64,000 bases of DNA from Synechococcales cyanobacterium GL140_1_metabinner_5_sub (lineage in GTDB: Bacteria > Cyanobacteriota > Cyanobacteriia > Cyanobacteriales > Chamaesiphonaceae): NCBI GenBank assembly GCA_025359065.1, contig JANYHM010000079.1:1-64000 (forward strand), written 5' to 3'. Both the position numbers and the translations under genes were made by a program. The notes beneath the pieces are model-generated. The model saw nothing but the letters and a program-made list of their open reading frames with translations. It did not search any database and was not told where the DNA came from. Shown in pieces: positions 1 to 64,000 of the stretch. The first letter of the stretch is position 1, and every line of letters begins with the position of its first letter.

Positions 1-104
1 TGGCGATTCGTCACCCACCCCACTCACTCTTTGAGCAGTGGTCAAAATTGTTCGGGGGTGGGATTCCTCAACGCCCTGCTATCCCCCTCACCGCCAACCG
101 CTAA
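1..104 (+). CDS. possible 3' end of a gene entering from the left
   Basis: Reading from base 3, one frame stays open for 33 codons and stops at TAA 102-104; it ends in RPAIPLTANR. The composition looks more protein-like than the longer open frame on the same strand that stops at 228. The stop sits inside the 91-118 stem-loop. I recognise no family in so short a piece, and it could be non-coding. Confidence 0.2.
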   Translation, partial: AIRHPPHSLFEQWSKLFGGGIPQRPAIPLTANR

Positions 105-118
105 GAGCGGTCTGGCGG
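91..118. other. strong stem-loop, function unknown
   Basis: CCGCCAACCGCT (91-102) pairs with AGCGGT-c-TGGCGG (106-118) around an AAG loop: 12 base pairs with one bulged C. No T-run follows on either strand, so it is not a clear intrinsic terminator. It may end the gene entering from the left, or belong to a structured RNA or an old element end. Confidence 0.4.
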
Positions 119-200
119 GAGTACCACGCAGTTTAGATGGCTTCACAGGCATAAGATGGCTCAGAGACTGCACAACCTACCCGTCTAAAATATGGGTTAA

Positions 201-237
201 AGCGTTTAGCTATCGGCAAAGCCGATAGCTAAACGCT
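201..237. repeat. perfect 17-bp palindrome overlapping the end of the ATP-grasp gene
   Basis: AGCGTTTAGCTATCGGC (201-217) and its exact complement (221-237) flank AAA. On the minus strand the stop codon of the upstream ATP-grasp gene (229-231) lies inside the right arm. The core GGCAAAGCCGAT recurs at 241-252 within the coding sequence. It could act as a transcription end, but it also looks like a mobile palindromic repeat of the kind scattered through cyanobacterial genomes. Confidence 0.6.
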
Positions 238-1488
238 TGCGGCAAAGCCGATCGGGCACCAATAAGCCCCATCGTCGGTCACTTTGCTTTTAGATAGCCT
301 TTTACCTAAAGCATCTGCGACCATTTTGCCCTCATCGTGATATAGCCAGACCCCCCACAGCTCAGTCATTTCTGACCCAGCGACAGCGGTTGTGGGGAAT
401 TCAAGCAGCTCTTGGTAAACATAGGGCTGCTCGGTATAAAAGGGATCTGCACAGTTGCCAGCATAAGCTTCTTCCCCATCAATAACTGCCACTGCGCCCT
501 CACCCTGGCGACCAAAAATTGGCTTGGCAAAATAGCTGTCCCCAATTTCGATTTCATCCACCGCAGTTTTAGGAAAATATTTTTGAATTGCCGCTGCTGC
601 TGCCGGACTAAATTCACCTGCACCCATATCTCTAATCAGGGCAAAGACTCCTTTAGATTGCAGGGCAAAGGCCGAACCAAAGTTAATCAGAGCCACTTTT
701 TTATCTAAGATCAATCTTTCTAGCTCTGGCCATAGTTCTTCCCCCCCACTATCGGTATCGAGAATCAACCATTCCAGCGGATACCACATGATCAAAATAT
801 CGATCGGCTGATTATCCTCGCTGTCATAGACTCGCTTTCGGTTATCTAAGCGCATCCGTTCCAAAGGAAAAGCCTTGCTCGCGGGATGATAGCTGCTCAG
901 CCAACTCATGGTGTTTAGATCTTCTGGGTTATTGAGCGCCGTAAAACCCACCTGACACTGACTTAAAGGTTTACCCAACTGTTGGGCAGCTTGCTGTAAC
1001 TGCACTTGCAAAGTTTTAGCCAACAGCGCTCCCGGCTCAGCATCAACCGACTGCAAACCAAAATGTTTAGCGACAAGACCATTGCCGATCGTTGGCTCGT
1101 ACCAAAAGCTAGGGGTCTGAGAATTGACCTCAATTACTTTGTAAGTTTTGGTCTGCTCATTCCAGCACCAGTCCAACCTCATACACCAAGGGGGCGTAGC
1201 ATCCCAGTGAATGATGTTCCAGGTAGATTCCGGAAAGCCGTAGTATTCTAGATCTTCATCGTCCATCTCCCGCAAGATCTGCCAGGTTTCTAGCAAGACT
1301 TGTCCCACAGCCGCCGAAGCTGACCGCAGTTCGGCCACAACGTCTCGTTCTACCGGCTGGCAGTGATACAGAGCGTAGGGAGTAGGAATCCCATCAGGAT
1401 TATTGGTGGGTGGTAGGTCATACCAACGAAAGTTGATCGACTTAAAAAAACGATCGCGATCGGGTGAGCTAAAAATATCTGCTGTCAT
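229..1488 (-). CDS. glutathionylspermidine synthase-like ATP-grasp enzyme (YgiC type)
   Basis: The 419-residue protein matches the ATP-grasp domain of glutathionylspermidine synthases (GSP_synth family) and the stand-alone YgiC/YjfC proteins. It has the N-terminal RWYDLPP-type region, a central MRLDWCWNE...VIEVNSQTPSFWYE segment typical of the family, and the late GRQGEGAVAVIDG nucleotide-binding stretch. There is no amidase domain, so it should only form an amide (peptide-type) bond with ATP; the substrate is unknown. It starts 3 bp after the stop of a small lipoprotein gene, which indicates an operon and translational coupling. The pairing mirrors E. coli ygiB-ygiC. The C-terminus runs into a perfect palindrome. 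Confidence 0.85.
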   Translation of the reverse strand: MTADIFSSPDRDRFFKSINFRWYDLPPTNNPDGIPTPYALYHCQPVERDVVAELRSASAAVGQVLLETWQILREMDDEDLEYYGFPESTWNIIHWDATPPWCMRLDWCWNEQTKTYKVIEVNSQTPSFWYEPTIGNGLVAKHFGLQSVDAEPGALLAKTLQVQLQQAAQQLGKPLSQCQVGFTALNNPEDLNTMSWLSSYHPASKAFPLERMRLDNRKRVYDSEDNQPIDILIMWYPLEWLILDTDSGGEELWPELERLILDKKVALINFGSAFALQSKGVFALIRDMGAGEFSPAAAAAIQKYFPKTAVDEIEIGDSYFAKPIFGRQGEGAVAVIDGEEAYAGNCADPFYTEQPYVYQELLEFPTTAVAGSEMTELWGVWLYHDEGKMVADALGKRLSKSKVTDDGAYWCPIGFAASV

Positions 1489-1491
1489 AAT

Positions 1492-1821
1492 TTAACCGAA
1501 ACCCGATCGACCGCCGCCAGTGCTACCAAAGCCACTGCGGCCACTGAAGCCTTTGGCTCCTACCGAGCTGCCACCATTGCCGCTGACGTAAGTGCTACCA
1601 GCCGATCGATAGAAGCCGCTGCGATAAATAAACACGCCGCCTGTGCGGGTAGTGGTAGCGGTGCCTCCAGGGTTAGCCAGATTGTTCGCGACAGTGCCAC
1701 AGAATTCCTGACCAGGAGTACTGGGGTCGTCGCAACTGACATTTGGACTGGTACAAGCAGTCATCAACGAGGCGGTAGCCCAGAGTACGGCTAGCTTAAA
1801 GGCTGTTGGTTTTAGCTGCAT
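1492..1821 (-). CDS. small lipoprotein, DUF1190/YgiB-like
   Basis: From the internal ATG at 1821 (MQLKPTAFKL...) the protein has a basic start, a hydrophobic stretch and a lipobox LMTAC, so it is a predicted lipoprotein of about 109 residues. The mature part has a few cysteines and a C-terminal tail rich in Gly, Ser, Phe and Arg (GFSGRSGFGSTGGGRSGFG), which resembles the tail of YgiB/DUF1190 proteins. An upstream in-frame ATG at 1863 would bury the signal peptide and is less likely. It is followed after 3 bp by the GSP-synthase-like gene. The DUF1190 assignment rests on the tail and on this conserved neighbour, not on a full alignment. Confidence 0.65.
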   Translation of the reverse strand: MQLKPTAFKLAVLWATASLMTACTSPNVSCDDPSTPGQEFCGTVANNLANPGGTATTTRTGGVFIYRSGFYRSAGSTYVSGNGGSSVGAKGFSGRSGFGSTGGGRSGFG

Positions 1822-2107
1822 AGATCTAAAAAATTTATTGGGTAAGGAGACAATATCTAACATGCCCTTGCATCAAATTAACAGAAAGAACTGATCGACG
1901 GCAGGTTTTGATAAAAATTTCTACAATATTTCTAGGTCAATTTGGGGCGTTTTTGCTGAGTGGGTGCATCTAGATAGACCAGTAATTGCTGATTTCTGTA
2001 TCTACTTACTGATTTCTAGAGATATGATGTAAATCGCAGGATATGGTGATCTGCTCTATGCTCACGATATTTCTTGGAAATTCAACTTTACTAAAGAGCT
2101 AAAATCC

Positions 2108-2731
2108 ATGAGTTTTTTCATTATGCAGGCATTCACCAACCCGGTTTTTTATGTCCAGGCGGTGGTGGTTACAATTTTGTCGATTTGTTTGCATGAGCTA
2201 GGCCATGGGTTTGCGGCATTGAGTCAAGGTGATGACACCCCCCATCGCTCTGGACATATTACCATGAACCCGGTGGTACACATGGGCGTGCCTTCGCTGG
2301 TGCTGTTGATGGTCATTGGTATCGCTTGGGGGCAAATGCCCGTGAATCCTTCGCGCTTTAAATCGCGTCAGTGGGGAGATTTTTTGGTGTCGATTGCCGG
2401 GCCATTGACCAACTTAGCTCTAACTGCGCTATTTGTGGCTGCCATCCAATCAAATATTTCGTTTCTGAGTCCAACGTTTCTGTCGTATGGAGCAATCATC
2501 AATGCCAGTCTATTCTTGTTGAATATGATCCCAATTCCACCGTTAGATGGTTTCAATGTCTTTAGTAAGTTCTTCCCCGGTTTGCAGTTCCTCAATAGTT
2601 CTTCTGGACAGCAATATTCTCAAGGTCTGCTGATGCTGCTCTTTATTTTGGGTGGCCAATTTTTGACTGCTGGTGCCTTTATAATTGTGCGCGGGATGAT
2701 GGGATTATTTGGTGGGTTTATAGGCGTTTAA
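2108..2731 (+). CDS. site-2 protease family membrane metalloprotease (M50)
   Basis: This 207-residue polytopic membrane protein has the zinc-binding HELGH motif at residues 29-33 in its first membrane segment. The second ligand motif, NMIPIPPLDG (Asp near residue 147), is the usual NPxPxLDG signature of S2P/M50 intramembrane proteases. It belongs to the short group without PDZ or CBS domains. Such proteins cleave transmembrane substrates; the substrate here is unknown. A second ATG at 2123 is an alternative start. The stop overlaps the end of the convergent 42-residue membrane-protein gene by 4 bp. Confidence 0.85.
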   Translation: MSFFIMQAFTNPVFYVQAVVVTILSICLHELGHGFAALSQGDDTPHRSGHITMNPVVHMGVPSLVLLMVIGIAWGQMPVNPSRFKSRQWGDFLVSIAGPLTNLALTALFVAAIQSNISFLSPTFLSYGAIINASLFLLNMIPIPPLDGFNVFSKFFPGLQFLNSSSGQQYSQGLLMLLFILGGQFLTAGAFIIVRGMMGLFGGFIGV

Positions 2732-2856
2732 GGTTTAGGACGACTCTTCGATCGAAACACAGCACCAATAATAAAAAGCAGGAAAAACAGATAGCTGCCC
2801 GCCATCGCCCATTCCTGCCAAGTTTCTTGACTACTGGAGATCTGGTAGAAATCCAT
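2728..2856 (-). CDS. 42-residue single-span membrane protein, unrecognised
   Basis: An ATG at 2856 opens 42 codons ending at TAA 2728-2730. The product begins MDFYQISSSQETWQEW, has one hydrophobic segment (about residues 18-34) and ends in a basic tail RSKSRPKP, so it would cross the membrane once. It begins 18 bp after rpsF on the same strand and may be cotranscribed with it. The start has no clear Shine-Dalgarno sequence. The layout (polar N-terminus, one helix, basic C-terminus) is like the small subunits of photosynthetic complexes such as photosystems or NDH-1, but I cannot match it to a named one. Confidence 0.5.
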   Translation of the reverse strand: MDFYQISSSQETWQEWAMAGSYLFFLLFIIGAVFRSKSRPKP

Positions 2857-2874
2857 TGAAAAACACCAAAAAAA

Positions 2875-3195
2875 TTAAGCTTCTACTTCTTCCACAACTG
2901 CTTTAGGAGGATCCATTTTGATGGTCAAGTAGCGAATCACTTCTTCGCTCAAGCGCATGGCTCTTTCTACTACCGCCACTTCTTTACCGGCACTAATATA
3001 GTTTACCTGTACATAGTAACCATCACGGTTCTTTTTGATGGGGTAAGCTAAACGCTTTTTGCCTTTGGTTTGAATTTCGATTTCACTAGCGCCATTGGCT
3101 TCTAGCAACTGCTTATATTTTTCCACTGCACCAGTCAACTGCTCTTCGTTCAAATCGGGGCGCAGAATGTACATCAATTCGTAATTATTGCTCAT
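2875..3195 (-). CDS. rpsF: 30S ribosomal protein S6
   Basis: The product (106 residues from the ATG at 3195) starts [15 protein letters not shown] and contains the conserved [17 protein letters not shown] core, both typical of bS6. The start is fixed by AAGGAGATACCT directly upstream; a longer in-frame start at 3240 has no such support and adds residues not found in S6. S6 binds the central domain of 16S rRNA together with S18. No other ribosomal gene lies beside it, which is common in cyanobacteria. The tail EEVEA is acidic, as usual. Confidence 0.95.
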
Positions 3196-3275
3196 AGGTA
3201 TCTCCTTTTGGGCTAGACGGCTTCTGGTTCGCAGAAGCAAGGATCTCTCACTATATCAGAGATATGCTGATTTCT

Positions 3276-3707
3276 CTAAATATTATCGACCCACAAATGG
3301 GTGTTCTTAGAAAGCTCTCTAATTTCGGCGTATTTGCCCTGAGCTGTAATCACCATGCTATAGAGAGATACTCCAGCGATCGCCACCGAAGCTAGTATCA
3401 ACAGCATTAGGCCAGCTTGACCAATTATCGGCAGCAGAGCGCCAATCACAATTCGACAGAGGGAAAGCGCTGCTCCCAACAGCATGGCTTGTAACACATT
3501 GAAGCGAATCAGTCGAGAGATTTTTCGGTTCTTCAAAACAAAAAAATACAGGGCAATCACGATCGCCAAAGGGCTAAGACTATAAACCAGTTGTAATGGC
3601 GGCGGGATACTCACCGGAAATTGCCCCAATACACTTAACAGCGGCAGCAAGTAGGCCAAGCAGCCATAAGCTCGATCGGCTACGGTAAAGTTATTACTCC
3701 AGCTCAT
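3276..3707 (-). CDS. Tic20-family membrane protein
   Basis: This 143-residue protein has four predicted membrane helices and the family-typical start with ADRAYGCLAYLLPL followed by FNVLQAMLL between helices two and three. Tic20 in chloroplasts is a channel component of the inner envelope translocon; the cyanobacterial relatives have no settled role. It lies upstream of rpsF on the same strand with about 80 bp between them. A single convincing start, ATG at 3707, precedes WSNNFTVADRAYG. Confidence 0.85.
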   Translation of the reverse strand: MSWSNNFTVADRAYGCLAYLLPLLSVLGQFPVSIPPPLQLVYSLSPLAIVIALYFFVLKNRKISRLIRFNVLQAMLLGAALSLCRIVIGALLPIIGQAGLMLLILASVAIAGVSLYSMVITAQGKYAEIRELSKNTHLWVDNI

Positions 3708-3976
3708 AAATTCCCTTCCATATTTGATCAGTATTTTTGATGTTAGACAATCCTTCCAATATTCCCAGATGTAGATGATTATCCCAGGAAATCATTTACC
3801 AACTGTATCGGGGCAATCTTGATCGGCCTTCTCACCCAAGCTGCATGTTAACATTTAGGGAAATCTGCTTCTCACAGCTTAATATATTATTTTTTCAGTT
3901 CAATTCGATCGCCCTTCTTTCAAGCTTCCTGCTGTGGCCGCAGCAAATTAGGGCTTGAGCTGGCGGAGAGTTGAAC

Positions 3977-5590
3977 ATGGTGTTAGCTATGGTCAGCGGT
4001 TACATATTAATTGGGGTAGTCTTATTCTTGGGCGGCATCATTGCGGTGTCTGGCGACCGCATAGGTAGCAAAGTGGGCAAGGCTCGTCTCTCGCTTTTTA
4101 AGCTCCGCCCCCGTCAGACCGCCACTCTTGTCACCGTTGCCGCCGGAACTTTACTCTCTGCTTCGGTGCTTACTGTCCTATTTGCTTCTAGTGAACAACT
4201 GCGCACCGGCATTTTTGATTTACAGCGGCTGCAAAACAAGCTGCGCAACACCAGTGCCGAACTCGCTCAGGCTATTAGCCAAAAAAATAACTTCCAGCGA
4301 GATCTAGAAACTCTGCGCATTGAGCAGTCCGAAGCTAAAGACGCGCTTTCAGGAGTGAATCAATCAGTGCGTGACGAACTCACTAAGCGATCGACCACTG
4401 CTCAGCATCTCACTAATCTTCGCCAACAGCTCGAAGCCGTGGGCACCGAAAAGAACAAATTAAAAAAAGAAGTGGGTGAAACTACCCGAAAAATAGAAGA
4501 TTTCATTATCCAGCAAGGGGTACTGAAAAAACAAAAATCTACTCTGACCAAAGAGATCGATCGAGCAACTTCCAAATTAAATAAGCTGATTGAACAAAGC
4601 ATTAATCTGAACTCGATCGAAGCTAATCCGGTTAATCTTAATCTGCCCGCCGATGTGAAGCTGATCCAAAGCAAGGTCAAAGACCTCAGGACTCAACTCC
4701 AATCTCAGGGAGCCAGTCTGCAAAAAATCGAGAGCCAGCGACAGCAGCTTGAGCAAAAACTAGAGATGCGCAAGGCGCAGCTTCAAGCAAAAGATCGGCA
4801 GTTTGAACAATTAGATCAAGAGCTGACAGTGGTGATTAACCAGCAGCAAGATTTTGACCGGCAGTTTAACCAGCTCGAAAGCCAGCTTAAAGACCGACAG
4901 CGACGGATGGCCTTTATCGATCAAAAAGTCGGTGAACTGGAGCGGGAATATCAAAATTTTCGCCAGGGCAGCATTGTGATTTTGCGCAACCAAGTGATGG
5001 TCATTGATGTAGTGAGCGTCACGCCTCAGCGTTCTGCCCAGCAAATTGTGTCTCAACTATTGAAACAGGCCAACCAAACAGCGTTGGCAGCGATGAGACC
5101 CAATGGCGGTAACAAAACTCAGCAAATCGTGCAAATGAGTGAGTATCAAAAGCAGCAAATTATTGATCAGATTAAAGATGGCAAACAATATGTAGTGCGT
5201 TTTGTAGCTGCTGGTAACTATGTGACTGAAGACATTACTGTAGAGCTGTTCGCTGATACGGCTCTCAATCAAAAAGTTTTCAAAAAAGGCGAGGTTCTTT
5301 CTTCTAATTCGGCTGATCCTAATACTATGAATGATCAAAAGCTCCGTCAGCAAGTTGAGCTGCTGCTGTCTTCTTGCCAGTTTCGTGCTCGCCGGGGGGG
5401 GATTTTAAGTGATTCGATCGAAATAGGTACCAACGGCGATACCAGTGGACAGTTGTTGTTTCTAGAGCAAATTAGAACCTACAATAAGCCGATCGACATC
5501 AAGGCGGTAGCTGCTGCTGATATTAATACGGCTGGTCCGGTCAAGATTAAACTTCAAGCTTTGCAGGGAGGTAAAGTAATTTTTGAGTAG
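3977..5590 (+). CDS. DUF3084 membrane-anchored coiled-coil protein
   Basis: The protein (about 537 residues) begins with a membrane segment (YILIGVVLFLGGIIAVSGD), then the conserved DRIGSKVGKARLSLFKLRPRQTA motif in pieces, a second membrane span near residues 45-68, and about 250 residues of heptad-rich coiled coil. A globular C-terminal domain follows from about residue 325. This architecture is DUF3084, a family found mainly in cyanobacteria. The true start is probably ATG 3977, with GGAG at 3964-3967, rather than the in-frame TTG at 3971. The function is not known; a cell-envelope or chromosome-organising role would be a guess. Confidence 0.85.
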   Translation: MVLAMVSGYILIGVVLFLGGIIAVSGDRIGSKVGKARLSLFKLRPRQTATLVTVAAGTLLSASVLTVLFASSEQLRTGIFDLQRLQNKLRNTSAELAQAISQKNNFQRDLETLRIEQSEAKDALSGVNQSVRDELTKRSTTAQHLTNLRQQLEAVGTEKNKLKKEVGETTRKIEDFIIQQGVLKKQKSTLTKEIDRATSKLNKLIEQSINLNSIEANPVNLNLPADVKLIQSKVKDLRTQLQSQGASLQKIESQRQQLEQKLEMRKAQLQAKDRQFEQLDQELTVVINQQQDFDRQFNQLESQLKDRQRRMAFIDQKVGELEREYQNFRQGSIVILRNQVMVIDVVSVTPQRSAQQIVSQLLKQANQTALAAMRPNGGNKTQQIVQMSEYQKQQIIDQIKDGKQYVVRFVAAGNYVTEDITVELFADTALNQKVFKKGEVLSSNSADPNTMNDQKLRQQVELLLSSCQFRARRGGILSDSIEIGTNGDTSGQLLFLEQIRTYNKPIDIKAVAAADINTAGPVKIKLQALQGGKVIFE

Positions 5591-5716
5591 TAACTATTTA
5601 CTTCCTTTTGTATGGAGGTATCCCACGCTGTTTTTAGGTGCGAGGGGTCATTTTGAATAATTCTTGGTTAAAACTTACTCACTGTACTAAACTGTCATTT
5701 ACACTCCTCTGACCTA

Positions 5717-5744
5717 ATGAAGTAATTGCTTACATTTACTTCAT
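5717..5744. promoter_or_regulatory. inverted repeat upstream of coaD
   Basis: ATGAAGTAA (5717-5725) and TTACTTCAT (5736-5744) form 9-bp perfect arms around 10 nt, 85 bp before coaD. No T-run follows, so an operator for a dimeric regulator is more likely than a terminator. The rest of the 238-bp gap shows nothing else recognisable. Confidence 0.3.
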
Positions 5745-5828
5745 GAGAATTAATCAATTCTTCACGATATTTTAAGATACTCTAGGAAGGTCGTTAGGCT
5801 TTGAATTTGGAGCTGTTAATGAAAATTT

Positions 5829-6350
5829 ATGATTGCTATATATCCGGGCAGCTTCGACCCCATTACTTTGGGTCACTTAGACATTATCGAGCGAGGCTGC
5901 GGGCTGTTCGACCAAGTAATTGTTGCCGTGTTGCGGAATCCGGGTAAAACCCCTTTATTTTCCGTCGAACAACGGCTGCACCAAATAGAAGTAGCCACTA
6001 AACATTTGCCCAATGTGCGCATCGATAGCTTTGATGGTCTGACTGTCGATTACGCCAGAAAAATCGGGGCAAGCTGTCTGTTGCGCGGGCTGCGAGTGCT
6101 ATCAGATTTTGAAAAAGAGTTACAGATGTGTCACACCAATAAAACTCTGGCAGTAGATATCGAAACCATTTTCTTGGCGACTGCGGTAGAATATGCTTTT
6201 CTGAGCAGTAGCGTGGTTAAAGAAATTGCTCGATTTGGTGGATCTGTAGATCATCTTGTTCCTTCCCACATCTCACTGGAATTATCACAATGCTTCAGTA
6301 CAACTTTGGCACCGAACTCTCTGCCGACGACGAACTTGATCGTCCAATGA
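5829..6350 (+). CDS. coaD: phosphopantetheine adenylyltransferase
   Basis: CoaD transfers AMP from ATP to 4'-phosphopantetheine, the penultimate step of coenzyme A synthesis. The 173-residue product shows the nucleotidyltransferase signature [15 protein letters not shown] (TxGH-type nucleotide site), the conserved [13 protein letters not shown] segment and the late [13 protein letters not shown] motif (ISSTxVR equivalent). Length is slightly above the usual 160 because of a C-terminal tail. The stop TGA (6348-6350) overlaps the next gene's start in an ATGA arrangement, so the two are probably translationally coupled. Confidence 0.95.
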
Positions 6351-7042
6351 AAAATAAAAATACTCCGCCATCTTTAGAGTCCCAGTTGCCGAAGAATAGG
6401 GCTAGTGCGCTAAATCGCCCAGCTCCGCCTCGCCCGGAATACACTGAAGAACCCGGAGCAGAAGCTAGAGGCGTGCGCGAACCGCAAGTAGTGAAGTTCT
6501 TGCTGGAGCTAGATCGCCTAGAAGAGCTACTACTCAAAAGTCCCCGCGTGCCTTTGACCGGCAAAGCGATGGTGGCAGAAGATGACATCATTGAACATTT
6601 AGATATGATCCGGGCGCGGGTGCCCGCAACGATCGATGCTGCTCAGTCGATCGTCAACCAACAAGAATTGATCTTAGTTGCAGCCGAACAGCAGGCCAAC
6701 CAGCAAATTATTGCGGCACAGCAGCAGGCTTTCCAAATAGCCAACGAATTGGGGATCATCGATCGAGCAAAAGCCGAAGCCGCTCAAATTCATCAAAGTG
6801 TAATGGCTGAATGTGCCACTGCTCGTGAACAAATTCGCCAAGAGGTAGAACAAGCCCGTCGTCAGCAGCTACAAGAAATCGAGAACATCCGCCAGCAGGC
6901 GCTAGCCGAAGCCCAAGCAATTCGGCGGGGAGCCGATGATTATGCCGATCAGGTGCTGCACGCGATCGATACCCAACTCGGAGAAATCCAAGCCAAAATT
7001 CGTCGTGGTCGCCAACACTTAAATTCTAATGCTGGCAACTAA
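6347..7042 (+). CDS. coiled-coil protein, coaD partner (DivIVA/ATP-synthase-b-like)
   Basis: From ATG 6347 (ATGA overlap with coaD) the product has 231 residues: a Pro-rich, disordered N-terminus, a short conserved domain around [20 protein letters not shown], and a long Ala/Gln/Glu-rich coiled coil (about residues 90-215). The coiled coil resembles DivIVA or the b subunit of ATP synthase in composition, not necessarily in ancestry. An upstream ATG at 6290 lies deep inside coaD and is less likely. Cyanobacteria often keep such a gene next to coaD. Function unknown. Confidence 0.7.
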
Positions 7043-7124
7043 ATACCAGGGAACTTTTGCTGATAGATCGCCGTCCCAGGGACAGTTACATCAATTTATT
7101 AAATTTTTTACCACCCCTAGGTCG

Positions 7125-7589
7125 ATGATGCTTTTCCGCACTGTACTTTGCCTGTTATCCATCGCTCCTGCAACTCTGACTGGTATTTTTATCGGGAGTG
7201 TTCTCGCTCCTAGTCAAGTCTTAGCTCTAAATTATTCAGCCAATGCAGGACAATTGAAAGCCGCTAATAAAGACAACGAACAGTTGTTTGAAAAACTAGG
7301 TCTGAATCCTAGCCAAATCAAAAAAGTGCGGGCTATCTATGAAAAATATGAGCCTGATATCGTCAGTCGTCGTCAGGCCATCATCGCTGCAAAGAATGAA
7401 ATAAAATCTTTGGCCATCAAACAAACTTTGTCCCCCGATCCTCAGCTCCAAGCCAAACAAAAAAAAGTCGATAAGCTGAAGCAAGAGTTGGTGGTCGTGA
7501 AAAACAAATATGCCTCAGCGATACAGGCTGTTTTGACTACTGAACAGTGGTCAAAGCTGCAACAACTACGCAAAGAACGCCAAGAATAG
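7125..7589 (+). CDS. Spy/CpxP-like periplasmic helical protein
   Basis: Starting at the ATGATG at 7125, the protein has a typical signal peptide (MMLFRTVLCLLSIAPAT...) with cleavage likely after SQVLA. The mature part is about 120 residues, all helical and highly charged, with LGLNPSQIKKVRAIYEKYEP and a late LTTEQWSKLQQLRKER motif like the LTxEQ repeats of Spy/CpxP and ZraP proteins. These act as periplasmic chaperones or stress sensors. An in-frame ATG at 7029, overlapping the previous gene, would place 32 residues before the signal peptide. The next gene follows after 9 bp. Confidence 0.65.
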   Translation: MMLFRTVLCLLSIAPATLTGIFIGSVLAPSQVLALNYSANAGQLKAANKDNEQLFEKLGLNPSQIKKVRAIYEKYEPDIVSRRQAIIAAKNEIKSLAIKQTLSPDPQLQAKQKKVDKLKQELVVVKNKYASAIQAVLTTEQWSKLQQLRKERQE

Positions 7590-7598
7590 GAGTAGAAA

Positions 7599-8207
7599 TT
7601 GCATCTCTATTTACATGGCTTTGCTTCAGGGGCGAATTCTCGCAAGGCAAATTTTTTCCTTAATCGCTATGCCCAACAGGGCTTGCAATTAGTGGTTCCG
7701 GATTTTAACTCTGGGGGTTTTACCGATTTCACCATTTCCCGTCAACTTGCCCAGGCGGCCAGTTATTTAACAGATGAACCAGCCACATTAATTGGTTCTA
7801 GCTTGGGTGGCTGGGTTTCGTTGCTGCTGGCCGAAAAATATCCCCAGATCGAGAGACTGATTTTGTTGGCTCCTGCTCTAGGTTTTCCCCAACCTTGGCT
7901 ATCGCGCCTAGATCCTGTCGCCTTGCAAACTTGGCAAACTGCAGGGTTTTGGCCGGTGTATCACTACATCGAAAAACAACAGATTCCGCTGGCTTACAAT
8001 TTTGTTTTAGATGCTCAGCAGTATTTGCAGAAAGAGTTTCGGCGCAGCTTGCCCACCCTGATTTTTCATGGGATCAAAGATGAAGTGGTGCCGATCGAAC
8101 TTAGCAGAGACTATGCAGCTAGTCGATCGATGGTGACTTTGCACGAACTCGATAGCGACCATAGCTTGGGCAATGTGCTGCCCAAAATTTGGCAAGAAAT
8201 GCAGTGA
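7599..8207 (+). CDS. YqiA/UPF0227-type alpha/beta-hydrolase (esterase)
   Basis: This 202-residue protein starts with MHLYLHGFASGANSRKA, the oxyanion-loop region of YqiA-type esterases. The nucleophile elbow is GSSLGG, the acid is in HGIKDEVVP and the catalytic histidine in DSDHSLG. It probably cleaves short acyl esters or thioesters in the cytoplasm; the natural substrate is unknown. The start is TTG at 7599, supported by AGGAG seven bases upstream; there is no ATG near the family's normal N-terminus. It is closely spaced behind the Spy-like gene and should share its transcript. Confidence 0.8.
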   Translation: MHLYLHGFASGANSRKANFFLNRYAQQGLQLVVPDFNSGGFTDFTISRQLAQAASYLTDEPATLIGSSLGGWVSLLLAEKYPQIERLILLAPALGFPQPWLSRLDPVALQTWQTAGFWPVYHYIEKQQIPLAYNFVLDAQQYLQKEFRRSLPTLIFHGIKDEVVPIELSRDYAASRSMVTLHELDSDHSLGNVLPKIWQEMQ

Positions 8208-8218
8208 TTCTCGAGAAA

Positions 8219-8255
8219 GCAAAAAATCTCGCCACCTACCTTGCGGTGGATGGCG
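8219..8255 (-). terminator. intrinsic terminator of ndhB
   Basis: On the minus strand, CGCCATCCACC and GGTAGGTGGCG pair (10 of 11, one G-U) around a GCAA tetraloop, followed by AGATTTTTT. It lies 80 bp past the ndhB stop. Confidence 0.75.
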
Positions 8256-8335
8256 ATTAGCAAGCATCAAAATTCCACTTTGACTCTTCTATTGATCCAC
8301 CTCAAACCAAGGTGAATCCGGAAAGAATCAGGATT

Positions 8336-9901
8336 TTAATCGATCAACTCTAAAATAGGTGCTTCGTCTGCTTGAGGATTAGCAGCTTGTAGGGTAGCTG
8401 CCAAGTGTAACATTGGAGTTTGAGCGACCGATTCGGTGGCCAAGGTCAGCAGCGGATTAGCAAAAATCCCTGCCAGAGAAGTCGCTAATACCATTAACAC
8501 CAAGCCAACTTGTAATGGTCGCATTCCAGGCAAATTCCAGTTGCTGTGCGGATATGCCTTGACGGCGGCAGACATTTCTTGGGGTTCTTTAACTACCATC
8601 ATTTTCACTACTCGAATATAGTAGTAAATTGAAATAACACTCGTAATCAAGGCTAGTAAGACTAAACCATAGGCTCCGGCTTGCCAGCCCGCCCAGAAAA
8701 TGTACACCTTACCAAAGAAACCAGCCAGCGGCGGAATACCGCCCAGGGACAGTAGACAAATGCTCAAACAGAGCGTCAGCAAGGGGTCTTTGTGATACAG
8801 TCCAGCGTATTCGGTAATTTGGTCGGTGCCGGTGCGTAGCGAGAACAAAATCACGCAGATGAAACCGCCCAAGTTCATAAACAGGTACACCAGCAAGTAG
8901 AACAACATACTGGTATAACCGGCATCAGTGCCAATGATCAGGCCAATCATCACAAAGCCGGCTTGGGCGATCGATGAATAGGCCAACATCCGTTTCATGC
9001 TGGTCTGAGCTAGGGCAACCACGTTACCCAAAATTAGACTGAGCACAGCCAAAGCGGTAAATACAAAAGTCCACTCGCCACGTACTAACGGGAATGCTGT
9101 TACCAGCAACCGAATGGCCAAGGCGAAGCCCGCTGACTTAGAACCCACCGATAAGAAAGCTACTACGGGCGTTGGTGAGCCTTCGTATACATCTGGAGTC
9201 CATTGATGAAACGGCACTGCCGAAATTTTGAAGGCAATCCCGGCAATCACAAACATCAAAGATACTAGTAAACCCAAAGACAGGTTGCCTTGGGAGGCGA
9301 TCGCCACCGCAATATCGGTCAACTTGGTTTCGCCGCCCGAGAGTCCATACAGCAACGAAATTCCGTAGAGAAACACGGCTGAACTCACGGCACCAATTAG
9401 CAGGTACTTGAGAGCGGCTTCGTTCGATCGAGGATCGCGCTTCATGTAGCCCGTCAACATATAAGACGAAAGACTCATGGTTTCTAACGAAACAAAAATT
9501 GTCACCAGCTCGGTAGCCATCGAGAGCAACATCCCACCCACGGTAGCCGAGAGCAAAATGGCAATAAATTCAGCTAAGGCCGTGCCAGTCTGCTCGATGT
9601 AGCGAATCGACATCAAAATGGTCACTGCTGCCGAGAGGGCAATCATGCCCCGAAAAATGATGCTCATGGGGTCGCTGCTCACGGCTCCAAAAAAGCCGAT
9701 GGGGTTAGCCACATGCCACTGCAAAACTAATGAGCCGATCGCCGTCAGCAATCCGCCTATGGCAAAATAGGCGATCGGTCGCGCAGCCTTTCTCCCTAAA
9801 ATCAAGTCGGCAGTCAATACACCCAAAATGGTGACTACCACGATTATTTCGGGCAAAATCGTGCCGGTGTTTAGCTCTTGTACTAAGTCACTAAAGTTCA
9901 T
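8336..9901 (-). CDS. ndhB: NAD(P)H-quinone oxidoreductase subunit 2 (NdhB)
   Basis: NdhB is one of the antiporter-like proton-pumping subunits of the thylakoid NDH-1 complex, which serves respiration, cyclic electron flow and CO2 uptake. The 521-residue protein is almost wholly hydrophobic with about 14 helices. It carries family landmarks: [19 protein letters not shown], the [22 protein letters not shown] stretch in two halves, and [16 protein letters not shown]. The length is normal. It stands alone, as ndhB usually does in cyanobacteria, and ends at a strong terminator. Confidence 0.97.
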
Positions 9902-9994
9902 ACTGTTTCTTCTCTATGTACCGCTGCACCAAATTGGTATTTTGGCTGGCCTTGAGCATTCTACCGCAGAAGAATGTTCGCTAGTTCCTCTAGT

Positions 9995-10561
9995 TCATGA
10001 TTTGAGATTTAGATGAGGCTTGGCTCGAAAATAACCGGCGATCGATTTGGCATCGATCGGTGCGCCGTTTAAAATAGCCGCGTCTAGCTCGGCGGCAGTC
10101 ATGAATAAGACTTCGATGTCTTCATCATCATCACCGGCAGGGGGATGGGGCACTGGCACAGCACCCTCGGCTAAGAAAGCATAAATGATTTCGTCGGAGT
10201 ACCCAGGAGCCAAAAAGAATTCTCCCAGGTCTGTCCATTTGGTGGCTTGGTGGCCAGTTTCTTCTTCGATCTCTCGCTGGATCGTGACCAAGGGGGTTTC
10301 GCCAACTTCTAAGGTGCCCGCCGGAAATTCTAAGATGCGACCTTGGACTGCAAAGCGATACTGACGCAAAATAATAATTCGCCCGTCGGGTGTGACTGGA
10401 ATGACCATGGCTCCACCGGGATGTTTCACGTAAGTCCAGTCACCTTCTACGCCGTTGGGTAAGCGCATCCGGTTGCCATGAAAAGAAAATTTGCGCGCCT
10501 GATAAAAAAACTGCTGCTGCACAATTTCGGCGGGTTCGTTTCCAAGGGGCATAATTGGCAC
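9995..10561 (-). CDS. NUDIX hydrolase, ADP-ribose pyrophosphatase type
   Basis: The 188-residue protein contains a full Nudix box, GTLEVGETPLVTIQREIEEE followed by TG (G-x5-E-x7-REUxEExGU), near residues 85-107. An upstream VIPVTPDGRIIILRQYRFAV stretch and APGYSDEIIYAFLA downstream are typical of ADP-ribose pyrophosphatases (NudF/YqkG type), which hydrolyse ADP-ribose to AMP and ribose 5-phosphate. Substrate choice within the group cannot be read from sequence alone. It is monocistronic, divergent from the ParA-like gene. Confidence 0.85.
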   Translation of the reverse strand: MPIMPLGNEPAEIVQQQFFYQARKFSFHGNRMRLPNGVEGDWTYVKHPGGAMVIPVTPDGRIIILRQYRFAVQGRILEFPAGTLEVGETPLVTIQREIEEETGHQATKWTDLGEFFLAPGYSDEIIYAFLAEGAVPVPHPPAGDDDEDIEVLFMTAAELDAAILNGAPIDAKSIAGYFRAKPHLNLKS

Positions 10562-10691
10562 TCTTGATAGGTTGATTTAGAGCTTACCTTAAGAATCCAT
10601 CATGAAACTTTGATCAGAAAATGCTGAAGTCGTCGATCGAGTAATTTACAAGTGTGGTTCAATTGGTTAAGCATTTACGAGCATCTGTCCC

Positions 10692-11327
10692 ATGAACGAG
10701 ACTCCCAGAATTATCATTGTCCACAACGGGAAAGGTGGCGTGGGCAAAACCACCACTACCATGGGGTTAGCCGCTATATTTGCCGAAACAATGGAAGTCG
10801 CGGTGGTGGATGCCGATGAGCAGGGAAGCTGTAGCTGGTGGGCAGAAAGAGGCGAAATGCCTTTCCAGTTCAGTAAAGTGACTCAGCCAGAAGAATTGCG
10901 TCAATTAAAGCAAATTCAAGGATACAATCTAGTAATCGTAGATACGCCACCAGCGTTGCAACCCGCAGTCGTTACTGCCCTGATGGAAATAGCGGACTAT
11001 GTGGTTTTACCCAGTCCCTGTGCGCCAATGGATCTGGCCATCCTCGTCCAAACCGTTCAGGAAGTAGTAGCGCCCACCAAAATTTCTCATCGGGTGCTGT
11101 TGACCAGAGTAGATAGCCGCAGTTTAAGGGAGGCGATCGATGCTCAAAACCAGCTTTTGAGTCTTGGGATTCCTACTTGTCATTCGTTTGTTCGAGCCTA
11201 TAAAGCTCATGAACGCGCGGCTTTAGACGGGGCGACGATTACTCAGGCCAAGGGTAAACAGGCGCGGGAAGCCGAAGCCGATTATCGGCGGGTGGCTGAT
11301 GAATTAAAAAGAGATTGGAGAAACTAA
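10692..11327 (+). CDS. ParA/MinD-family ATPase, McdA-like (type 2 candidate)
   Basis: This 211-residue P-loop ATPase has the deviant Walker A box KGGVGKTT (14-21) with the signature lysine, Walker A' in VVDADEQGS and Walker B in LVIVDTPP. It has no N-terminal DNA-binding domain, as in small ParAs that position cargo by gradients on the nucleoid. It is followed 3 bp later by a small acidic coiled-coil protein whose tail contains a lone tryptophan, the arrangement described for McdA/McdB, which space carboxysomes. Type 2 McdA proteins keep the signature lysine. Other ParA-cargo systems remain possible. Confidence 0.6.
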   Translation: MNETPRIIIVHNGKGGVGKTTTTMGLAAIFAETMEVAVVDADEQGSCSWWAERGEMPFQFSKVTQPEELRQLKQIQGYNLVIVDTPPALQPAVVTALMEIADYVVLPSPCAPMDLAILVQTVQEVVAPTKISHRVLLTRVDSRSLREAIDAQNQLLSLGIPTCHSFVRAYKAHERAALDGATITQAKGKQAREAEADYRRVADELKRDWRN

Positions 11328-11330
11328 CTA

Positions 11331-11774
11331 ATGGCAAATAGACGTGGCTTGGGTGACTTGATTAAAGAAGAGGCTCAGAAGGCAGCGGCACCGGCTGAGG
11401 AAGATGCGCCAATTACTGTTGAGGCAGAAGTGGTAGCAGCAACTGAGGAATCAGTGAGTATCGATGCCGATTCAGCAGAAAAGGCTAAAACCATTGCCAA
11501 GTTGGAGCAGAGTTTGGCCAAGACGAAAACTGACCTAGAAGCTGCCCAAAAGGAAGTGCTGCGCTTGATTGAAGAAAATAAGCAGCTCAGAGCTGCTAAA
11601 CCGGGTTCAGCTTCGCGATCGATTACTCCAGCAAAGTCTGGTGAGATGGTGATTGCTTCAGGTATTGCTATTGCTCATGCTCACAAACGTGGCAAAGTGC
11701 TCATCCCGGATTTGGTGGTGAATCAAGATGCCGAAAATAATAAAGATTTCGCGGCCAATGCCTGGATGTTGTAG
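11331..11774 (+). CDS. small partner of the ParA-like ATPase, McdB-like
   Basis: The 147-residue product begins MANRRGLGDLIKEEAQKAA, has a low-complexity Ala/Glu-rich region, a coiled coil (about residues 50-90) and ends NKDFAANAWML with Trp145. A tryptophan within the last few residues is the hallmark of McdB proteins, which link McdA to carboxysomes and form condensates. The gene lies 3 bp after the ParA gene and ends in a strong terminator, so the two form a closed operon. The assignment rests on context and the C-terminal Trp; overall McdB sequence is poorly conserved. Confidence 0.55.
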   Translation: MANRRGLGDLIKEEAQKAAAPAEEDAPITVEAEVVAATEESVSIDADSAEKAKTIAKLEQSLAKTKTDLEAAQKEVLRLIEENKQLRAAKPGSASRSITPAKSGEMVIASGIAIAHAHKRGKVLIPDLVVNQDAENNKDFAANAWML

Positions 11775-11798
11775 AACTAATAAATTCGCTTGCTGAAG

Positions 11799-11829
11799 CC
11801 CTAGTTTCTTTAGAGAACTAGGGTTTTTT
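11799..11829 (+). terminator. intrinsic terminator of the ParA/partner operon
   Basis: CCCTAGTT (11799-11806) pairs with AACTAGGG (11816-11823), followed by TTTTTT. Confidence 0.9.
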
Positions 11830-11978
11830 GTGCTTGACTTTGCTATTTTAAACGATTTAATAGTCTTACTACCTAGAATAAATTATGAGGCTTTGTGTAT
11901 TTTTCCAATGATATTTGGAAAAGGATCTACAATCGGCATAATTACAAACCTAATTAAATCTATTTCGAGGCTCTATAT

Positions 11979-12437
11979 ATGTTTAAGTATGCTTTAGCAA
12001 TGACTACTGCTTTAGCAGTTACCGCAATGAATGCCCCTGCTTTTGCTGGTTCTGGTTCGGCAGGCACTATGGTTGGTACTTGGGTAAATGTTGATAGAAA
12101 TACTCGTGGTATTACCAAAGTTATTATTACTGAATCGGGTAATCAATATGAAATACAGGCTTTTGGCAGTTGCAGTCCCACTGATTGTGATTGGGGCAAA
12201 TCAGCATTAACTACTTATGGTGATAATGTTGGGGATGCAACCCATAAGGCTGGTACAGCACAATTCAACCCGGGGTTTTCTCAAACTCTGTTAACTGTTA
12301 AGCAAGCAGGCAACCAGATTAATTTAGATAGCTTTACCCGCTTTACAGATAACTCTGCAAGGCAAAACTATCACAATCGTCATACTTTCCGCAAAGCTTT
12401 TGTCCGAATACTCCCCATCAATCCGATCGGCAGATAA
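11979..12437 (+). CDS. secreted small protein, function unknown
   Basis: The 152-residue protein has a clear signal peptide, MFKYALAMTTALAVTAMNAP, with cleavage expected after AFA. The mature part holds a motif seen in many small bacterial periplasmic proteins: GTWVNVDRNTRGITKVII, then FGSCSPTDCDWG with two cysteines able to form a disulfide. The rest looks like beta strands, possibly a small barrel or lipocalin-like fold. I know no function for this family. It is monocistronic with its own terminator. Confidence 0.75.
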   Translation: MFKYALAMTTALAVTAMNAPAFAGSGSAGTMVGTWVNVDRNTRGITKVIITESGNQYEIQAFGSCSPTDCDWGKSALTTYGDNVGDATHKAGTAQFNPGFSQTLLTVKQAGNQINLDSFTRFTDNSARQNYHNRHTFRKAFVRILPINPIGR

Positions 12438-12443
12438 TTAAGC

Positions 12444-12480
12444 AAGCAGGAGAACCTTTTATTCTCCTGCTTCTATATTT
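12444..12480 (+). terminator. intrinsic terminator
   Basis: AAGCAGGAGAA (12444-12454) pairs perfectly with TTCTCCTGCTT (12462-12472); a T-rich stretch follows. It ends the secreted-protein gene. Confidence 0.8.
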
Positions 12481-12561
12481 TCAACTAGTATAAATTAAAG
12501 ACCAGTGTAATTAGAAACTAGAAAAAATCACGCTAATCACAAAAATCAAAGTTTAAAATAA

Positions 12562-13653
12562 TTAAGCACTAGTCAAAAACTCCATCACATCCCCTTCCTG
12601 CACCAAATATTCTTTACCTTCACTACGCAGTAACCCTTTTTCTTTGGCAGCTTTGAGCGAACCATTTTCTACCAGGTCTTTGTAGGCGATCGTCTCTGCC
12701 CGAATAAAACAGCGCTCAAAGTCACTATGAATCACCCCAGCAGCCTGGGGTGCCGACATGCCCACATTAATAGTCCAAGCCCTGGTTTCTTTTTCACCCA
12801 CAGTAAAGTAAGTGCGTAGACCCAATAGAGTATAAGCCGCCCGAATCATCGCGGCCAAACCGCCTTCTTTGACACCCAAAGATTCCAGAAAGTCGGCTTT
12901 ATCCTCGGGTGCTAAATCTAATAATTCCACCTCTACCTGGGCTGAAACAATCACCACCTGGGCGTTTTCGGCAGCTACATACTTACGCACTTGCTCCACA
13001 TAGTCATTCCCGGTAGCCAAGTCATCTTCAGAAACATTAGCAGCGTATAGCACGGGCTTGGCTGTCAATAGCGATAAGTGAGTGATACTTGCCGCTTCTT
13101 CTTCGGTTAAATCTGCTTGACGGGCTGGTTTGCCGTTATCTAACAAGGCCACTACTTTTTCTAGAGCATCAATTTCAATTTGGGCATCTTTGTTGGTCTT
13201 GAGGCTTTTTTTGACCCGATCGAGTCTCTTGCTAGCCTGATCCAAATCGGCCAAGGCCAACTCTAAATTAATGATTTCAATATCACGACAGGGATCGATA
13301 CTGCCAGATACATGGATGATATCGTCGTCTTCAAAGCAGCGCACTACCTGAATCACTGCATCTACTTCGCGGATGTGGGATAAAAATTTGTTGCCCAAGC
13401 CTTCGCCTTGGCTGGCTCCTTTCACTAAACCGGCGATATCGACAAATTCAAAGCGGGTGGGGACTATCTGTAGAGACTTGCCAATTTTGGAGAGTATTTC
13501 TAGGCGTTCGTCGGGTACTGAGACGATGCCCACGTTGGGTTCGATCGTACAAAAGGGGAAATTTGCGGCTTGGGCTTTAGCATTGGCCACCACTGCATTG
13601 AACAGTGTAGATTTGCCCACATTCGGTAGGCCGACGATTCCAGCTCTCAACAT
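12562..13653 (-). CDS. ychF: ribosome-binding ATPase YchF
   Basis: YchF is an Obg-related P-loop protein that prefers ATP and binds ribosomes, with a role in stress responses. The protein (363 residues from ATG 13653) starts [20 protein letters not shown] with the Walker A motif and continues with [12 protein letters not shown] and the G3 motif [10 protein letters not shown]. The C-terminal TGS domain holds [13 protein letters not shown] and ends with [10 protein letters not shown], as in the family. A start four codons earlier (13665) is possible but the MLRAGIVG start is standard. Confidence 0.96.
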
Positions 13654-13935
13654 AACAACTCGCAAACAGGTTTAGGTCTTGATTATCGATCGAACTGGTC
13701 AGGGAATCAAGTCGTCCCCGCGATTCTCTCGGGAGCTGATGATTTGAGGCTCATTAAGTACAGTAAATTTGCCCAGAAATTATTGTCTTAGCAAGTCAAC
13801 CTACTGCTAAAGAATTACTGCACCCTGAATGGATATCGCTATGCACCAGCAGCCACCTTGATCCCAGTAAAACCCAGATAGATCTATAATTCGTAAGCAT
13901 ATAGATATCTTTGCGATCATTTTTTGGTAGCCCTC

Positions 13936-15294
13936 ATGCCCGAAGTCAGCGATTGTCCTGCCACCACCTTCAATCTCCAGCAGCCCCTCGATAAAGTAGT
14001 CGATACCTGCGTTCACTGTGGGTTCTGCCTGTCTACCTGCCCCAGTTACCGGGTACTAGGCAACGAAAACGATTCGCCTCGGGGGCGGATTTACCTGATG
14101 GATGCTCTGAATAAAGCAGATGATGATGAGCGCCAGATTCCTCTTTCCCCAACCACGGTTTCTCACTTCGATAGCTGCTTGGGCTGCTTGGCCTGTGTTA
14201 CAATCTGTCCTTCTGGTGTGGGCTACGACAAACTCATTGCAGCCACCAGACCACAGATCGAGCAGCAGCACCAGCGACCTTTGGTAGAAAAAATTTATCG
14301 CCAATTAATTTTCAGCCTCTTTCCTTACCCCGATCGATTACGGCTACTACTCTGGCCACTGTTAGTTTACCGGCAGTCTGGACTTCAGCAACTAGTGCGC
14401 AAGACTAAGCTGTTACCCAAAGTTTCGCCCCACCTAGCAGCCATGGAAAGCGTTTTACCTGCTTTCACTGCGGCAGATTTGACCGTAACTTATCCTGAAA
14501 AGATTGCCGCTACTGCATCACCAAAAGCTGATCCCAAAAAACATTATCGAGTGGGGATGGTGTTGGGCTGTGTCCAAAGATTATTCTTTGATCGAGTTAA
14601 CCAAGCCACTATTCGAGTCTTAACGGCTAATGGCTATGAAGTAGTTATTCCTCCTAGCCAAGGTTGCTGTGCGGCTTTGCCTCAGCACCAAGGACAGACC
14701 GAACAGGCACAGACTTTAGCCAGACAAATGGTAGATAGTTTCCGAGGGTTGGAATTAGATGCCATTATCATCAATGCAGCGGGTTGTGGTCATACTCTCA
14801 AAGAATATGGTGATATTTTGGCTGGCGATACAGCCTATCAGCATCTTGGTGAAGAGTTTTCTCATCAGGTGAAGGATATTCAAGAATTTTTGGCATTGAT
14901 CGATTTTGTAGCACCATTAAATAACATCAGCGATCAGCCTCTGCCAGTGGTCTATCAAGATGCTTGTCACTTACTTCACGGCCAAAAAATTAGCTTGCAG
15001 CCACGAGATTTATTAAAGCGAATTCCTCAAGTACAACTATTAGAACCAGTAGATGCAGCGTTGTGCTGTGGTAGCGCTGGTGTCTATAACATGTTGCAAC
15101 CAGAGGTTGCTGAGGAGTTGGGGCAACAAAAGGTCACTAATTTGGTAAACACCGGAGCCAGCATTATTGCCTCGGCAAATCCGGGTTGTAGTTTACAAAT
15201 TAGCAAACATCTGGCAGAGCAGGGGCGAGATGTGCCGGTGTATCACCCGATCGAGCTACTAGACATGTCGATCCGAGGTGTGCAACTGCCATGA
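13936..15294 (+). CDS. glcF: glycolate oxidase/dehydrogenase iron-sulfur subunit
   Basis: GlcF carries electrons from the flavin subunit of glycolate dehydrogenase, the photorespiratory enzyme that turns glycolate into glyoxylate. The protein (452 residues from ATG 13936) has two [4Fe-4S] clusters (CVHCGFCLSTCP and CLGCLACVTICPSG) in the first 100 residues. Two cysteine-rich CCG domains follow, with GCCAALPQHQGQ, DACHLLHGQ and CCGSAGVYN. The upstream in-frame TTG at 13924 is a less likely start. The flavin subunit GlcD is not in the window. Confidence 0.93.
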   Translation: MPEVSDCPATTFNLQQPLDKVVDTCVHCGFCLSTCPSYRVLGNENDSPRGRIYLMDALNKADDDERQIPLSPTTVSHFDSCLGCLACVTICPSGVGYDKLIAATRPQIEQQHQRPLVEKIYRQLIFSLFPYPDRLRLLLWPLLVYRQSGLQQLVRKTKLLPKVSPHLAAMESVLPAFTAADLTVTYPEKIAATASPKADPKKHYRVGMVLGCVQRLFFDRVNQATIRVLTANGYEVVIPPSQGCCAALPQHQGQTEQAQTLARQMVDSFRGLELDAIIINAAGCGHTLKEYGDILAGDTAYQHLGEEFSHQVKDIQEFLALIDFVAPLNNISDQPLPVVYQDACHLLHGQKISLQPRDLLKRIPQVQLLEPVDAALCCGSAGVYNMLQPEVAEELGQQKVTNLVNTGASIIASANPGCSLQISKHLAEQGRDVPVYHPIELLDMSIRGVQLP

Positions 15295-15334
15295 TCATAA
15301 AAGGAAAATTTATTATTCCATAGGGTAGGTCTTT

Positions 15335-16219
15335 ATGATTCAGAAAGTTGCTATTGTTGGTGGCACCCATGGAAATGAGTTGCTGGGAGTTTACCTAGTT
15401 AAAAAGTGGCAGGAGTTTCCTGAACTGCTGCAAAGAGATAGTTTGAAATGTGTAACTCTGATCTCTAATCCTGCGGCAGTGGCCATCAAGCAACGCTATG
15501 TCGATCGAGATTTGAATCGCTGTTTTGCTGCAAATGATTTGGCTGATGAAGATTTGAATAGCTATGAAGACCGACGAGCTAAGGAAATCGCCATTCGTCT
15601 CGGACCAAAAGATCATCCGTTAGCCGATGTCATTCTCGATCTGCATACCACTACATCAAATATGGGGATATCGCTGTTGCCTTCTAGTAAGCATCCGTTT
15701 AATTTGCGACTGGCGGCTTACCTGCATTCCCTGTATCCCGATATTCGGATTTGCTTTGGGTTACAGCATGGTCAAGATGCACCAATGCTGCGATCGCTTT
15801 CTCCATTGGGGTACACGATTGAGGTCGGGCCGATCGCTCAGGGTGTGCTGAATGCAGATCTATTCCAGCGGACAGAGCAACTGGTGCATGAAATCTTGAA
15901 TTATGTGGACGCAATGAATCAGGGCAATCTTCCACCAGTGCCGTCTATGGTGACTGTTTATCAGGCCATAGCTAATGTCGATTATCCTCGTAATTCATCG
16001 GGTGAGTTACAAGGCATGGTTCATCCGCAGTTGCAATTTAAAGACTATGAACCTTTACCTCCTGGTCAGCCAATGTTTTTGAGCTTTACTGGTGAAGAGA
16101 TTTTCTACTCTGGCGAGACTTTAGTGTATCCAGTTTTTATCAATGAAGCTGCTTACTATGAGAAGCAGATAGCTATTGTATTGACTGAAAAGCAACGGGT
16201 TGATTTGGGAAAAGGGTGA
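15335..16219 (+). CDS. aspartoacylase-family zinc hydrolase
   Basis: The 294-residue protein belongs to the AspA/aminoacylase-2 group of M14-like zinc carboxypeptidases. The zinc ligands are in GGTHGNE (His-x2-Glu) and DLHTTTSNMG; the substrate-binding RDLNRCF motif is intact. Aspartoacylases cleave N-acetylaspartate to acetate and aspartate; in cyanobacteria the true substrate is uncertain. It begins 40 bp after glcF on the same strand, so the two may share a transcript. Confidence 0.85.
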   Translation: MIQKVAIVGGTHGNELLGVYLVKKWQEFPELLQRDSLKCVTLISNPAAVAIKQRYVDRDLNRCFAANDLADEDLNSYEDRRAKEIAIRLGPKDHPLADVILDLHTTTSNMGISLLPSSKHPFNLRLAAYLHSLYPDIRICFGLQHGQDAPMLRSLSPLGYTIEVGPIAQGVLNADLFQRTEQLVHEILNYVDAMNQGNLPPVPSMVTVYQAIANVDYPRNSSGELQGMVHPQLQFKDYEPLPPGQPMFLSFTGEEIFYSGETLVYPVFINEAAYYEKQIAIVLTEKQRVDLGKG

Positions 16220-16350
16220 TTCTCTAAAAGTCTTGGGTACCGAGTCGCTTAGAGTACTGCCGATGAGAGAGGTTTAAGATTTGTTACGACCATTTGCGGC
16301 AAAATGTGGCAAGGTTACATTAATCGATGTAAGAAAAATAATTTAAAATC

Positions 16351-16929
16351 ATGGACTTTTCTAGTGTTCAGAACTTAGGCAGCAGCCTGCCCCTCGTTTA
16401 CCTCACCGCCTTTATTGCTCTGCTCGCCGGATCTGCCGTCATCGTGGGCAAACAAATTGTCAAAAACCGCATCCTAGAAAACGACCTAGGCAAACTGGAA
16501 AAAAGAGTTCTTGCCGACGACTGCACCGCCCAAGAATACTACGCTCTAGCCAGCATCTACCTAGACAAAAGACTGTTTGTCCAAGCCGTCAAACTGCTGC
16601 AAAAAGCCCTGAAGAATAAATCCACCGCCGCCGAGGGAGAATCGATCGAAGCTAACGAGTTTGCCCCCGTTCATAACGCCCTGGGCTACGCCTACGAATG
16701 CCAAGAGCAATTTGACCTAGCCATCCGCAATTACAAAGAAGCCATCAAACAAGACCCCACTTATGTAACGGCTATGAACAACCTGGGTCATGCCTACGAG
16801 CAAAAGAAACTGATGAGCCAAGCTTTAGAATCTTATGAACAAGCTCTGGCCCTCGATCCCAAAAATGAAACCGCTGACCGCAGAATCACATCTCTCCGTC
16901 GCCGTCTAGTTACCACCACCAACAGTTAG
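16351..16929 (+). CDS. TPR-repeat protein with N-terminal membrane anchor
   Basis: The 192-residue protein starts with one hydrophobic helix (LVYLTAFIALLAGSAVIVG), then a basic stretch and three tetratricopeptide repeats. The last two are the clearest: ALGYAYECQEQFDLAIRNY and NLGHAYEQKKLMSQALESY. TPRs mediate protein-protein contacts; the anchor would hold them at the plasma or thylakoid membrane. Partners are unknown. mazG follows 50 bp downstream. The gene uses more C-ending codons than its neighbours, as leuA does. Confidence 0.8.
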   Translation: MDFSSVQNLGSSLPLVYLTAFIALLAGSAVIVGKQIVKNRILENDLGKLEKRVLADDCTAQEYYALASIYLDKRLFVQAVKLLQKALKNKSTAAEGESIEANEFAPVHNALGYAYECQEQFDLAIRNYKEAIKQDPTYVTAMNNLGHAYEQKKLMSQALESYEQALALDPKNETADRRITSLRRRLVTTTNS

Positions 16930-16979
16930 GCAGCTAGAATATTAAGGAAGAATTCTGTGACCCATGACGAAATCTTAAG

Positions 16980-17774
16980 ATGAAATCTAATATGCTGCCC
17001 GCTTTGCAAGAGCTAATTGATGTGGTCTCCCGCCTGCGGGATCCAGAGCATGGTTGTCCTTGGGATTTGGAGCAAACCCCAGAAAGTTTAACTCCTTATA
17101 TTATTGAAGAAGCCTACGAGACGGTTCATGCAATTCGATCGCAGCAGCCCGAACAAATTGTCGAAGAGCTAGGCGATTTATTGTTACAGGTAGTCCTCCA
17201 AGCTCAACTTGCTAGCGAGGCCGGAAACTTTACTTTGGCTGAGGTGGCCGAGGGTATTAGTAAAAAATTGATTCGTCGTCATCCCCATGTGTTTGGTGAT
17301 ACTCAAGTCAGCAGTGTTGCGGAGGTGCGAGACAACTGGGATCAGATTAAAGCGGCAGAGAAAGGAGTTGATCGATCTTTGCCTAGCCAAAAAATCAAAA
17401 AATACACCGAGACCATGCCACCCCTCACCGCTGCTGTGAAAGTTTCAGCAGCGGCCACTAAGTTTGGCTTCGAGTGGGAAAAAGTTGATGATGTGTGGGA
17501 CAAGTTTTCTGAAGAGCTGGATGAATTTAAGGAAGCATTGCAAACCGATGATGTGCAGCATCAAGAATCGGAGTTGGGAGATTTGCTATTTACAGTAGTC
17601 AATCTTGCCCGCTGGTATAAGTTGGATCCAGAGCGAGGTTTGCAGGGAACTTTGAATCGGTTTAGTCAGCGCTTAGAGCAAATGGAGAAGGTGATCGATC
17701 GGCCTCTTGCTGAATATTCTTTGGCAGAATTAGAAGTTCTCTGGCAACAAGCTAAGCGAAAACTGGCAGAGTAA
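16980..17774 (+). CDS. mazG: nucleoside triphosphate pyrophosphohydrolase MazG
   Basis: MazG hydrolyses nucleoside triphosphates to monophosphates and pyrophosphate, removing non-canonical nucleotides and lowering (p)ppGpp. The 264-residue protein has the normal two tandem MazG domains. The first contains CPWDLEQT, EEAYETVHAI and EELGDLLLQVV (ExxE metal ligands); the second contains EELDEFKEAL and ELGDLLFTVVNLARW. Start ATG 16980; a second ATG at 16992 is the other option. Confidence 0.95.
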   Translation: MKSNMLPALQELIDVVSRLRDPEHGCPWDLEQTPESLTPYIIEEAYETVHAIRSQQPEQIVEELGDLLLQVVLQAQLASEAGNFTLAEVAEGISKKLIRRHPHVFGDTQVSSVAEVRDNWDQIKAAEKGVDRSLPSQKIKKYTETMPPLTAAVKVSAAATKFGFEWEKVDDVWDKFSEELDEFKEALQTDDVQHQESELGDLLFTVVNLARWYKLDPERGLQGTLNRFSQRLEQMEKVIDRPLAEYSLAELEVLWQQAKRKLAE

Positions 17775-17868
17775 TTTATTACTATTAAATCCTCACCAAA
17801 TCACCTCTATTTTTGTTCCCAAAGGTTAATTAAACTAATTCGACAATACTGGCCATGATGAATTCGCA

Positions 17869-19896
<2,028 letters not shown>

Positions 19897-19984
19897 TTAC
19901 TAAGTTCGTCAGTACTATAGCGCTTGATGTTTGATTGTGTCAATGTCTAACCAACAAAATCTCGAATGAGAATTTGGATGCAGT

Positions 19985-20671
19985 CTAATCATCTTGCTCC
20001 TGATCTCGCTTAATGGGCACTCCAATTCGGTTGGCTCTTTGGGAAGGTGGAGTATATAAAGACATCAGACCCCGCATCTTTTCGGCTAAGACTAAGTGAT
20101 GGTATAAGATCATGTTCTTCGATCGGCGATCGACCCCGGTTTTGCAGTGGCTCAGAAAAATCCGATAGCCAGAATCTAGCACTAGCCAACAATAATAGTG
20201 TTTCTTCTTCTCTCCAGCCCAATATTGACTGACCTCGATATCTGCCACTTCATTGAAATGAAAATAGGTGCTTAGTTCTACCCCGACACCATTGGTAGTC
20301 ACCCGCTCAATTTGCCGCCGCGATTTATCAAAAGTCCAGATAGCAAAGCAGGGATGGAAGCAAGCAACATATACAGTAGGAATTACCAGTACTGCTATCC
20401 CAATCCAATAAGCATCAGCAGGCACCACGGTAAGATCTAAGTCGAATTGTGCTTTGAACCAAGGCTTAGCCATTAAAGGTAGCGGCGAGAAAAAAGCTGC
20501 AACTGGCGACAAAAAGAACGCCAAAGCTTCTAAATAATCGGTCCAAGCCTTTTTGATGGCCTTCGATCGGGGCAGTGAACCTCGCTGAAAAGTCAGAGTA
20601 GTTGGAGTTTCGTGAATTAGCTCTAGACGTTGAGGGTAATATTTACGGATTTGGCGGCGAATCGAGGTCAT
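19985..20671 (-). CDS. conserved hypothetical membrane protein
   Basis: The 228-residue protein has two clear hydrophobic segments, near residues 48-66 (EALAFFLSPVAAFFSPLPLM) and 85-110 (YWIGIAVLVIPTVYVACFH). A C-terminal cytoplasmic half follows that looks like a PH-like beta domain: WTFDKSRRQIERVTTNGVG then YHFNEVADIEV-type strands. I recognise no named family. It lies 100 bp upstream of ligA on the same strand. A C-terminal acidic tail (RDQEQDD) closes it. Confidence 0.65.
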   Translation of the reverse strand: MTSIRRQIRKYYPQRLELIHETPTTLTFQRGSLPRSKAIKKAWTDYLEALAFFLSPVAAFFSPLPLMAKPWFKAQFDLDLTVVPADAYWIGIAVLVIPTVYVACFHPCFAIWTFDKSRRQIERVTTNGVGVELSTYFHFNEVADIEVSQYWAGEKKKHYYCWLVLDSGYRIFLSHCKTGVDRRSKNMILYHHLVLAEKMRGLMSLYTPPSQRANRIGVPIKRDQEQDD

Positions 20672-20972
20672 AGTAGACGATGTGAGCGGTTATTGCTAAC
20701 ATACCCAGACCATAATTACAAAGTACCTTTATTTCCAAGAATAAATTAACAAATCTGGGAAGGCGCTGATACTCGGTCAAGTGAACGATCTGGAAGACAA
20801 CTTGAGGCGATCTAAATCACAGAAAGAAATTTCTTTCGATGGAAAAAGATACTCTGCTAATTCCTTGTATTCCCTTTCCCAAAAGGGTTGTGTCGATTTA
20901 GCGATGCTGATTGATCTAACAAATACTTGATCGACTTGTAATTTCATCTCAATTTCACACTACTGGGCAATA

Positions 20973-21090
20973 CTGAAGACATGTCAAAGGTGTTCATTGG
21001 TTATTTATTTAATGCCAACTCAACATCTTCAGATCACACACCACGAAAACTTACTGCTCCCGCTTCTCTTGTAGAGGTGGGTTATTTTTT
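20973..21090 (+). ncRNA. candidate small RNA with terminator
   Basis: In the 497-bp gap 20672-21168, CTGAAGA (20973-20979) pairs with TCTTCAG (21026-21032), extended by TGT/ACA after a two-base bulge. An unpaired stretch ATCACACACCACGAAAAC follows. A terminator-like hairpin then begins CCCGCTTCTCT at 21059 and is followed by TTATTTTTT. Two hairpins around an unpaired CACAC segment recall the layout of cyanobacterial Yfr1, but its conserved ACTCCTCACAC is absent. The rest of the gap holds nothing recognised. Confidence 0.3.
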
Positions 21091-21168
21091 GCCAAATTTT
21101 TACTGACTGCATTTCCGGCTGGATGATTTTGCTATAGTGAGGGAGTAAAATTCCGCCTGACGTAAATT

Positions 21169-21858
21169 ATGCGGCTATTACTAGTAGAAGACGAACCAGA
21201 TTTAGGTGCAGCTATCCAGCAGACCCTCACCCAATCGGCCTATGTAGTGGACTGGGTACAGGATGGAGATTTAGCTTGGGAGTATCTCACATCCAATTGG
21301 ACGAAGTATGAAATGGCGATCTTTGACTGGCTGTTACCTGGTTTATCGGGCATTGAGCTATGTCAACGCTTGCGCAGCCAATCTCAGGCTCTGCCAATTT
21401 TGATGCTGACTGCACGAGACAGCATGGAAGACAAGGTGATGGGGCTAGATGCGGGAGCCGATGATTATTTAGTCAAGCCCTTTGGCATGGCAGAGCTATT
21501 AGCCAGACTGCGGGCTTTGCAGCGTCGATCGCCCCAGTTACAATCCCAGCAATTACAGGCGGGGGATCTGCTGTTAGACTACAACACTAGAACGGTGATG
21601 CAGATTTCTGGCCAGAATCATCTGCCGGTTTCGTTGACTACCAAAGAGCTGCAAATGTTGGAATATCTCATGCGTCACCCCGATCGGATCTTAACCAGTG
21701 AGCAGATTCGCGCCCAAATTTGGTCTTTGGATTCCGATAGCTTTAGTAATGTGGTGGCCGCTCAAATGCGTTTATTACGCCGAAAGCTGGCTGATATTGA
21801 ATGTCAAAGCACAATCGAGACAGTGCGCGGAGTAGGCTATCGATTTGTGGTTGGTTAA
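21169..21858 (+). CDS. OmpR/PhoB-family response regulator (RppA-like)
   Basis: The 229-residue protein has a receiver domain with acidic pocket (VEDEP), phospho-acceptor Asp53 in IFDWLLPGLSG, and the conserved Lys in YLVKPFG. A C-terminal winged helix of the OmpR type ends GVGYRFVVG. The LLPGLSGIELCQRLR stretch is close to the RppA/NrsR/CopR subgroup of cyanobacteria. The stop is 3 bp from the histidine kinase start, so they form a coupled pair. The signal is unknown. A probable -10 (TATAGT) sits about 35 bp upstream. Confidence 0.92.
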   Translation: MRLLLVEDEPDLGAAIQQTLTQSAYVVDWVQDGDLAWEYLTSNWTKYEMAIFDWLLPGLSGIELCQRLRSQSQALPILMLTARDSMEDKVMGLDAGADDYLVKPFGMAELLARLRALQRRSPQLQSQQLQAGDLLLDYNTRTVMQISGQNHLPVSLTTKELQMLEYLMRHPDRILTSEQIRAQIWSLDSDSFSNVVAAQMRLLRRKLADIECQSTIETVRGVGYRFVVG

Positions 21859-21861
21859 GTC

Positions 21862-23244
21862 ATGCAAAGAAATAAACTGTTTAGTAGAACTCGCTGGAGA
21901 TTAGCATTTTCTTATGCTGCCGCCATGGCAATTATTTTAGGTATTATGGGTGGCATTTGGTATGTCACTACCCAACACATTTTGATGTTTAGCGCCACTA
22001 AAGAGTTAGAGTCTTTTGTGGGAGTTATGCACAAAGAAATTGAAACCAATCTCAACAAGCCAGGAGAAGTCTCTAAAGACGTGCTGGTTTTTATGCCCCA
22101 GATATGTGTGTCTGATAATAAATGCCCAGAAAAAAAACAGCAGTTTCATCGTTATCTTAAGTCTACTCTAGTTAACGAATATCACATTCAAATGTTCGAT
22201 AAAAATAGTAAATTAATTGCGGCTACTGATAACCAATTACCTCCTAAACTAAATATTATTCCGGCAAAACAGCAGTTAATTGTAGATGTGTCTGATGGTC
22301 GTAATTACTTGCAAAAATCTATGTTGTTGCACGATAACCAACGACGAGACTGGGGATATTTGCAGGTCAGCCGTGACTTACAAGATGTGGCTGATAATCT
22401 GAAGGAAGTACGCTGGTTGTTAACTGTGGGTTTACCGATCGCTTGGGTAGTAATTTTAATTGCTAGCTGGTTGTTAGCCGGGTCGGCCATGAAGCCGATC
22501 TATCGCTCTTATCAGCATATTCAACAATTTACTGCTGATGCAGCCCATGAGCTACGGACTCCCTTGGCCGCAACTCAGGCCACAGTAGAATCTACGTTAT
22601 TGCAACCAGGGGCGGAATGGCCGCAGATACAAGAAGTGTTGATTATTATTCAACGCCAAAACCAAAGACTGATCCAGCTAGTTGCCGATTTATTGTTATT
22701 GTCACGAATTGATCTGCGGGCTTATGGTGGCAAAAGTACTGGCTTTCGTCAAGAGTGGGAAGCCTGTTGCCTAAATAATATTGTGGCTGATTTAGATGAA
22801 GAGCTAGCCGCCATGGCGATCGCGGCGGATATTCAGTTTAATACAGTGATGGGAGTTAATCATGCACTGTGGGTGTGGGGCAATAGTGAACAGCTATATC
22901 GGCTGGTGACAAATTTAATTGTGAATGCTATCAAATATACTCCTCCCAAAGGTCAGGTGACAGTTTTTCTGCGTCAGCGAAATCGGATGGCGATTATTCA
23001 GGTGCAAGATACCGGGGTGGGCATTGATCCTAAGGCACAGAGAAGAATTTTTGATCGATTTTATCGGGTTTATAATAATCGATCGCGCCATGATGGAGGT
23101 TCGGGCTTAGGGCTGGCTATTGTGAAGTCGATCGCGACTCTCCATCGTGGGCGATTAAATGTGCAGAGCAAGGTGGGGCAGGGCAGTCTGTTTACTTTGG
23201 AGCTGCCCAAATTGGGGACTAGGGTGAAGGAGCCTAAATATTAG
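21862..23244 (+). CDS. sensor histidine kinase (RppB-like)
   Basis: This 460-residue kinase has two membrane helices (near residues 17-35 and 185-208) enclosing a periplasmic sensor region of about 150 residues with a CVSDNKCPEKK cysteine pair. The H-box follows (AHELRTPLAA, His near 229), then N (NLIVNAIKYTPP), G1 (VQDTGVGID), F and G2 (GGSGLGLAIVKS) boxes. It is the cognate partner of the adjacent regulator. The layout is that of RppB/NrsS/CopS kinases. Its last 4 bp overlap the end of the convergent GTPase gene. Confidence 0.93.
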   Translation: MQRNKLFSRTRWRLAFSYAAAMAIILGIMGGIWYVTTQHILMFSATKELESFVGVMHKEIETNLNKPGEVSKDVLVFMPQICVSDNKCPEKKQQFHRYLKSTLVNEYHIQMFDKNSKLIAATDNQLPPKLNIIPAKQQLIVDVSDGRNYLQKSMLLHDNQRRDWGYLQVSRDLQDVADNLKEVRWLLTVGLPIAWVVILIASWLLAGSAMKPIYRSYQHIQQFTADAAHELRTPLAATQATVESTLLQPGAEWPQIQEVLIIIQRQNQRLIQLVADLLLLSRIDLRAYGGKSTGFRQEWEACCLNNIVADLDEELAAMAIAADIQFNTVMGVNHALWVWGNSEQLYRLVTNLIVNAIKYTPPKGQVTVFLRQRNRMAIIQVQDTGVGIDPKAQRRIFDRFYRVYNNRSRHDGGSGLGLAIVKSIATLHRGRLNVQSKVGQGSLFTLELPKLGTRVKEPKY

Positions 23245-24827
23245 ACCGTATCAGCCTCTGCCGAAACCTCTTTAAAGTCTTGCCCCGCATCATCAACCGG
23301 CAATGCAATCAACTCGTCCCGCAATCTAGCCATGATGGTTTTATTATCAATATCTTTCAATATCTCCCGCATTACCGTGTTGGCACCCAATCGACCCCAG
23401 GTGCTGCCTTTAGCTAAATAAACCTGTGCTGCTTTGCCCACAGCGTAAGCACCATAGCCTGCGATCGCCCCCTGTAAAATTCCTCCAGCAAAGTAGCCGG
23501 GTACTGCCGCCCAACTAAAGCTGGCAACATCTAATAAATTATCGCTGCGACCAATTCCAAACACCAGTACTGTCAATATTTCGCCTAACAGCAAGCTAGC
23601 CCCGCTAAATAATACTCCAGCGATCGGCTTACTGGTTTGATAGCTAGTAATTGGCAAATTATATAACTTGGCCAGAGAGCGCACCATTACTAAATCAATA
23701 AAAATACCCACCACTACATCAAAAAAGACGATCGGGTTGAGGGCGATCGCTAAAGCCTTGTATTGAGCAAATTTCCAGACTAACTGCTGAGACTCTGCGG
23801 CCATGGCACTGAGAGTAGTTTCGGCTAAATGGTTTTCGGTGGAGCGTGCCTGTACCAAAGCATTGATCGCCAACAGCGAAGGGCCTTCGGCTGCCAATAG
23901 ATTTAGGATTTTTACTTTCAGCGGTTCTACCTGAGGGACTGGTTTTTCCCAGGTGTTCTTGCTGGTGCCATCGGGATACTCGGTGCGTACCTGCATGGCC
24001 GCTGGATCGGCGGCTACCATTACCACTTCGTCGGCTGAGAGTAAACGGTGCAGCATTTCACTGGTGGCCGTGGCTGCGGTAGATGCTACTGGTTCGGTGG
24101 GCTCGTTGCCCAAATTTTGTAATTCGGAATATATTGTCTGGCGTTCTTGTTCTGGATAGAGATCTGACTTATTAAAGACCAGCAGCAAAGGCTTTTGAGC
24201 CGTGCGTAGCTCACAGAGCGCCTGGTATTCTAGCTTGGTGATATCGCCAGCAATGATAAATAAAATCAAATCGGCCTTGCTAGCAATTTCTTGCGCCATC
24301 TGCCCGCGAATCTCGCCGTTGATTTCATCTAGTCCGGGCGTGTCAATCAGGTCAATTTGGATTTGGGGGTTAGGTTGCCAACGCACCGATCGAGGAAATT
24401 TGGTCACGCCATTTAATGGGCCAACATCTAAAACCTGCTCGCCAATTAAGGCATTCAGTACCGCTGACTTGCCGCGACTCACCAAACCAAACACGGCAAT
24501 GCAGTACAGACTCCGATCAAGCTTGCTCAAAGTTTCATTCAATAGGGCAATATCAGCTTGGGCACCGGCTGGTGCGTTGGTCTGGTAACGTTCTAAGCTA
24601 TTTTTCAAGCTCGCTCTGGCCAGCTCAAAGCGATTTTCTTCTAATGTTTTGGTGGGTGAATTAGCTGTTTCCCCAATTGGATCACCGTCAAATGCTGGGG
24701 GTGCTGGTATCTCTAATTGGGGCTCCAAAAATGGATCTGGAATATCAGCAGAGGTGCCTGATAGCTTAGGTTCTGACGGATTTTGGTTCTCTAGATCGGT
24801 CACGGCGACGGTATCCTTGAAGATCAC
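23241..24827 (-). CDS. GTPase with DUF697-type membrane domain
   Basis: The 528-residue protein has an acidic, proline-rich N-terminus, then a G domain: P-loop GLVSRGKSAVLNALIG, G3 DLIDTPGLDE, G4 FNKSDLYP. From about residue 350 a hydrophobic part begins (NPIVFFDVVVGIFIDLVMVRSL; GVLFSGASLLLGEILTVLVFG), matching the DUF697-containing GTPases common in cyanobacteria. Dynamin-like or membrane-stress roles have been proposed for relatives; none is shown here. It ends convergently with the histidine kinase, overlapping by 4 bp. Confidence 0.85.
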   Translation of the reverse strand: MIFKDTVAVTDLENQNPSEPKLSGTSADIPDPFLEPQLEIPAPPAFDGDPIGETANSPTKTLEENRFELARASLKNSLERYQTNAPAGAQADIALLNETLSKLDRSLYCIAVFGLVSRGKSAVLNALIGEQVLDVGPLNGVTKFPRSVRWQPNPQIQIDLIDTPGLDEINGEIRGQMAQEIASKADLILFIIAGDITKLEYQALCELRTAQKPLLLVFNKSDLYPEQERQTIYSELQNLGNEPTEPVASTAATATSEMLHRLLSADEVVMVAADPAAMQVRTEYPDGTSKNTWEKPVPQVEPLKVKILNLLAAEGPSLLAINALVQARSTENHLAETTLSAMAAESQQLVWKFAQYKALAIALNPIVFFDVVVGIFIDLVMVRSLAKLYNLPITSYQTSKPIAGVLFSGASLLLGEILTVLVFGIGRSDNLLDVASFSWAAVPGYFAGGILQGAIAGYGAYAVGKAAQVYLAKGSTWGRLGANTVMREILKDIDNKTIMARLRDELIALPVDDAGQDFKEVSAEADTV

Positions 24828-24972
24828 TTTTTCGCCAGTCTAACAGTCTTTCGCCAGATTAAGCCGCCATCTATGGGTGGTGGAGATGGCTAGCGTGGTA
24901 AACTTTTATTAAACATCAGTCACTTTGCAGCGAGTAGATATCTCGTAGGTTCAAGAAGGCAGGTTCAGGAAG

Positions 24973-26619
24973 TTGAAAGATTACTGGTTTCTCAATGCAG
25001 TGATTGCCCTGGGTAGCGGTAGCATTTTAGGATTGCTGCTCAATCCTGGTGTGACCCCATTAATCGGCTGCGCATGTGCTCTGACCAGTGTGGGCAGCTT
25101 TTGGGTGGTCAAGCGCATTGAAAAATACCGTTTAGATCGATCGGGCAAGTCTTTAAATGCCAAAATTCATCATTTAAGTCTGCGAGCGCAAGCCATTCAA
25201 GAAAATGTGCTGGTTGCAGAAGATCAGCGCACTCGTTTACAGATGGAAATTGTCAGCCATCAAAATCAGGTTATGGCTCTCGAAGCCGCGCGGAAAAGGA
25301 TCGCGGGGGAAACAGCCACCATTGAATCGCAGTTGTTATTGCTGCAAGCTGAGAAAAAACTCTTGGAAGCCAGCTTGGAGCAGCCCTTGGCGACCAAAGC
25401 TGTAAATACTCTCAAACAAAATAATCGTACTAAAGATCGCATCGCGGCTCAGCAAGAATCTTTGGCGACCTTGACCACCGAGATTGCAGAGCGCAGCTTA
25501 GAACATCAACAATTAACCGCTAAAATTGAGAATTTGGTAGCCGATCGCACCGCCGCTGCCGCCAAATGCAAGGAATTAAAAACCCAAGAAAAACAGCTAG
25601 AGCAGTCTTTACAACATTTGCAGGCTCAAGTTACTCAGCAGTCTATTTTGCAAACTCAAGTCACAGAGCTACATAAAGAACGGGAGCAATTACAAGAATC
25701 GATCGACTGGCTGCGCACCGATCGAGATCAAATTATTGCCCAGTCTCAATCCCAGTTGCAGGAGCTATTAGAAAAAGAGCAGGCCACGCGACAGTCGGTG
25801 AATGAGCTGCAACAAGAAGCCATTAAACATGAGCAGACTCAAGAACGGGTTGAGGCTCTCTATAAGGAATGGCAGGATTTAGAAGATTCAATGAAATTGT
25901 TGGCTCAGCAAAAAGCCGCCAAAGAAGCCGAGATGGCGGAGCTGCAACCAATTATTCAGATGTTGGAGCAGTCCCGAGAACATTTTATGTCGGAGGTAGC
26001 TGAGTTGACAGCGCAAAAAGAGCAGCTCGATGAATTTACCGTTGAGCTTATTCAGCAGAAAACTGAGCAGGAAGCAGAGATCGCCGAGATTCAGCCTTTG
26101 CTGCAAACTTTGGAAGTATCTCGCAGTCAATTTATGACCGAGTTAGCGGAGCTGACGACACAAAAAGAGCAGCTAGAACGTTCTCTTGCTGAACTTGCCA
26201 CCCGCAGAGAAATTAGGGAAGCTGAAGTAGCTGCAATTAGGCCAACCGTCATTACCTTAGAACAAACTCGGGAGCAGTTGATGGCCGAAGTAGCCGAGCT
26301 GCGATCGCAAAAAGTTCGGTTGGACCAGACTAATTTGCAAGCAGAGAACCTGGCCATGGAGTCTTCGCTAGCATCGGAGCCACTGTTTTCTGATTTAACG
26401 GCTTGGCAAGACAAGTTTGAAGATGAAAATATTCGCGCGGTGTTTGAGCATTTATATGAGTATGGTTCCTTGACCGAGGCAGAGTTGACCCAAATGCTGG
26501 AGGGAAATCCTCGCAAGGCAAGACAGTTTGCATTGAAGTTTGATGAGTATTTGATGTATGTGCCTTTTGCAGCCAGAGTCGAGGTCGGAGCAGCGGGCAA
26601 GCGTTATGTGCGTAACTAG
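24973..26619 (+). CDS. membrane-anchored long coiled-coil protein with C-terminal winged-helix-like domain
   Basis: The 548-residue protein starts with two short hydrophobic segments (NAVIALGSGSILGLLL and GCACALTSVGSFWVV), then about 400 residues of coiled coil, and ends in a compact domain (ENIRAVFEHLYEYGSLTEAELTQML..FALKFDEYL) that looks like a winged helix. The last part of the coiled coil has three related units of about 47 residues with AELTxQKEQL and EAEIAEIQPLLQTLE. TTG at 24973 is the only start that keeps the membrane anchor; AGGA lies just upstream. Its last 14 bp overlap folK. Function unknown. Confidence 0.75.
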   Translation: MKDYWFLNAVIALGSGSILGLLLNPGVTPLIGCACALTSVGSFWVVKRIEKYRLDRSGKSLNAKIHHLSLRAQAIQENVLVAEDQRTRLQMEIVSHQNQVMALEAARKRIAGETATIESQLLLLQAEKKLLEASLEQPLATKAVNTLKQNNRTKDRIAAQQESLATLTTEIAERSLEHQQLTAKIENLVADRTAAAAKCKELKTQEKQLEQSLQHLQAQVTQQSILQTQVTELHKEREQLQESIDWLRTDRDQIIAQSQSQLQELLEKEQATRQSVNELQQEAIKHEQTQERVEALYKEWQDLEDSMKLLAQQKAAKEAEMAELQPIIQMLEQSREHFMSEVAELTAQKEQLDEFTVELIQQKTEQEAEIAEIQPLLQTLEVSRSQFMTELAELTTQKEQLERSLAELATRREIREAEVAAIRPTVITLEQTREQLMAEVAELRSQKVRLDQTNLQAENLAMESSLASEPLFSDLTAWQDKFEDENIRAVFEHLYEYGSLTEAELTQMLEGNPRKARQFALKFDEYLMYVPFAARVEVGAAGKRYVRN

Positions 26620-27109
26620 CTGTGCCATTGGCCTAGGCAGTAATTTGGGCGATAGTCAAAGGCTGTTAGATTTAGCTATTAAGTCTCTGGATGATCATCT
26701 ACAGATTGAAGTGATCCAGGTGGCTGGTTACTACTCTACCAAACCAATTGGGCCACCTCAGCCAGATTATTTGAACAGTGCGGTGACGATCGCTACGAGT
26801 CTTTCTCCCTGGGAATTATTGATGGTGTTGCAGTCGATCGAAAACAACAGTGGCCGGGAACGGCAGGTGCATTGGGGCGCGAGGACTTTGGATTTGGATT
26901 TATTGTTGTACGGCTGTTGGTATATTAATACTTCCAATCTCCAAGTTCCTCATCCTTATATGGCCGATCGGGGGTTTGTACTGGTTCCTTTGGCCGAAAT
27001 CGCTGGGGATTGGTGGTGTGGGGAGAAATTAGTCCAGGATTTGTGGTCGGTGGTCGATCGGGCTGGAGTCAAGCTTGAATGTAGGGTGGACACTTTTAGA
27101 TTTGTTTAA
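26606..27109 (+). CDS. folK: 6-hydroxymethyl-7,8-dihydropterin pyrophosphokinase
   Basis: HPPK transfers pyrophosphate from ATP to hydroxymethyldihydropterin in folate synthesis. From ATG 26606 the product has 167 residues and begins MCVTSCAIGLGSNLGDS, the usual start. It contains VAGYYSTKPIGPPQPDYLNSA (in parts), RERQVHWGARTLDLDLLLYG with the Mg-binding DxD, and VPHPYMADRGFVLVPL. It overlaps the preceding coiled-coil gene by 14 bp in another frame, suggesting coupled translation. Confidence 0.94.
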   Translation: MCVTSCAIGLGSNLGDSQRLLDLAIKSLDDHLQIEVIQVAGYYSTKPIGPPQPDYLNSAVTIATSLSPWELLMVLQSIENNSGRERQVHWGARTLDLDLLLYGCWYINTSNLQVPHPYMADRGFVLVPLAEIAGDWWCGEKLVQDLWSVVDRAGVKLECRVDTFRFV

Positions 27110-27189
27110 GGGATAATAAACCCAGCGGTTCTGTTGGTGATAGTTAGCACCTCAGTCTATTACTAATTCACTCGTTTACCTTTATTACT

Positions 27190-28155
27190 ATGCAGCTCTT
27201 TATCGATACGAATATCCTGTTGTCTTTTTATGCTCTGAATCAAGAAGATTTGGGGGAGCTGCGGAAGTTGGCCGATCGAGTAATCAACAAAGAAGTAACG
27301 CTGCTGATTACTGACCAAATTATCGACGAGTTCTATCGGAACCGGGAACAGCGCCTTGAAGGCAGCCTAAAGTCTTTTTATGGCCAAACCTTTAATCCTC
27401 AGCTTCCGCAGATTTGTGAGAACTATGCCGAAGAAGCAGACAGATGGCGCAGTGCTTTGAAAGAGTATGAACAGGCTCATAGCGTGATGGTGGCACGGGT
27501 GGCGATCGACATTAAAGCCAAAAACCTGCAAACCGATCAAATAATCCGCAGCTTTTTTGAAAATGGTCATAAGGTGGCGTTAGACCAAGCCATTATCGAT
27601 CGGGCGAGGTTACGTATGAGCGTGGGCAATCCACCGGGAAAAAACAATTCTTTGGGTGATGCGATTAACTGGGAGTGTTTGCTAAATATAGTGCCAGATC
27701 AGACCGATTTATTTTTGATTAGTGGTGACAAAGATTATAGTTCTCCGTTGGGTGACGATGAGCTGAGTGGTTTTTTGCGAGATGAATGGGCGCGGCGTAA
27801 GCAGTCCAAGATTCTTTTCTATCGGCGGTTGTCAGCTTTCTTTAAGGATCAGTTCCCAGATATTGGGATGGCTAATTCCCGCGATCGAGATTATTTAGTG
27901 CGGGAGTTATCCAACTGTCAGTCTTTGGCAGATGTGCAAAAGATTGTCGCACGGCTTAGTAGTTATCCCGAGTTCACGGCTGGTCAAGCTAACAGCATTT
28001 TGTTGGCAGCGTTGAATAACCAGCGGGTGGCATGGTCGATCGACGATGACAATATTTATAGCTTTTTGCTAGGTATTATGACTCGCTACCAGCAATACTT
28101 GGATGTAGAGATGCTCGATCAATTAAAGTCTTTGTTTGAGCAGAGGTTATCCTAG
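27190..28155 (+). CDS. PIN-domain protein (DUF4935-like)
   Basis: The 321-residue protein opens with MQLFIDTNILLSFYAL, the PIN nuclease start with the first catalytic Asp. A second acidic cluster is in ITDQIIDEFYRNRE, and a later one in NSLGDAINWECLL and ISGDKDYSSPLGDD, giving the usual four acidic residues. The extra C-terminal 110 residues are helical. This size and layout fit the DUF4935 PIN group rather than small VapC toxins. No antitoxin gene lies beside it. RNA or other nucleic-acid cleavage is likely; the target is unknown. Confidence 0.75.
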   Translation: MQLFIDTNILLSFYALNQEDLGELRKLADRVINKEVTLLITDQIIDEFYRNREQRLEGSLKSFYGQTFNPQLPQICENYAEEADRWRSALKEYEQAHSVMVARVAIDIKAKNLQTDQIIRSFFENGHKVALDQAIIDRARLRMSVGNPPGKNNSLGDAINWECLLNIVPDQTDLFLISGDKDYSSPLGDDELSGFLRDEWARRKQSKILFYRRLSAFFKDQFPDIGMANSRDRDYLVRELSNCQSLADVQKIVARLSSYPEFTAGQANSILLAALNNQRVAWSIDDDNIYSFLLGIMTRYQQYLDVEMLDQLKSLFEQRLS

Positions 28156-28278
28156 ACTATTAGAGAAATTCCTGATAAGACCTAAGCTCCGTTATTCCCG
28201 GGCAACAGATATGCTAAAATTTATGACATATTGCGAAATCTTAAAGCACACTTTATTACACTCTATTTTTGGTGAATT

Positions 28279-28479
28279 ATGGGACAGCGGACAAAGCTAG
28301 GTGATATTCTCAGACCACTGAACTCCGAATACGGCAAAGTAGTTCCAGGTTGGGGCACCACTCCAGTTATGGGCATCTTCATGGCCTTGTTCTTGGTATT
28401 TTTATTGATTATTCTTCAGATCTACAACTCCTCATTGGTGTTGGATGGGTTCTCCGTGAACTGGAACGGTGGACAATAA
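28279..28479 (+). CDS. psbH: photosystem II reaction center protein H
   Basis: PsbH is a one-helix subunit of photosystem II needed for stable assembly and for bicarbonate/QB-site function. The 66-residue product has the classic features: [27 protein letters not shown], written here as the family's N-terminal stretch in two parts, then the helix [20 protein letters not shown] and the tail LDGFSVNW. The phosphorylatable threonine of plants is absent, as in all cyanobacteria. A TATGCTAAAATTT stretch about 75 bp upstream may be its promoter. psbN, usually divergent from psbH, is not seen in the gap. Confidence 0.98.
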
Positions 28480-28536
28480 GTTAAAAAGGTCAAGCTATTA
28501 AATCGTCTTTGAGGCTATATTTAAGGCCAAACATTA

Positions 28537-28563
28537 AAGCAGGAGCTTACCCTCCTGCTTTTT
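28537..28563 (+). terminator. intrinsic terminator of psbH
   Basis: AAGCAGGAG (28537-28545) pairs with CTCCTGCTT (28552-28560), followed by TTT, 58 bp past the psbH stop. Confidence 0.85.
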
Positions 28564-28578
28564 CATACCCCAAAAAAC

Positions 28579-28875
28579 ATGAGCAAAGAACTAACACCCC
28601 AGAAACACCCCCAAGAACGGCGCGATCGAGAGGCTTTAAACCTCATCTCCCAAAGCGCCGTAGGCGACCCCTTAGCCTTGGCCGAGCTGGCTAGACTGCG
28701 AATTCGGTACGAAGGATTTCCGGGGGCGATCGAAATCAAAGAAACTCTCGATCAAATCTTGCACCGCTGGAACCTCACTGAAGCGGAACTGTTTGCCAAA
28801 ACTCGTGAGATACATCAGAGCGAGCGAATTTATCAAGTTAAGAGCAAATTTAACCCCCAAGAAGACTGGACTTAA
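28579..28875 (+). CDS. DUF3288-like small cyanobacterial protein
   Basis: The 98-residue soluble protein begins MSKELTPQKHPQERRDREAL and contains LAELARLRIRYEGFPGA and WNLTEAELFAKTREIH, which I associate with DUF3288, a small family restricted to cyanobacteria. No catalytic residues or cofactor motifs are visible. It lies just after the psbH terminator and has no close neighbour downstream. The function is not known. Confidence 0.75.
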   Translation: MSKELTPQKHPQERRDREALNLISQSAVGDPLALAELARLRIRYEGFPGAIEIKETLDQILHRWNLTEAELFAKTREIHQSERIYQVKSKFNPQEDWT

Positions 28876-29015
28876 CCCAAACAGAGCAATAAACTAACTA
28901 AATTTGAGGCTCTATGGTAGATCGGTATTGGCAATATGGTATTCTTGTTGCTGGCTATTGCGACCGCAGCGGCTGAGTTTTCGTTGATCCATTCTGTAGT
29001 TAGTTGAGTTTTATC

Positions 29016-29597
29016 ATGGCTGAATCGCCCTATTTAGAAGATACCGAACCCACAGAAGTAGTGGAGATCACCGATGACACTGGCCGCAAATTGGGCTGCT
29101 ATGTGGAAAGATATTTGGACTTGGAAGATAAGACCTACCTGCTGCTGTTGCCGGTAGACAACCCGATCGAGATTTTTGCTTGGAACGATGAAGATGAAAG
29201 CGAAGAAGGCGACGCTGAATTGACGGCATTGGAAGACGAAGCGGATATTGCCAAAGTGTTTCCTGATGCCAGCGCGGTGTTGGCTGAGCAAAATCTTACA
29301 CTGAAGCACACCGGATATATTATGACTGCTGAAGGTGAACTGCCACCTTTGGAACCAGATGATATTTTGACCATTGAGTTGGATAGCGAAGATCCCGAAA
29401 TGTCTCCAGAAGAGTTTCAGATCTTGGCGCGCTTTTATAATAAAGAGCAAGAATACGCCATTTGCACCCCAGTAGATCCTTTGCTATTCTTTGGCAGACA
29501 AGACGATCGGGGAATGGTTGTGTTAATTTCTGGTGAAGAGTCAGAAAAAATCGGCCCATTGTTGGAAGACATGTTGCTCGATGAAGCACAACAATAG
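29016..29597 (+). CDS. DUF3727 (with DUF1292-like start) cyanobacterial protein
   Basis: The product (193 residues from ATG 29016) is strongly acidic. The N-terminal half (EVVEITDDTGRKLGCYVE ... YLLLLPVDNPIEIFAW) looks like a DUF1292 domain, and the second half (KHTGYIMTAEGELPPLEPDD ... ICTPVDPLLFFGR) like DUF3727. Both are beta-rich domains without known activity. It is followed 35 bp later by mltG and then a YqeG phosphatase gene; this order recurs in cyanobacteria in my recollection. An earlier in-frame ATG at 29004 is possible. Confidence 0.75.
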   Translation: MAESPYLEDTEPTEVVEITDDTGRKLGCYVERYLDLEDKTYLLLLPVDNPIEIFAWNDEDESEEGDAELTALEDEADIAKVFPDASAVLAEQNLTLKHTGYIMTAEGELPPLEPDDILTIELDSEDPEMSPEEFQILARFYNKEQEYAICTPVDPLLFFGRQDDRGMVVLISGEESEKIGPLLEDMLLDEAQQ

Positions 29598-29632
29598 CTT
29601 CAATGAACCATCTGACCTATATTTTTTAGCTT

Positions 29633-30700
29633 ATGAAGAATTTTTCTAAACTGCCTGGATGGGCAAAAATAGCTGGTGGTGGCGGAGCAGCAGTTCTAGT
29701 TGGACTACTGGGTTTTAATGGTTGGTGGAGCGGTGAAATCGCCCCGGTTGCTGCTGCTGATGCTCCAGAAGTACAATTTGAAGTTCCTTCTGGCACCTCA
29801 ACTAACGCCGTAGGCAAAAAGCTGGTGGAGCAAAAAATCATCAAGTCCGAAACGGCTTGGAAGCTATGGACTTCGGTGTTCTCTCGTCAGAGTGGTGGGC
29901 CTAAAATGGGCAGCTATCAGCTATCTGCCGGTAAGCCATTGCCCGATATTGCCGCCAAACTTTGGAGTGGTCGGGTAACTGAAGTGAGTTTCACTATCCC
30001 AGAGGGTTCCAATATCAAGAAAATGGATGCTATTTTATCTGGCAAGGGCTTTTTCCCGGCTGGGGCTTTCATTGCCGAAACTAAAAAAATTCCCCGAGAC
30101 AAGTTTCCTTGGTTGCCTGAAGAAATCAAGGATTTAGAAGGTTTTGTTTTTCCTAATACCTACAGCATCCCGAAAGAAGGTGTTTCTGCCGAAAAAATTG
30201 TTAATCAGATGCTGAAGCAGTTCGAGAAAGATGCTTTGCCGGTTTACAAAGCCGAAGGTGCTAAATCGAAGCTTTCTTTGTTGCAGTGGGTCAGCTTAAG
30301 TAGTGTGGTCGAAAAAGAAGCGGTGATTCCCAAGGAACGCAACCAAATTGCTGGGGTGTTTGTTAACCGTTTGGCAAAGGGCATTAAGCTAGAATCTGAC
30401 CCCACGGTGGAATATGCTTTTGGCATTAAGCAGACTCCTACTCGTCCGCTGTACTTTTCAGAAGTGCGCAAGCCCCATCCTTATAACACCTATACAACTC
30501 CTGGTATTCCACCTGGCCCGATCGCCAGTCCCGGCCTAGGTAGTCTGAAAGCCGTGCTGAATCCAGATGCTACTGAGATGCTGTTTTTTGTGGCTAAGTA
30601 TGACGGTACCCACGTTTTTAGTCGCACCAATGCCGAACATGAAAAAGCTACCCGCGAGATTCGGGCTGGCGTTAAAAAGGCCGTAAACCCACCAACATGA
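29633..30700 (+). CDS. mltG: endolytic murein transglycosylase MltG (YceG-like)
   Basis: MltG cuts nascent glycan strands of peptidoglycan at the inner membrane and so limits their length. The 355-residue protein has an N-terminal membrane anchor (about residues 11-32), a LysM-like region (FEVPSGTSTNAVGKKLVEQ, FTIPEGSNIKKMDAIL) and the catalytic domain with SLSSVVEKEAVIPKE (catalytic Glu) and GVFVNRLAKGIKLESDPTV. The end NTYTTPGIPPGPIASPG is also conserved. Its last 4 bp overlap the next start (ATGA). Confidence 0.95.
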   Translation: MKNFSKLPGWAKIAGGGGAAVLVGLLGFNGWWSGEIAPVAAADAPEVQFEVPSGTSTNAVGKKLVEQKIIKSETAWKLWTSVFSRQSGGPKMGSYQLSAGKPLPDIAAKLWSGRVTEVSFTIPEGSNIKKMDAILSGKGFFPAGAFIAETKKIPRDKFPWLPEEIKDLEGFVFPNTYSIPKEGVSAEKIVNQMLKQFEKDALPVYKAEGAKSKLSLLQWVSLSSVVEKEAVIPKERNQIAGVFVNRLAKGIKLESDPTVEYAFGIKQTPTRPLYFSEVRKPHPYNTYTTPGIPPGPIASPGLGSLKAVLNPDATEMLFFVAKYDGTHVFSRTNAEHEKATREIRAGVKKAVNPPT

Positions 30701-31209
30701 AGTTATTACAACCAGATGTGGTGTTAGGTGGAAATGTATTTTGCCTAACGCCTGCTTTAATTGGTCATTATGGTCTGAAAGGCTTAGTGCTAGATATTGA
30801 TGACACGATTGTTCCGGTAAAAACCACCGAGGTTTCTGAACAGTTGGTGACTTGGTTGGCCGAAATGCGCCAAGAATGTCAAATTTGGCTGGTGACTAAC
30901 AATCCCCACAAGCAAAGAATTTCGACGATCGCCCAAAGCCTAGATTTGCCCTACATCATGTCGGCGGCCAAGCCCTCGGTGCGCAAGCTCCAGGTGGCTG
31001 TAGACGACATGGGTTTGCCCTATAGCCAAGTGGCAATGGTCGGCGATCGGGTTTTTACTGATGTATTGGGGGGTAATCGTTTAGGTTTACTGACTATTTT
31101 GGCGCAGCCGATCAGCGCTACGGCTTCCAGTTTCCATCTGCTGCGGCGGATCGAGTTTAAATTGGCTAAACTCAGCGGTGTGTCTTTGGTTGCCACTAAT
31201 CTCCCCTAG
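30697..31209 (+). CDS. YqeG-family HAD phosphatase
   Basis: The 170-residue protein is a HAD-superfamily type IIIA phosphatase with motif I DIDDTIVP (nucleophile Asp), motif II VTNNPHKQR, the lysine in AAKPSVRKL and motif III MVGDRVFTDVLGGN. YqeG-type proteins include plant and yeast relatives (Gep4/PTPMT-like) that dephosphorylate phosphatidylglycerophosphate. A role in phosphatidylglycerol synthesis, essential for photosystems, is therefore plausible but inferred. It is coupled to mltG by an ATGA overlap. Confidence 0.88.
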   Translation: MKLLQPDVVLGGNVFCLTPALIGHYGLKGLVLDIDDTIVPVKTTEVSEQLVTWLAEMRQECQIWLVTNNPHKQRISTIAQSLDLPYIMSAAKPSVRKLQVAVDDMGLPYSQVAMVGDRVFTDVLGGNRLGLLTILAQPISATASSFHLLRRIEFKLAKLSGVSLVATNLP

Positions 31210-31363
31210 TTCGTTATATTGCTTCACTAAACATTATTAACAGAAATATAATAAATTGTTAAGAAACTGAAAGTGCCGGGGATCGCTATGGGATTATGAA
31301 CACATATTCAAATGAGACCGGCTTTATAAAGGTCTTAAATATAATAGAATCAAATCTAAAACC

Positions 31364-31400
31364 CAGAGCGCCAGCCCTTTTCGGACTAGCGCTCTGTTTT
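31364..31400 (+). terminator. intrinsic terminator in the yqeG-proB gap
   Basis: CAGAGCGC (31364-31371) pairs with GCGCTCTG (31389-31396), followed by TTTT. It lies 155 bp past the upstream gene, so it ends either that operon's long 3' UTR or a separate short RNA. Nothing else recognisable is in the 336-bp gap. Confidence 0.8.
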
Positions 31401-31545
31401 GGGGATCAGATGTTTCAAGTCATGTGTCAAGTTGCAGTATTTCTCCTCTAATCCTTCATATTCATTTATATTTCTTAGCTTAGTTTTACTCTAGGTCGAT
31501 GCTGCATCCGCGTTAATATGGCATCGCCCTGCCTTCTTATCTGTT

Positions 31546-32649
31546 ATGCCGCCCTTAGTTGTAATCAAAGTCGGTACTTCTAGCCTCACTCGCCCCGATG
31601 GTCAAATTGCCCTGGGGGCGATCGCTACTCTGGTGGAATCGATCGTGGATTTAAGAAAACAGGGTTATGGCACTATTTTGGTTTCTTCGGGTGCCGTGGG
31701 TGTGGGCTGTGCTCGCTTAGGCATGACCACTCGCCCCAGTCAGATTGCCTTAAAGCAAGCAGCGGCAGCGGTGGGTCAGGGGCGCATTATGGGCATCTAT
31801 GATGATTTTTTTGGTCAGTATGGTTTGGTGGTAGCACAGGTGCTGTTGACCCGGGGCGATTTAGATAACCGTCAGAGTTATAAAAATATTTTCAATACTC
31901 TGCAAGAGCTGGTGAATTTAGGAGCCGTGCCGATTATTAACGAGAATGATACGGTGGCGGTGGATGAGCTGAAATTTGGTGACAACGACACGCTGTCAGC
32001 CAGAGTGGCTAGTTTGGTGGAAGCTAAGTGGTTGTTTTTGCTGACCGATGTAGACCGGCTATATTCTGCCGATCCACGTTTTTTTCCTGAGGCCCAGCCG
32101 ATCAAAGTGGTCAAGTCTCTACTAGATCTGGAAGTAGATATGGGCAATGCCGGTTCTCAATGGGGTACTGGAGGCATGGTGACTAAAATTGCAGCGGCTA
32201 AGATTGCTACCAGTGCAGGTGTGACCACGGTGATTACCAACGGCAATCGGCCTCAAAACATGACCAAGATTTTGGTGGGTGAGTCGATCGGCACTATCTT
32301 TTTACCCCAGCCTAAGATTGAAAATGCTCGTAAGCGCTGGCTTGCCCATGGCACGGTGCCTACTGGCCAAATTTGGTTAGATGATGGAGCGGTGAGGGCG
32401 ATTGTTCATCAGGGTAAGTCTTTGTTGCCTGCGGGTATTACTCAGGTAACAGGGGATTTTAGCGAGTCGGAGGTGGTACAGCTTTGTAACAGTGCTGGTT
32501 TGGAGCTGGCGATCGGGCTAGTGAATTACAGTAGCTCTGAGTTGCAGCAAATTGGTGGTCAACAGTCCAATCAAATCGAACAGATTCTGGGCTATATCAG
32601 TGAAGAAACTGTGGTTCACCGCGATAATTTGGTGTTAACAGGGAGATAG
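31546..32649 (+). CDS. proB: glutamate 5-kinase
   Basis: ProB phosphorylates glutamate in the first step of proline synthesis. The 367-residue protein starts [19 protein letters not shown] and has the amino-acid-kinase motifs [32 protein letters not shown] and [15 protein letters not shown]. The C-terminal PUA domain (from about residue 275) is present. ATP and glutamate sites look intact. proA is not adjacent. Upstream, no promoter motif is obvious. Confidence 0.96.
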
Positions 32650-32829
32650 CCAAAGCTTGGGGAATGCTTTCGCTATTTACGGGAAGTTTGCCTTCCTGTA
32701 ACCTCCCTAACCAATGTGAAAAAATATGTGATATGGTATGTGCAGCAAATCCCAAGTTACAATTCAGTTAATCTGGGGAGTAATAGGTACACAGAAGCTC
32801 ACAGAATTAAAAACCGGCAAAATACCGTA

Positions 32830-32886
32830 ATGACCTTCGTTCAAACGCCCAACCAGAATTTTATAGTACTACTGTCACTTAGTTAG
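32830..32886 (+). CDS. leuA leader peptide (attenuator)
   Basis: ATG 32830 opens an 18-codon frame, MTFVQTPNQNFIVLLSLS, ending at TAG 32884-32886. The end is rich in branched-chain codons: Ile, Val, then CTA CTG TCA CTT (Leu-Leu-Ser-Leu). The last Leu codon ends 2 nt before the left arm of a long hairpin, and an intrinsic terminator follows before leuA. This is the textbook order of an amino-acid attenuator. There is no clear Shine-Dalgarno sequence. It is an inference that the peptide is translated. Confidence 0.6.
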   Translation: MTFVQTPNQNFIVLLSLS

Positions 32887-32928
32887 GTGATAGAAGAATC
32901 CTTCGATCGCTCATTCTCTATCACCTAA
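32883..32928 (+). promoter_or_regulatory. leader hairpin of the leuA attenuator
   Basis: TTAGGTGATAGA (32883-32894) pairs perfectly with TCTATCACCTAA (32917-32928). The left arm begins in the leader-peptide stop codon, so a ribosome stalled on the Leu codons would block it. The right-arm segment ATCACCT (32920-32926) can pair at 6 of 7 positions with AGGCGAT (32954-32960), the left arm of the terminator, giving a possible antiterminator. Confidence 0.55.
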
Positions 32929-32953
32929 AACTCACTCCACCATCATCAGATGC

Positions 32954-32987
32954 AGGCGATCCTTAATGTAAATAAGGGTCGCCTTTT
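32954..32987 (+). terminator. intrinsic terminator before leuA (probable attenuator)
   Basis: AGGCGATCCTTA (32954-32965) pairs with TAAGGGTCGCCT (32973-32984) over 12 positions with one G-U, then TTTT and a second T-run. It ends 46 bp before the leuA ATG and 305 bp after proB, so it should control entry into leuA. Confidence 0.8.
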
Positions 32988-33033
32988 AGATTTTTAGATC
33001 TGCAACGCCCTACCTTAACTCATCCCCAAAACC

Positions 33034-34668
33034 ATGAATTCATCTTCAGCCAGCGACAAAATCTTAATCTTCGACACCACCTTACGCGACGGTGAACAAT
33101 CTCCTGGAGCCAAGCTAAACGTTGAAGAAAAATTGCGGATCGCCAAACAATTAGCCAAATTAAAAGTAGACATCATCGAAGCAGGCTTCCCCTTTTCTAG
33201 CAAAGGCGACTTTGAAGCCGTCCAACAAATCGCCGCTCAAGTTGGCACCATCGACGGCCCCAAAATCTGTGGCCTTGCCCGCGCCAGCGCCAAAGATATC
33301 AAAGCCGCCGCTGATGCCCTTGCACCCGCTGCTCACAAACGCATCCACACCTTCTTAGCTACCTCCGATATTCATATGGAGTTCAAGCTGAAAAAGACCC
33401 GCGCCGAAGTCTTAGACATCACCAGCGAAATGGTCGCCTATGCCCACTCCCTAGTCGATGACATTGAATTTTCCCCCGAAGATGCCTGTCGATCGGAGCC
33501 AGCATTTCTGTACCAGGTCTTAGAAAGAGCGATCGCTGCCGGAGCCACCACCGTCAACATCCCTGACACCGTTGGCTACACCACCCCGGCTGAATACGGC
33601 GCACTGATCAAAGGCATCAAAGAAAACGTGCCAAACATTGATCGAGCAATCATCTCTGTCCATGGTCACAACGATCTGGGTTTAGCCGTCGCCAACTTTC
33701 TAGAAGCAGTCAAAAACGGCGCACGCCAGTTGGAATGCACCATCAACGGCATCGGCGAACGCGCTGGCAACGCCGCTTTAGAAGAATTAGTCATGGCGCT
33801 TCACGTCCGTCGTCAATACTTCAACCCCTTCTTGGGCAAGCCAGAAGACTCTACCGAACCATTAACCAATATAGATACCCGCCAAATTCGCAAGACCTCT
33901 CAACTAGTCTCCGAATGCACCGGCATGATCGTCCAACCCAACAAAGCGATCGTCGGAGCCAACGCCTTTGCTCACGAATCTGGTATTCACCAAGACGGCA
34001 TGTTGAAAAACCGCCTTACCTACGAAATCATGGATGCTCAGCTAGTTGGCTTAGCAGAAAACTCGATTGTACTAGGCAAACTCTCTGGCCGCAACGCCTT
34101 CCGCACTCGTTTAATAGAACTAGGCTTCGACCTATCTGATAACGACTTGAATAAAGCTTTCCTGCGCTTTAAAGATGTCGCCGATCAAAAGAAAAGCATT
34201 ACCGATCGAGATTTAGAAGCGATCGTTGATGACGTAACCAACTTAGTCCCCGAAACCTTCAAACTCAAATTTGTCCAATACGTCTCCGGCACCCAGGCTC
34301 CCATCGGCGAATTTGGACTAACCCCTAGCGCCACTGTGGTGTTAGAGAAAGAAGGCCAATCCGAAATGATCAAAGAAACCGCCGATGGCGACGGCCCAAT
34401 CGATGCTATCTACAACGCCATCCAACGCGCCGTCCAAATCGAACCCCCCATCCTTAAGGAGTTCTCTATTACGGCGATCGGCGAAGGCAACGACGACCAA
34501 GGCATCGCCCACGTCATGCTGGAATATGCTGGACGCAAGTATCGGGGACGCGGCCTCGACACCGACATTGTTATTGCCGGTACCCGCGCTTACCTCAATG
34601 CAATTAACCGCATCCACATGACCCTCAACAAAGCCGAAGAAGAACCCAAACTAATTGGAATGTTGTGA
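33034..34668 (+). CDS. leuA: 2-isopropylmalate synthase
   Basis: LeuA condenses acetyl-CoA and 2-oxoisovalerate, the committed step of leucine synthesis, and is feedback-inhibited by leucine. The 544-residue protein starts with the catalytic [18 protein letters not shown] type motif ([14 protein letters not shown]), has the metal-binding [14 protein letters not shown] and [11 protein letters not shown], and a complete C-terminal LeuA dimerisation/allosteric domain (from about residue 400). The gene uses many C-ending codons, suggesting high expression. It lies directly behind the leader peptide, hairpin and terminator described above. No other leu gene is adjacent. Confidence 0.97.
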
Positions 34669-34857
34669 TGGTCGATTATTGCACTTCAGATTTAAATTGG
34701 CGCTTGTAATAGATGACCTGGCATTCATAGTCTATTCTTAATCATAGTAAAGTTCAAAGTACCAAGTCTATGGTTATGGCCTGTGGTGCCTACTGCCAAG
34801 ACTCTCGCCATATCTGGCATTGCCTAAATACCTATGCGGACACATCCTTAAACCTCC

Positions 34858-36630
34858 ATGTCAGAAAATCTCGTTGGATTGTTGCCCCCCTTGCTGCCGG
34901 ATGCTAACAGAGGCTGGGATGGCGTGGACGTGTTACCCCGATCGCTACCTGCTCTGTTTGAGAGTAACCCAGAACCCCGATCAGAGCTTGACAATCTGGC
35001 ACCACCAACAGTGGACGTGTCAGCGACGGTAGACAGTGCCCTGCAATTTTCTACAGAACCCAAAAGCAGCAAGGCTGCCTTAGTCGATCCGCTGCTAGGG
35101 ACTGCTGATAGCCAAGCCAGCATCGCCGCTGCCCAAGTTGCTAAAGTAGATGTCTCTGGCGATCGCACCAATCCCCTCTTGTTTTCTCCCTACAATTGGA
35201 TTCCTACTAGTAATGGTGCTCAAACTAGCAATGCTGGAGCCTACCTCAAGTTTCGCTTCAATGGCACCCAAGCAACCTTGGGAATTGACAATAGTGGTCT
35301 TACATCTTTTCCACTGTTAGATGTCTATGTAGATGGTGTACGTACTCAGGCGCAACTGTGGCTGAAAAATGTCACCAATGGTCAGGCCACTATTTTTAGT
35401 GGCAGCAGTGGAGATCATGATGTGGTGGTTTACTTCCGGCGGCGTGAAGTGTTTACCACCACCGATCGCCCTGTTGCTGAGCGCAAGGCTAAGGACTGGA
35501 GTAATGATGCCGAGCATTGGCGACTTACTGGTGTAACGGTGAATGGTGGCAGCGGTTTTTTGGACAATCCTTTCCGTCACTCTAAAACGGCTCTCTTTTT
35601 TGGAGATAGTATTACCGAGGGTGGGCCACAGTATTATGAGCCAAACACGCCCGATCGCCCTACCAACTACCCTTTTACTAACGTCCCGAATAATGCGGCC
35701 TTCAAAACCTATGCTGCACGTCTGGGGGATTTGCTCAATGTGGACTATGGCCAAGTGGGCTGGAGCGGTTCTGGCTGGCTACGACCCACTACACCAACAG
35801 GCAATCCGCCCTTTTTGGACAGTTGGCTACGCTACAACGGTAAAGACAGCACCACCCGCGCCTTCGACCCATCACCTGATTACGTCTTTGTAAACTTGGG
35901 CACCAATGATAAGGCATATAATATTACTGACACAGCATATACTTGGCTCAAAGAAGCCCGCCAACGTCTGCCTAAGGCAGAGATTTTCTTGATTTATCCT
36001 TTCAATCAAATTAAAACCAGTGAATTGAGTAAGGCCATTACCCGCTATCAGAATGAGTTTCCGCAAGATAAACAAATTCATGGAATAGATCTTGGCGCTG
36101 AAGGAGCTAAGGGATTGCAGTCTAAATATATTCCTGATATTTCCCTCGATCGACTCCATCCCACTGGTCGCCGACACAAAGCTTTAGCGGGGCTGTTGTG
36201 GGATCAACTCAAGTCACCACTGGCGATCACCAACACAATTATCGACGACCATCAAACTGCCTCGGGCACTGATGTGAACACTGTGAAGTACAGTGGGGCT
36301 TGGCAAGCGGTGACTGCTCCTAACTCTCTCAATGGGGACAATCATCGATCGAGTAGTACCAACGACACTTATGAAGTGACCTTCTATGGCGATCGATTGC
36401 AACTTTATGGTACTAAGGCTGCGGCCAACGGCATTGCGGCCATCTCCGTTGACGGTGGATCGGAATCTCGCACTGATTTCTATAGTGCTACAACTAGAGA
36501 AAACAGCCTGCTCTACCGCAGTGGTGAGCTAGGTCATGGCTACCATACTGTAAGGGTGCGGGTCACAGGGCAAAGCAACACCAGTGCTACGGGTAATGCC
36601 ATTGCTCTCGATAAACTAGTGGTAAGTTAA
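34858..36630 (+). CDS. SGNH/GDSL-family hydrolase with beta-rich flanking domains
   Basis: The 590-residue protein has an N-terminal low-complexity region (1-100), a jelly-roll-like domain (about 110-220), an SGNH hydrolase core (245-455) and a C-terminal beta domain (470-590). Core motifs are FFGDSITEGG (nucleophile Ser near 251), VNLGTNDK and DRLHPTG (Asp/His pair near 431). The order resembles carbohydrate esterases of the CE2 kind, which remove acetyl groups from polysaccharides. No signal peptide is seen at this start, so export may use type I secretion or not occur. The substrate is unknown. Confidence 0.75.
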   Translation: MSENLVGLLPPLLPDANRGWDGVDVLPRSLPALFESNPEPRSELDNLAPPTVDVSATVDSALQFSTEPKSSKAALVDPLLGTADSQASIAAAQVAKVDVSGDRTNPLLFSPYNWIPTSNGAQTSNAGAYLKFRFNGTQATLGIDNSGLTSFPLLDVYVDGVRTQAQLWLKNVTNGQATIFSGSSGDHDVVVYFRRREVFTTTDRPVAERKAKDWSNDAEHWRLTGVTVNGGSGFLDNPFRHSKTALFFGDSITEGGPQYYEPNTPDRPTNYPFTNVPNNAAFKTYAARLGDLLNVDYGQVGWSGSGWLRPTTPTGNPPFLDSWLRYNGKDSTTRAFDPSPDYVFVNLGTNDKAYNITDTAYTWLKEARQRLPKAEIFLIYPFNQIKTSELSKAITRYQNEFPQDKQIHGIDLGAEGAKGLQSKYIPDISLDRLHPTGRRHKALAGLLWDQLKSPLAITNTIIDDHQTASGTDVNTVKYSGAWQAVTAPNSLNGDNHRSSSTNDTYEVTFYGDRLQLYGTKAAANGIAAISVDGGSESRTDFYSATTRENSLLYRSGELGHGYHTVRVRVTGQSNTSATGNAIALDKLVVS

Positions 36631-36889
36631 TATGCTTTCAAGGATGGATAAATCGAAACCCTATCATAATTTTTAGGTTTGAACGCGATCTGAAGAGAAT
36701 GTCAAATCCATTACTCACGTCTTAATTTAAATTCTTGAGAAAAAGGAGCGGAATGTGGGCTGCATCACTGAGCCCATCTGCCTTGGAAAGCCATAGAAGG
36801 CATGTAATGGTTTTTTCTGTAGATATGCTGAATCAACAAGGCTGACCAATTGACCCAGAATGTTTTAAAATAGCAAAACTTGCTGGTTC

Positions 36890-38071
36890 ATGGATACTAT
36901 GGCAATTATCTCTTCCAAAAAACCTCCTGCCGATAACGACGAGTCGCCGCAGCCTGCTAAAGCAGCTTCTCGGAAGAAGTCGTCGGCGATCGAGCCTCCA
37001 GACATCTCCGCTGATGGCAAGAAACCACGGAAATCGGCCAGAGCAGATCAGCCCTCGGCTGAGCCAAATTTGTTGCAGGCCGCAGCCACAACGATCGAAG
37101 AAAAAACCGAAGAAAAAGATGAAGGACTACGCCCTCATAAACTAAGTGAATACATTGGTCAGAAAGATCTCAAAGGAGTGTTAGAGATTGCCATGCAGGC
37201 AGCTACGGCACGTCAAGAATCTTTGGATCACCTGCTACTCTATGGGCCACCGGGGTTGGGGAAGACGACTATTTCTTTGATTTTGGCCACCGAGATGGGG
37301 GTGAATTGTAAAATCACTTCTGCGCCTGCCTTAGAGCGCCCCCGCGATATCGTAGGGATTTTAATGAGCTTGGCACCAGGGGACATTTTGTTTATTGACG
37401 AAATTCATCGGCTGTCGCGGATGACAGAAGAGTTGCTGTATCCTGCAATGGAAGATTTTCGGTTAGATATTACGATCGGCAAGGGAGCCACCGCCAAAAC
37501 TCGCAGTATTCCGCTGCCCAAGTTTACTTTGGTCGGTGCGACTACCAAGGTTGGATCATTGACGGGGCCATTGCGCGATCGATTTGGTCTAATTCAACGC
37601 CTGCGTTTCTACGAAGTATCGGAACTTACCGAGATTGTGCATCGCACTGCCCTGCTACTAAAAGTGCCAATTTCAGCAGCAGGAGCCGCCGAGATTGCGC
37701 GGCGCGCTCGGGGAACACCGCGTATTGCCAATCGGTTGCTCAAACGAGTGCGCGATTTTATGCAGGTGCGCAAACACAACCAAATTACCGAAGAAGTTGC
37801 CACTGAGGCTTTGGCTATTTATCACGTTGATCCGCGCGGGTTGGACTGGATCGATCGATTATTGTTACAGACGGCGATCGATCAATTTAATGGTGGCCCG
37901 GTGGGTTTAGAAGCGCTGGCTGCTGCAACTGGCGAAGATCGACAGACGATCGAAGAAGTCTATGAGCCATACTTGCTGCAAATTGGTTATCTGCAACGCA
38001 CTCCTCGGGGCAGGGTCGTGACCGATGCTGCTCGTCGCCATTTGGCAGATTGGGCACCAGGCGCTCCATGA
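36890..38071 (+). CDS. ruvB: Holliday junction branch-migration helicase RuvB
   Basis: RuvB is the hexameric motor that drives branch migration with RuvA. The 393-residue protein has Walker [10 protein letters not shown] (119-127), Walker [11 protein letters not shown], sensor [20 protein letters not shown], the arginine finger region and the C-terminal winged helix ending [10 protein letters not shown]. About 80 residues of Lys/Pro/Ser-rich, probably disordered sequence precede the conserved start [12 protein letters not shown]. Such extensions occur in cyanobacteria but this one is long. ATG 36899 is an alternative start. Confidence 0.97.
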
Positions 38072-38126
38072 TCTTTAGGAGATACTCAGGAGCTGATGAC
38101 CAGTAAACTGCTTATCAATTTGCCCT

Positions 38127-38465
38127 TTACCCAAAATCAGTAGATGATTTGATTTTTGTTCGCAGTCGATCGATCATCTCTGTATCTAATTCTGGTTTAC
38201 CACTGGCTATCTCTCGGTTGGTTAACATTGCTTCAATATCTGCTGGGGAGGCTTTGCCCAATTTGGCTTTCAATGATTCAAAGGACAGTCGTTGTTGATC
38301 TATTTCTGAATTGAATGAAGCCAATGTGCCGTGTGGGGGAGAATTGACTGTCTGGCGAGTCAGGGCGTAAACGATGTATTGATTCAGGGATACGCCTTCT
38401 TGTTCGGCTACTTGAGTCAGTTGCTGGTGTAGGGTTTCTGGTAGTCTCAGTGTTAATCTGCTCAT
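38127..38465 (-). CDS. ribbon-helix-helix antitoxin-like protein
   Basis: The 112-residue protein starts MSRLTLRLPETLHQQLTQVA followed by EQEGVSLNQYIVYALTRQ, a ribbon-helix-helix fold of the HicB-C/Arc kind that binds DNA as a dimer. The C-terminal half is polar and helical, suited to binding a toxin. Its ATG overlaps the stop of an upstream PIN-like fragment (ATGA). The toxin appears broken, so this may be an orphan antitoxin that survives on its own or acts in trans. Confidence 0.7.
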   Translation of the reverse strand: MSRLTLRLPETLHQQLTQVAEQEGVSLNQYIVYALTRQTVNSPPHGTLASFNSEIDQQRLSFESLKAKLGKASPADIEAMLTNREIASGKPELDTEMIDRLRTKIKSSTDFG

Positions 38466-38620
38466 GGTGATTCATCGGTGGCTAATTTAATAACTAATTC
38501 TGCTGGAGTTAGGACAAGTAAACCCAGCGAGGCTTGAGCGATTTGTAGGTCTTTCAAATTCGACGTGACGATCACGACAGAATAGCTGTCACACTCACCT
38601 AGGGAATTAGCCCACAGATT
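38462..38620 (-). pseudogene. C-terminal remnant of a PIN-type toxin gene
   Basis: Directly after the ATPase stop codon, in the same frame, 52 sense codons run to a TGA that overlaps the antitoxin start. The translation includes LWANSLGECDSYSVVIVTS, NLKDLQIA and LLVLTPAELV. These resemble the last third of PIN-domain toxins (final acidic residue, then a xxVLTPAEFL strand). There is no start codon and no N-terminal half with the first catalytic Asp. It looks like a toxin whose 5' part was lost when the ATPase gene arrived. PIN identity is by pattern only. Confidence 0.5.
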
Positions 38621-40171
38621 TTATGCTCGAATCACCGTAATTTGTCGTCCCATCGGGCTAGCCTGCATCACCATTGTTAAGCGCTCTTCCAACTCTGGGA
38701 TATTATCCCGTCGATCGAATATAACCAACCACCCTTCATTCCGTCTCAATCGCGCTAAATATTCATCTAATTGCACCAATCCCTTAGTTAATGGATCGAC
38801 TTTGCGCGTCCGCCACACCTTTAATTCGATCCCTAATACTACCTCCCCGTATGTTAAACACAAGTCCATTCGATCACGCCCGATCGCGTACTCTCGTTCT
38901 AAAGTCCCCCCGCCATTAATCACCCGATGGAGGAATGCCATCAAGACCAAATGAGGAGCAATTTCTGGATAAGAAGCACTTTTGAGTAGTGGTTCCCCAT
39001 GTTGTAACCAAAAGGCCAAAAAAGCATCAAGTAAAGCTTTCGTGTCTAGTTTTCCCTCACTGGTTAACCAGCTCGGTGCAATTTGAGGCAAGGAAGCCAT
39101 CGGCGTTACCGTCAGTACGCGAGGGAGAACTTCTCGATAGATGGGATTGGCGACCGTTAATCCACCCCAACTATCCATTTTACAAAGTCCCAAATCGATT
39201 AAAAATTGGATATCATCATTAGGCACATTACCTAGTTCTAATCCAGCTAAAATCGGTTCAATAATTGCCTTAACTCGACTTTCTCTCAAGCGTTCGGCTA
39301 AACTATCTAGGTGAGTATCTTGCCGTTTTATCAAGATTTCTTTGGCAGTTAAAATATCTGATGCAGTAATTGATACCGATTCATCAGTGACTAATTCTTC
39401 GACGATTTCTTTGGCGAGAGCGTTCACTAACCAGGGCTGCCCTTGAGTTTGTTCAAAGGCTACAGCGACAGCTTCAGGAGTGAAGACTTGTCCCGTATCG
39501 GCGGTATGTTGGGCATATAGTTCGCCCACTTCCTCAGCATTAAAGTTTCGCATAGTTAGGGAGCGGACTTTAATGTTAAAAGGGCTAGATGTGCTGAGCC
39601 TGTCACCCCCGCCTGCGGCTACTTTATAATCCCGGATATCTCGTAAACCGATCAATCCTACTGATTGGGGGAAACCTTGAGGACGGTTAGGATAAGCATC
39701 GCGTAATTGCCGCAGAATTGAAATTAGAGCTTGGTCTTGCAGGGCATCAATTTCATCAATTAAAATCACTAATGGGCGTGAGGATGCCTGTGCCCAAGCC
39801 TGTAAGGCCGCTCGGATTTTTTGTCCAGATTCCATCTTTGGCCAGTCAGGGGGGTGGAGTTCGACAGGGAGACGAAAGGCAATATTGTCTCGCCAAGCAC
39901 CCAAAATAGCATCTTCGGCACCAGCGATATCCTGACTAAAAGGTGCGCCAACTTCAACAGAGAGCATCACGGCGGTGTATTTGCCGCTCTCTGTGAGTTG
40001 CTGGGCGAGAGAGAGCATGGCAGTGGTTTTGCCAATTTGACGAGGGGCGTGGATAACAAAATAATTTTGTTGCGCAATTAACCGCTCCAGATCAGGAAGC
40101 CGACGAATGGAGGGGAGTAGATAGTGAATATCGGCGCGGCAAGGGCCAGCAGTATTGAACCAGCGGGGCAT
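38621..40171 (-). CDS. AAA-like ATPase with C-terminal PD-(D/E)XK domain
   Basis: The 516-residue protein has a P-loop APRQIGKTT (42-50), Walker B LVILIDEIDAL and a winged-helix middle part. The C-terminal domain has RDRMDLCLTYGEVVLGIELKVWR (D...ExK read in parts), typical of PD-(D/E)XK nuclease-like domains in the AAA-ATPase/DUF1703 group. These genes are abundant, mobile and often duplicated in cyanobacteria; their function is not settled. It sits between a divergent TPR gene and a toxin remnant, which fits arrival by transfer. Confidence 0.8.
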   Translation of the reverse strand: MPRWFNTAGPCRADIHYLLPSIRRLPDLERLIAQQNYFVIHAPRQIGKTTAMLSLAQQLTESGKYTAVMLSVEVGAPFSQDIAGAEDAILGAWRDNIAFRLPVELHPPDWPKMESGQKIRAALQAWAQASSRPLVILIDEIDALQDQALISILRQLRDAYPNRPQGFPQSVGLIGLRDIRDYKVAAGGGDRLSTSSPFNIKVRSLTMRNFNAEEVGELYAQHTADTGQVFTPEAVAVAFEQTQGQPWLVNALAKEIVEELVTDESVSITASDILTAKEILIKRQDTHLDSLAERLRESRVKAIIEPILAGLELGNVPNDDIQFLIDLGLCKMDSWGGLTVANPIYREVLPRVLTVTPMASLPQIAPSWLTSEGKLDTKALLDAFLAFWLQHGEPLLKSASYPEIAPHLVLMAFLHRVINGGGTLEREYAIGRDRMDLCLTYGEVVLGIELKVWRTRKVDPLTKGLVQLDEYLARLRRNEGWLVIFDRRDNIPELEERLTMVMQASPMGRQITVIRA

Positions 40172-40350
40172 AATGATTCAGGCAAGGAAGAGGTGCCTTT
40201 AGTTTACTTGATGCTGGTGAGAGTGGTCGATCGAGCCGAATTGATTTGTCTACTAACGCAAAAGGTGGTGTTCAGAGGAACTGAATATCTAAGCGGAACT
40301 ATTTGGCTGACAGCTCAGACTTATTCAGCATCAAGTTCTGAGATTTTCTG

Positions 40351-42357
40351 ATGAGTACATTCATGCGATCGAGTTTTGGCTGTTTCGTTGCTGCCATTTG
40401 TGGGGTACAAATCATATCGATACCAGGTATCTCTGTTGCACAGCAAATTAGTCAGCCAAGTAGTCAACTGCAACAGTCGGCCAAAGCTAGATCAGTGCTG
40501 GTTAACATTTCAGAGAATTCTGAGCCTCAGTACATTACAGGGGTGATTATCCAAAAGAACGGGGACTTATATTCAGCTTTGGTCAACAGCTCGATCAAGG
40601 ATACTATTAAGCCCAATATTATTACAGTCGATGGTCAAAGCCATCAGCCATTGACCGTGATTAAAAATCCTGCTCTGGCCGACTTTTCGATCGTGCAGTT
40701 TCGCAGCAGCCAAAAATATCCGGTCGTGACCATCGGTAGTTCCGAACCCATCCATCGAGGAGAAAATATTTACATCGGCGGGTTTACTGATCGTCAAAAT
40801 AAAGTTGGTGAATTCAAGCTACATCCCAATCGCATAGTTGCCAACAGAAAAGGCGTTCTTTTATATGATGGAGAAACCGGTGGAAATCTGCTGTTCAATC
40901 AAACAGGCGAATTAATTGGTCTACACAGCAGCAGCAAATGGGATACAACCTTAGAAGATGTCTGGCCAACCTATGGTGGTTATCCAGAACCAACCCTAAC
41001 CTCACTTCCTATTTTATATAGTTTTGGGCAGGCTGCTCCTGACTGTGGGGGAACTAGAAGGCATCGAACCAAGAGACAAAGATACCACCAAGGCATCCCG
41101 ATCGAGCAGCTCAACCAGCTAACCACTACCCTGTCTGTCAAGCTACCGCCAAAACAAAATCAACTTTTGGAACCCCAAAAGGTCGCCCTAGAAGACAGCA
41201 TTATTGAAATATTAAATCGGGATAAATCTGGTTTTGATGAGTTGAGTGTTCTGCCACTATCCAAACTCATTGATCTAGATCGGCAAGATGAGAGTCTATA
41301 CACTTTTATCGCTCTGCATGACCCCTCTGAAGCAACAGATGCAGCACTGGCAAACTACAACAAAGCGATCGAGCTGAATCAGAATGATAGTCTGGCAATA
41401 TTCATGCGTCTACAAAACCCCAACTATCAGGGTCAATCATTTGATTACGAGCAATTAGTCAAGCTTAACTCCCAGGATGCTAATGTTTATTATCTGCGGG
41501 GCAAGTTTAAAGAACAAAACAAAGACTATGCTGGAGCTTTAGCTGATTACAACCAAATGGTCAAACTCTCTCCAGAGGCTGCAAAAGTATATCTTACCAG
41601 AGGGCTATTTAAAGAAAATAAGCTGCATGATTTAAACGGTGCATATACTGATTATCTGCAAACAGCAAAGATTCATAATACGGTAGAAACATATTATTTT
41701 CTATCTCAATTTGAAGAACATACCATTAAAAATATTCCAGAAGCACTGCACACTCACAACATCATTATTGGTTTTGATGAAAAGAATGTTGATCCATACT
41801 ACAAACGTGCTGAATTACAACGGGTAAAACTCAAAGATTTTGCGGGAGCATTGGCCGATTACGGAAAAATAATTGAGCTTAGCCCCACAGGCTCTTTTGG
41901 CTATATTTTGCGTGCTAACTTAGAAACAGAAAATCCACAGTATTTGTCGCAGGCAGCCAAAGACTATGATCGAGCAATTGCAATTAACCCAATTTCTGAA
42001 TATTATCTGGCACGAGCCGAGTTTAAAGCAAACAAGCTCAAAGATATGGCTGGTGCGATGGGTGATTATCGTCTGGCCATCGCAGGCGATAATCTTAACT
42101 ACCAAAAAATAGCAGAATTTAAAGCAAATGTATTAAATGATCTTCCTGGAGCGTTAGCCGATTATAACAAACAGGTAGAAGCCAATCCACATGATCCTGA
42201 GCTACAGTATCAACGAAGCATTTTTAAAGCCACTAAGCTGCAAGATCGGTTGGGAGCGATCGCTGATTTGCAACAGGCAAGTTCTAATTGTAATCAAGAC
42301 TATTATGGATTTTTATGTAAGACGATCGCTGAACAGTTGCAAAAATATCAAAAGTGA
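40351..42357 (+). CDS. TPR protein with degenerate trypsin-like domain, exported
   Basis: The 668-residue protein has an N-terminal signal sequence ending near SVAQQ, a trypsin-like domain (about 45-215) and then about ten TPR units to the end (ALADYNQMVKLSPE, ALADYGKIIELSPT). In the protease domain the usual TNAH is VNSS, so the catalytic His is missing. The Asp position is kept (LADFSIVQF). The GxSGGP box is GETGGN, so Ser is replaced. It should not cut proteins and may serve as a binding scaffold in the periplasm. ATG 40363 is an alternative start. Confidence 0.75.
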   Translation: MSTFMRSSFGCFVAAICGVQIISIPGISVAQQISQPSSQLQQSAKARSVLVNISENSEPQYITGVIIQKNGDLYSALVNSSIKDTIKPNIITVDGQSHQPLTVIKNPALADFSIVQFRSSQKYPVVTIGSSEPIHRGENIYIGGFTDRQNKVGEFKLHPNRIVANRKGVLLYDGETGGNLLFNQTGELIGLHSSSKWDTTLEDVWPTYGGYPEPTLTSLPILYSFGQAAPDCGGTRRHRTKRQRYHQGIPIEQLNQLTTTLSVKLPPKQNQLLEPQKVALEDSIIEILNRDKSGFDELSVLPLSKLIDLDRQDESLYTFIALHDPSEATDAALANYNKAIELNQNDSLAIFMRLQNPNYQGQSFDYEQLVKLNSQDANVYYLRGKFKEQNKDYAGALADYNQMVKLSPEAAKVYLTRGLFKENKLHDLNGAYTDYLQTAKIHNTVETYYFLSQFEEHTIKNIPEALHTHNIIIGFDEKNVDPYYKRAELQRVKLKDFAGALADYGKIIELSPTGSFGYILRANLETENPQYLSQAAKDYDRAIAINPISEYYLARAEFKANKLKDMAGAMGDYRLAIAGDNLNYQKIAEFKANVLNDLPGALADYNKQVEANPHDPELQYQRSIFKATKLQDRLGAIADLQQASSNCNQDYYGFLCKTIAEQLQKYQK

Positions 42358-42414
42358 TTAATGCTAAAATAAAGTCGAAAGCTTTTAGAGTATTGATTGT
42401 GACTTTAAACTGTT

Positions 42415-43824
42415 CTACCCAAGGACTTTTTTAATAGCTGTAGACAGCACCAATTTAATGTGGCCTAGTGCCCGATGATGATTGTGCTTACGAGGAAATG
42501 TTACTGAAAATACGCTGCCAAAGCCGACAGTACTTTTCACCCTAACATTAGCGCCATAAGTGCTGGCGATCGACTTCACGATAGTTAACCCCAAGCCAGT
42601 CCCACCCGTTTTCCGATCGCGGGACATCGAGACGCGGTAAAAACGGTCAAAAATTTTAGCTAGTTCTTGAGCTGGAATGCCTATGCCAGTATCCCTGACA
42701 TGCAACGTGTAATATCGCGCAGTTGCAGAAATACTGATGGTGATCTCGCCGCCCGAGGGAGTATACTTAACGGCATTTTCTACCAAATTACTAACCAGTC
42801 GCGTGAGACGATCTCCGTGCCCTCGGATGTGGACTGGACGGAGGTGAGCTGGAATGGTTACTGTAATCTGGTGGCTATGGTGCAGACTGCTTAAGTCTTC
42901 TGCTACGTCCTCCACAATTTCATCCAGATAGCAATAGCTGCTGTCTACTGTAGGGCGATCGAGTTGAGCGACCAGCAGTAAATCATTCACGATGCCTGCC
43001 AAGCGAGAGTTTTGTCGGTGCAATTCTTCCAAATAAACTACAAAACTAGAGTCAGTAGACTGATTTATTTTTCTTTCGATGTTCAATTGATTGATCGCCA
43101 AGGGAGTGCGGAGTTCGTGAGCCACGCTCGCTGAAAAAAGCTGCTGATGCTCATAGGCTTTGTAGAGCGGCAGCATAGCTCTACCTGCGAAGTACCAGCT
43201 TAACCCACCCATGACCACTAAGGCCACTGGCAAGGAGAGCAGCAAGCTCACTTGCAGCGCTTGTAAAGAACTGACCAGCTCATTGGTATTATGGCCAATA
43301 TACAGCCGCCCCCAAATGGGCTGGGGATAGCGATCGCTATGACCATGAATCACCATCATGTACTGCCGATAACGGTGGTGGCTTGCCTCTTGCCATGTTG
43401 TCCAGGTGAGGGTCTGGTGCAGATTGTTGCGAACTGTAGTGGGCACCTTGCCCGCAGTGGCTCGCACCTTACCAGTGTTATCTGTGAGCACTAGATAATA
43501 TCGATCGACGGCGGCAAAGGCATTGGTGATATGTCGTTGAGTTGTGGTGCCATCGGTGCCTTGACAGCGGGGTGTAATACAAAAGTCAGGAAATATTTGT
43601 TGAATCGAGTCATCAATTTTATCTGGCAATACCAACTTTGGTTCTAGGCTGTTATGAATAGTGTTAGCTACAAAAGCAATTTCTCGATCGACCGTTTGAT
43701 AGTGATGTTGCTCTGTGAGATAGTAAGTTTCTATGCCAATTAGAGAATACAGAATGCCCATCATCCCTGCATAGAATGCTGCCAATTTGAGCTGAGAGCG
43801 GTGGAGGAGGGCATTACCTTTCAT
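42415..43824 (-). CDS. sensor histidine kinase, CopS-like
   Basis: The 469-residue kinase has two membrane helices (about 13-33 and 188-212) with a periplasmic domain between, holding the cysteine pair FCITPRCQG. H-box VAHELRTPLA (His near 236), N-box NLVENAVKYTPSGG, G1 VRDTGIGIP, and G2 GGTGLGLTIVKS are intact. Its gene overlaps the regulator gene by 11 bp. Context with a DUF305 protein and an RND pump points to copper or another heavy metal as the signal, as for Synechocystis CopS. Metal identity is inferred. Confidence 0.88.
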   Translation of the reverse strand: MKGNALLHRSQLKLAAFYAGMMGILYSLIGIETYYLTEQHHYQTVDREIAFVANTIHNSLEPKLVLPDKIDDSIQQIFPDFCITPRCQGTDGTTTQRHITNAFAAVDRYYLVLTDNTGKVRATAGKVPTTVRNNLHQTLTWTTWQEASHHRYRQYMMVIHGHSDRYPQPIWGRLYIGHNTNELVSSLQALQVSLLLSLPVALVVMGGLSWYFAGRAMLPLYKAYEHQQLFSASVAHELRTPLAINQLNIERKINQSTDSSFVVYLEELHRQNSRLAGIVNDLLLVAQLDRPTVDSSYCYLDEIVEDVAEDLSSLHHSHQITVTIPAHLRPVHIRGHGDRLTRLVSNLVENAVKYTPSGGEITISISATARYYTLHVRDTGIGIPAQELAKIFDRFYRVSMSRDRKTGGTGLGLTIVKSIASTYGANVRVKSTVGFGSVFSVTFPRKHNHHRALGHIKLVLSTAIKKVLG

Positions 43825-44509
43825 GGTTATTTAGACGGTATCCGGTCTGGGGGATAGTTTCGATGATGTCTGCATACTGCGTTCCGGCCAACTTTTTACG
43901 GATTTGGCGTACATGGGAAGCCACCACGTTGCTAAATTTATCAGCATTCAAATCCCAAATATAGCTGCGAATGCGCTCGGTAGTTACTATCTTGTTGGCA
44001 TGTCGCCATAGAAACTCTAAAATTTGGAATTCTTTGTTGGTGAGAGCGATCGTCTTTTGCTGTCCTAGCACATCAGCATAGACTAAGCTGCGGCGATCGG
44101 GGTCAAGAACTAGTCCCCGAGAGGTCAACAGGGGATCGGCTCCTTGCAGGCGGCGCTGAAATACCCGCAGACGAGCTAGCAGTTCAAACTGGCTAAAAGG
44201 CTTGACCAAATAGTCATCAGCACCAGCATCAAGTCCAGCTACCTTGTCACTGATTTCTCCCTTGGCCGTCAGCATTAAAATGGGTATGGTTTTGCCCTGC
44301 TCTCGCGCTAACCGACAAAGCTCAATACCCGAAATTCCCGGAACCATCCAGTCAATTATGGCGATATCATACTCGACATGATAAATTTGCCAATAGTCCC
44401 AAGCTTCCCGACCGTCTTGAAAAGTGTCCACAACATAATTTTCTTGCTGAAGAATGTCAACAATTGCCTTGGCAAGTTCAGTCTCATCTTCTAGCAGTAA
44501 AACTTTCAT
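43814..44509 (-). CDS. OmpR-family response regulator, CopR-like
   Basis: The 231-residue regulator has a receiver domain with Asp53 in IIDWMVPGISG and Lys in YLVKPFSQFE, and an OmpR-type winged helix with SNVVASHVRQIRKKL. It is close in layout to the RppA-like regulator at 21169 but belongs to a metal-resistance cluster. OmpR-type regulators bind direct repeats about 11 bp apart; two such sites (GATGAG-N5-GATGA) lie upstream of the DUF305 and membrane-fusion genes. It lies 21 bp behind the lipoprotein gene in a copM-lipoprotein-copR-copS order. Confidence 0.88.
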   Translation of the reverse strand: MKVLLLEDETELAKAIVDILQQENYVVDTFQDGREAWDYWQIYHVEYDIAIIDWMVPGISGIELCRLAREQGKTIPILMLTAKGEISDKVAGLDAGADDYLVKPFSQFELLARLRVFQRRLQGADPLLTSRGLVLDPDRRSLVYADVLGQQKTIALTNKEFQILEFLWRHANKIVTTERIRSYIWDLNADKFSNVVASHVRQIRKKLAGTQYADIIETIPQTGYRLNNHER

Positions 44510-44530
44510 GCTGAGTGATGTTCCATGGCG

Positions 44531-44992
44531 CTATCGTTTGAAGCTAAATCGACCATCAACCACAATACCATTGATGTTAGCTGTTGCCTTGACTTGATAC
44601 TGCCCCTGCTCTGTACCAGGAAGAACCCCGGCAAAATGCTGTCCGGCCACATCATACTTCAGATTCACCGTCTCAGTCTTGCCGCTAGGAGTCTGTACTT
44701 GAAGTACTGCTTTAGCAGTGGGGACGCTAGCGTGCGTATCGCTTTTTTGCACCAGCAAATCCATGTGGGTTTGATTGGCTTCTGGGTCAGAAATAAATTC
44801 TAAGTGAATTCCTTGGGACTCTACCACCATACCACTTTTAGCCCCATGATCAATACTTGCTTGTGATGTGCTGGTCATCGTTGTCGTGGTGCTGGGCGAT
44901 GTCTCTATTGAGGGCTTAGGGTTGCTACAAGCCACGAGTGAGGCTAAAACAGTGGTGGCGAAGAGCAAAGCAGCAGGTCGAAGAAAACGCAT
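44531..44992 (-). CDS. lipoprotein with YtkA/CopC-like beta domain
   Basis: The 153-residue protein has a lipoprotein signal peptide ending SLVAC. A Ser/Thr-rich linker follows, then a beta-sandwich-like domain (about 60-153) with DPEANQTHMDLLVQKSD and GQYQVKATANINGIVVDGRF, like the YtkA/FixH group. His and Met residues in DHGAKSGM and THMD could bind metal. It lies between the DUF305 and copR-like genes, 19 and 21 bp away, so it belongs to the same operon. A periplasmic metal-handling role is an inference from this position. Confidence 0.7.
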   Translation of the reverse strand: MRFLRPAALLFATTVLASLVACSNPKPSIETSPSTTTTMTSTSQASIDHGAKSGMVVESQGIHLEFISDPEANQTHMDLLVQKSDTHASVPTAKAVLQVQTPSGKTETVNLKYDVAGQHFAGVLPGTEQGQYQVKATANINGIVVDGRFSFKR

Positions 44993-45011
44993 GGCTAATT
45001 ATTAGTGAAGG

Positions 45012-45674
45012 TTATTTGCTTAGATACCACTGACTGCGCCAGCGCTTCATTTGGTCAATTTCTTTTTGCTGAGAAGCAATAATGCTGTTAGCGAGCTGTT
45101 TCATTTCGGGACGCTGGGACTTTTTATTTAGATCTTGCGCCATAGTGACTGCGCCTTGATGATGGGGGATCATGGCATCTAAGAATCGTTTGTCGAAGCC
45201 ACTATTTGCAGCACCCAAATCCATATCCATCTGCATCATTTTTTTGTACTCAGCGGTCATCGGCATTTCATGATTGGCTTCGCTATGCCACATCATGGCG
45301 GTGTCCGCAGCTTTGGGATACCATTGCTTGCGCCATTTTTGCATTTGGGCTACTTCAGTACTCTGGGCGGCAATAATGCTTCTGGCAAACTGAATTAGCT
45401 CAGGCCGCTTAGACTTAGCTAAGACTTCTTTGGCCATAACGACGGCTCCTTGGTGGTGTGGCACCATAGCATCGATAAACCGCAGGTCATAGTTAGCATT
45501 AGCTGGCCCAAGATCCATGTTGTGGCTGTTGCCATGATCAGAACTTGCTCTGCCATGATGACCAGAGTTTTGAGCGACGGCTGCTGCGGGCAGGGGGGTG
45601 GAAGCCTTTGAGCTACAGGCGCTCAGGCTAGACAAAACTAAAAGCGCAGAGATGCTGAATACAAAAGGACGCAT
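45012..45674 (-). CDS. CopM-like protein with two DUF305 domains
   Basis: The 220-residue protein has a lipoprotein-type signal (LSSLSAC) and two DUF305 domains. Each carries the metal-binding signature DAMVPHHQGAVVMA or DAMIPHHQGAVTMA, plus SIIAxQxxEIxQMxxWR. Further His and Met residues (HHGRASSDHGNSHNM; MMWHSEANHEMPM) add binding sites. In Synechocystis, CopM is a DUF305 copper-binding protein encoded with copRS, the same association as here. It is the first gene of the operon, with a candidate operator 44 bp upstream. Confidence 0.85.
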   Translation of the reverse strand: MRPFVFSISALLVLSSLSACSSKASTPLPAAAVAQNSGHHGRASSDHGNSHNMDLGPANANYDLRFIDAMVPHHQGAVVMAKEVLAKSKRPELIQFARSIIAAQSTEVAQMQKWRKQWYPKAADTAMMWHSEANHEMPMTAEYKKMMQMDMDLGAANSGFDKRFLDAMIPHHQGAVTMAQDLNKKSQRPEMKQLANSIIASQQKEIDQMKRWRSQWYLSK

Positions 45675-45718
45675 GGGAGAAGGGTGCTGAACATTATTTA
45701 AGACGTTAACGCAAATGG

Positions 45719-45735
45719 GATGAGTTTTAGATGAT
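45719..45735 (-). promoter_or_regulatory. candidate CopR-like operator upstream of the copM operon
   Basis: GATGAG-ttttA-GATGAT is a direct repeat with 11-bp period, the usual layout for OmpR/PhoB-type regulators. It lies 44 bp upstream of the DUF305 gene and 6 bp before the divergent small secreted-protein gene. The same motif occurs at 51426-51442 in the same orientation and at nearly the same distance from the pump operon. Confidence 0.55.
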
Positions 45736-45741
45736 CTTTTT

Positions 45742-46167
45742 ATGAAGCTGCAAACTCACCTGAACTTCATTGGCGCTCAGTTATTTTATATGGTGTACTC
45801 CATATTGATGGCTCTATTTATGCTAAAAAGTACTTTGGCCATTTTTCTGTTGAATAGCCTAGTGATGAATACTGCAATAGCAGCCTCATTACCCAGAAAT
45901 CCGACCTCAGAAAGTGTCGTTAGTGTCAGTAATGGTTCAGTTATTACTCCCTTTGAGCTGAGTCATCGAGCTTACCAAGGACGTTACTCTTCACAAGGCG
46001 TTAATGGCTTTGCTTCTCTTAAGCAGCAAACGCGCTGGGGAAGAATCACAGCAGATACTATAGTAGAGGCTGCTATTACCATGGGTGATCTGCCACTACG
46101 AATCAGAAGTGATCGACAATATCTCAGTGATGTAGAGTGGCGGCTTTGGAGCTTTACTAGGCATTAA
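45742..46167 (+). CDS. small exported protein, divergent from copM-like gene
   Basis: The 141-residue protein has a long hydrophobic N-terminus (about 12-45) ending in AIAASLP, a likely signal peptide; the Met at residue 17 may be the true start. The mature part, with YQGRYSSQGVNGFASL and TRWGRITADTIVEAAITMG, matches a pattern I recall in small cyanobacterial secreted proteins of unknown function. It is transcribed away from the DUF305 gene, and the shared 67-bp gap contains the candidate operator. It may therefore belong to the metal regulon. Confidence 0.6.
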   Translation: MKLQTHLNFIGAQLFYMVYSILMALFMLKSTLAIFLLNSLVMNTAIAASLPRNPTSESVVSVSNGSVITPFELSHRAYQGRYSSQGVNGFASLKQQTRWGRITADTIVEAAITMGDLPLRIRSDRQYLSDVEWRLWSFTRH

Positions 46168-46373
46168 GTAGCCTTATAAAAACAACTTGTGCAACTTCTA
46201 CAGACTGGTTTCTGGTGGGTATTGTGGAAGAGGTGCGACTTCAATTTGACATTTCTCATTTCTATACGCTTTACATTAAGCCTCCTCATTTACCCAGTTT
46301 AATACATTTGAAAATCTTACGTATTGAGCGGGGTAAATGGAAGTCTTTTTCTAGCATTCTTTCAGGTTTTGAG

Positions 46374-49300
46374 TCATTCTAACTCATTGGGAAGTAAATA
46401 CTTGCCGAATTTAATATAGATGGCTGGTAAAACAACCAAGGTGATCGCGGTGGATGTAAACAGTCCGCCAAAGACCACGATCGACAGAGGCTGCAATAGT
46501 TCTTGCCCCGACCCTCCTTGCAGAATGGTGGGCACTAAGCCGAGAGCAGAAGTCAGCGCCGTCATCAAAATTGCATTCAGCCGCTCCATAGAGCCTTTGA
46601 CCACCACATCAATCAAAGGCAAACCTGCGGCATGTTTACTATTATAGTTATTCACGAGCAGCAAGCCATTGCGAGTAGCTAAGCCAAACAGTGATACAAA
46701 CCCCACGAGCGAAGCGATCGACAAGATGCCACCGGTCAGGGCTACAGCCAGAACACCCCCAATTAAGCCGATGGGTAGATTGATCATAATAGCAATAGTC
46801 GAAGGAACAGACTTTACTGACAAATACATTAATAGGGTGACACCAATGAAGGCCAAAGCGCCAAAGACTAGAATGTTGTTGGTCGATCGCTCCTCGGCTT
46901 CATACTGACCAGCGTAGTTTATGTAATACCCTTGTGGCAGAGCTACATTGCTCTTGATCTTGGCTTCTAGCTCCGTCACAACCGATCGCAAATCTCGATC
47001 TTTAGTATTCGCTGCCACCACTACCATGCGCGAAATATCTTCGTGGTTAATCGTATTTGGCCCTTGACCCATCTCAATATCGGCTATGCTGCTGAGGGGG
47101 ATATTGACTCCGCTGGGGGTACTAACTAACAGGTTGCGAATGCCCTGCATATCGCTGCGCGCCGCTGGTTTTAGCCATACTACTAAATCAAAAGATTGCT
47201 GTTTTTCTAGCACCTGAGAGACCACTTGGCCACTGAGAGCTGTCTCGATCACCTTAGCCATGTCGGCTACCGAGAGACCATAGCGGCTGGCTGCCGATCG
47301 ATTGAACTTGATTTGGATCTGGGGAATAGGAATTTGTTGCTCCAGCACCAAATCTACAATGCCCGGTACGGTCTTCATTTCTGCCTCCACCTGCTCTCCC
47401 AGACGACGCAGTTCAGCTAGATCTGACCCCGCAATTTTAACGGCGATCGCACTGCGCACACCGGACAACACCTCATCCATCCGATGGGATAAAAAGCCGC
47501 CAACATTAGGTGCTGCACCGGGCACCTTGGCAAATTCTTCCCGCAGTTTAGCAATGGTGGCTGGTCGGTTACGCATACCAGCCGCACTGAGTTCAATATC
47601 CACATGAGCCAAATTCACACTGGCCGCGTCGGCATCGCCAGCGGCTCGTCCCGATCGGGTTTGAATAAATTTAAAGCGAGGATCTTTCTTCAGAACCTTT
47701 TCTAGTAATGATCCAGCCTGGGCGGTAGCCGATAGAGACACACCTGGATAGAGAGTGAGGGTGTTGACCATGGTTTGCTCTTGAAATTCTGGCAAGAAAA
47801 TGCGTCCGAAACTAGGAATCATTAAAATAGCTACTAGCAGCAAGACTATGGATGTAGCCATTACTGACCCTGCACCCTGAAAAGCCATCTTGAGACATTG
47901 CCCATATAGCTGCTGACAGGCACGAGCCAGCCAAGGTTCACGCCGACTAATTTTAGCGGCTGGTAATAACAGGGCGCAGAGAGCAGGCGAAACCAACAAA
48001 GACTCAACGCTAGACACTACCACTACTACCAGATAAGCAACACCCATGGCCGAGAAAATGCGTCCATCTACACCGGGCAGCGTAAAAATAGGCGAAAAGA
48101 CCACTATGCCAATAATAGTGGCTCCAATTAAAGATTCTCGCACCTCTTCGGCTCCTTGAAAAATCACTTCCAATACGGGTAATGGCTGCTCCCGATAGTG
48201 GTTTTCCCGCAGGCGGCGATAGGTATTTTCGCCATAGACAATAGCATCATCAATGGCTGTCCCAATAGCTACGGTCAGCCCACCTAAAGTCATGGTATTT
48301 AGCCCCACACCGAGCACCGAGAGTATGAGCAAGCTAAACACTAATGTCAGCACAAAATCTAGCAAGCAGACTGTCAATGTCCGCCAATTCATCAGAAAAG
48401 GAATCAATACTAAGCTGGCAATCAAGCTGCCTTGGGCGAGGGAAGATACCACATTCTGCACTGAAGAATCGATATAACTACGCTGCCGAAAAGTGGTTGT
48501 TACCTGCATGGTGTTAGGCAGGGTTTTCTGGATATCGGCCATGGCCTTCTCCACAGCCCTGGAAACCTTGGGGGTATCTACCGCAGGCTGCTTATTCACC
48601 ATCACAATGACCGCAGGTTGCCCATTAAAGCTGCCATCTCCCCGTTTAATGGCTCCACCGAGTTGAATATCGGCAACATCTTGGAGTTTGATAGGGATGC
48701 CATTGCTGGCCGTAACTGTAGATTGACGCAGATCGTCGAGGGACTCAATGCGACCAAGACCCCGCACCAACTGCTCTCGATCGGGCGTAATCAAATAGCC
48801 CCCAGCCGCATTCAGATTAGCCCCCTTCGCCGCAGTCGCAACCTGTTCAAGGGTGACATTAGTAGCGGCTAGCTTAGCCGGATCTACCAATACCTGATAC
48901 TGCCGCTGCTCTCCCCCAAAAACCAGCACTTGACTCACACCCGGCACGGCCAGCAGGCGATTGTTCACTTGCCAGTCTACAATTCGCCGCACGTCCATGA
49001 GACTTTGGCTACTGTTGGGAGCCAGCGTAAAGGCATATTGCAAAACCAAGCCCACGGGCGAACTCTGGGGCGAGATCTGGGGTGGGCTGCTGCCCGGTGG
49101 AAGTTTTGTAATTGCTTGCTGGAGCCGCTCGGATACCCGTTGACGGGCTTGGTAGGGATCAACGCTCCAGTCGAAAACCGTGCGGATTGAGGATATCCCT
49201 GCGGCTGAGCTAGAGCGGACAGCGCTAATACCGGGTGTGCCATTGAGGGCACTTTCTAGGGGTACCGTCACCAGGGATTCCACTTCTTCAGGAGCCAAAC

Positions 49301-49463
49301 CGGGGGCTTCGGTTTGAATTTCTACTTGGGGTGGGGCAAAGGCCGGCAGCACATCTAGGGGCATTTGAGGGATGGCATAGACTGTCCATAGCACTAACCC
49401 CACTGTTCCTAAAAGCGTTAGCCAGCGGCGATCGATGACCCAGCGTACAATGTCGTTTAGCAT
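46374..49463 (-). CDS. heavy-metal efflux RND pump (CusA/CopA-like)
   Basis: The protein (1029 residues from ATG 49463) is a full-length RND transporter of the heavy-metal group. It has the first helix WLTLLGTVGLVLW, the PQMPLDVLPAFAPPQVEIQT porter start, and the TM4 proton-relay region GTAIDDAIVYGEN with acidic residues typical of CusA-type pumps. The second half repeats the fold, with LFGLATRNGLLLVNN. It should export monovalent metal (copper or silver) or another heavy metal from periplasm to outside. The start lies 7 bp after the membrane-fusion gene. No outer-membrane channel gene is adjacent. Confidence 0.9.
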   Translation of the reverse strand: MLNDIVRWVIDRRWLTLLGTVGLVLWTVYAIPQMPLDVLPAFAPPQVEIQTEAPGLAPEEVESLVTVPLESALNGTPGISAVRSSSAAGISSIRTVFDWSVDPYQARQRVSERLQQAITKLPPGSSPPQISPQSSPVGLVLQYAFTLAPNSSQSLMDVRRIVDWQVNNRLLAVPGVSQVLVFGGEQRQYQVLVDPAKLAATNVTLEQVATAAKGANLNAAGGYLITPDREQLVRGLGRIESLDDLRQSTVTASNGIPIKLQDVADIQLGGAIKRGDGSFNGQPAVIVMVNKQPAVDTPKVSRAVEKAMADIQKTLPNTMQVTTTFRQRSYIDSSVQNVVSSLAQGSLIASLVLIPFLMNWRTLTVCLLDFVLTLVFSLLILSVLGVGLNTMTLGGLTVAIGTAIDDAIVYGENTYRRLRENHYREQPLPVLEVIFQGAEEVRESLIGATIIGIVVFSPIFTLPGVDGRIFSAMGVAYLVVVVVSSVESLLVSPALCALLLPAAKISRREPWLARACQQLYGQCLKMAFQGAGSVMATSIVLLLVAILMIPSFGRIFLPEFQEQTMVNTLTLYPGVSLSATAQAGSLLEKVLKKDPRFKFIQTRSGRAAGDADAASVNLAHVDIELSAAGMRNRPATIAKLREEFAKVPGAAPNVGGFLSHRMDEVLSGVRSAIAVKIAGSDLAELRRLGEQVEAEMKTVPGIVDLVLEQQIPIPQIQIKFNRSAASRYGLSVADMAKVIETALSGQVVSQVLEKQQSFDLVVWLKPAARSDMQGIRNLLVSTPSGVNIPLSSIADIEMGQGPNTINHEDISRMVVVAANTKDRDLRSVVTELEAKIKSNVALPQGYYINYAGQYEAEERSTNNILVFGALAFIGVTLLMYLSVKSVPSTIAIMINLPIGLIGGVLAVALTGGILSIASLVGFVSLFGLATRNGLLLVNNYNSKHAAGLPLIDVVVKGSMERLNAILMTALTSALGLVPTILQGGSGQELLQPLSIVVFGGLFTSTAITLVVLPAIYIKFGKYLLPNELE

Positions 49464-49470
49464 GTGTTTC

Positions 49471-51378
49471 CTAAAGTTGACTGGTGCTAGACTCGGCGAT
49501 GGGCTGTGCTGGCTGATCATCTAGCGCCAAGGAGTCTGGTAATTGAGGCTGAGCCGGTTCTTCTGATTCCAGTAAGGTTGCGGTAATGACCCGATCAATC
49601 TCCGCATTCAGGTCTTGAGTGGATGCCGAACTTGCCCCCCGACGGCGGCGGAAAAAGAGAGCTCCTAAACTCAACGCTACAGCGCCACTGGCCACTGGCC
49701 ATAGTCCGATCGGCAAAGCTGCTGTATTGGATGCAGCACTCTGCTGGGCTGCTGGCGATTCTGGATGGTCTCCCCGTAAGGATTGGGCATAGAGAGACAG
49801 AGCATTTTGGGTCACGACTCGATCGCCCGCAAACAGACCTTGAGTAATTTCCAGTCGCTCAGCCGTTGTTCTGCCGGTCTTGACTTCGATCGCCTGAAAG
49901 GTGTCGCCGCTTTGAACATAGAGCAGTTTTTTGCCATTCGCTTCTACCAGTGCCGAGCTGGGCACCGAGAGTACTGCTGAGGCGCTGTTACCAGTCGCTA
50001 CTTCTAGCTCAGCGAACATTCCTGCCTTTAGTTGACCATCAGTGTTGTCTAACAAGGTCTGCACTGGCACCGTGCGCTTTTCGCCTACGCCTGTTCCAAT
50101 GCGGCTTACTGTGCCGGTCAGGACTTGCCCCGATGCCACCCTGGCATAGACGGTTTGACCCACGGCTACCTTGGCCAGATCGCCTTCATAGAGGTTAGCG
50201 GTGGCCACCACTTGGCGATCGTTCCCTAGGGTCATAATCTGAGTTTCTCCCTCCACCACCGTTTGGCCAACGGTGGCTGGTCGAGCCGTCACGGTGCCAT
50301 TGATCGGCGCGGTGATGGTTACGACTCCCTGTTCGTTGGCCGAAAGACCCAACTGTTTTAGGCGCAGTAGGTAGTGGCGATCGACCAGATCTAACTTGGT
50401 TTTAGCCGCTGTGAGGGCAGCCTGCGATCGCTCTAATTCTGCTGTGGCCGCCGCCACGTCTTTCTGGGTTGATGCCGTGGTGAGGCTGGCCCTGGCTTCA
50501 GCCAGCTTGGCTGCCGATTCTTGCTGACTGCGGAAGGGAAGTTCTGTTTCGGCTTTACGGAGTTCGGTGTCGGCAGTGATTACTTCTATTTGCTGCTGTG
50601 CCTTGGCCAGTTTGGATTGAGCGGCCAGCCACTGCGCCCGAGAATCCAACACCTGTCGCCGAGGTAACGCTCCACCATTGGCCAAACGTTGGTCTTGGCT
50701 GTATCGCTCCTGAGCCACAGCGAGTTCTGTGCGGGCTAGTTCAATATCTGTCTTGGCTATGGTCAGTTGCCGCTGGTACTTGTCGCGAGCTGCCCGCACC
50801 ACCGACTGATCGCGCACGAGGGTTTTATCTCGCTCAAACTGAGCTTGTGCTGCCGTCAGACTGTCTCGGGCACGGTTAATCTCAGCGGCGGCAATGATCC
50901 GATAGCGTTGATAGTTGGCTTGGGCTAATTGCAGGTTAGTTTGAGCCTGTTGCACTGTGGCTCCTAGTTCAGCCCGCTTCTCTTGGGCAGTTACGCGGAG
51001 ATCGGTTAATTCAGCGCTAGTGAGAGTGGCGATCGGCTGACCTGCTTGTACTGAGCTACCTGGCTCTACCATTAGCGCCACAAGTTTGCCGCGCACCGGA
51101 GCTGTAACTAGAGCCTGACGGTTGGGAGCCATTTCAATAACGCCGGTTGCTTTTAGACTGACTGCTAGCAGCCGAGCTGTAATCACTTCGGTTTTGATGC
51201 CCAATTGCTGTGCTGTGGCCGTATCTACCACTATTGATGGACTGCTGCCGCTGCTTTTAAATGTTTCAGAGTGACCACTATGGGCTACCACAGGCCATTG
51301 CGACAAAGAGAGGTGCAACAAGAACAGTCCGGTACTGGTTAGTAATGCAGTGAGCCGAGCCGATGGAAAGAAAACCAT
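49471..51378 (-). CDS. RND membrane-fusion protein (CusB/CopB-like)
   Basis: The 635-residue periplasmic adaptor has a signal peptide, a His-containing start (VAHSGHSETF), the lipoyl half GKLVALMVEPGSSVQAGQPIATL, a long helical hairpin (about 130-310), and the beta-barrel parts (GTVSRIGTGVGEKRTVPV; GMFAELEV). It links the inner-membrane pump to an outer channel. It is longer than usual because of a C-terminal extension with a membrane span (GLWPVASGAVALSLGALFF) and a basic then acidic tail. It is the first gene of the pump operon. Confidence 0.88.
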   Translation of the reverse strand: MVFFPSARLTALLTSTGLFLLHLSLSQWPVVAHSGHSETFKSSGSSPSIVVDTATAQQLGIKTEVITARLLAVSLKATGVIEMAPNRQALVTAPVRGKLVALMVEPGSSVQAGQPIATLTSAELTDLRVTAQEKRAELGATVQQAQTNLQLAQANYQRYRIIAAAEINRARDSLTAAQAQFERDKTLVRDQSVVRAARDKYQRQLTIAKTDIELARTELAVAQERYSQDQRLANGGALPRRQVLDSRAQWLAAQSKLAKAQQQIEVITADTELRKAETELPFRSQQESAAKLAEARASLTTASTQKDVAAATAELERSQAALTAAKTKLDLVDRHYLLRLKQLGLSANEQGVVTITAPINGTVTARPATVGQTVVEGETQIMTLGNDRQVVATANLYEGDLAKVAVGQTVYARVASGQVLTGTVSRIGTGVGEKRTVPVQTLLDNTDGQLKAGMFAELEVATGNSASAVLSVPSSALVEANGKKLLYVQSGDTFQAIEVKTGRTTAERLEITQGLFAGDRVVTQNALSLYAQSLRGDHPESPAAQQSAASNTAALPIGLWPVASGAVALSLGALFFRRRRGASSASTQDLNAEIDRVITATLLESEEPAQPQLPDSLALDDQPAQPIAESSTSQL

Positions 51379-51425
51379 GAATAAGCTGAAGGGTAAAATT
51401 CCTATCTATAGCTTGCTGGATGACC

Positions 51426-51442
51426 GATGAGGTTTGGATGAG
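51426..51442 (-). promoter_or_regulatory. candidate CopR-like operator upstream of the pump operon
   Basis: GATGAG-gtttg-GATGAG is a perfect 6-bp direct repeat with 11-bp period, 47 bp upstream of the membrane-fusion gene. It matches the site at 45719-45735. An extra GATGAC lies at 51419-51424. Confidence 0.55.
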
Positions 51443-51474
51443 GACTGGGACAATGTAAACATATGGGTCATGTA

Positions 51475-51505
51475 GAAAAAACCCGTGCTGCAAAGCACGG
51501 GTTTT
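51475..51505 (-). terminator. intrinsic terminator of the Calx-beta gene (possibly bidirectional)
   Basis: ACCCGTGCT (51481-51489) and AGCACGGGT (51494-51502) form a 9-bp stem. On the minus strand six T residues follow; on the plus strand four T residues follow. It lies 22 bp past the Calx-beta stop. Confidence 0.85.
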
Positions 51506-51526
51506 CGGTTTAACTAATCGATCGAT

Positions 51527-54500
51527 TTAGCCAAGTTTAAAGTAAACATCAACAGTGTCGATCGAGTTGCCATTGTTAGTAATTGCATTACTCTTCTCAC
51601 CCAAGATATTGCCCTGAGCATCGGTGCTGAAGTTACTGCTATAAGCAGTGTTCAGCTTAGCAATGCCAGCATCTGCCAAGGAAGTAAGCTCACCAGCATC
51701 TGTCACACCGTTGACATTAGCATCGCGCCAAACACCCAAAGAGCTGAAGAACTCATCGTTAGCATCAACCACACCATCACTGTTGGAATCGAAGCTAGCC
51801 AGTGTGCCGAAGCCTTCGCCTACTGCGCCACCAAATAGCTCACTGCGATTGTCGATCGAGCCGTTACCATTGCGATCGATTGCCAAGAAGCCGTCTTCAC
51901 CAGAGATCCAGCCGGTATTCACTGCTTGACCGCTGTTTAGAATGTCAAACTTCACGCCGGCATCAACGCTCACAGTTTGAACACCGTCGTCGTTGAGGTC
52001 AAGGGCGATCGGGCTGATGTAGTTGATTTTGCTAGCATCCTTGATGGTGACATCGATTTTGCTATCAGCGGCGTGGATGTTAGCATCGGTGGCGCTAGTC
52101 AGGGTAACAGAGAAGGTTTCGTCGCCTTCACGCTGTTTGCTAGCTTCTGGAGAGTTCAAACCAGTGCCGATGTAACGGTTCTCTTGATCGTAGAAGCGGT
52201 ATAGAGACTCGTTGGCATTGAGCTGAGTTGGTAACAGTGCCCAAGGAGAGATCACGTTTTCTTTCCAAGCATCAACCTTAAAGGCATCAGAAGTTTTTTG
52301 GCCAGCTTTGACTGTGACAGTGATGGTGTTACCTGTGTTCAGGGAACCATCGCTCTTAGAAACAGTGAAGTCTTTGTCATCTCTGACCTGATAGCCATTT
52401 GGCTCAGTGTTGATGTTTTTCCAGTAGATGTCGCCCCACTTAGCGAAGTCTTTAGCTACTTGCTGATTTTCTAGGGTGCTGTCAGGGTTGCCAGTAAAGG
52501 TTGGCTGAGTAGCGTTGCCCAGTCTGGTGCCCTTGTTGGCATCAATGCGGTTGGCAGTGCCGTTGGCGATCGTGATAGTAAAAGTCCGATCTTTATCGCT
52601 AACAGTATCTAATTCAACTTTGTAGCTACCAGCACCACCTTCAGTGATCATGTTGTCGCCAACAAGTTTCGCTTTAGGTGTGACACCAGGTGTTGGAGTA
52701 ACTGGTGGAGTTGGAGTAACTGGCGGAGCTGGAGTTACCGGTGGAGTTGGAGTTACCGGTGGAGTTGGAGTTACTGGAGGAGTTGGTGTTACCGGCGGAG
52801 TTGGTGTTACGGGAGGAGTTGGTGTTACCGGCGGAGTTGGAGTTGCGGGTGGAATTGGTGTTACCGGCGGAGTCGGTGTTACTGGTGGAGTCGGAGTTAC
52901 TGGTGGAGTCGGAGTTACTGGAGGAGTTGGAGTTACCGGTGGAGTCGGAGTAACCGGCGGAGTCGGTGTTCCGACAATAGGATCTTTGATATTCAAAGCA
53001 GCCTGTACCATGGTGGGGTCTAAATGTCCCAGACCCTCGTTGTTAGGAGATACTTTGAGAATTAGTGATTCAGAACCTTCTGTCCGGTTATCTGTATTGG
53101 TTTTAACTCGTACTTGAGCAGAAGTTACACCGGGCTTGAAAGCAAAACCGAAGTTATCATCTTCAACCAGTTTTTCCCAGTTTGCGCCATTGTCGATCGA
53201 GACCTGTAAGGTATTTGGATCATAATCAGTCGCCCGATCGGTAGTGCCATCAACCAAGTTGAATTTCGCCCAGCTCCACTTATAGTCGCTGTTTTTGTCT
53301 ACAGAGACAGTCCAAGAAGCAAAATCTCCTTCAAACTTGTCGCCATTAGAAACCACGCCAATTTTTTGCACATCATTGTCCAAAACAAAGGCTGTTTCGA
53401 TGACGTTGCCGCCAGAGAATCCGGTAACTGGTGTAACGGTAAGAGTAAAGTTTTCCCGATCGGTGAAAATATTGCCCGGTGCCAAATTGGCATCCACCAC
53501 ATTGTCATCGACAGTAGGAACTTTCAACAAGAGCTTGTCTTTACCAGCATCAAAGCTGATTTCGTCACCATTGGTGAAAGGCTTAAAGGTAGCTCCACCA
53601 TCGGTAGAAATCTGTAAACCAGTTTTAGTGTAGTCACCAGGAGCGATCGCGGTGCCATCGTTTAGGCTGAGCTTAACTTTGTTTACTCCAGAAACAGGAG
53701 TGCTAGACATGATGGTAAACACTGCCTCTTGGCCTTCTACAACAGAGAAGTCCTTGACCATTAATGTTGGTGCAGAAGGAGTTGGAGTTACCGGCGGAGT
53801 TGGCGTTACCGGTGGAGTTGGTGTTACCGGCGGAGTTGGTGTTACCGGTGGAGTCGGTGTTACCGGAGGAGTTGGCGTTACCGGCGGAGTTGGAGTTACT
53901 GGAGGAGTTGGAGTTACTGGAGGAATTGGCGTTACTGGAGGAATTGGAGTTATTGGAGGAGTTGGTGTTCCACCAATAGGATCCTTGATATTCAAAGCAG
54001 CCTGTACCATGGTGGGGTCTAAATGTCCCAGACCTTCGTTGTTAGGAGATACTTTGAGAATAAGCGATTCAGAACCTTCTGTCCGGTTGTCTGTGTTGGT
54101 TTTAACCCGTACTTGAGCAGAAGTTACACCGGGCTTGAAAGCAAAACCAAAATTGTCATCTTCGTTCAGCTTTGTCCAAGTTCCACCATTGTCGATCGAA
54201 ACCTGCAAGGTGTTTGGATCATAATCAGTTGCCCGATCGGTAGTGCCATCAACCAAGTTGAACTTTGCCCAACTCCACTTATAATCACTGTTCTTGTCTA
54301 CAGACACTGTCCAAGAAGCAAAATCACCCTCAAACTTATCGCCGTTGGACACTACTGAAATCTTCTGGACATCATTGTCTATGATTGAAGCGTTACCAAT
54401 TACTACACCACCGCCAAATCCAGATACAGGGGTAGCAGTGAGGGTGAAATTTTCCCGATCGGTGAAAATATTGCCCGGTGCTAAATTGGCATCTACCACG

Positions 54501-54790
54501 TTGTCATCAACCGTCTTGACTTTTAAGTATAAGCAATCAGTACCTGGCTCAAAGCTAATTTCACTGCCATTGGTAAAGGGTTGATAGTTAGTGCCGTCTA
54601 CAGAATATTGCAGACTATCTAGCAAGTAATCGCCAGGTGCAATAGCCGTACCATTTGCCACGGTCAGCTTGAGCTTATTTCCTTTGTAAGCTGCTGAGCT
54701 AGTGCCGATCGTAAATATGGCATCTTGTCCTTCCTTTACTGAAAAATCTTTGATTTCTAAAGTTGGTAGGCTCAAAGGTTTATTGTTCAC
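51527..54790 (-). CDS. large Calx-beta repeat protein, probably secreted
   Basis: The 1087-residue acidic protein starts LPTLEIKDFSVKEGQDAIF, a Calx-beta domain, and has no signal peptide. Residues 6-273 (two Calx-beta units) and about 340-606 are near copies. Each is followed by a PTPPVT hexapeptide linker (about 65 and 97 residues). A third Calx-beta-like part follows (705-915). The C-terminal 150 residues hold calcium-binding loops (DLNDDGVQ, DRNGNGSIDN, DSNSDGVVDANDEF) found in proteins exported by type I systems. It is probably an extracellular or surface protein. No exporter gene is adjacent. Confidence 0.8.
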   Translation of the reverse strand: MNNKPLSLPTLEIKDFSVKEGQDAIFTIGTSSAAYKGNKLKLTVANGTAIAPGDYLLDSLQYSVDGTNYQPFTNGSEISFEPGTDCLYLKVKTVDDNVVDANLAPGNIFTDRENFTLTATPVSGFGGGVVIGNASIIDNDVQKISVVSNGDKFEGDFASWTVSVDKNSDYKWSWAKFNLVDGTTDRATDYDPNTLQVSIDNGGTWTKLNEDDNFGFAFKPGVTSAQVRVKTNTDNRTEGSESLILKVSPNNEGLGHLDPTMVQAALNIKDPIGGTPTPPITPIPPVTPIPPVTPTPPVTPTPPVTPTPPVTPTPPVTPTPPVTPTPPVTPTPPVTPTPSAPTLMVKDFSVVEGQEAVFTIMSSTPVSGVNKVKLSLNDGTAIAPGDYTKTGLQISTDGGATFKPFTNGDEISFDAGKDKLLLKVPTVDDNVVDANLAPGNIFTDRENFTLTVTPVTGFSGGNVIETAFVLDNDVQKIGVVSNGDKFEGDFASWTVSVDKNSDYKWSWAKFNLVDGTTDRATDYDPNTLQVSIDNGANWEKLVEDDNFGFAFKPGVTSAQVRVKTNTDNRTEGSESLILKVSPNNEGLGHLDPTMVQAALNIKDPIVGTPTPPVTPTPPVTPTPPVTPTPPVTPTPPVTPTPPVTPIPPATPTPPVTPTPPVTPTPPVTPTPPVTPTPPVTPTPPVTPAPPVTPTPPVTPTPGVTPKAKLVGDNMITEGGAGSYKVELDTVSDKDRTFTITIANGTANRIDANKGTRLGNATQPTFTGNPDSTLENQQVAKDFAKWGDIYWKNINTEPNGYQVRDDKDFTVSKSDGSLNTGNTITVTVKAGQKTSDAFKVDAWKENVISPWALLPTQLNANESLYRFYDQENRYIGTGLNSPEASKQREGDETFSVTLTSATDANIHAADSKIDVTIKDASKINYISPIALDLNDDGVQTVSVDAGVKFDILNSGQAVNTGWISGEDGFLAIDRNGNGSIDNRSELFGGAVGEGFGTLASFDSNSDGVVDANDEFFSSLGVWRDANVNGVTDAGELTSLADAGIAKLNTAYSSNFSTDAQGNILGEKSNAITNNGNSIDTVDVYFKLG
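52681..52972. repeat. 18-bp tandem repeat encoding PTPPVT (linker 2)
   Basis: About sixteen 18-bp units with consensus GGAGTTGGAGTTACTGGC on the plus strand, varying mainly at third codon positions. Such arrays tend to change copy number by slippage. The plus-strand open frames seen here are only the repeat read backwards. Confidence 0.9.
53776..53972. repeat. 18-bp tandem repeat encoding PTPPVT (linker 1)
   Basis: About eleven units of the same 18-bp repeat as at 52681-52972, some encoding PIPPVT. It separates the two near-identical Calx-beta blocks. Confidence 0.9.
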
Positions 54791-55062
54791 TGTATTATCT
54801 CCGCAAAATTTATCGATGTATCAACGATCGCACCCAACCGGGCATTCAGAGAATCATAGTGACATACCCAGTCAGTGATTAACAACCATAAAATGTATTA
54901 GATTGAGATCTGCAACATAAGTTAGTACAGCCAACAATCCACAGCAAGAGCTTTACGCCATAAGCCAAGCAAAATTTGTGATCTGTTTTTTTATCTAAAA
55001 AATGAATTTATACTATAGTTAATAAATCAGCAAATTGGCTGAATGCACTGCGCAACTTACAC

Positions 55063-55092
55063 AAAAAAAGCCAGCATTTTAGCGCTGGCTTT
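55063..55092 (-). terminator. intrinsic terminator of the Deg/HtrA gene
   Basis: AAAGCCAGC (55067-55075) pairs with GCTGGCTTT (55084-55092); on the minus strand a run of seven T follows, 20 bp past the stop. The remaining gap up to 54790 shows only A/T-rich promoter-like sequence. Confidence 0.85.
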
Positions 55093-55110
55093 ATCCCAAG
55101 ATTGACATGC

Positions 55111-56268
55111 CTAGGAATTCAACTCTCCAGGCTTAATCACGATTTGTTTGCTTTTGCCTCGACGCTCGATCGTCAGATTTAATCGTTTGCTGACCTGGCT
55201 ATTTTCCACCAAGTTTTGCAGCTCCTCAGAACTAGCAACAGGTGTACCGTCTACATCCAAAATTACATCGCCACGTCGCATTCCAGCGCTGGCCGCAGCC
55301 GTATTTGGTAACACTCGTACTACCAAAACTCCATTGACTTCTGGTACTCGGAAAGCCGAATTGGGGTCAGTGTTGTTTTCGATCGCTAACTGGGGAGTTA
55401 CCGTAGCCATTTGGATTCCTAAGTAGGGATGAGACACTTTCTCGCCCTTGGCCAACTGGATCGAAATGGTCTTGGCCTTGTCGATCGGAATCGCAAATCC
55501 AATGCCAGTAGCATCTGCCCGAATGGCAGTGTTAATGCCAATCACTTCACCTTGACCGTTCAACAATGGCCCGCCAGAGTTGCCAGGATTAATGGCTGCA
55601 TCGGTTTGAATGAATTCAATGCGCTTATCGCCCATGCCGATCGTGGCGCTGGAACGTTTCAGGGTGCTGACGATGCCCAAAGTTACCGTGTTGTCCAAGC
55701 CCAATGGGTTGCCAACTGCGATCGCCCAGTCTCCGACCTGCACATCATCCGATTTACCCAAGGTTGCTACGGGCAAGTTTTTGGCTCCGCTAATTTTGAC
55801 TACGGCTAAGTCAGTTACCGGATCTACACCTTGGACTTTGCCCTCAAAAGTGCGACCGTCTTTGAGAGTTACGGTTACTCGATCGGCTTCATTAACCACA
55901 TGAGCGTTGGTGAGCAAAATGCCCTGGCTATCAATAATAAAACCAGAGCCTTGACCACGCATTTTTTGCTGTTGAGGCTGCATGGGCATCCCAAACATAA
56001 AGTCTTCTAAGGCTGGGTCGATCTTCTGACTAACTGTTTTTTCAGTATCGATCCTTACTACCGCTGCCCCAACTTTGCGCACTGCTGCTGCGACAAAGCT
56101 ACTGCCGTCATTACTGCTGGTTTTGATTAAGGTGCTAAGCGGTGGGCTAATAGCTAGCTGCGAAGGTGCTGATGCGCTGGGAGGCACTTCAGCAACAGCG
56201 AGTGGCACCCACCACAGGCAGGCACAAAGCAAAGCTGCAAAGAAACGAGTCAATCGGGAAATATTCAT
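55111..56268 (-). CDS. Deg/HtrA serine protease (HhoA/HhoB/HtrA type)
   Basis: From ATG 56268 the product has 385 residues with a signal peptide (MNISRLTRFFAALLCACLWW, cleavage near VAEVP). It has a trypsin-like domain with a complete triad: His in LTNAHVV, Asp in DLAVVKI, Ser in GNSGGPLL. One C-terminal PDZ domain follows (GMRRGDVILDVDGTPV). This is the cyanobacterial Deg layout; these proteases degrade damaged proteins in the periplasm or thylakoid lumen. A longer open frame to 56508 adds 80 residues before the signal peptide and is rejected. Confidence 0.94.
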   Translation of the reverse strand: MNISRLTRFFAALLCACLWWVPLAVAEVPPSASAPSQLAISPPLSTLIKTSSNDGSSFVAAAVRKVGAAVVRIDTEKTVSQKIDPALEDFMFGMPMQPQQQKMRGQGSGFIIDSQGILLTNAHVVNEADRVTVTLKDGRTFEGKVQGVDPVTDLAVVKISGAKNLPVATLGKSDDVQVGDWAIAVGNPLGLDNTVTLGIVSTLKRSSATIGMGDKRIEFIQTDAAINPGNSGGPLLNGQGEVIGINTAIRADATGIGFAIPIDKAKTISIQLAKGEKVSHPYLGIQMATVTPQLAIENNTDPNSAFRVPEVNGVLVVRVLPNTAAASAGMRRGDVILDVDGTPVASSEELQNLVENSQVSKRLNLTIERRGKSKQIVIKPGELNS

Positions 56269-56522
56269 GGGGTTGCTGCTCGAATGTCTTTTTAAATTTT
56301 GACTAATTTTGCTGATAGAGGTGGGCAGGACACCGTACCATTCAACATTTTTTAGGCACTTTTTAAGTGCTGTATTAAATTCTAGCGGCAAAATTCTTTC
56401 GTTCCCAGCTTCTGGCTCAACATTCGGAATATACGACTTTGAGAGTGTAGCAAACCTCACTTTTTTTGGGAGGAGGTCTGGCATGATTGTAAATGTCGAA
56501 CCAACCAAACAGGTTTAAAGAA

Positions 56523-56822
56523 ATGAACTTTTCCATCCAATCTCTCTACAACTGGTATCGCGGTCTGTTACAAAATCCGAAGTATCGTTGGTGGGTAGTC
56601 TTGGCATCTGTGGCTTACATCGTCAGTCCGATCGATATCGCACCGGATATTTTCCCGGTTATCGGCTGGATTGATGACAGCGTTGTGATTGGTCTTTTGG
56701 TTGCTGAACTGTCTCAGGTAATCAGTGCGAAGCTGAAAGAGCGCAGTACCAGAGTGAATGATACAGCTAAGACCGGTGGTACCCCCGAGCCGATCGATAT
56801 CAACGCTGTGCAGCTCGACTAG
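56523..56822 (+). CDS. DUF1232 (YkvA-like) membrane protein
   Basis: The 99-residue protein (from ATG 56523) has the DUF1232 core YIVSPIDIAPDIFPVIGWID in its central hydrophobic part, preceded by LLQNPKYRWWVVLASVA. It probably forms a membrane hairpin. Relatives are widespread but have no settled function. An in-frame ATG at 56493 would add ten polar residues; the NFSIQSLYNWYRG start fits relatives better. The divergent Deg gene starts 254 bp away, and a terminator follows. Confidence 0.8.
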   Translation: MNFSIQSLYNWYRGLLQNPKYRWWVVLASVAYIVSPIDIAPDIFPVIGWIDDSVVIGLLVAELSQVISAKLKERSTRVNDTAKTGGTPEPIDINAVQLD

Positions 56823-56852
56823 TTTTTTCCGAAGGTAAAGATGTTCTATTTT

Positions 56853-56882
56853 AAAGGCGACCTGCTTGCAGGCCGCCTTTTT
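56853..56882 (+). terminator. intrinsic terminator of the DUF1232 gene
   Basis: AAAGGCGaCCTGC pairs with GCAGGcCGCCTTT (one internal mismatch) around TT, followed by TT and G; 31 bp past the stop. Confidence 0.8.
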
Positions 56883-57096
56883 GTTGCTAAACTGCCAAAG
56901 CCTTTAATAATTGATCCACGTTGTCTGCTGCGATTACTCCCTATCTCAATCGTTGAGCCAGAGCTTAACAACTTGAACATCGAGTTTTAGTGAGTTTCAG
57001 TCTTTTCCCTTTCCACTATCGCTCTACATCTTTCCATGAAATTTGTTGTATGAAACAGGGAATACTAACTCTAGAGTTCAGCAAGCCCTGGTAATT

Positions 57097-58041
57097 ATGA
57101 CTATCGCCCCTCCCGCCAAGCCATACGCTAAAACCGTTAATCCTTTACAACAGCTCCAATCAGAACTCAGCCAAGTGGTCATCGGCAAAGAAAAACCGAT
57201 CGAACTCGTTTTGATCGCCCTATTAGCTGGCGGCCACGTTTTACTAGAAGACGTACCAGGGGTGGGCAAAACAGTTCTAGCCAAATCCTTAGCCAAACTC
57301 ATTGATGGCCGCTATCAGCGGATTCAATGTACCCCCGACCTGTTACCTACCGATATCACCGGCACCAATATTTGGAACCCCGGCAACCGGGAATTTGAAT
57401 TCCTCGCTGGCCCAATTTTTACCAATATTTTATTGGCCGATGAAGTCAACCGCGCCACTCCTCGCACCCAGTCTGCACTGTTAGAAGTAATGGCCGAGCA
57501 GCAAGCTACGATCGATGGCCGCACTCACCCCATTGCCCGCCCTTTCTTTGTGGTAGCAACCCAAAACCCAGTGGAATATCAAGGGACTTTTCCGTTACCC
57601 GAAGCCCAAATGGATCGATTTATGATTTGCTTGAGCCTGGGTTATCCCAACGCCGCCGAAGAAGTGCAGATGCTGCAAGGCATTAACCAACGGGAATCTG
57701 GCAAGAGCGTAGCACCTTGTTTAACTGCTCATCAGTTAGCTGAACTTTCTGCCCAAGCCCGATCGATCAGGGTAGAAACTGTTTTACAGCAATATATTGT
57801 CAACCTGGTACAAGCCACTCGTCGTCACCCCGATGTTTTGCTAGGAGTCAGCCCCCGTGGTTCGATCGCCCTCCATCAAGCCGTACAGGCTCGCGCCCTG
57901 ATTCAAGGTCGTGACTACGCCACCCCAGACGATGTGAAGTTCTTGGCTCCTTATGTTTTGACCCACCGCATTGTGACGAACAGCAGCAAACGCAGTAGCC
58001 AAATTGTAGACGCTGTTTTACACGAAACTGCGGTGCCATAA
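57097..58041 (+). CDS. MoxR-family AAA+ ATPase
   Basis: From ATG 57097 the product has 314 residues. It has Walker A GVGKTVLAKSLA preceded by HVLLEDVPGVGK, the MoxR signature IQCTPDLLPTDITGTNIWN, Walker B ILLADEVNRATPRTQSALLE, and sensor I ATQNPVEYQGTFPLPEAQ with MDRF. MoxR ATPases act as chaperones that insert cofactors or mature partner proteins, usually with VWA-domain and DUF58 proteins. Neither partner is adjacent here. An in-frame TTG start at 57043 is less likely. Confidence 0.93.
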   Translation: MTIAPPAKPYAKTVNPLQQLQSELSQVVIGKEKPIELVLIALLAGGHVLLEDVPGVGKTVLAKSLAKLIDGRYQRIQCTPDLLPTDITGTNIWNPGNREFEFLAGPIFTNILLADEVNRATPRTQSALLEVMAEQQATIDGRTHPIARPFFVVATQNPVEYQGTFPLPEAQMDRFMICLSLGYPNAAEEVQMLQGINQRESGKSVAPCLTAHQLAELSAQARSIRVETVLQQYIVNLVQATRRHPDVLLGVSPRGSIALHQAVQARALIQGRDYATPDDVKFLAPYVLTHRIVTNSSKRSSQIVDAVLHETAVP

Positions 58042-58109
58042 GCCCACATTCCTGATTTTGGGATTATTGTAGTGAGCCAGTGGAGTCAGAAGAGATTCAA
58101 CTGAATTTC

Positions 58110-59462
58110 TCAAGACTTACTTAATTTTGACTTTAAGTTAGCTGGAGACAAGTAGACTACTGCTTTACCCATTTTTTTCGTCGATTGTACTAATAAATCA
58201 AGCTCTACTAGTTCGTTCAAGTATTTCCTCGCGGTATTACTCGTAATGCTAAAATCATTACTCATTTGTCTAGCTGTAAACTCTCGACCTGGCGATCTTA
58301 CTGCTTCTTTTAATATTTCTAATTGTTCGCGATTTAGTTTTTGTGATACCGGACTTTTCTTTACCCAATCCATGAACTGGGAAAAATCCTTCTGTTTTTT
58401 ATCTACATATTCATTTAATAGCTGAACTGCTTTACTAATAGTATCAACTTGGTTGTAAATAAAATAAGTCATGTCAAAATCATCGGTCTCTGTGTAGATA
58501 AAAGATTTATCATAATTGCCACGCTTCTCTTGAATTAGCTTGCTAATTGAAACATACTCAAACAGCCAATAGCCAGATCTAACGATACTCCAATAAAAAA
58601 TTGCTCTTGCTGTTCTGCCATTGCCATCGCCAAAAGGGTGAATGTACCCAATCATAAAATGTAGGATAATTGCTTTGATGATTGGATGAATAAAATTATT
58701 GGGATCTTGATCGCTATGATCAGTATTAGCAAAATCACATAAATCATTAAGTCTGGAGAGTAGAGTGCTTGCTGCTGGTGGATAAAAAGGATTTTCATTA
58801 TAAAGATTGGTGATTACAATATTATCATTTTGCCTCAGTTCTCCGGCTGTTGCATTATTTTCAATTGCTCGATAAGTAGCAATTTCATGTAGTTCCAAAA
58901 TAAACTTAATCGACAAATCATCTTCTTGTTTCTCTAGTACTTTTTTCATTAGCAAATAATTATTTAAAATCATTCGCTGAGATTTGTCCTGTGGCTGTAA
59001 GTCTTTCTGAAGCATTTCTTTAGCGATTTCTCTTGTGGTTGAAGCACCTTCTAGTTGTGCAGAAGTTATTGCTTCCTCAAGCATTAAGCTCTTGACCAGA
59101 TATCGATTTTTATCATCAGTAGATATCAATAAACCGTCACTATTTTTATGACCGCCACCAGTTATTCTGTCGATCGAATGCAATTTAGCAGCTAACGAAT
59201 TAGGTACGCAGTAGCTAAAGCATCGATCTCCTTCTGCTTGTAATGTTACTAAGTTTTTGGCAATGCCCCGACGAGCTATCTTAGCGGCTACCCATGCGGC
59301 TACTTCGTCATCACCCTTCTCCACGCGCCATTTAAACTCATCCCAATGCAGATACTTTCCTTGGGAGTTAGTTGCCTGGTACTTAACCAGTAACAAAAAA
59401 GTTTCGGGAGTTATCTCTTTTATTAACTCTCCAAAAGGTTTAGGGACTCTAATCCTGGGCAT
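58110..59462 (-). CDS. Fic-family protein with self-inhibitory motif and C-terminal winged helix
   Basis: The 450-residue protein contains the Fic core HPFGDGNGR (275-283) with the catalytic His, so it could AMPylate targets. Upstream, SAQLEG (134-139) matches the inhibitory (S/T)xxxE(G/N) helix, placing it in the N-terminal self-inhibited class. Residues 385-445 form a winged helix (EFTARQMSNDFSITSNTARKYLN). The N-terminal 110 residues are an extra domain. Its base composition is more A/T-rich than its neighbours, consistent with transfer. A palindrome overlaps its promoter. Confidence 0.88.
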   Translation of the reverse strand: MPRIRVPKPFGELIKEITPETFLLLVKYQATNSQGKYLHWDEFKWRVEKGDDEVAAWVAAKIARRGIAKNLVTLQAEGDRCFSYCVPNSLAAKLHSIDRITGGGHKNSDGLLISTDDKNRYLVKSLMLEEAITSAQLEGASTTREIAKEMLQKDLQPQDKSQRMILNNYLLMKKVLEKQEDDLSIKFILELHEIATYRAIENNATAGELRQNDNIVITNLYNENPFYPPAASTLLSRLNDLCDFANTDHSDQDPNNFIHPIIKAIILHFMIGYIHPFGDGNGRTARAIFYWSIVRSGYWLFEYVSISKLIQEKRGNYDKSFIYTETDDFDMTYFIYNQVDTISKAVQLLNEYVDKKQKDFSQFMDWVKKSPVSQKLNREQLEILKEAVRSPGREFTARQMSNDFSITSNTARKYLNELVELDLLVQSTKKMGKAVVYLSPANLKSKLSKS

Positions 59463-59492
59463 AAGCAGTCGTTATAAGGGGTGGATAAGCCC

Positions 59493-59547
59493 ATTATATC
59501 AGTTTTCCAAGAAGCAAAACGCATTTTTGTATTTTTGCGTTTTGCTT
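59493..59547 (-). promoter_or_regulatory. fic promoter with overlapping palindrome
   Basis: On the minus strand a consensus TATAAT (59498-59493) lies 30 bp before the fic ATG. Upstream, AAGCAAAACGCA (59512-59523) and TGCGTTTTGCTT (59536-59547) are perfect 12-bp inverted repeats overlapping the expected -35. This fits an operator; the Fic protein's winged helix is a candidate ligand. The 306-bp gap 59463-59768 holds nothing else recognised. Confidence 0.45.
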
Positions 59548-59768
59548 TTTATGGCTATTGTCTTTCTACCTCCAGGCAAGGGTTTCAGGTAAATTTAATC
59601 GATTGCACTGTACACCCTAAGATGAAAACAGTTAAATTAAGATTCTGCGGGGGCATTACATAATGGGATAGCCAGTGGGCAACCGCTTGTCATAGTTCAG
59701 GCAGCACTCCCAATGCAGATTAAGCACTACCAGTATCGATCGCCAGCTTCAGAAACTTAGATAGCGTT

Positions 59769-60425
59769 CTAACCAGCAGAAAGCTGTGCCACCATTTCGG
59801 CACGAGATGAGACTTCCAGCTTCCGAAACATGCGCTTTAGAGCCTGCTTGACAGTATTTTCGGTAATCCACAATTGGGTACCAATCTCAGCATTTGTGCG
59901 TCCTAGCGCAACTAGTTCGACAATTTGCAATTCACGCGCTGTCAATAGCGCGGATTTGAGCGATGGGGGTGAAGATCTGGTTGCCGCCCACATCGATAAG
60001 TGCAAACAGATCCCACTCAAATCGGCTAGATGCTGCGAATCGAAAGCAGGCATCGATTTGTCGCGAGTGCAGCCCACTGCACCTACCAGTTGACCGCGAA
60101 CGACAATCGGCCCCGCCATCACATGCCAATGGTCGGGACGGGGGCAAATCATCTGCCAAACCTTGGCGGATGTCACCAATCCTTCGTGTACGGGTGCATG
60201 ACGCTCGGTGAGATAACGGGCGATCGGATTACGTTCGATCGAGAGGGCAACTTTAAAAATTTTCCGCAGGCTGGGATCTAGCTGGGAAAATTGGTCGAAG
60301 AAAAAAATACCCGATCGATTAGCGGCGAAGTGTTCCCCCAGTTTTGACGTGACATCTGTTTTTAAATCTTGTTCGTCGTTTACCGCATCGATGGCGGTAA
60401 ATAGAGGCTGTAAAGAGGCAACCAT
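59769..60425 (-). CDS. LuxR-type regulator with GAF-like sensor domain
   Basis: The 218-residue protein has a GAF-like N-terminal domain (about 10-145; SGIFFFDQF, HWHVMAGPIVVRGQLVGAVGCTR) and a C-terminal LuxR helix-turn-helix with LTARELQIVELVALGRTNAEIG and ITENTVKQALKRMFRKL. It is transcribed away from the DJ-1/PfpI and DUF6010 genes and may control them. The ligand is unknown. The GAF core shows no tetrapyrrole-binding cysteine in the usual place. Confidence 0.88.
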   Translation of the reverse strand: MVASLQPLFTAIDAVNDEQDLKTDVTSKLGEHFAANRSGIFFFDQFSQLDPSLRKIFKVALSIERNPIARYLTERHAPVHEGLVTSAKVWQMICPRPDHWHVMAGPIVVRGQLVGAVGCTRDKSMPAFDSQHLADLSGICLHLSMWAATRSSPPSLKSALLTARELQIVELVALGRTNAEIGTQLWITENTVKQALKRMFRKLEVSSRAEMVAQLSAG

Positions 60426-60526
60426 AGTGTCAGAAAGACTACCCGATCGAGTACTGTACGCGATCGATTTCCACTTTTATTATAGACACATCAGCTTTAT
60501 TCCTCTCAGCATTAGGAAATCGATTT

Positions 60527-61195
60527 ATGTTTGATTCACAGCAGCACGTCATTGGTTTGGTCTTTTATCCCGGCATGACATCACTAGACATTATTGGGCC
60601 ACAGCAGGTTTTTAGTGGGTTGCCTGGGGTGAAGATTCATCGGATCTGGAAGACGCTAGATTTAGTTAAAACCGACGATGGCATGGTGGTGTTACCCGAT
60701 ACTACTTTTGACAATTGCCCCCGTTTGGATGTGATTTGTATCGGTGGTGGCATGGGACAGGCGGCAGTCGAAGATGATCTAGAGCTATTGACATTTTTAC
60801 GCAAGCAATGCGGCACTGCTAAATTTATCACTTCTGTCTGCGGCGGCTCGCAGTTTCTGGCGAAGGCGGGACTGCTCGAAGGCTATCGAGCGGCTACTCA
60901 TTGGGCAGCACGCCCCCAGCTCGCTGCATTGGGTGTGGAAGTTGGCACCGATCGGGTGGTAGTCGATCGCAATCGGATTACGGGCGGTGGCGTGACGGCA
61001 GGCATCGATTTTGGGCTGACGCTTGCTAGTATTCTCTATGGTGAAGAAGTTGCTAAGATTACTCAACTATTAATTGAATACAATCCCGCGCCGCCATTTG
61101 ATACCGGATCGCCGGAAAAAGCGGGATCAGAGTTAGTTGAGAAGGCAATGTTATTTATGCAGGGAATGATGCCCACTCCAGTTACAGTAAACTAG
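60527..61195 (+). CDS. DJ-1/PfpI-family protein, isonitrile-hydratase-like
   Basis: The 222-residue protein begins HVIGLVFYPGMTSLDIIGPQQVF, the start of the isonitrile hydratase (InhA) and transcription-factor-like branch of DJ-1/PfpI. The nucleophilic Cys105 is in TSVCGGSQFLAKAGLLEGY, followed by ATHWAA. A C-terminal regulatory HTH is lacking, so this is the enzyme form. Reaction and substrate are not fixed by sequence; hydration of isonitriles to N-formamides is one possibility. The DUF6010 gene follows 20 bp later. Confidence 0.85.
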   Translation: MFDSQQHVIGLVFYPGMTSLDIIGPQQVFSGLPGVKIHRIWKTLDLVKTDDGMVVLPDTTFDNCPRLDVICIGGGMGQAAVEDDLELLTFLRKQCGTAKFITSVCGGSQFLAKAGLLEGYRAATHWAARPQLAALGVEVGTDRVVVDRNRITGGGVTAGIDFGLTLASILYGEEVAKITQLLIEYNPAPPFDTGSPEKAGSELVEKAMLFMQGMMPTPVTVN

Positions 61196-61215
61196 AAAAA
61201 CTTTAGAAGAATACT

Positions 61216-61641
61216 ATGTTAATTCAATCTAGACCCGAAATAACAATTATCGAGATAATTGCACCATTAGCTATAGCTTTAATTTTTATTATCCTTTGCT
61301 CTTTATTTAGAGAGCCAAACCGTCAAAATTTCAGTGCTCTGTTGATTGCCGGAGCTGGAGCGGCATACCTCAATGGTGGTTTACTAAGCTGGGAGTTTGC
61401 TTTCTGTAGTGTGATGACTGGTGTTGCCTATTTTGGATTGAAGGATTATCGATTCATCGGGATTGGCTGGCTACTGCACACTGCGTGGGATGCAGTTCAT
61501 CACTTGTACGGTACTCCCATCGTGCCATTTGTGCCGCTGTCGTCGCTTGGATGCGCTATTTCTGACCCTATTATGGCGCTGTGGTATTTTCGAGGCGCAC
61601 CTTCGATCTTTACTTGGTTTGGTAGGATACAAAAAACTTAA
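61216..61641 (+). CDS. DUF6010-like membrane protein
   Basis: The 141-residue protein has about four membrane helices and the conserved stretch LLHTAWDAVHHLYGTPIVPF followed by SSLGCAISDPIMALWYF, which I link to DUF6010. The His residues in HTAWD..HH within the membrane region could bind a metal or act in catalysis. It lies 20 bp after the DJ-1/PfpI gene and should share its transcript. No function is known to me. Confidence 0.7.
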   Translation: MLIQSRPEITIIEIIAPLAIALIFIILCSLFREPNRQNFSALLIAGAGAAYLNGGLLSWEFAFCSVMTGVAYFGLKDYRFIGIGWLLHTAWDAVHHLYGTPIVPFVPLSSLGCAISDPIMALWYFRGAPSIFTWFGRIQKT

Positions 61642-61736
61642 AAGGCATTGCTGAATCAGAGTATGAAGGTGTAAGTCAAAGACTGACCTGACATTATGGG
61701 TGTTTTTAGTTCATACCAAAAATCAGCAACGCTGAA

Positions 61737-63223
61737 GTTTTAATAGATTCCCTCGTTACCAAGGGATTGCGATGACAATACGCATGAACTTGGAATCAAC
61801 GAAGCTCACTACAAGTTTCAATAAATTCCCTCGTTACCAAGGGATTGCGATACTGGTGGCTGTAATATAAGTAAACCCATTAATACGTTTCAATAAATTC
61901 CCTCGTTACCAAGGGATTGCGATATCCGATACACTCTATATTACCAGCTCGATTGCTTGAATTGTGTTTCAATAAATTCCCTCGTTACCAAGGGATTGCG
62001 ATTACCCTTGCCCAACTCGCGCAACTCATGGTAGGCAAAGAGTTTCAATAAATTCCCTCGTTACCAAGGGATTGCGATATTTCTAGCCACTGCTCCATCA
62101 GATTCTGGCCTGGTACTGTTAGTTTCAATAAATTCCCTCGTTACCAAGGGATTGCGATACTCGATCAGGGTCAATTGAAATTCTCATGCGATCAACTGAA
62201 GTTTCAATAAATTCCCTCGTTACCAAGGGATTGCGATGTTACTGGCTATTGGAAATTAGTTGGGCAGGTAGCCGTTTCAATAAATTCCCTCGTTACCAAG
62301 GGATTGCGATTCGACAGATCCCAAGAAAGAAGAAGCCGATCGAGTGCAGCCATCGTTTCAATAAATTCCCTCGTTACCAAGGGATTGCGATTTCGATCCG
62401 TATAATTTAGATCCGGAAGTTTTAGCCGGTTTCAATAAATTCCCTCGTTACCAAGGGATTGCGATGAGTAATCTTATGCAAAAATTTCTTGATGAGCGTT
62501 TCAATAAATTCCCTCGTTACCAAGGGATTGCGATCTCTAAACGGTATCTCAGAAACCTGAAAACGGTTATAAGAAAGTTTCAATAAATTCCCTCGTTACC
62601 AAGGGATTGCGATCAAGTCCTAGTTGCCATCCGCGCCGCTCTTACCCAAGTTTCAATAAATTCCCTCGTTACCAAGGGATTGCGATAAGAAGAGTTTACT
62701 CCTAAAAAAGCAGTGAAAACTGTTTCAATAAATTCCCTCGTTACCAAGGGATTGCGATCGGTTAATACAAAAAACCGTACCCGCTGGTATCAACCAAAAG
62801 TTTCAATAAATTCCCTCGTTACCAAGGGATTGCGATTATGCCCCCATTAGAAGCTGAATTTATGCAGCTTCTGGTTTCAATAAATTCCCTCGTTACCAAG
62901 GGATTGCGATTCGCCAAGCATCCAGCAGTCCATCAGCTCTGATCTATTGGAAATGTTTCAATAAATTCCCTCGTTACCAAGGGATTGCGATGAAATTAAA
63001 TTCCATTTTTTAGCCTCGATCGATACCCGTTTCAATAAATTCCCTCGTTACCAAGGGATTGCGATTCCAAAAGTTTGGTGATTGGAAATGCTTTCGAGCC
63101 AAGTTGTTTCAATAAATTCCCTCGTTACCAAGGGATTGCGATACGAAGCCATTCGAGGCAGCAGTACAGCTCCTAGTCAATGGCGAGTTTCAATAAATTC
63201 CCTCGTTACCAAGGGATTGCGAT
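61737..63223 (-). CRISPR. CRISPR array, 20 repeats, 19 spacers
   Basis: Twenty 37-bp repeats begin at 61737, 61815, 61887, 61966, 62042, 62122, 62201, 62274, 62355, 62429, 62498, 62577, 62650, 62722, 62800, 62874, 62955, 63029, 63106 and 63187. On the plus strand a unit starts GTTTCAATAAATTCCC and ends GGGATTGCGAT; a TCCCT/AGGGA stem lies inside. All are identical except the first (61737), which has two changes. Spacers are 32-44 bp and all differ. On the minus strand the repeat ends ATTGAAAC, the usual 3' handle, and the degenerate copy is at the distal end. Transcription is therefore from the right. Confidence 0.98.
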
Positions 63224-63434
63224 AGCTGTGCTCTCAACTTCCTACTATATCTGGTTTTCAAGGTACGTTTGCGCGGCTGACCCTTTTTGGCCATCAGATC
63301 TAGAGATAGAGTAGAGGCAAAAGAGCTGAAACCCTTACACCATAAGGTGCGCGGCTACATCCTAAGTTCAAAGAGCTGAAAAGCTTGCCATGCAACCATT
63401 TCAACCCCATAAACCAAAACCACCCTTTGCACAC
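63224..63434 (-). promoter_or_regulatory. probable CRISPR leader
   Basis: The 211 bp between the cas-like gene and the first repeat contain no gene. AAAGAGCTGAAA occurs at 63320-63331 and 63370-63381. GCGCGGCT occurs at 63271-63278 and 63349-63356, with an inverted copy at 63441-63448 inside the cas gene end. On the minus strand these precede the array. Repeated motifs in a leader may bind host factors or Cas1-Cas2 during spacer insertion. Confidence 0.6.
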
Positions 63435-64000
63435 CTACCCAGCCGCGCACAATACCCCTAGACCAAAATTTTTCCCATAGCCAATAGTAACACTTCCCCT
63501 CACCGGCAACTCACTCCTAATCCAAACTCGATAGCCGATCGGGCTAGCCGGAGCCACCTCCTTTTGCTCACCCCCACTAAAACGCCGCGTTTCCCATTGC
63601 CAATAACCAAGCCATTCCTCCACCTTCTCACAAACAGCCAACAGATCATCATCCCGAAAAGCACCCAAAAATCCATCTACTTCTTGGTAAACTACCCCCT
63701 CACTAACATTGCACCGCCGCAAAAAATACTTCAGAGCCTGATGCTCACAGCCATTCTTAATAAACGTAGTGCCAGTCAACAACCTGAACCCCGTATTCCG
63801 AATCCGGCCACCCCGACCATACTTCAAAGCAGGAGCCAACGCCAGAAAAAACGGCGACGCACTAACCCATCGCGTGGCACCCTGCTCTGGAGCCTTAAAA
63901 GCCTGCTCTACAAACAACTCCACATCCCCAGAATTACTCCGTAAACGTCGCACAGAATCTATAATATGCAGATCATCATCAGTAAAGCCCTCCGAACAAT
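63435..64000 (-). CDS. Csb2-like (Cas5-Cas6 fusion type, type I-G) cas gene, 3' part
   Basis: The reading frame is open to the window edge, so 188 C-terminal residues are seen. They include ATRWVSASPFFLA, HQALKYFLRRCNVSEG, and the ending SELPVRGSVTIGYGKNFGLGVL. A terminal PVxGxxxxGxGxxFGLG motif and the WxSxTPF motif are features of the Csb2 (GSU0054) family of type I-G (formerly I-U) systems, which acts in crRNA processing and the effector complex. The gene ends 211 bp upstream of the array and is co-oriented with it. The assignment is by motif memory; another RAMP-type Cas protein is possible. Confidence 0.5.
   Translation of the reverse strand, partial: CSEGFTDDDLHIIDSVRRLRSNSGDVELFVEQAFKAPEQGATRWVSASPFFLALAPALKYGRGGRIRNTGFRLLTGTTFIKNGCEHQALKYFLRRCNVSEGVVYQEVDGFLGAFRDDDLLAVCEKVEEWLGYWQWETRRFSGGEQKEVAPASPIGYRVWIRSELPVRGSVTIGYGKNFGLGVLCAAG

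Follow-up and report, generated by a model that had tools for sequence, protein, structure and literature searches.

The tandem repeats in front of the two metal-resistance operons described here are probably the operator of a CopRS-like two-component system, and box and regulator recognition helix appear to have diverged together in it, a change that would likely insulate the system from a second CopR-like regulator encoded nearby. The stretch analyzed (the window, 64,000 nucleotides) belongs to a cyanobacterial genome of 3.92 Mb, for which the genome-wide work consisted of pattern searches and sequence-model searches. Two predicted operators were located in the window:

45719 to 45735, minus strand: predicted cop operator 1, ahead of copM-X-copR-copS, at the position of the TTTCAT-N5-TTTCAT boxes of relatives
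51426 to 51442, minus strand: predicted cop operator 2, ahead of the pump operon, found by pattern match in both the window and the genome

On the forward strand operator 1 reads GATGAGTTTTAGATGAT and operator 2 reads GATGAGGTTTGGATGAG. Both downstream operons lie on the minus strand, and read in their direction the sites are ATCATC-TAAAA-CTCATC and CTCATC-CAAAC-CTCATC; the common pattern GATGAG-N5-GATGAK then becomes TCATC-N6-TCATC, a direct repeat with an 11-bp period. Operator 1 is 44 bp from the ATG of copM (45674, minus strand) and operator 2 is 47 bp from that of the periplasmic adaptor gene (51378, minus strand). The original prediction had drawn attention to the shared sequence, period, orientation and distances, all of which were recovered as it described them. 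The pattern was found twice in the window against 0.01 expected matches, and none of 100 shuffles contained it twice. It had also been proposed that a genome search would give few hits, near metal genes. The genome held five matches, compared with one for a reversed control pattern, and three of the five were at metal-resistance operons: the two window sites and a third on another contig, C39 (C39:7041-7057). The remaining two fell within unrelated ORFs. A search allowing one mismatch returned 272 matches, with 221 for the reversed control, and was too noisy to yield a regulon list.

The genes of the two operons are the following:

45012 to 45674, minus strand: copM, first gene of operon 1, CopM family metallochaperone (DUF305; NF049983, PF03713)
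44531 to 44992, minus strand: gene X, small and lipoprotein-like, with homologs adjoining cop-type pumps in many relatives
43814 to 44509, minus strand: cop-operon response regulator, OmpR/PhoB type, RppA family, recognition helix SNVVASHVRQIRKKL
42415 to 43824, minus strand: sensor histidine kinase, RppB/CopS type (NF041735, 414 bits, cut-off 400)
49471 to 51378, minus strand: periplasmic adaptor of the pump operon, CusB/CzcB type (TIGR01730)
46374 to 49463, minus strand: CusA/CzcA-family heavy-metal RND pump (TIGR00914, 738 bits, cut-off 701)

The genes of the copM-X-copR-copS operon are tightly spaced, and copM is part of the regulator operon. Its product scored 127 bits against NF049983 (cut-off 90) and matched the CopM crystal structure 5fej with an E-value of 3.5e-31, while gene X is without any Pfam or NCBIfam family match. 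That the first operon encodes an OmpR/PhoB-type regulator, as had been stated, was borne out by its matches to NF041734 (293 bits, cut-off 250), the receiver domain PF00072 and the winged-helix output domain PF00486. Identity to the Synechocystis proteins is 47% for the regulator (CopR), 35% for the sensor (CopS) and 55% for the pump (CopA). The metal handled by the operon pair is probably copper. The three methionine metal-site residues of CusA are absent from the window pump; since they are likewise missing from the Synechocystis copper pump CopA, the pump metal site does not decide the metal. Directly upstream of the pump operon is a gene for a long Calx-beta protein with proline-threonine repeats (51527-54790), and a strong hairpin followed by a T-run (approximately 51481-51506), which resembles a terminator for that gene, separates it from the pump promoter.

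The upstream regions of copM, adaptor and regulator genes from related cyanobacteria of the order provided a footprint for comparison. A perfect TTTCAT-N5-TTTCAT pair in gene direction was present in 42 of 63 copM/adaptor upstream regions, compared with about 0.05 in dinucleotide shuffles. TTTCAT pairs were spaced at 11 bp in 55 cases and at any other distance up to 40 bp no more than once, so the footprint amounts to a direct repeat with a strict 11-bp period, and readings of the repeats as a pseudo-palindrome or as a single site were dropped on this ground. An alignment of 38 boxes consists of TTTCAT twice and a -10-like hexamer that starts 10 nt past the second TTTCAT and is often preceded by TG. 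The Synechocystis PCC 6803 plasmid pSYSX carries TTTCATCCTGATTTCAT at copM and TTTCATCTTGGTTTCAT at the adaptor gene. The CopR motif published for the regions upstream of the cop operons, where CopR binding is reported, is TTCATN4-5TTCAT (PMC4182526); the pSYSX DNA itself reads TTCAT-N6-TTCAT with 11-bp periodicity, one base above the published spacing. Because the window sites have the same spacing and orientation as those at the cop genes of relatives and at both Synechocystis cop promoters, we read them as the counterpart of the CopR box, that is, as a CopR operator of the OmpR type, which upholds the earlier assignment of the tandem site to a regulator of this kind. In genome G003, a member of the family with four copM-regulator clusters, many TTTCATCNNNNTTTCATC boxes occur on the chromosome and on a 447-kb contig, which suggests a large CopR-type regulon there.

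The window sites retain the tandem TCAT half-sites, the 11-bp period and the position upstream of cop genes, and lack the TT that precedes TCAT in both half-sites of the ordinary box. TT occupies these two positions in 84 of 86 half-sites from relatives versus 0 of 12 in the cop promoters of this genome, a difference whose p-value of 1e-13 is overstated, as the promoters are related. Instead, (A/C)C dominates, giving a variant half-site (A/C)CTCATC against the ordinary TTTCATC. The shift is carried by separate promoter lineages, namely those of the window copM, the window pump and the C39 pump; the C39 copM promoter, a recent duplicate of its window counterpart, does not count as independent. 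That duplicate, the C39:7041-7057 site, marks the start of a second copM-X-copR-copS copy with 94% identity in the regulator and 89% in CopM. The copy (C39:1-9870) adjoins a different, family-type pump with an adaptor 46% identical to that of the window, on a contig that ends inside the pump gene. Its pump site is TTCATC-N5-CTCATC, with a nearly ordinary first half-site (ATTCATC), and this promoter resembles those of family members save for the second half-site, where TTTTCATC has become CTCTCATC.

The ordinary box was modeled from 38 sequences, all from relatives, and this model found none of the four cop promoters when run over this genome. Its second-best genome match (20940-20976, matched through the -10) was the promoter of a second regulator in the window:

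21169 to 21858, plus strand: second CopR/RppA-like regulator, helix SNVVAAQMRLLRRKL, 65% identical to Synechocystis CopR
20942 to 20958, plus strand: ordinary CopR-type box TTTCATCTCAATTTCAC ahead of the second regulator, with AATACT 10 nt downstream

The two CopR-like regulators of the window are thus 22 kb apart and have different helices and different boxes. The cop-adjacent regulators of relatives group with the second regulator, not with the one in the cop operon. No metal genes adjoin the second RppA/RppB pair (21169-23244). The pair is 97% and 94% identical in G001, the other genome of the genus, which is without copM and the cop-type regulator. Another adaptor-pump-regulator-sensor operon is found on contig C84 (3277-10657); it encodes an A-Q-L type helix and has no recognisable box before the adaptor gene. 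Further ordinary-box matches on contigs C28, C91, C104 and C120 have no recognised metal gene nearby and were not taken as targets.

When the cop-operon regulators (three proteins) were compared with 45 relatives, only positions 198, 199 and 202 of 231 were invariant within each group yet different between them. These are S198, H199 and Q202 in the cop-operon group, whereas all 45 relatives, and Synechocystis CopR with them, have A, Q and L. The CopR ortholog helix SNVVAAQxRLLR is therefore not that of the 43814-44509 regulator. The three positions aligned without gaps to V197, H198 and R201 of the PhoB recognition helix. In the structure of PhoB bound to DNA, R201 makes a hydrogen bond to a guanine and V197 is in contact with thymines (PMC3973317, PMC3264566), and in PmrA the equivalent of R201, N196, reads bases (PMC4660055). 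Since two of the three positions are base-contact positions in PhoB, the differences fall on the base-reading face. By analogy, the residues at position 202 (R in PhoB, Q in the window regulator, L in CopR) suggest that this side chain recognizes the base immediately preceding TCAT. The cop-operon regulator, its C39 copy and a regulator from genome G008 formed a separate branch (support 100/98) that is long and unsure in its place in the tree. At strict E-values, 389 genomes from the order and 386 from the phylum yielded no regulators with an SHxRQ helix beyond this genome and G008, and the best matches in a plasmid search were only about 53% identical. The divergent group is small: this genome contributes two almost identical copies, and G008 a single one, on a contig that breaks off within the adaptor gene and does not reach the pump promoter, so that the match between operator and helix rests on one lineage.

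The region between copM and its divergent neighbor contains additional elements, and -10 candidates for both operons were picked from the sequence:

45741 to 45746, minus strand: TTCATA, a third half-site in phase with operator 1 and 11 bp upstream of it, with an equivalent in the C39 copy
45755 to 45771, plus strand: predicted weaker divergent operator CTCACC-TGAAC-TTCATT, facing the small gene
45808 to 46167, plus strand: small secreted-protein gene, divergent from copM, start uncertain (45808 or 45820)
45703 to 45708, minus strand: TAACGT, candidate -10 for the copM operon, 11 nt beyond the last TCAT
51405 to 51410, minus strand: TATAGA, candidate -10 for the pump operon, 16 nt beyond the last in-phase TCAT

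The C39 counterpart of the divergent pair is stronger (CTCATC-TAAAA-CTCATT). Homologs of the small secreted protein are 82% identical on C39 and 31-48% in relatives, where they are located in cop clusters, and the genes of family members carry TTCAT half-sites in arrays of three to four, repeated every 11 bp. The divergent pair and these arrays make the small gene a likely third target of the regulator and the copM/small-gene region a likely two-way operator. A local regulon of an autoregulated sensor plus the pump had been envisaged; the site shared by both operons supports that core, and the regulon itself appears larger, taking in the C39 cop locus and the divergent gene. The -10 spacing is unequal between the two window promoters, the 16-nt gap at the pump comparing with 10-11 nt elsewhere and containing an extra TCATC.

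The rewired operator was weighed against other explanations. Chance likeness of two promoters might be considered, since the motif is short and has only two copies in the window; the expectation of 0.01 in the window, the additional copies at the C39 cop genes and above all the comparative data from the order-wide footprint refute it in practice, and we give it a negligible probability. It is also very improbable that the repeats bind another OmpR-type regulator, several of which are encoded in the genome, or form a sigma-factor element, as the location of the second half-site within the -35 region might indicate, while the cop regulator acts elsewhere. Against such a factor, the site accompanies copM and pump genes across the order and the published CopR-regulated promoters, and the exact variant pattern matches only cop loci and two intragenic sites.

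A reading closer to the data is that the window sites are decayed ordinary CopR boxes, weakly bound by either CopR-like regulator, with no rewiring. The TCAT core and the 11-bp period are retained, the C39 pump keeps one nearly ordinary half-site, and paralogous regulators can share sites, as the match of the Synechocystis nrs promoters to the CopR motif illustrates (PMC4182526). Decay would not be expected to be coherent, however: separate promoter lineages share (A/C)C ahead of TCATC, the three helix positions differ while being fully invariant on both sides, and the ordinary-box model scores no cop promoter of this genome. We therefore regard decay as unlikely and favor joint divergence of box and helix. 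Its strongest form would be a natural specificity switch, in which a single lineage underwent a joint change of residues 198, 199 and 202 and of two bases in each half-site that separated two paralogous CopR-like systems; on present evidence this form is somewhat better than an even proposition.

Under joint divergence, excess metal outside the cytoplasm, probably copper, would activate the sensor and lead to phosphorylation of the regulator. Two protomers arranged head to tail would then occupy the 11-bp repeat next to the -10 and recruit RNA polymerase, in the manner of PhoB at pho boxes. The regulator is predicted to switch on its own operon, copM-X-copR-copS (autoregulation), together with the adaptor-RND pump operon, and a probable third target is the divergent gene for the small secreted protein. 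The operator would have drifted from TTTCATC to (A/C)CTCATC while the regulator acquired the matching S198, H199 and Q202 in place of A, Q and L. The second regulator retains both an ordinary helix and an ordinary box, and the two switches are thereby likely insulated. A shared CopR-type operator is of a known kind; the paired change of operator and recognition helix is new. Few clear-cut natural cases bear on the open question of how duplicated two-component systems are insulated at the DNA level, and the candidate change, at three residues and two bases per half-site, is small enough to suit a direct swap. The survey also fixes the cyanobacterial CopR box as TTTCATC-N4-TTTCATC with an 11-bp period and a -10 located some 10 nt downstream; it also brings a small secreted protein into the CopR regulon as a likely target.

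Among known systems, the copMRS and copBAC operons of Synechocystis PCC 6803 have the same gene set as the window (PMC4335983, PMC4284471). Both feature CopM within the operon of an RppA/RppB-family regulator and sensor, a CusB/CusA-type RND pump operon under the same box, and tandem TCAT half-sites in the same placement and orientation. The window differs in its half-site, (A/C)CTCATC and not TTTCATC, in three recognition-helix residues, in the addition of gene X and the divergent small gene, and in a pump operon without an outer-membrane gene. The Synechocystis nickel system NrsRS/nrsBACD is likewise an OmpR/PhoB-type two-component system controlling itself and an RND pump (PMC4284471), and its promoters, as noted, also match the CopR motif. 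Compared from the literature alone, it differs from the window in handling nickel, having NrsD and lacking CopM. E. coli PhoB shares with the window regulator the OmpR/PhoB winged helix and tandem half-sites at 11 bp, bound beside the -10 as a head-to-tail dimer that in the window is predicted. PhoB differs in its phosphate signal and in its half-site, TGTCA in the pho box, and its guanine-reading R201 corresponds to Q202 in the window regulator and to L in CopR.
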